Positions 1 through 20,043 of a DNA stretch of 20,043 bases are shown one piece after another (position 1 is the stretch's first letter; every line of letters starts with the position of its first letter). The stretch lies in IMG/VR virus record IMGVR_UViG_3300011115_000165, positions 1-20,043 of that record, one strand, 5' to 3'. This stretch comes from a virus. Under the pieces are notes generated by a model. That model did not search any database, was not told the DNA's origin, and saw only the letters and a program-made list of their open reading frames with translations. The translations under genes and the position numbers were made by a program.

Positions 1-841
1 GTAAACCACCAGCACCGCCCATAACTGGTATTCCAGCTACTGCACGAGTAACATTGGCAATGCCTTTTTGGAACTCATTTTCTGGTTGTGGCAAACCAAG
101 CATATTTGCAAAGTTTGACATTGCTTGGCTAGGGTTTTGAAGTTGACTACCAGTAGCCCTGTTAATCAACATATTAAGTGGTGAGCCAACAATGTCAGCA
201 ACTCCTCCCGCACCTTCCAATCCATACCTAATTGTGCGACCAACTTCATTAACCGCTTGATTACCTAGTCTGTTAAAAAAACTACTTTGCGGTGCAGGAG
301 CTTGTTGAACAACTGGTTTCCCAATCATTGATGGATCAACTTCACGAAAACCAGCATTCTGATCTGAATTAGCCATGCCCCTTAAATCAATTTTTGGTAC
401 TTGTTGTGGTACTTGACCAAGCAATGAAGGATCAATATCTCTAAATGTAGCCATGTTTGTACCCACAACTTTCTGAACGTAATTTTGTGTTTCTTTAAAT
501 GGTGGAACGCCACCATACTTTTCAACATTGCCTGGCCCTGCGTTATAAGCAGCCGCTACTAATGTTGGATCTTGAAAACGCTCTGTTAACTGTCCTAGAT
601 ATTTAACACCACCACGGATGTTATCTTTCCAATCCATACGATTTACACCAAGATCTTTAGCAGTAGCACTCATTAACTGCATAGGTCCATAAGCACGATC
701 ACCAGTTCTAGTCTTAGGACCTATTGCATTAAAAGCACCACCAGACTCTGTTTCAACGATCTTCTGCACTAAAGAAAAAGGAACGCCTTGCCTTTGGGCT
801 TCTTGCCTAGCAAATTCGTATACTTGATCTCTGGTAGCCAT
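1..841 (-). CDS. Virion-associated soluble lytic transglycosylase (3' part missing)
   Basis: This gene starts at an ATG whose A is shared with the TAA of the gene before it (TAATG) and stays open to the left edge, giving 280 visible codons. Residues about 5-127 form a soluble lytic transglycosylase domain. The likely catalytic glutamate is E32 in the motif VETESGG, followed by YGPMQLMSATA (51-61), NIRGGVKYL (74-82) and AAYNAGPGNVEKYGG (97-111). Family members cleave the MurNAc-GlcNAc bond of peptidoglycan. Residues beyond 130 are low in complexity and include two related motifs, FRDIDPSLLG (133-142) and FREVDPSMIG (165-174), then Gly/Ala-rich sequence. The long extension and the position behind other virion proteins fit an ejected internal virion protein that locally opens the cell wall, rather than a lysis endolysin. 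The domain call is firm; the role in infection is inferred. Confidence 0.9.
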   Translation of the reverse strand, partial: MATRDQVYEFARQEAQRQGVPFSLVQKIVETESGGAFNAIGPKTRTGDRAYGPMQLMSATAKDLGVNRMDWKDNIRGGVKYLGQLTERFQDPTLVAAAYNAGPGNVEKYGGVPPFKETQNYVQKVVGTNMATFRDIDPSLLGQVPQQVPKIDLRGMANSDQNAGFREVDPSMIGKPVVQQAPAPQSSFFNRLGNQAVNEVGRTIRYGLEGAGGVADIVGSPLNMLINRATGSQLQNPSQAMSNFANMLGLPQPENEFQKGIANVTRAVAGIPVMGGAGGL

Positions 842-2388
842 TAGTCATAAACCCGATATACGCCACTAGGCAATTGGTAAGCAGTTTTACCCTTATCTGG
901 GCCAGCAGTAACTTGAAACTGAGGCAAATATTTACGTAAACCTGGTGCTTCAAACATTTGCTTTTGACCTTGTGACGATGATTCCCATTTAGCAAGAACA
1001 TCAGGACCAGCGTTTTTAGGATCAGATACAAAGTTATAGTAATCCTGTTTGCGTTTATTAGCCTCACGCAAAACAGCTAAGTTAAAGTTGGTTGATTCTT
1101 TTGGATCTGTAATTTGAGCATTACGTTGACCATAATAGCCAATCTCAAAATTAGAAATAGCTCCAACTGCTTCAGTCAAACTTTCTCCAGTTAAAGCATT
1201 AACACCTTGACGAGCAGAAATACCGCTTGTTAAGAATTGTTTAGTTCTATCGCCAGATACACCAAAACTATTAAATATGTTACCCAATTTCAGTCTAATG
1301 TCAGTAAATGATCCAGTATCAAAATTTGGATCATTAAAAGCATTTTGTAATTGGTCAATTACTGGTGCAGTCTTTTTAGCAGTTTGATAACCTTTGTAGG
1401 CATCAGCAAGAATTGGCTTATATGCTTCATTTAAGATTGTTTGAGCTGTACTAGGACCAGTTACTGGTTGTCCTGTATTTGGCTGAACAACACCTATTGG
1501 TTGGTTTGCTACTGCTGGTTGTGTAGCTCCTCCTGCAAGACCTGGGGGATTTGCATAAGTAAATGTTGGCGCACCAGTTGATGTAAAGCTTGGGCGAGGA
1601 ATATTGGCTTCACGAGCAGCAGTTTCTGCTGCAGTACGTTGTGACAAAGCTTGTAAAGTGCCATTAGCATTAACAATACCAATTACATTTTGATTGTTGT
1701 CGAAAGCATATTGCTCACCTTTTTGCAACTCAGGCAATGTATTGAGTGCGGCAGCTTTAGCAGCACCTGGCAACACACTTGTCTGAAAAGATGGCTGGCC
1801 ATCAAGCATAGTTCCAGTTGTAACTGTTCCAGCTTTTGTATCAATCTTTGGAGCAAAGCCAGAAATCTTCCCACCTGGCTCAACAATAAATCCATCTTGA
1901 AGTTTTGGTTGCATAGCCGCCAAAGTCTCTCGAATTTGAGGTTGTGCAGGATTTCCAGACATACGCAATGAGGCAGCCAATGCTTTTTGGTAATCTATTG
2001 GCTGATTAAGTGCTTGAGGCTCAACCCTGTCTTGTGGCAAACCCAAAGCAGTTCCTAAAGCATATGGACTAGATGCCATTCTTGGTCTTCCAAGGTTTGC
2101 ATTAAGTGCTTGACTTTGAGCTTGTTGGTGAGTTGGTGAAAACTCTTCTAAAAATCCAGTAACTTCACCACGCTGACGCTTTTTCTCTTGCATATCAGCA
2201 ATAGCCTTCTGACCACTCAAATACTGCTCTGGTACAGAATAAGCAGACTTCAATCCCATAGATGGATCATTGCTTAACAAAGAGCCAAGCAAGAATTGTT
2301 GAGTAGCTTGCTTTTGTAAACTACTCTTTTCTTCGTCACTAAGACCAGTAAGTGCTGCATCAGACAGCAAACCAAGATTAAAAGGCAT
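841..2388 (-). CDS. Putative internal virion/ejection protein (515 aa)
   Basis: The product has 515 residues and I do not recognise a named domain. The N-terminal 100 residues look helical, with charged segments such as SDEEKSSLQKQATQQF. The middle, roughly 250-325, is rich in Pro, Gly, Thr and Asn and probably disordered. Residues 330-500 look helical again, and the end is KTAYQLPSGVYRVYD. There is no signal peptide and no obvious membrane segment. The start is supported by a strong ribosome binding site, TAAGGAG, whose TAA is the stop codon of the upstream repeat protein. The stop overlaps the start of the lytic transglycosylase gene (TAATG). Lying between a giant repeat protein and a virion transglycosylase, it most likely belongs to the same ejected or internal virion complex. 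That role comes from context only. Confidence 0.75.
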   Translation of the reverse strand: MPFNLGLLSDAALTGLSDEEKSSLQKQATQQFLLGSLLSNDPSMGLKSAYSVPEQYLSGQKAIADMQEKKRQRGEVTGFLEEFSPTHQQAQSQALNANLGRPRMASSPYALGTALGLPQDRVEPQALNQPIDYQKALAASLRMSGNPAQPQIRETLAAMQPKLQDGFIVEPGGKISGFAPKIDTKAGTVTTGTMLDGQPSFQTSVLPGAAKAAALNTLPELQKGEQYAFDNNQNVIGIVNANGTLQALSQRTAAETAAREANIPRPSFTSTGAPTFTYANPPGLAGGATQPAVANQPIGVVQPNTGQPVTGPSTAQTILNEAYKPILADAYKGYQTAKKTAPVIDQLQNAFNDPNFDTGSFTDIRLKLGNIFNSFGVSGDRTKQFLTSGISARQGVNALTGESLTEAVGAISNFEIGYYGQRNAQITDPKESTNFNLAVLREANKRKQDYYNFVSDPKNAGPDVLAKWESSSQGQKQMFEAPGLRKYLPQFQVTAGPDKGKTAYQLPSGVYRVYD

Positions 2389-2393
2389 ATAGA

Positions 2394-2400
2394 CTCCTTA
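2394..2400 (-). promoter_or_regulatory. Ribosome binding site fused to a stop codon
   Basis: On the minus strand TAAGGAG ends the 1146-residue repeat gene with its first three bases and serves as the Shine-Dalgarno sequence of the 515-residue gene, whose ATG follows after five bases (TCTAT). It fixes the start at 2388 and suggests translational coupling. Confidence 0.8.
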
Positions 2401-5400
2401 CAGACCGAGCAAACCAAGCAAACCTTGCTTGGAAGTAGATGATGTTTGCATACCAGAACCACCGCCAACATTGAGTCCCAATGCTTGGTTGATGATCTGT
2501 TGTTGCTCCAATGGCAGATTGCGGATGGCATCCAACTGTTGTTGTGAGAACTGTTGTTGAACAGTACCAATGTTTGCCAAATTCTGAGCGCCAGTAAAGC
2601 CCATCTGTTGACCAGTATTAGCAATACCCGCCATCTGACCAGCCGCACCTAAACGCTGTTGGTTAGCAGTCAATCCTGCTTGCTGATTAGCTAAATTAGC
2701 TTGCAAGAAGTTCTGAACATTGGTCAATCCTGCTTGTTGAGTCAATCCAGCTTGTTGGGCAGCACGGGCATTAATAGCCGCTTGGTTGGATAAACCTGCT
2801 TGATTAAATGCTGAAGCACCAAACTGATTTGCTTGGTTTAACACACCCATGTTAGCCAATGTCATTGCTTGTTGATTAGCCGCATTGAACTGACCCATCT
2901 GGTTCTGAGCCGCAGCGTTAGTCAAATTAGCTTGGTTGAAAGCAGAAGCTCCAAACTGACCTGCTTGGTTTTGGGCGGCCTGATTAGCTAAGTTAAATGC
3001 TTGCGTATTGCTAGCATTGTATTGAGCCATCTGGTTGGCGGCAGCAGCATTCTGCAAAGCAGCGGTATTCTGTGCAGTAGCACCAAACTGACCAGCTTGA
3101 TTCAAAGCACCTGCGTTAGCAAGTCCAGCTTGTTGCAAGTTTGCAGCATTAAACTGTTGGCCTTGATTCAATGCAGCTTGATTAGCAAGTGCGGCAGCGT
3201 TTGTAGCACCCGCACCATATTGCGATGCAGCATTCAAAGCAGCCACATTGGTCAAACCAGCTTGCTGTAAATTACCCGCATTAAACTGAGCCAAAGCGTT
3301 TTGTGCAGCGGCATTCTGTGCGGCAGTTTGATTGGCAGCAGCGGCTCCAAACTGAGAAGCACCTGTTTGTGCGGCAGCACCTGCTAAACCTGCTTGTTGT
3401 AGGTTGCCAGCGTTGAACTGAGCAAGAGCATTCTGTGCGGCAGCATTCTGGGCAGCAATCGTATTTTGAGCATTAGCACCAAACTGGAATGCTTGGTTCT
3501 GAGCCGCTTGTGTAGACAGACCTGCTTGTTGAGCTTGTTGGGCATTAAATTGTGCAAGTGCATTAGCCGCTGCTTGATTACCCATGCCCGCTTGTTGAAG
3601 GTTTGCAGCGTTAAACTGAGCCATCTGGTTAGCAGCCGCTTGGTTTGCCAATTGAGCCTGATTACCTGCTTGAGCGCCAAATTGTCCTGCCGCATTAGCA
3701 GCCGCAGATCCTGCCAAACCAGCTTGTTGCAGATTGCCCACGTTAAACTGGCTCATCTGGTTCTGAGCAGCGGCATTTTGAAGTGCGGCAGCGTTCTGTG
3801 CGGCAGAACCAAATTGTGCAGCTTGGTTGGCAGCAGCTTGAGTAGACAATCCTGCTTGTTGTTGATTTCCCAAATTAAACTGACTCATTTGGTTTTGAGC
3901 CGCAGCATTTGCTAATGATGCTTGATTGCCAGCCTGTGCGCCAAATTGGGCGGCAGCATTCTGTGCTGCTTGTGTAGATAAACCTGCCTGTTGCAAGTTA
4001 CCTGCATTGTACTGAGCCATTTGGTTAGCAGCAGCTTGATTGGCAAGGTTAGCCTGTTGAGCATTTTGCGTGTTCAACTGACCAACATTCAAGTCAATAC
4101 CTTGATTTGCAAGAGAAGCACGTAAAGCCGCATCTTGATTTGCTTGTGCGGCTTGCAGTGAAGCAGACTGATTCAGTTGTTGAGCTTGTAATCCAGTGGA
4201 TTGGTTGGCAAGAGAAGCTCTCAGAGCAGCATCTTGGTTTGCGAGAGTTGCTTGTTGTTGCAACTGAGCATTTGACAAGCCATATTGAGTGTCAACACCT
4301 TGGTTAGCCAAAGCCGCACGTAAGTTTGCATCTTGGTTAGCAAGACCAAACTGACCTGCCAACTGTAAAGATTGTTGAGTAGTTGCAGCATCTTGAGCTT
4401 GGTTAAGCTGTTGAGCTTGCATAGTACGGGCAATGTCGGCCTCAGAAGCTTGTTGTGCAGCTTGGTAAGCAGCGGCATTCTGTTGGGCAACTAATCGAGC
4501 CGCATTCTCTCCAAATGCACGATTAGTCTCAGCTTCTGCAACACCCTGACGAGAACCACCAAATGCTTTTGCAGCAGTAGCAGATGCGGCAGTTTGTTGT
4601 TGTTGAAGTTGTCGTGAACGCTCTAAATCCTTCAAGCTTTGCTCAGTAACAGCTTGTGTATATGGATTCATATACTGCTGAATATTCTGATTCAAGAATG
4701 ATGCAGCTTGAACATCACGCACATTACTACGGGCTTGTGGAGCGATCTGCCCTAAAGCTTCAGAAGCGACTTGAGCGCCTGTTACACCAGTAGCAGATAC
4801 ATCCCTCGCACCACTACGGGCGGCTTGTGCGGCAGCGACTTGTTGGGCGGCAACACGTTCAGCGGCAACTTGTTGTGCAGCAATTTGTTGAGCAGATACG
4901 TCACGAATATCACCACGGCCTAAAGCAGCGGCTTGCGCTCTTTCTGCATCACCAGCGGAAACGCCACCAAATTGTGAGGCGGTATATCCTTGACCTGCGG
5001 CTGTTGCAGCAGGACCTCCAGTTATGCCACCAAATCCTTGAGAGGTATAACCTTGTGCGGCAGCAAGAGCCGCAGGGTCAGATGTAGCACCAGCAAAGCG
5101 ATCTGCCGTATATCCCTGACCAGTTACATTAGCGGCAGGACTTGTAGTAGCACCAGAAAAACGCTCAACAGGACCAGCAGTCTGACCGCCATATCCTGCT
5201 GCCGTATAACCAGTAGCTTGAGCCAATCTAGCGGCATCTGCTTGCGCTCCACCAAAAGTAGTAGCGTCATACCCCAATGCTTTAGATAAAGAAGCAGGAC
5301 CTGCTTGAGCGCCACCAAATTGATTAGCCGTGTAACCAGTACCAGCGGCTAAATTTGTTGCTCCTGTTTGTGCCCCACCAAATTGATTGGCTGTATATCC

Positions 5401-5838
5401 AAGTGCAGCCGCATCTTGAGAAGCACCCGCAGATGTACCAGTACCTGCAACAGCGCCATATCCTTGAGCGCCAGCAAGTGAAGCAGGACCAGCGCCTGTA
5501 TATTGACCAGTAGTAGCGCCATAGCCTGTTTGAGCAGCTATGGCAGCTTGGTCTACATTAGCACCACCATAGTATCCTGCACGGACATTTTGAGGATTGT
5601 AATTAGCGGCTTGATTAGCAACACCATAAGCATCACGCATCCCACGGAATACTTCACTATTGGGGTCTGCAAATTGTTGATATAGTTGTTGAGCAGCTTG
5701 TTGATCTGGGTTGTAACCAGCAAACTGTCTAGGAGCTAAATTAGCAGCAACACCTTGTGCGCTAGAAACATTCTGCAAATACGCATCACGCAAGGCAGGA
5801 TCAAGCTGCGCTGTTTGTTGACTTGAACCACCAGACAT
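2398..5838 (-). CDS. Giant Ala/Gln/Asn-rich repeat protein, probable internal virion protein (1146 aa)
   Basis: I chose the ATG at 5838, giving 1146 residues, because GGAGGT lies six bases upstream. The longer reading from 5862 would begin at a TTG inside the preceding gene. The layout is: a non-repeat head (1-104); nine 21-residue Gly-rich units (105-304) typified by GYTANQFGGAQ; an Ala/Gln helical segment (310-345); a more ordinary, charged helical region (about 365-475); and about 49 consecutive 11-residue units (477-1020). A Gln/Leu-rich tail ends in GLLGLLGL. From 583 to 1024 there is no Asp, Glu, Lys, Arg, His, Pro, Cys or Trp. An 11-residue period is typical of long helices and hendecad coiled coils. 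Its position between tail genes and a virion transglycosylase suggests an ejection or tape-measure-like role. I recognise no family; function is inferred. Confidence 0.85.
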   Translation of the reverse strand: MSGGSSQQTAQLDPALRDAYLQNVSSAQGVAANLAPRQFAGYNPDQQAAQQLYQQFADPNSEVFRGMRDAYGVANQAANYNPQNVRAGYYGGANVDQAAIAAQTGYGATTGQYTGAGPASLAGAQGYGAVAGTGTSAGASQDAAALGYTANQFGGAQTGATNLAAGTGYTANQFGGAQAGPASLSKALGYDATTFGGAQADAARLAQATGYTAAGYGGQTAGPVERFSGATTSPAANVTGQGYTADRFAGATSDPAALAAAQGYTSQGFGGITGGPAATAAGQGYTASQFGGVSAGDAERAQAAALGRGDIRDVSAQQIAAQQVAAERVAAQQVAAAQAARSGARDVSATGVTGAQVASEALGQIAPQARSNVRDVQAASFLNQNIQQYMNPYTQAVTEQSLKDLERSRQLQQQQTAASATAAKAFGGSRQGVAEAETNRAFGENAARLVAQQNAAAYQAAQQASEADIARTMQAQQLNQAQDAATTQQSLQLAGQFGLANQDANLRAALANQGVDTQYGLSNAQLQQQATLANQDAALRASLANQSTGLQAQQLNQSASLQAAQANQDAALRASLANQGIDLNVGQLNTQNAQQANLANQAAANQMAQYNAGNLQQAGLSTQAAQNAAAQFGAQAGNQASLANAAAQNQMSQFNLGNQQQAGLSTQAAANQAAQFGSAAQNAAALQNAAAQNQMSQFNVGNLQQAGLAGSAAANAAGQFGAQAGNQAQLANQAAANQMAQFNAANLQQAGMGNQAAANALAQFNAQQAQQAGLSTQAAQNQAFQFGANAQNTIAAQNAAAQNALAQFNAGNLQQAGLAGAAAQTGASQFGAAAANQTAAQNAAAQNALAQFNAGNLQQAGLTNVAALNAASQYGAGATNAAALANQAALNQGQQFNAANLQQAGLANAGALNQAGQFGATAQNTAALQNAAAANQMAQYNASNTQAFNLANQAAQNQAGQFGASAFNQANLTNAAAQNQMGQFNAANQQAMTLANMGVLNQANQFGASAFNQAGLSNQAAINARAAQQAGLTQQAGLTNVQNFLQANLANQQAGLTANQQRLGAAGQMAGIANTGQQMGFTGAQNLANIGTVQQQFSQQQLDAIRNLPLEQQQIINQALGLNVGGGSGMQTSSTSKQGLLGLLGL
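2779..4410 (-). repeat. Array of about 49 11-codon (33 bp) repeats with a 132 bp super-repeat
   Basis: The array encodes residues 477-1020 of the 1146-residue protein. The 11-residue register holds without a slip; examples are LANQDAALRAS, AQNAAAQFGAQ, AQNQMSQFNLG and NLQQAGLSTQA. From residue 614 four units form a 44-residue block that begins NLQQAGL or a close variant at 614, 658, 702, 746, 812, 856 and 900. The 66-residue step after 746 is one and a half blocks. The copies differ in sequence, so the array is old or diversified rather than freshly amplified. Confidence 0.9.
4927..5526 (-). repeat. Array of nine 21-codon (63 bp) repeats with one 11-codon insertion
   Basis: The array encodes residues 105-304 of the 1146-residue protein. 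Units start at GY residues 105, 126, 147, 168, 189, 210, 242, 263 and 284. The consensus is roughly GYTAxQFGGAxAGPAxLAxAx. All steps are 21 residues except one of 32, which equals 21 plus 11. Copies are diverged. Confidence 0.88.
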
Positions 5839-5840
5839 AA

Positions 5841-6245
5841 TTACACCTCCGTAGATAGCCAATAATGTGTTGGCTTCATGTTAAATTTGGATACAAAAGT
5901 TCTTGACCAGCCTCTACGTCCTGTTAAGGTGATCTTGCGGCATTCCATGTCTTCAGCGAACTTCTGAATATGGGGGGTGAAAGTCTCTAGTTCTTCTAGA
6001 TCACCAGATGCCAAAAATATGTGCAAAACCTTCATTCTTGGAAAGTTTTGAACCTGAGTTATTACCGCACTATTAACTCCAGGCCATAATTGCATCGTAC
6101 AACTGTTAATACAGTCGGCTACGTCCTGCATATTATGCGTGTTATCGTATTCTAAAGCAGGTTCAAGAATTTTCTCTACTTTTTGGAAAGATACAGCCCA
6201 TAATGGTAGTTCACCATTAATCTTGTACTTTTCATAGTCAATCAT
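5841..6245 (-). CDS. Small conserved phage protein, GNAT-like (134 aa)
   Basis: The 134-residue product has two halves: an N-terminal helical part (about 1-50) and a segment resembling the core of a small acetyltransferase-type fold. That segment includes AVITQVQNFPRMKVLHIF, a turn with SGDLEEL, and KITLTGRRGWSRTF near the C-terminus. I have seen proteins of this pattern next to podoviral tail genes, but I cannot point to the usual acetyl-CoA-binding R/Q-x-x-G-x-G/A motif, so enzyme activity is doubtful. The start overlaps the stop of the nozzle-like gene (ATGA). Its last codons carry the ribosome binding site of the giant repeat gene, two bases downstream. The coding call is firm; the fold suggestion is weak. 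Confidence 0.75.
   Translation of the reverse strand: MIDYEKYKINGELPLWAVSFQKVEKILEPALEYDNTHNMQDVADCINSCTMQLWPGVNSAVITQVQNFPRMKVLHIFLASGDLEELETFTPHIQKFAEDMECRKITLTGRRGWSRTFVSKFNMKPTHYWLSTEV
5845..5850 (-). promoter_or_regulatory. Ribosome binding site of the giant repeat gene
   Basis: GGAGGT on the minus strand lies within the last codons of the upstream 134-residue gene, six bases before the ATG at 5838. It is among the strongest Shine-Dalgarno matches in the window and decides the start against the TTG at 5862. Confidence 0.85.
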
Positions 6246-7717
6246 CTTAAACTGCCAGGTTTCCCATCAAATCTAATAACACCAACTCGCCAATCAGTTA
6301 ATCTCACGCCTTCAATCTTTGCGGCTACTTGTCTGCCACTTATTCGTATAGAAGTAGGGCTTGTCATTGAATATGGGCCATGATTGTATTCAGTGGCATT
6401 TGGGTAGAACTTAGTGCTAAAACGTACCTGTACGTCACCAGCTGTATTCTCATCAGGAACTAATCCCGTAAGACTCATAGTCCTGTCGCCAACCCCTAGC
6501 TCTATTGGTCCTGATTCAGCAAACAATGTCTGAGAATCATAGTTAAAGCCAACTTCATGCTCATAGACGTATCCGTCTGTAGAAACCATAATTGGGTTTG
6601 AAAAGATTCCACGATCTGTACCGCAAGTACGGGCTAAAGTACCAATAGCCCAATGATTCTCACGATAGTTGTAAGAAACGTAAGAATCTACTTCGTTAGA
6701 TGCAGAACTTGGGTAGAACCACCAAACTTCACCAAATGCTGAGTTGTGTACGCAATAAACCTTGGATGACTGAGTAACATTTAAGTTACTAAAAACATAG
6801 TCAGCAACATCTGAATTTAATGGTTTGACAAAGCCATCGTATGTCCAAAACCCTGCACCAGACATCCAAATACAAGCATTGTCAGTAGCGGCTACAGCCT
6901 GTTTAGAAATAACACCACATCCACTACCAACACGCTCAAATCCATAAATGAATGGAGGACCAATGTAAGTGGCAGTATGTACGTCCACATCAGTAAACAG
7001 AATAGTAGCGCCACGGATGCGTTTAGCGCACTGCAAAGAGCCAATTGTTGTTAACTCAAAGTCACCAGCTTGGTTAGTTGCAGCAGGAGTCCAAACAGTA
7101 TTGTTTTCTTGGTCACACCATTGGACTTTACGAGGATTACCACCTGCACCCAATGCGAATAAGAATCGTTCTTGAGTAGTAATTAAACCAGTACAACCAG
7201 TTGGTGCGTTAGTAATGGCAACAGCATCATTAGCAAGATTTAACTGCCATTCAAGCAATTGACCATCTTTTGATGAGCAAGCAACTAAATACTCGCCCCA
7301 AGTATCTAGGCTCCAAGTAGTCGCAGGAGTATATGACCCCAAATCTGGTCTAGCAACACCATAGGCAGCATTACCATAAGTACCATAACCATAACCAATC
7401 TTTAATACGGCATCTGGATCACCAACAGTAAATGTTGCTGGTGTAATGTCTGTCAGAGTACCCCCTTCATTCATTGAATAAAGCTTGGAATGTGTACCAA
7501 TTCCGATACGTCTGTTATTGGAGTTATCTCGCCAGTTAATCAGACCACGAGCCATACCCGTTAGTTGAGAAGTAGCACGTTTCCTCCATCCACCAACTGG
7601 ACGGATAGTGCCTTCGTACCAACGTACCAAATTTGATCCGTTCCAACGGCCTTTAGACTGATACTCTGTACCATTCTTGTATACGCCTGGTGGAATTTGA
7701 AGAGGAATGTAAGCCAT
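6242..7717 (-). CDS. Tail nozzle-like / tail tube-closing protein (491 aa)
   Basis: This 491-residue protein is rich in beta-strand patterns, Trp, Tyr and Gly. It starts MAYIPLQIPPGVYKNGTEY, followed by GRWNGSNLVRWYEG and RPVGGWRKR, a signature I associate with conserved short-tailed phage tail proteins (gp10/stabilisation or nozzle type, beta-propeller-like). Repeated strand-turn segments such as GIGTHSKLYSMNEGG and VYCVHNSAFGEVWWFYP are consistent with propeller blades. The protein would sit at the distal end of the short tail and keep the channel closed until infection. The spacer behind the C1q-like gene is nine bases, and I see no good Shine-Dalgarno there. Its stop overlaps the next start (ATGA). 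The family name is from memory of the N-terminal pattern, not from a search. Confidence 0.75.
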   Translation of the reverse strand: MAYIPLQIPPGVYKNGTEYQSKGRWNGSNLVRWYEGTIRPVGGWRKRATSQLTGMARGLINWRDNSNNRRIGIGTHSKLYSMNEGGTLTDITPATFTVGDPDAVLKIGYGYGTYGNAAYGVARPDLGSYTPATTWSLDTWGEYLVACSSKDGQLLEWQLNLANDAVAITNAPTGCTGLITTQERFLFALGAGGNPRKVQWCDQENNTVWTPAATNQAGDFELTTIGSLQCAKRIRGATILFTDVDVHTATYIGPPFIYGFERVGSGCGVISKQAVAATDNACIWMSGAGFWTYDGFVKPLNSDVADYVFSNLNVTQSSKVYCVHNSAFGEVWWFYPSSASNEVDSYVSYNYRENHWAIGTLARTCGTDRGIFSNPIMVSTDGYVYEHEVGFNYDSQTLFAESGPIELGVGDRTMSLTGLVPDENTAGDVQVRFSTKFYPNATEYNHGPYSMTSPTSIRISGRQVAAKIEGVRLTDWRVGVIRFDGKPGSLR

Positions 7718-7726
7718 GTTCGTAGT

Positions 7727-8374
7727 CTATAGGTTTGGAAGGTTAGACACAAAGCTCATTGTAGCAATTAGTGATGCAGTTGAGGGATAACTTCCTGCTG
7801 CTGCATATGTTTGGATACTGACTTGTGTACTATCAGTTTCCCACCATAACTCAACATAATCGTTTGCATTCAAACTTAAAAAGTAATTCCATCCAACCAA
7901 AGCATGACCATTAGTAGCCCCGTGTTTATTTGGAACTGCAAAAAATCCAGTTGAACCAATAACTACAGTACCATTGATCTTTAGCCATACTCTAGCATCA
8001 TGGTCTTGTGAATCAGGGTTTTCAAACTGACCAGACCATTGCAAATTCCATATGCCAGCGTCAGTAACTGTAATTCTTGAACTGCTTGCTACACTTACAC
8101 CATTGGCATAATCTGTAGTATTTAATGTCATGGCATAAGCTGTATTAGCCGCTGCCGCAGTCTGATCTACTGTACTTTGAAATGCCCCATAAGGGTTATT
8201 CAAATACTTGCCACCTCTTGGTCCAAAAACAGACTGTATTGAGTTAACTAACTTGGTAAAAAACAACCTCAAGATGCCATTGTTTTGATTCTGGACACTT
8301 TGAGAATAGACAACTCCTGATGTACCCAAACTAGGTATAGCAGGAATATCTAACTGTTGTTTTACATTAGCCAT
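7727..8374 (-). CDS. C1q/TNF-like jelly-roll tail protein (215 aa)
   Basis: The 215-residue protein has an N-terminal arm (1-50) with an amphipathic helix around ILRLFFTKLVNSIQSVF, a linker with GGKYLNNPYGAF, and a C-terminal domain from about 65 to 210. That domain shows the alternating pattern of C1q-like jelly rolls: SSRITVTDAGIWNLQWSGQF, a DARVWLKINGTVV strand pair, GWNYFLSLNANDYVELWWE and a closing SLIATMSFV strand. In phages such trimeric domains often act as spike heads or decorate tails. The start overlaps the preceding stop (TAATG). It lies among tail genes, between a holin-like gene and the nozzle-like gene, and probably contributes to host recognition. The domain class is fairly safe; the exact virion location is not. 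Confidence 0.75.
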   Translation of the reverse strand: MANVKQQLDIPAIPSLGTSGVVYSQSVQNQNNGILRLFFTKLVNSIQSVFGPRGGKYLNNPYGAFQSTVDQTAAAANTAYAMTLNTTDYANGVSVASSSRITVTDAGIWNLQWSGQFENPDSQDHDARVWLKINGTVVIGSTGFFAVPNKHGATNGHALVGWNYFLSLNANDYVELWWETDSTQVSIQTYAAAGSYPSTASLIATMSFVSNLPNL

Positions 8375-8598
8375 TACTTTTTAAGCCATGTCTGCCAAAC
8401 TGCACCAGCCGCCATAATCAGCGCACCAACCCATAGAATAGGCTTGGCAGCAGAAGCAACCCATCCCAAGACTTTGAAAGCACCATCAAGAGCCTTTATA
8501 GCCTCTACAAGACCACTTGTGTTCTTGTCTATGCTATCTACCTTAGCTTCTACTGCAAGCAGTCTTTCGTAGATTTGCTCATGGCTTACTTCGCTCAT
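8374..8598 (-). CDS. Small holin-like membrane protein (74 aa)
   Basis: This 74-residue protein has a charged, helical N-terminus (1-38, with HEQIYERLLAVEAKVDSI suggesting a short coiled coil). An amphipathic segment follows (FKVLGWVASAAKP, 41-53), then one clear membrane helix (ILWVGALIMAAGAVWQTW, 54-71) and a basic end, LKK. The size and single hydrophobic helix fit small phage holins, and similar proteins in related phages are often annotated as holin or unknown membrane protein. The start overlaps the chaperone-like gene (ATGA) and the stop overlaps the C1q-like gene (TAATG). No endolysin gene is next to it in this window, so a lysis role rests on the membrane topology alone. Confidence 0.65.
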   Translation of the reverse strand: MSEVSHEQIYERLLAVEAKVDSIDKNTSGLVEAIKALDGAFKVLGWVASAAKPILWVGALIMAAGAVWQTWLKK

Positions 8599-9071
8599 GG
8601 TGCATCAGGCCAAGTAATAGTCCAAGGAAATCCTGACTGAGCAGTTACATCACGCAATGCTTGACGATATGTAGCCCATACTGCTTTGTCCACAGGTGCA
8701 TCAGCTACTTGTGTCCAATCAGAGTCTGCCAGTTTTTGACTACGGATTGCACGAATACTTTTAGCTTGTTCGGCATCTTTAGCAGCCTTGTAAACAGTCT
8801 CTTGTTCTGCCGCTGTGGTTTCTCCATTGGTAAAGATAGGGCCAAGCACATACTTTGTGTACCATTTACCATCTAATTGCTCAACACCAGAGGCTTGAGA
8901 TTGTTGGTAAACAGTACCACCAGTTGCTTGTGGGCCTTCCAAAACTACATCAGCACCAAAGTCGTTAAGCAATTCTTCGCTTAATTGTTGTGGCATAGAT
9001 GTGTTTTGATGTAATGCACGAAACTCTGCTTCATACATAACTTGTCCTGTTGATTTGATTCGTACTTGCAT
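8595..9071 (-). CDS. Tail fibre assembly chaperone-like protein (158 aa)
   Basis: The product is 158 residues long. Its C-terminal third (about 108-158) carries the pattern RSQKLADSDWTQVADAP, then WATYRQALRDVTAQSGFPW and WPDAP. This pattern is common in phage tail assembly chaperone families and at the C-terminus of tail fibre assembly proteins. The N-terminal part holds the start MQVRIKSTGQVMYEAEFRA and a short beta-rich region ending in GKWYTKYVLGP. Such proteins help fibres fold or trimerise and are usually not in the mature virion. It lies directly behind the 657-residue fibre gene, as expected, and its ribosome binding site (TAAGGA) contains the stop codon of that gene. Confidence 0.78.
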   Translation of the reverse strand: MQVRIKSTGQVMYEAEFRALHQNTSMPQQLSEELLNDFGADVVLEGPQATGGTVYQQSQASGVEQLDGKWYTKYVLGPIFTNGETTAAEQETVYKAAKDAEQAKSIRAIRSQKLADSDWTQVADAPVDKAVWATYRQALRDVTAQSGFPWTITWPDAP

Positions 9072-9079
9072 GATGTTCC

Positions 9080-11053
9080 TTATGCGATAGCCAAGAAGAT
9101 ATATGTTGCAGCGTTTACATTAATAGCTGCCAAAATTGTTGAGTTCAATGCAAAGCCTGTTGCTACTGTTGTGACAGAACCAAGCGTTGTTACTTCAGCC
9201 GCTGTGGTGTTTGTAAGCCAATATGGGTCTGTCAATGTAGTCATGCCACGGGCAGTATCATAGACATACCAATCACCCGCTGCATCTGTACGTTTCAAAA
9301 GTACAAACCTAGCTCCTGCTGTTAATCCACAGTCAATAGTTTGAGTGCTTCCATTACCTGTGTAACTTCCAACTTTGGAAACACCTGAAAGAGTTGCAAA
9401 TAGGTAGGCTACATAAGTATATCCAGAGCCATTTGTATTGGTGCTAGTTCCTACACTGAAAACTGATGATGTAGGTGCTGTGTCATTCCAAAGAACAGGT
9501 GATGCCGTTCCTCCTGCACCTGTTGTATTCAAGGCCATCGCTTGATTTACACCATAATAAACTCGCCAATCTTCAGCCGCCCCATTTCGAGATTTTACAA
9601 TCATCAACTCAGGCGCAACACCTAAGTTATGCGTCACAGTCCTTGCAGAACCCGTCCCTGTATAACAAACAACATCCATAAAAGATGGCGCACGTTTAAA
9701 GGCGTAAGCAAGTTGTGTCGTGCTTGATTGATTCAATTGGCGTGTTACATCATTGCCAACACCAAAACCGTTCATTGCAGAAAACGAATTGCCGTAGCCG
9801 ACAGTTGGTGTCATAAAAGAATCAGCGTCAGCATTCTCTGCGTCTGTAATTGCAGTACCCAAACTGGAGTTACCACGCAATCTGTCTGCTGTATAAAAGC
9901 CCCCCGTTGACGTTGCAGTCCGAATACGAGCCATTGTCATGTCTGTAACAATGCTAGTGTCCACCAATCTGTTATCTACGTTCGTACCTGTGTAAGCGAC
10001 TGGTTGAAACACACTCGTCCCACTCGTAGGCACTTTCATTGGGCCTCTACGAATGGCGATGTAGATGTAGGTAACACTCGGAGACATCCAAGCCTTAAAC
10101 CCCGTTGAACTAATTTGTAACGTGTTATATGTACCTTCAGCATTAGTATTATTGGGATTTAAACGGGCAGCGTTATAGTCTGTTCCCGTTCCTAATACTC
10201 CACGCATATTGTCAACAGTAATCCAGTTTTCTCCTGCACCTGCCGCAGAACTTGCCTTTATCAATATCCATTGAGGCTCGTATCCTAAATTTACATCTGC
10301 ATAACCACTTCCATCAGTCGTAAACGATCCACACGAAATCACATTGTCTGTACCAGTCAGACCAAAGCCTCCTGCGTTGTGGGCAAATATATATGCAATA
10401 TATGTTGCACCAGATGCGTTAATAGAGTTTCTAATTGTAAATGTAGTTGATGTTGGGAAAACAGGCACATTAGTGGGGCCACCAAAAGTGTTTGAAGTTA
10501 AATCAAAAGCCGCAGTTGAGTTCAATACTCCAAGACCTGTGTTTGTTCCGTTATTACCACTACGATGGTAGACGTACCAGTCATCAATCGCACTTGCTTT
10601 TCTCATAATTATGCAGCCCGGCACTGACCCTAGGCTATGCGAAATGGCACGACCATCAGTTCCATCTCCTGTAAAAGTCACAATATCAAAAAACTTTGGT
10701 TGCTTGCGGAATGTCCATGATGCGTAAGGGCCACCATAAGGACTTTGATAACCAAAACCATCGTTTGCAGTAACAGTAAATCCGCTAGAAAGAAAGTTCA
10801 CATAAGACGCATTAGTTTGTGCGCCTGTATCATTTGTTACTAAATAATTGTTTGATCGTGCAGAATCCCAAATTGAATGGTTATATGTGCCTCCCCTACT
10901 TTTTATCCAAACCATCCCACCTTTGGTAGATAAATCAATGCCATTGGTAATAGTTTGAGTTGTAGTGCCACCGTTGTAAAGCCACGTTGAAAACACATCT
11001 TCAATGTAGTTAACACTACCACTAACACCCGCTGATTTACTTGCTGCAAACAT
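9080..11053 (-). CDS. Six-repeat tail fibre protein, DUF7483-like (657 aa)
   Basis: The 657-residue protein consists almost entirely of six diverged units of about 100 residues, at roughly 20-116, 122-228, 238-336, 350-455, 459-556 and 560-657. Typical elements are a start like FDIVTFTGDGTDGRAISHSL or MDVVCYTGTGSARTVTHNL, then LG-x-x-P followed by hydrophobic I/V/K residues, then DWYVYHRSG or DWRVYY. A hydrophobic last strand such as YIAYIF or YIFLAIA closes each unit. I recognise this as the type of domain called DUF7483 in phage tail proteins (name from memory). It is probably a receptor-binding or distal fibre protein. The ribosome binding site TAAGGA overlaps the upstream stop. A chaperone-like gene follows nine bases later. 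Confidence 0.85.
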   Translation of the reverse strand: MFAASKSAGVSGSVNYIEDVFSTWLYNGGTTTQTITNGIDLSTKGGMVWIKSRGGTYNHSIWDSARSNNYLVTNDTGAQTNASYVNFLSSGFTVTANDGFGYQSPYGGPYASWTFRKQPKFFDIVTFTGDGTDGRAISHSLGSVPGCIIMRKASAIDDWYVYHRSGNNGTNTGLGVLNSTAAFDLTSNTFGGPTNVPVFPTSTTFTIRNSINASGATYIAYIFAHNAGGFGLTGTDNVISCGSFTTDGSGYADVNLGYEPQWILIKASSAAGAGENWITVDNMRGVLGTGTDYNAARLNPNNTNAEGTYNTLQISSTGFKAWMSPSVTYIYIAIRRGPMKVPTSGTSVFQPVAYTGTNVDNRLVDTSIVTDMTMARIRTATSTGGFYTADRLRGNSSLGTAITDAENADADSFMTPTVGYGNSFSAMNGFGVGNDVTRQLNQSSTTQLAYAFKRAPSFMDVVCYTGTGSARTVTHNLGVAPELMIVKSRNGAAEDWRVYYGVNQAMALNTTGAGGTASPVLWNDTAPTSSVFSVGTSTNTNGSGYTYVAYLFATLSGVSKVGSYTGNGSTQTIDCGLTAGARFVLLKRTDAAGDWYVYDTARGMTTLTDPYWLTNTTAAEVTTLGSVTTVATGFALNSTILAAINVNAATYIFLAIA

Positions 11054-11062
11054 TGTCAGTCC

Positions 11063-11932
11063 TTATGGTGTGTAGTTCTGAGATACAGTCACGCCATACC
11101 AGTTTGTGCCATCAGCAAAGAAACTAAAAATATCTTGCTTAGATGCGGTGCTGGTAATGGTTGGTGCAGTACCCGCAGGCCACTTTACTGTTGACCAAGT
11201 AACTGTGCGTGAACCCGTACCATCTTGCTTCAACAACAAAATAAACGATTTACCCGATGTTGCCGTTGGCATGGTAATAGTTGCATTGCCTGTCAGCGTA
11301 ATAATTTGTACTGTTCCGTTTGTTAAAGCAAGCGTAATGGCTGTGCTTGAGTTAGCGGTATACGGAGTTTCAACGTAATTAGTAACAGTTGGATTTGTAA
11401 GGGCAGCAGTGGTGATTGTTGGAGTAGTTCCAAATACTAAAGAGCCAGAACCCGTTTCATCTGTTACAACAGAAATTAAATTTGCACTGGTTGGCGTTCC
11501 TAAGAAAGTAGCTACACCAGTTCCCAAAGAAGTTATACCAGTACCACCATTAGCTACTGGAAGCGTACCAGTTACATTGGTTGCAGCGTTAACAAAGGTT
11601 GTTGAGGTTGACCCAGTACCGCCATTTGCAATAGGTAAAGTACCTGTCACACCAGTAGACAGAGGAAGACCTGTAGCATTGGTCAAAGTAGCACTTGTAG
11701 GCGTACCAAGAATTGGTGTAACAAGTGTTGGCGAAGTTGACAACACATTATTTCCAGATCCAGTGCTAGTACCTACACCAGTACCGCCCTTTGTGACTTT
11801 GAGTAATGGACCAGCATCAAACAACGCATCAATTGTATCTAGATCAGTATTGATCTTTGTACCCCATGTGTCAGTTGAAGCTCCAACTTCTGGCTTTGTT
11901 AAAGCTAGGTTTGTGGTTGTTGTATCTGCCAT
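11063..11932 (-). CDS. Phage tail fibre-type protein with GGTG repeats (289 aa)
   Basis: This is a Thr/Gly/Ala-rich protein of 289 residues with hardly any charge in the middle. It begins with the widespread tail-protein N-terminus [20 protein letters not shown] (9-28). It then has repeated elements: KGGTGVGT (48-55), [16 protein letters not shown] (95-110) and [16 protein letters not shown] (120-135), together with LGTPTSATL and LGTPTSANL. The last 85 residues form a beta-rich domain with [27 protein letters not shown] and [12 protein letters not shown], often seen at the end of phage tail or fibre proteins. It probably forms a trimeric fibre part next to the 657-residue fibre. The gene follows a TAGGGG ribosome binding site that includes the stop of the gene before it. 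Confidence 0.85.
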
Positions 11933-11941
11933 TATTTACCC

Positions 11942-12373
11942 CTAAGAGACATTAGTCCAAGTTTCAGATGTATCTTCAATAACAGTCCATGTTTCTGACA
12001 CATCTGTTTCTGTTTCCCATTTCTTTCTAGCATTTATTACAAGGCTAGAAGATCCAATAATTATTACTTGACCAGGCTGTTTACGATTGTATTGAATGTC
12101 TAAAAGACTTGTTCCAACAATAACAACATTACCAACGGCAGATATACCACCTGCTACTGTCAATACTGAGCTACTTGCTATATCTATAGTAGTAGTAGCT
12201 ACTTTCTTTGCGCTAACAGATACTGTGCTAGTTGAGAATATCTCAAACTGAGCATTTTTAATCTTCTGACCAGTAACTGCTACAGTAGACGCATCAACTA
12301 TTGCAAGCGAACCTAGGTAAGCTCCATAGGAGTACCTTCCTCCGCTATAGTCGCCACGCCCGTAAGCAGCCAT
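11942..12373 (-). CDS. Small tail-region protein made of five 20-residue repeats (143 aa)
   Basis: I do not recognise a family for this 143-residue protein. After a Gly/Tyr-rich start (1-20, with GRGDYSGGRYSYGAY) it consists of five uninterrupted blocks of 20 residues (21-120). Each block has a hydrophobic strand, a Ser/Thr turn, a second strand and a polar or basic end; compare SLAIVDASTVAVTGQK, FEIFSTSTVSVSAKK and VIIIGSSSLVINARKK. The tail (121-143) holds SETWT twice, ten residues apart. Regular beta units of this length suggest a small solenoid, fibre or spike part. It starts one base after the Gp80-like gene and precedes the GGTG fibre gene, so a tail or fibre role is plausible but unproven. 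Confidence 0.7.
   Translation of the reverse strand: MAAYGRGDYSGGRYSYGAYLGSLAIVDASTVAVTGQKIKNAQFEIFSTSTVSVSAKKVATTTIDIASSSVLTVAGGISAVGNVVIVGTSLLDIQYNRKQPGQVIIIGSSSLVINARKKWETETDVSETWTVIEDTSETWTNVS
12014..12313 (-). repeat. Five tandem 20-codon (60 bp) protein-level repeats
   Basis: The stretch encodes residues 21-120 of the 143-residue protein. The blocks are 21-40, 41-60, 61-80, 81-100 and 101-120, without gaps. Shared pattern: hydrophobic residues at block positions 3, 5 and often 6, Ser/Thr at 8-10, hydrophobic residues at 11 and 13, and in four of the five blocks a Lys or Arg near 17-18. Repeats are diverged at DNA level. Confidence 0.75.
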
Positions 12374-12374
12374 C

Positions 12375-12770
12375 TTATGCCAATGTTATAGACAGACTAG
12401 AAGCAGGAATTCGGAAGATGTCTCCGTCATTAATTGCTTTAGAAGTAGTCAATGGCGCCCAAGCAAGCAAAGTTCCACCAGTTGAAGCATCAAAAATACC
12501 AGCCCAACCAATTGTTCCCCAATTACCACCAGAGGCGGCAGCAAACTCAATAGCTGCTGCATTGGTAAATGTTGTTGCAGTGCCACTACCAGAGATAGTT
12601 CCTGTAACTACACGGGCATAAGCACTACCAGATACCTCTGTGCCACCACCAGTATCACTAGGTGCGGCAGTAAACAATCCCACATACCAAGCAGTAGGGC
12701 GTGTTACAGCACCTGTCGTAAACAAATACGTTAGTGCAAGATTTTCTGTGTAGTCTGTAAAAGATGACAT
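12375..12770 (-). CDS. Gp80-like phage tail protein (131 aa)
   Basis: The 131-residue product matches a widespread phage family whose members I know as tail fibre-associated or Gp80-like. The N-terminus is SFTDYTENLALTYLF, followed by TAWYVGLFTAAPSDTGGGTE, then SGSAYARV, a NAAAIEFAAASGGNWGTIGW segment and a C-terminus with DGDIFRIPASSLSITL. The pattern YVGLFTAAPSD with a Gly-rich EVSG turn is the most diagnostic. The family is beta-rich and generally encoded among tail or fibre genes; its exact location in virions is not well known to me. It sits three bases behind the adaptor gene and one base before the repeat-containing 143-residue gene. Confidence 0.8.
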   Translation of the reverse strand: MSSFTDYTENLALTYLFTTGAVTRPTAWYVGLFTAAPSDTGGGTEVSGSAYARVVTGTISGSGTATTFTNAAAIEFAAASGGNWGTIGWAGIFDASTGGTLLAWAPLTTSKAINDGDIFRIPASSLSITLA

Positions 12771-12773
12771 TTA

Positions 12774-13394
12774 TTACCCCAAAGATCGGGCACGAACAAT
12801 AGGAGTTGAAGAAACAGATGCCCTTTGATCTGCAACCTCAATGTCGCCCAAAGAGTTAGTATATAACTGACCCCATGTGGCAAGACGTTCATCGTCCTTC
12901 AAGTATGGACTTGCTTCTAGCAAAGCTCCGTACAAGTACAAGTCTGGGGCATAAGACAAAAGCCAGTTGCTTGTGTTTGAATCACTTAATGCAGTAATCT
13001 TACCATAGTAAGTTAATTCACCTGTATAACCAGTATCAGGAGTTGGGATCACTTGGATCTGAGTGCCAATGATTGTGTAATATAGTGGTTTACCAATTGA
13101 AATATACTGGTTTGCAGTTCCATAGTCACCTTGATTTTGGGTAACATACTGCAAATATGTAATCGGATTGGTGTTTAGTTGAAACTCTTTTGCTTGTAAA
13201 AAGTCAGCAGGGAATGCAAAGTATTGAGTATCTAAAGTAGCGTTAGCACGTTTAACCATCTGTCTTACACGTAACTTACGATTAAACTTTGCTTCTGCTA
13301 GGGTAATAAAGCTAGGAATAACAGAAGTCAGGTCATCCCGATTAAGATAATCTGCTATTGTTGCTTTAAGCCCTGCAAAAGTATCAAGTGCCAT
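12774..13394 (-). CDS. SU10-type head-tail adaptor protein (206 aa)
   Basis: The 206-residue protein begins MALDTFAGLKATIADYLNRD, then VIPSFITLAEAKFNRKLRVR and a region DTQYFAFPADFLQAKEF, followed by a beta segment QIQVIPTPDTGYTGELTYYG. A helical end contains SYAPDLYLYGALLEASPYL, DERLATWGQLYTNSL and a basic terminus. This layout matches the adaptor family named after phage SU10, which docks under the portal and connects it to the short tail. The length is typical. The start lies inside the glycosyltransferase gene, with an 11-base overlap, so the two are probably translated in a coupled way. Placement after the capsid gene and before tail genes supports the call. Confidence 0.85.
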   Translation of the reverse strand: MALDTFAGLKATIADYLNRDDLTSVIPSFITLAEAKFNRKLRVRQMVKRANATLDTQYFAFPADFLQAKEFQLNTNPITYLQYVTQNQGDYGTANQYISIGKPLYYTIIGTQIQVIPTPDTGYTGELTYYGKITALSDSNTSNWLLSYAPDLYLYGALLEASPYLKDDERLATWGQLYTNSLGDIEVADQRASVSSTPIVRARSLG

Positions 13395-14049
13395 TTTCTA
13401 CATCCCTACACGCTAGTGTATGCTCATGTCTGAACTCAAATGTTCCAATATGGAAGATCTCTTTTGAAAGATCTTGATCCACAAATGTTTTATGCCCGTT
13501 TTGGGCGGCTCTACGGCAAAACCATACATCTTCACCAATGTAGTCTTCCGCAGCGGGAACCCAAGGGATAGCAAACCAAGGATATTCCATAGATTTATAG
13601 ACTTCGGATTTGACAAGCATTACGCCCATCCCGCAGTAGTCTACATCAACAAGTCCTGTTGAATCGTCATCAGTATATACCCTATTGATAAAAGTTGCAT
13701 CCATATCTGGAGTATTTTTCTTTACCGCAATAGGCTCTGTCGGAAATCTACGCTTGGCATAGTTTCCACAAACAATACCAGTATCATGTGCCAATAAGCG
13801 AATCAGAGCATCTTTTGGGAATCTCATATCGCTGTCTAACCATAGGGTATGAGTACAGTCAGCCGCTACCGCATCCCTAGCCAAATCCTGACGTTGTGCT
13901 GATAACAATGTGCCAGAGCTAGTGTAGATTACCACTTTGTGATTTGTTGTACCTACAGTAAATCCAACTAGCCTAGCTAAGTCAAATGCAAATCCAGAAT
14001 TAACAAAGTCCCGTGTTGGGACTAATATCCCAATGGTCTTACTATCCAT
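13384..14049 (-). CDS. GT-A-type glycosyltransferase-like protein (221 aa)
   Basis: The 221-residue product looks like a GT-A fold nucleotide-sugar glycosyltransferase. It starts with a hydrophobic strand and loop, IGILVPTRD (6-14). It then has a DxD-type metal and sugar-nucleotide motif in LWLDSDMRFP (69-78, DSD at 72-74), and VDYCGMGVMLVKSEV (136-150) where related enzymes have an acceptor-site loop. GEDVWFCRRAAQNG (172-185) holds a likely acidic catalytic pair, and IFHIG (198-202) supplies a late histidine. Phages use such enzymes to glycosylate their DNA, their own virion proteins or host surface glycans; the target here is unknown. It overlaps its neighbours on both sides and sits between capsid and adaptor genes, so expression with the head module is expected. 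It may be somewhat shorter than cellular relatives. Confidence 0.82.
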   Translation of the reverse strand: MDSKTIGILVPTRDFVNSGFAFDLARLVGFTVGTTNHKVVIYTSSGTLLSAQRQDLARDAVAADCTHTLWLDSDMRFPKDALIRLLAHDTGIVCGNYAKRRFPTEPIAVKKNTPDMDATFINRVYTDDDSTGLVDVDYCGMGVMLVKSEVYKSMEYPWFAIPWVPAAEDYIGEDVWFCRRAAQNGHKTFVDQDLSKEIFHIGTFEFRHEHTLACRDVENGT

Positions 14050-14363
14050 TAAACTTCTCCAGGTCTTGTGCGAAATGCACGATTATCAGGGTCATTCAAC
14101 CAACGCTTCATGTAAGCTTGGTCATCAAGTTTTCCTTCTGCTTTCATCTGATAAAACAAGGCCATAGGAATGGATGCAACATGGTGCATATCGCCTTTCC
14201 AAGTGGCTTTCTCATCAAATGAATTAAATCTATCTCTGTTGTCTGAAACAATCTGAGTTGCATCAATAATTGTCTCAATGGTAGCCTCGTCTTTTTCGGC
14301 ATCGTAATGCCACATCTTACGAGTACCAGTTTCAGTATTAATGTCAAATAGTTTGGTGTGCAT
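14049..14363 (-). CDS. Conserved phage protein following the capsid gene (104 aa)
   Basis: This 104-residue charged protein begins MHTKLFDINTETGTRKMWHYD and ends with WLNDPDNRAFRTRPGEV. The end motif WLNDPDN-x-x-F-R-T-R-P-G and the start KLFD are ones I recall from many podoviral genomes behind the major capsid gene, without a named function. There is no membrane segment or signal. Its start codon lies 11 bases after the stem of the terminator that ends the capsid unit, and no Shine-Dalgarno sequence precedes it; the leader is only a T-rich stretch. No later start would keep the conserved N-terminus. The stop overlaps the glycosyltransferase start (TAATG). A role in head completion or assembly is possible from context only. 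Confidence 0.8.
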   Translation of the reverse strand: MHTKLFDINTETGTRKMWHYDAEKDEATIETIIDATQIVSDNRDRFNSFDEKATWKGDMHHVASIPMALFYQMKAEGKLDDQAYMKRWLNDPDNRAFRTRPGEV

Positions 14364-14395
14364 AAATAAAAAAAGGGTGGGTTATTAGCCCACCC
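14364..14395 (-). terminator. Rho-independent terminator behind the major capsid gene
   Basis: On the minus strand a perfect seven-pair GC-rich stem, GGGTGGG (14395-14389) with CCCACCC (14381-14375), encloses a seven-base loop. It is followed by seven T and then ATTT. It lies 13 bases after the capsid stop codon and is the only convincing terminator in the window. It should trim most transcripts after the capsid gene, with readthrough feeding the tail genes. Confidence 0.92.
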
Positions 14396-14408
14396 ATTTA
14401 TCTTCAGA

Positions 14409-15392
14409 TTAGGTCTGAATTGTTGAGTTCAAGTCATAGACAGCGCCATGAGCTTTCTCATTCTTAACTTTCAAGCCCCACTCACACAAGAGCATACGCT
14501 TCTCGGCATCACCTGTTTTAGCCAGTTCAACTGTCTGGAAGGGACGCAGATAAGCAACTGATGCGTACTCAGGATCAAGCACAAAAACATCACGCTCACG
14601 TTGGAAGCGGTTAGGAACAATACTCACGTTACCGAAATCGGAAACATAAATATCAGCAGCACCAATCAAAGTAGCGGGTTTAGCACCACCATTGATGTTG
14701 AAACGGCTAGAAGCGATACCAGCCATCTTAGACAAGTTCTGCTTGTTAACAGGACCAGCCATAACGATTGTTGGTGAGCCGCCTTCTGTCCACACCTTCT
14801 GAATTACGTCTTTCAGCAATGCTTCGCTGAATGAACGCAAGTTAGTTGTTGTGGCATCTGTACGAGCCGCATCAGGGATAGTAGTGTATGAAGGATCACC
14901 ACCACCAGTACCTTCGTTTGTATTGGTCTTCAAGAAGGCCAACAAGCCAGCAGATTTACGGGCAGCAGATGTAGAACCAGCAGTGGCGGCTTGGTTAGCC
15001 AACATTGTGGAACACATATCACGCTTAATTTCCGCAGATTTTTTGGCCATTTGGTAGCTCAATTCTGAGCGTCTGCCTGCCTTGTCAACAGCTTCCAATG
15101 TACCTGCAATGATTACATCCTTACGGCTAATCTGGGTATAGTTACCCAAACGAACTGTAGCTGTAACAGCAGTGAAAGAAGTGATGTCATCACCCTCGAT
15201 CTGTGCATTGGTTGTGCTGGCAGCAGCCAGGTCATCGGTTTGCCATTCAAAGAATGTATTGGATACGTTCTCACGTCCAATGTTAGACATGAATGGTGTC
15301 TCTTCTGGAGAGATCTGATAAATGACGTTTGAAAGATCTTCCCGTACACCCTTTGCGTCAAATCGGGTGTAGGTGTTTGTAATAGCAGCCAT
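14409..15392 (-). CDS. Major capsid protein, SU10 type (327 aa)
   Basis: The 327-residue protein begins MAAITNTYTRFDAKGVREDL and continues with NVIYQISPEETPFMSNIGRE (22-41), FFEWQTDDLAA (47-57) and YTQISRKDVIIAGT (85-98). Later parts include TIVMAGPVNKQNLSKMAG (208-225), DIYVSDFGNVSIVPNRF (247-263), VFVLDPEYASVAYLRPF (269-285) and LLCEWGLKVKNEKAHG (301-316). This is the pattern of the SU10 major capsid family (also known as DUF5309), an HK97-fold shell protein that forms hexamers and pentamers. The length is normal. It follows the scaffold gene with the ribosome binding site TAAGGACC, whose TAA is the scaffold stop, and is followed by a strong terminator, as expected for the most abundant virion protein. 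Confidence 0.95.
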   Translation of the reverse strand: MAAITNTYTRFDAKGVREDLSNVIYQISPEETPFMSNIGRENVSNTFFEWQTDDLAAASTTNAQIEGDDITSFTAVTATVRLGNYTQISRKDVIIAGTLEAVDKAGRRSELSYQMAKKSAEIKRDMCSTMLANQAATAGSTSAARKSAGLLAFLKTNTNEGTGGGDPSYTTIPDAARTDATTTNLRSFSEALLKDVIQKVWTEGGSPTIVMAGPVNKQNLSKMAGIASSRFNINGGAKPATLIGAADIYVSDFGNVSIVPNRFQRERDVFVLDPEYASVAYLRPFQTVELAKTGDAEKRMLLCEWGLKVKNEKAHGAVYDLNSTIQT

Positions 15393-15401
15393 GATAGGTC
15401 C

Positions 15402-16388
15402 TTAAATAAATTTCTCGAAAAGGGATGCGGCATCTCTGACGCTTCCAGTTTGTGCAAGACGCTTTTTTGCGTTATTTATATCACTAGACTTAGAACTTAC
15501 ACTACCCGCTGAACCAGAGCTAACCATCCTCGGTGCTTTCTTAATCTTCGCTTGGAATTCTGGACGCTTGCTCATCATCTGGTCATACTTCCACGCCTTG
15601 TGAAGCGCAAGTAATGCCCGTGAATCGCTAATGCTATTCAGTTCCTGCTCGGTAAAGCCCAAATTCTGACCATACTCCAATAAAGCCCTACCTTCTGCTT
15701 TAGCTTTCTCTGGAGAACTCCATTCTGGAATCTTCTCTTTCAATATTGCAGTTTCCTGCGCTAAAACATTTTGTATCTGCTTTTGTGATTCAGCTTGATA
15801 CAGTTGTTGAAGTCTCGCTTGCTCTGCTTGGACTGCGAATTTCTGTTGTTGTCTGCGCTGATGTGATGTCCATTGACGGGCATATTCAGTCGGGTCTTCA
15901 ACTTCTAAACGATTCCAATCAGGCTCTGGAGGCTCAAACTCCCGTAATTTATTCTGTAATTGTCCTAACACCTGTGCATATTGTTCACGCTCTCCACGTA
16001 CTTGCTGAAACTCAGACTCGACTAATTTGCGCTCTTCTGCTAGTTTCTGCGTTTTCCGTGTGTAGTCAGCTTCACGTTGATAACCTCGGATAAGTTCTTC
16101 CTTTGGGACTTCGATTTCTTTACCATCAACTTTGACAATAAACTTCTCATCCCTTGGAGCTTCTTCATCTGACTCTTCGTCTTCGCTTCCTACTTCCTCG
16201 GAAGTTTCCTCTGCTTCTTCTTGCAATTCCGCAGATTCCATTTCCTCAGACTCAGATTCAGATTGCTCCTCCTCTGGTTGCGCCTCTGCACCAGTGTCAA
16301 CACCCTCTTGGCTGTCTAGCATAGTAGCAAAGCTTTGCGCTGCTTGATTTACTGTAATCGAACCGACTGCATTTGCGTTATCGGACAT
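15402..16388 (-). CDS. Capsid scaffolding protein (328 aa)
   Basis: The 328-residue product has the make-up of a phage scaffold. A short N-terminus is followed by an extremely acidic stretch (34-82, mostly Glu, Asp and Ser). Then come a small conserved segment FIVKVDGKEIEVPKEELIRG (83-102), long charged helices with coiled-coil potential (about 103-150 and 172-218), and a basic C-terminus containing KIKKAPRM (281-288) and AKKRLAQTGSVRDAASLFEK (307-326). Scaffolds guide capsid assembly around the portal and leave or are degraded before DNA packaging; the basic C-terminal helix usually contacts the capsid protein. It sits directly before the capsid gene and behind the portal region. A clear ribosome binding site, GAGGT, precedes the ATG. 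Confidence 0.88.
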   Translation of the reverse strand: MSDNANAVGSITVNQAAQSFATMLDSQEGVDTGAEAQPEEEQSESESEEMESAELQEEAEETSEEVGSEDEESDEEAPRDEKFIVKVDGKEIEVPKEELIRGYQREADYTRKTQKLAEERKLVESEFQQVRGEREQYAQVLGQLQNKLREFEPPEPDWNRLEVEDPTEYARQWTSHQRRQQQKFAVQAEQARLQQLYQAESQKQIQNVLAQETAILKEKIPEWSSPEKAKAEGRALLEYGQNLGFTEQELNSISDSRALLALHKAWKYDQMMSKRPEFQAKIKKAPRMVSSGSAGSVSSKSSDINNAKKRLAQTGSVRDAASLFEKFI

Positions 16389-16409
16389 ATTTACCTCTTA
16401 GTTTAACAA

Positions 16410-16682
16410 TCATTTGTTTGGGGGTCTACCCCGTCTGCGAACAAGTGCAACTTCTGCCATCTTGCCCGTATCCATAACAGAACGTAGTTTTGCTCTCAGA
16501 ATATCAACTGTTGTGAGAAGCAAATAAGCTTGCTCTCTTATTGGCCCTTCCATTAACTTGGAAGAACGAATCTCACGATAACAGTCATCTTCTATTCGTT
16601 TGAGCATTTCATTCAGAAGCTCATCTTCTAAAAGTAACTTTGCTCTGTCTCCTCTTGCGAGGTTAATTTCTAGATCGTCCAT
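16410..16682 (-). CDS. Small helical protein with AT-hook-like tail (90 aa)
   Basis: The 90-residue protein is mostly helical and charged: EINLARGDRAKLLLEDELLN, EMLKRIEDDCYREIRSSKLM and a central REQAYLLLTTVDILRAKLRS. It ends in VRRRGRPPNK, which contains RGRP, the core of AT-hook DNA-binding motifs. I do not recognise a named family, though small proteins between portal and scaffold are usual in related phages, some of them terminase-associated or head-completion factors. The start follows the portal stop immediately (TAAATG) without a clear ribosome binding site, suggesting coupled translation. DNA binding is suggested by the tail only. Confidence 0.75.
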   Translation of the reverse strand: MDDLEINLARGDRAKLLLEDELLNEMLKRIEDDCYREIRSSKLMEGPIREQAYLLLTTVDILRAKLRSVMDTGKMAEVALVRRRGRPPNK

Positions 16683-18824
16683 TTACATCATTGGTTGTGG
16701 CTGTTGATTACTCATTGCAGCCTGTTGACGGATTAATTCTCGGTCACGATTCATTGCGGCATCTATTTCCGCACTTTGAATTTGTACCCCATATTTCAAT
16801 TCTAACTCATATCTACGCAAAATACCATCTTGTTCAATACGATCACGTTCTCTGTCATCAGACATAATCATTTTCTGACGCTCTAAATCCAATTCAGCCG
16901 CTTTCTTTTGAATATCAGCTTGAATAGCTTGAGCCTGTACTTGAGCCAATGTTTCCTCTGGAGTTGGCTTTGGAGCCTCTGGAGGTGGCATCTGGAAGTC
17001 AGCAGGTAACTGGTTAAAGTAGTTCTGTGAATCCTTGATACCAGCCAGTTGCAACATCTTAGTTAGCGTATTTGTATACTGTGGTATTGTTACAACAGGG
17101 TTATTAGAACCTGTCTTTTCAATCAACATTTCCTGACGCAAAGCCACTTGATTAAGAATATTGATTCTGTCTTCAATAGTGCCATCACCAACGCCAACAT
17201 TAACTGTTACGTCCATATTGGAGTCCCAAGAACGGGGGTCAATCGGCACGAATGTATTACGCAAACGAACCATTCTGGCTCTGTCTTGATTCTCAACAAC
17301 TAACTTCAAGATGCCAGTAAACAACTTACGCAAACCAGTTTCAGCAAAGATACGGGCAATCATCTCAATGTGCTGATGGGCGGCATTGACAGTAGCTGAT
17401 ACTGCGGCTTTGGTAGTGCTTTGAAGAGCATCTGCATCTAGTCCTGCGGCAGCTTTGGAAATGCCTGTACGGGTCTGTTTAATGTCATCCAAGTAGTCAA
17501 GCATTGGGAATGCAGCCTGTCCAACAAATGGAGTCGTAAACGGCTGAACCATGCCTGGCGCTCTCATACGAATCACTGCACCAACTTCAGTATTCAACAC
17601 GTCTTCCATGTTGGCCTGACCTTCAACAATGGCTGTACGGGGATGGATGGCTTGAGCCAAAGAGTCCAAAATGCCACGTTGGACATTTGACTTAATACGC
17701 TGAATATCCATAACCACATCGGCAGGACACATACCAAAAAAGGTATGGGGTTCTGGATCTGGGCAGAAATCAGCAAACTGGCGGTCATCAACAATCTCAT
17801 TGCGGATAACTTTGTTGGCAGTACCAATGGTACAAATTCTACGCATCTCGGCAATGCCATCCCCATCAAAGTCTACCTTTAAGTAGCCTTCAATGTAGAG
17901 AACACTCTTGCTTGATGGATCACCATTGTTTGCTGTACTGATAACTGCAAAAGGATTGCGGGATGTGTACTCTTGATTGTTGTCAAAGTCATTGCCGTTA
18001 CCTGCGGCTTCAACCATTTCATCATAGTCATAACCCATAGCGACTAGATCGGAAACAGTCTTCATAGTTCTGTGACCAACAAAAGTAGCCTCTTCAATAG
18101 ACTTAGCTCTGCGGTCAATCAGGAATTCTTCTGGTGGCAGGGCTTCAATCTTTACTTTGCCAGATTTGATTCTGCGCTTGATCTCCACATCGTACATCAT
18201 GGGTGGTGGAGTCATAATGCCTTGAGCTTGATTCATTGGCTCAGTACCTGGCACTGGATACTCACGCACCGCAGAGATCTCTACGTCTGGATTCTCTGTC
18301 AGCATCATCATGCTTTGCTCATCAAGCATAGAGAATGATTCAGCTTTAACTTCTACAGATTCATCCCACCAGTATTTAATGATTCCGCACTTGCGTACTA
18401 GAGCATCTTTAAAGGCAGAGTGCAGAATCTTAAAGCCAGGGTTATCCCGCTTGAAAATGAAATCTACATAGTCTGTAGCTTGTTCAGCATTCTTAACATC
18501 CTCTGGTCCTTGTGGGGTGAACTCAACCACACGCTCTGGACCAAAGAAGATACGCATCAGGCTTGGCAAGATGCCTTGAACAGTATCACGGACATCCATT
18601 GATACTACTTGTGAACGGCCTTCTTCTTCATCACCAAACGCTTGACCATAATAGTATTCAGTAGCTAATGCACGATTACCACCAATGTCGTCATCAATAA
18701 AGGAAATTGCATCGGTAATCTCAGCAGAGATAACGCCTTGAAGTTCCTCTTCTGACATAACCTCATCTTCTTGCATCTGTCCCTGCAAGGTTTCTGCCAT
18801 CAGCATGGGGTTTTCGTTATTCAT
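16683..18824 (-). CDS. Portal protein (713 aa)
   Basis: At 713 residues this is close to the large portals of P22-like and SU10-like phages. The N-terminal region contains GGNRALATEYYYG (48-60) and MDVRDTVQGILPSLMRIFFG (76-95), then VVEFTPQGPEDVKNAEQATD (99-118), DNPGFKILHSAFKDALV (127-143) and KCGIIKYWWDE (145-155). All are typical of podoviral portals. The central part carries EALPPEEFLIDRRAKSIEEA and GISKAAAGLDADALQ. The last 90 residues are one long charged, Gln-rich helical region (about 624-703) that could form the barrel or crown. Portals form a dodecameric ring at one capsid vertex, through which DNA is packaged and ejected. The ribosome binding site TAAGGAAA overlaps the upstream stop. 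The terminase genes are not in the window and may lie beyond its right edge. Confidence 0.92.
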   Translation of the reverse strand: MNNENPMLMAETLQGQMQEDEVMSEEELQGVISAEITDAISFIDDDIGGNRALATEYYYGQAFGDEEEGRSQVVSMDVRDTVQGILPSLMRIFFGPERVVEFTPQGPEDVKNAEQATDYVDFIFKRDNPGFKILHSAFKDALVRKCGIIKYWWDESVEVKAESFSMLDEQSMMMLTENPDVEISAVREYPVPGTEPMNQAQGIMTPPPMMYDVEIKRRIKSGKVKIEALPPEEFLIDRRAKSIEEATFVGHRTMKTVSDLVAMGYDYDEMVEAAGNGNDFDNNQEYTSRNPFAVISTANNGDPSSKSVLYIEGYLKVDFDGDGIAEMRRICTIGTANKVIRNEIVDDRQFADFCPDPEPHTFFGMCPADVVMDIQRIKSNVQRGILDSLAQAIHPRTAIVEGQANMEDVLNTEVGAVIRMRAPGMVQPFTTPFVGQAAFPMLDYLDDIKQTRTGISKAAAGLDADALQSTTKAAVSATVNAAHQHIEMIARIFAETGLRKLFTGILKLVVENQDRARMVRLRNTFVPIDPRSWDSNMDVTVNVGVGDGTIEDRINILNQVALRQEMLIEKTGSNNPVVTIPQYTNTLTKMLQLAGIKDSQNYFNQLPADFQMPPPEAPKPTPEETLAQVQAQAIQADIQKKAAELDLERQKMIMSDDRERDRIEQDGILRRYELELKYGVQIQSAEIDAAMNRDRELIRQQAAMSNQQPQPMM

Positions 18825-18832
18825 ATATTTCC

Positions 18833-19210
18833 TTATCGAGAACCGATATAAGGGAGGATTCCAGAATTAGTATTCTGTAATAGAGAAGGAATGCCACCAA
18901 CATAATTGTTAGCCATCCCACCATAAGTGTTACCCATTTGGGGAGCCATAAGAGCTTTTTCATCTTCTTTAGGATTGAAAGAATATCTAAATGCTGAGTT
19001 AGCCATGTCACCCATTGTAGAGTTTGGGTTTGTCATGGTGTTATAAACATCCATAGCGGGAGCCATTTGTTGGCTAACTTGGTTTTGTGCAAAGCCGCCA
19101 AGAGTATCACCAAAAGTCATTGGGGCTGCACCGCCACCAATCACTGCCTCAGATCCACCAACTGCTGCTGGCATCAATGACTCCAGAAACGATGCTAATA
19201 AGGCTTCCAT
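18833..19210 (-). CDS. Hypothetical Gly/Met/Asn-rich protein (125 aa)
   Basis: I do not recognise this 125-residue protein. It starts with an amphipathic helix (MEALLASFLESLMPAAVGGS), followed by Gly/Ala-rich sequence, then MAPAMDVYNTMTNPNSTMGD, a small charged part FNPKEDEKALMAPQM and a Gly/Asn-rich end GGMANNYVGGIPSLLQNTN. No membrane helix or catalytic motif is visible. It begins immediately after the stop of the cysteine-rich gene (TAAATG), and its stop is part of the portal ribosome binding site, so it is part of the head operon. Compositionally it resembles small internal virion or head proteins, but no role can be assigned. Confidence 0.65.
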   Translation of the reverse strand: MEALLASFLESLMPAAVGGSEAVIGGGAAPMTFGDTLGGFAQNQVSQQMAPAMDVYNTMTNPNSTMGDMANSAFRYSFNPKEDEKALMAPQMGNTYGGMANNYVGGIPSLLQNTNSGILPYIGSR

Positions 19211-19651
19211 TTAATCTTCCTCATCTTCCATGTCGTATTCTGTTTTAGCCATCATCAACATATTCTGTTGGCTCTTGGTCATCTTCTTGGTAATAGGGCC
19301 ACCAGATAACCATGCTGAACAGGTACGTGCGCCAGCGCACTTAAAGTCAAACAGTTCACAGTAGCCAAGATTAGCCGCACCCTGTACATCTTTGGCATAG
19401 CCATCAGTCTCTTCATCTATACCTTTTAGGATGCAGGCTTCCATCTCTGGTGTCTGGATAAAGGCAGCGCAGTTGCCACAACGCATGGTCTGGGCTTCTT
19501 CAACATCTGTTTGCCACTCATCTGCTCTCTTCATCCAGAAGTCTACATTGTCTTCATCTGGGTTAGCAGGACCATAGCCCACGTTCTTAAATGCCCAATC
19601 ACGGGCTTTTAGGTTGGCCTTGATGTCATAAGTGGCTATAGGACATTTCAT
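19211..19651 (-). CDS. Cysteine-rich protein with HiPIP-like cysteine pattern (146 aa)
   Basis: The 146-residue protein has an N-terminal charged region (1-55) and seven cysteines (3, 58, 61, 73, 98, 105, 111). Four of them recall the cluster ligands of high-potential iron-sulfur proteins: CGNCAAF (58-64), YCELF (97-101) and TCSAW (110-114). In purple-bacterial HiPIPs the equivalents are C-x2-C-x-F, GC-x-LF and WC-x-SW, with 13 residues between the last two cysteines; here 12 residues separate them. The gap between the second and third ligand is longer here (36 residues). The C-terminus is acidic. It may bind a 4Fe-4S cluster or zinc. There is no twin-arginine or other signal peptide, unlike periplasmic HiPIPs. 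It lies four bases after the DUF6321-like gene. Coding is certain; cofactor and role are inferred. Confidence 0.75.
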   Translation of the reverse strand: MKCPIATYDIKANLKARDWAFKNVGYGPANPDEDNVDFWMKRADEWQTDVEEAQTMRCGNCAAFIQTPEMEACILKGIDEETDGYAKDVQGAANLGYCELFDFKCAGARTCSAWLSGGPITKKMTKSQQNMLMMAKTEYDMEDEED

Positions 19652-19655
19652 ATGT

Positions 19656-19907
19656 TTACCATTTTACTTTGTTTGCCCAATATGCAGCACTCATTTTGCC
19701 TTTGGCAATGTTCTGAGCATGACGGGCTTTAAATGCTTCGTTTCTTTTAGTCCCATCAGGACTGCCAGAAACACCTTGTTGACCAAAGCGAATTAGCTTC
19801 ACTTCGTCACCAGACTTAGCCAATACTGCATGGCTTTTCTCTGGATGACCAGGAGTCCTCTTTGGTTTGTTGTAACCAGAGAATTCTTCTGATCCTCGCT
19901 TAATCAT
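19656..19907 (-). CDS. Small basic phage protein, possibly DUF6321 (83 aa)
   Basis: The 83-residue basic protein starts MIKRGSEEFSGYNKPKRTPG and contains KSHAVLAKSGDEVKLIRFGQ and GVSGSPDGTKRNEAFKARHA, ending in KMSAAYWANKVKW. I know this pattern from podoviral genomes, where it is usually placed near terminase and portal genes; the name DUF6321 is from memory. There are no cysteines or membrane segments. The many Lys, Arg and His residues could suit DNA or RNA contact. The start overlaps the stop of the upstream small gene (ATGA). Function is unknown. Confidence 0.78.
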   Translation of the reverse strand: MIKRGSEEFSGYNKPKRTPGHPEKSHAVLAKSGDEVKLIRFGQQGVSGSPDGTKRNEAFKARHAQNIAKGKMSAAYWANKVKW

Positions 19908-20043
19908 TTCTTTTTAGCAGTCTTAGCTGCTTGTTTAAAGTCTTTGGCAGTAGGTGCGCCCTTACTACCTACTGGACGCATCTTCTCTTTAGAGCCAGCC
20001 TTGATACGCTCTTGCTTGGCATGAATATTAGCGTATAGACCTT
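19904..20043 (-). CDS. Small lysine-rich conserved phage protein (5' end missing)
   Basis: The last 45 residues of a gene whose start lies beyond the right edge are visible, beginning GLYANIHAKQERIKAGSKEK. The rest reads MRPVGSKGAPTAKDFKQAAK and TAKKK. The pattern GLYANIHAK-x-x-RI-x-x-GS followed by GSKGAPT-x-x-DF is common in small proteins of 45-55 residues found near terminase or portal genes in podoviruses. The codon before Gly ends in AA, so Gly is not directly preceded by the ATG; one or more residues are missing. It is strongly basic and has no known function. Its TGA overlaps the start of the following gene (ATGA). Confidence 0.8.
   Translation of the reverse strand, partial: GLYANIHAKQERIKAGSKEKMRPVGSKGAPTAKDFKQAAKTAKKK

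Follow-up and report, generated by a model that had tools for sequence, protein, structure and literature searches.

A phage protein with two length-coupled repeat arms: a candidate length-adjustable ejection protein of short-tailed phages

Among described phage ejection systems, the gp14/gp15/gp16-type arrangement (PMC8954989) matches the locus studied here in gene order; in it the gp14-type proteins form a class of ~181-240 aa whose size varies by less than 30% (PMC8954989). The helical gp15 ring tunnel of T7 is cemented by gp16 residues 157-228, which form an extended 'molecular tape' (PMC8954989). The phiX174 H protein builds a DNA-transporting tube from Gln-rich helices of hendecads and heptads, with a lumen of amide and guanidinium groups (PMC7354561). 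Phage SU10 releases five ejection proteins, for which density was not resolved in the head and which have been proposed to prolong the nozzle through the periplasm (PMC9509320).

We analysed a 20-kb stretch (20,043 nucleotides; the window) of an uncultivated short-tailed phage, which encodes a 1146-aa protein with two repeat arms. By gene order this two-arm protein resembles T7 gp14 and P22 gp7, being the first product of a three-gene ejection-type cassette (a small protein, one of ~500 aa and a larger hydrolase), and the cassette agrees with the described order. It departs from the ~200-aa size of that class, since relatives range from 396 to 1341 aa beside neighbours of constant size. Its likeness to the T7 gp15:gp16-N tunnel would be one of mechanism, an extended polypeptide cementing helices, although tape and tunnel in T7 are separate proteins of fixed length and here a single chain would supply both, as arms whose repeat numbers match. 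With phiX174 H the protein would share Gln-rich hendecad helices, but the H tube has three hendecads followed by heptads, contains charged residues, is 170 A long and serves ssDNA; a PDB sequence search with homologue profile A1 (E <= 1) detected no relation to H, and nothing in the PDB matched profiles A1 or A3. The 11-residue repeats of LEA and type I antifreeze proteins, which an earlier sequence-only reading of this DNA had brought up, likewise found no counterpart, as judged by Pfam searches of the window protein and the PDB search with the homologue profile. The portal type is common to SU10 and the window phage.

Gene neighbourhood and layout of the protein

All structural genes in the window lie on the minus strand, and PHROG and Pfam profile matches identified an SU10-type portal, a scaffold, a major capsid protein and an adaptor. 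The genes that bear on the two-arm protein are as follows.

16683..18824 (-), SU10-type portal (PF23899, 2.4e-208)
12774..13394 (-), SU10-type adaptor (PF24175, 1.9e-38)
6242..7717 (-), nozzle or phage stabilization protein (phrog_3287, 4.7e-81), resembling the solved nozzle chains 8zkk and 8zkm
5841..6245 (-), acetyltransferase-like protein of 134 aa, directly upstream of the two-arm gene
2398..5838 (-), two-arm protein, an ORF of 1146 aa with an ATG start (dN/dS 0.063 against the 98%-identical L001)
841..2388 (-), 515-aa protein, gp15-like by position
2..841 (-), SLT transglycosylase protein running off the window, gp16-like by position (Pfam SLT, 4.8e-19)

The SLT protein also matches phrog_342, an internal virion protein with an endolysin domain (4.5e-14). 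The cassette order of nozzle, acetyltransferase-like protein, two-arm protein, ~500-aa protein and SLT/hydrolase protein recurs partly or fully in MW202879, HTVC106P, Venkman and DB2, in all of which the acetyltransferase-like gene is syntenic. This gene thus sits close to the two-arm counterpart, beside an ejection cassette, in several phages that are only distantly related. Across the relatives, the nozzle has 490-491 aa, the acetyltransferase-like protein an invariant 133-134 aa and the counterparts of the 515-aa protein 423-530 aa, and none of these lengths correlates with arm length. Elsewhere in the window, a 221-aa ORF that looks glycosyltransferase-like by eye (13384-14049, minus strand) sits between the major capsid protein and the adaptor. 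Upstream of the nozzle are a 657-aa protein in which a 'GGMVWIKSR...' type domain is internally repeated (9080-11053, minus strand) and a Thr/Gly-rich protein (11063-11932, minus strand), both of which are probable fibre or appendage genes.

The two-arm protein itself is divided as follows, from its N-terminus onwards.

5605..5838 (-), conserved N-terminal domain, residues 1-78, with the anchor LDPALRDAYLQN at residue 12 (conserved in homologue alignments A1 and A2; helices predicted at 14-78)
4714..5604 (-), N arm, residues 79-375 (lag-21 identity 0.275 in residues 1-476; coupled length; coil at 79-296 in the AlphaFold2 model)
4567..4713 (-), conserved core or 'tip', residues 376-424, SFLNQNIQQYMNPYTQAV up to TAAK before AFGGSRQG (common to MW202879, L187 and phrog_4287-type proteins)
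2521..4566 (-), R arm, residues 425-1106, 62 hendecads in one register with a 44-aa superrepeat (from periodicity and homologue lengths)
2767..4092 (-), chargeless stretch inside the R arm, residues 583-1024 (residue count)
2401..2520 (-), conserved C-terminus, residues 1107-1146, NLPLEQQQIINQALGLNVGGGSG...GLLGLLGL (homologue alignments A1 and A2)

The sequence-only reading had reported 442 consecutive residues (583-1024) free of D, E, K, R, H, P, C and W, and our count reproduces this exactly. Charged residues and His together make up 6% of the whole protein (69 residues). Shuffling the sequence 20,000 times gave uncharged runs of at most 215 residues, and a run of at least 442 has an analytic P of ~5e-11. 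The 11-residue register that it described is also real (lag-11 identity 0.285 vs ~0.15 at most other lags, residues 477-1020), but its extent needs correcting: positions 2812-4410 encode residues 477-1009, whereas residue 1020 would end at 2779, and the array is longer, with 62 hendecads rather than the ~49 units claimed. A leave-out profile finds one common phase in all 55-aa windows from residue ~458 to ~1095. The dominant repeat is one of 44 residues (4x11), with a lag-44 identity of 0.56 and a lag-22 identity of 0.40. In composition the R arm is 31% Ala and 21% Gln, nearly without Val, Ile and Thr. What that reading had overlooked is a second array of period 21, coupled in length to the hendecads: the N arm comprises ~21-aa repeats of the form GYTANQFGGAQAGPASLAxAx (residues ~88-296), followed by pentad-like IAAER/VAAQQ units.

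Coupled lengths and mirrored indels

Related loci in IMG/VR number at least 237. Arm lengths were taken raw for each protein, N as the distance from LDPALRDAYLQN to AFGGSRQG and R as that from AFGGSRQG to NLPLEQQQ. In all 104 distinct full-length homologues R is divisible by 11, ranging from 176 to 814 residues (16-74 hendecads), and N follows the line N = 83.7 + 0.485R with an rms residual of 1.0 aa (r=0.9999). In the window's clade the N arm gains 21 residues for every 44 in the R arm, or ~5.25 per hendecad, and the window protein falls on the line (R 682, N 413, predicted N 414.2). On a tree built from the conserved protein parts, R has changed at least 56 times, and phylogenetically independent contrasts give r = 0.9997; near-identical sister pairs differ by matched steps, for example by dR 22 and dN 11 at a distance of 0.003. 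Two later scans added 25 new distinct proteins, every one with whole hendecads and 24 with N within 1 aa of the prior prediction. The sole exception among 129 freshwater proteins, L318, has lost exactly one 21-aa N unit by the clean removal of 63 bp between copies of an 8-bp direct repeat, and is therefore either a recent mutant or an assembly collapse; its sisters obey the rule. L318 could be a natural mismatched mutant. A second apparent exception, L403, was rejected because its anchor was false; measured correctly, its N is 180 (predicted 179.6). We found no description of such arm-length coupling in the open-access literature.

A Rhodobacteraceae MAG contig led to a separate marine clade, which obeys a rule of its own. 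Here R takes the values 142, 186, 208, 230, 252, 296 and 450, and N the values 87-88, 108, 118, 128, 138, 158 and 228, so that N = 88 + (R-142)*5/11, an exact 5:11 ratio that holds within 1 aa for eight R lengths; for the marine L243, N was predicted and measured at 173. In a third lineage (L171 compared with repeat-free relatives), dR is 51 and dN 23-24. The N/R superperiods are 10/22 in the marine clade and 21/44 in the freshwater clade to which the window belongs, both doubling together. We also observed a more distant relative of 828 aa, L266 (ORF starting at 3867; contig of 64 kb), which is greatly extended at its N-terminus and has a hendecad-like array of its own that is perhaps another independent expansion. 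A scan of genome contigs for a host returned two contigs in MAGs only, both likely phage.

Variable repeat number in a long helical virion protein is what a tape measure offers, and the gene following the two-arm protein has a weak PhageMin_Tail match, so that a ruler fixing tail length in assembly has to be considered. The portal, adaptor and nozzle are nevertheless of the short-tailed SU10 type with no tail-tube gene seen in the window, the nozzle keeps its length while the arm varies 4.6-fold, a second coupled arm is present and no PHROG tape-measure profile matched the protein. We regard this ruler as very improbable.

The order of the indels gives the orientation of the arms. Where closely related homologues differ by several indels, these follow one another along the N arm in the opposite order to those along the R arm, with equal unit counts. 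An antiparallel order is compatible with all 16 informative pairs, 13 of which exclude a parallel one, and the parallel arrangement is thereby ruled out; one further multi-gap pair has unequal gap numbers in the two arms. For single gaps, the sites in the two arms correlate with r = 0.98. Such mirrored indels indicate that the N and R arms run side by side from the core, with opposite chain directions and in fixed register, and on this comparative evidence the arms are, with high probability, both coupled and antiparallel. Between-arm residue covariation at the predicted register is weak and non-significant, 212 of 2000 bin permutations reaching the observed level.

Purifying selection on the two-arm protein is strong. 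Between close orthologues the repeat core has a dN/dS of 0.00-0.12, with 5 nonsynonymous against 54 synonymous differences between the window and L001. Synonymous sites are saturated between the units within the gene (median dS ~2), which marks the array as old. Of 398 observed differences just 6 change charge, whereas 35% of possible nonsynonymous changes would add one. A low-complexity composition, variable length and low AlphaFold2 confidence are what neutral repeat expansion would leave behind, as a disordered filler with no set structure. This constraint on old, saturated units speaks against such a filler, and the whole-hendecad rule and the arm coupling contradict it; we give it almost no credence. 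The same rule, the coupled N arm and the low dN/dS also disfavour the condensed Gln/Asn filling of the capsid that the sequence-only reading had entertained.

Relatives and the ejection context

The window protein has no PHROG match at E <= 0.1, no Pfam match and no significant NCBIfam match. Profile-profile comparison (hhalign) nonetheless links it to phrog_4287-type proteins at 99.5% (E 4.8e-23), and a BLASTP/HMM chain leads from the window to L187 (2e-20), from L187 to DB2_18 (9e-21) and from DB2_18 to phrog_4287 (7e-20). By sequence comparison, then, the two-arm protein is a member, through its relatives, of the phrog_4287 'DNA ejection protein' family, a name that is annotation-based. Phages in this family include Sinorhizobium phage phiM5, Methylophilales phage Venkman, HTVC106P and Octadecabacter DB virus 2. 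Their proteins (phiM5 gp27, Venkman gp46, HTVC106P gp44 and DB2 gp18) share the N-terminal, core and C-terminal segments and the cassette position, but listed members are compact (234-468 aa) and lack the two repeat arms, and some carry an S74 domain that is absent here. phiM5_27 is a strong member (6.5e-91), and its GenBank record flags detection in the particle proteome. The structural or ejection context proposed from sequence is thus borne out by gene position, phrog_4287 homology and the phiM5 relative in the particle proteome, and we consider it rather likely that the two-arm protein is part of the ejection apparatus.

The core is fused to differing C-terminal modules in different phages. 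The repeat-free phiM5_27, DB2_18 and MW202496 bear a Peptidase_S74 intramolecular chaperone domain, and the repeat-free relative L246 (ORF starting at 4716) ends in what looks by eye like an S74 chaperone. As regards the outer-membrane pore expected of the T7 gp14 and P22 gp7 class, the GLLGLLGL C-terminus of the two-arm protein is short, and MJing1, another relative without repeats, has a Gly-zipper-like tail with a weak score.

The main rival reading starts from these S74 proteins, which are annotated 'tailspike' or 'chaperone of endosialidase'. On this view the virion would display the two-arm protein externally as a tail spike or fibre, in the form of a long rod with the core at its far end and a length adapted to getting past surface layers to a receptor. 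The N-arm repeats are rich in Gly, Tyr and Ala, which would suit a fibre, and length variation is common in fibres. PHROG and Pfam searches, however, detected neither Peptidase_S74 nor another fibre domain in the window protein, and the gene lies inside the ejection cassette, with fibre-like genes elsewhere (9080-11932). The would-be tip is also the most widely conserved part, shared across Sinorhizobium, Microcystis, Chlorobiaceae and Octadecabacter hosts, unlike a receptor-binding tip. We consider a spike or fibre unlikely.

Geometry and a possible mechanism

The simplest reason for the coupling of the arms is an equal axial length per unit. Twenty-two residues of alpha-helix rise 22 x 1.5 A = 33 A, the same as 10 extended residues at 3.3 A each, or 10.5 at 3.14 A. 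The simplest geometry would therefore be an extended N-terminal tape (3.1-3.3 A per residue) running antiparallel along an alpha-helical R arm (1.5 A per residue), and such a pairing of helix and tape seems to us probable. In the AlphaFold2 models of a 445-aa homologue and of the window protein alike, the R arm is helical and the N arm is coil, which upholds the helical arm of the sequence-only reading at low confidence (mean pLDDT 48 and 42 for the two models, in which the packing of arm on arm is not reliable). Foldseek searches with these low-confidence models gave one viral match at E < 0.001 and zero in the PDB. In hydrophobicity, the R arm shows spectral peaks at 5.5 and 2.75 residues and not at 3.67, so the arm is no simple one-faced amphipathic helix. 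These periods are the third and fifth harmonics of a 3.67-residue helix and correspond to several apolar stripes, which would suit an R helix with more than one partner.

The same periods, together with the regular Asn positions, would also suit beta-coils, and the coupling requires just an equal axial rise per unit, with no need for a helix. Paired beta-solenoids, with 22 residues per coil beside 10, would make a shorter and thicker rod (31 coils x 4.8 A = 15 nm here). The R arm, however, being rich in Ala and Gln and poor in Val, Ile and Thr, favours helix over strand, and both AlphaFold2 models contain helices in the R arm. A 10-residue beta-coil would, moreover, be smaller than any we know of. 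On these grounds we hold paired solenoids to be quite unlikely.

Returning to the helix and tape, we lean slightly towards a combined explanation in which the protein is an elongated two-arm ejection protein that forms a length-adjustable stalk or conduit. The conserved N- and C-termini would lie at one end and the core (residues 376-424) at the opposite end, joined by the helical hendecad R arm and the mostly extended N arm, antiparallel and in fixed register. Copies may pack laterally to form a rod or tube, with the helices cemented by the N arm as an intramolecular tape. Whole repeat units would set the length; straight helices would span ~100 nm in the window protein and 26-122 nm across the family. 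A straight 100-nm rod is too long for the head of a ~37-kb genome, and we therefore assume either assembly after exit or a bent internal state. Once released from the head, the protein would probably serve as an adjustable stalk or conduit from the tail to a deeper layer of the host envelope, and its lack of charge could prevent the R arm from adhering to DNA in the head or conduit.

A more far-reaching version is that the protein works as a double ruler within one chain: rods or tubes could be built to a choice of lengths (26-122 nm), the arms would have to match unit for unit (5:11 or 5.25:11) and length would evolve only by mirrored paired indels, yielding a tunable envelope-spanning DNA conduit; we find this plausible but somewhat doubtful. 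That DNA passes through such a tube, or that amides line it, both of which the sequence-only reading had raised, is a more tentative proposal still.

Here two distant segments of one protein have changed together time and again, so closely that the length of one can be calculated almost exactly from that of the other. This is rare evidence for long-range structure from sequence alone. The 5:11 rule may be read as a compact design principle for rods of chosen length. If the protein forms an ejection conduit, short-tailed phages would own an injection device of adjustable length, and what sets that length, whether host envelope, capsule or periplasm, would become testable.
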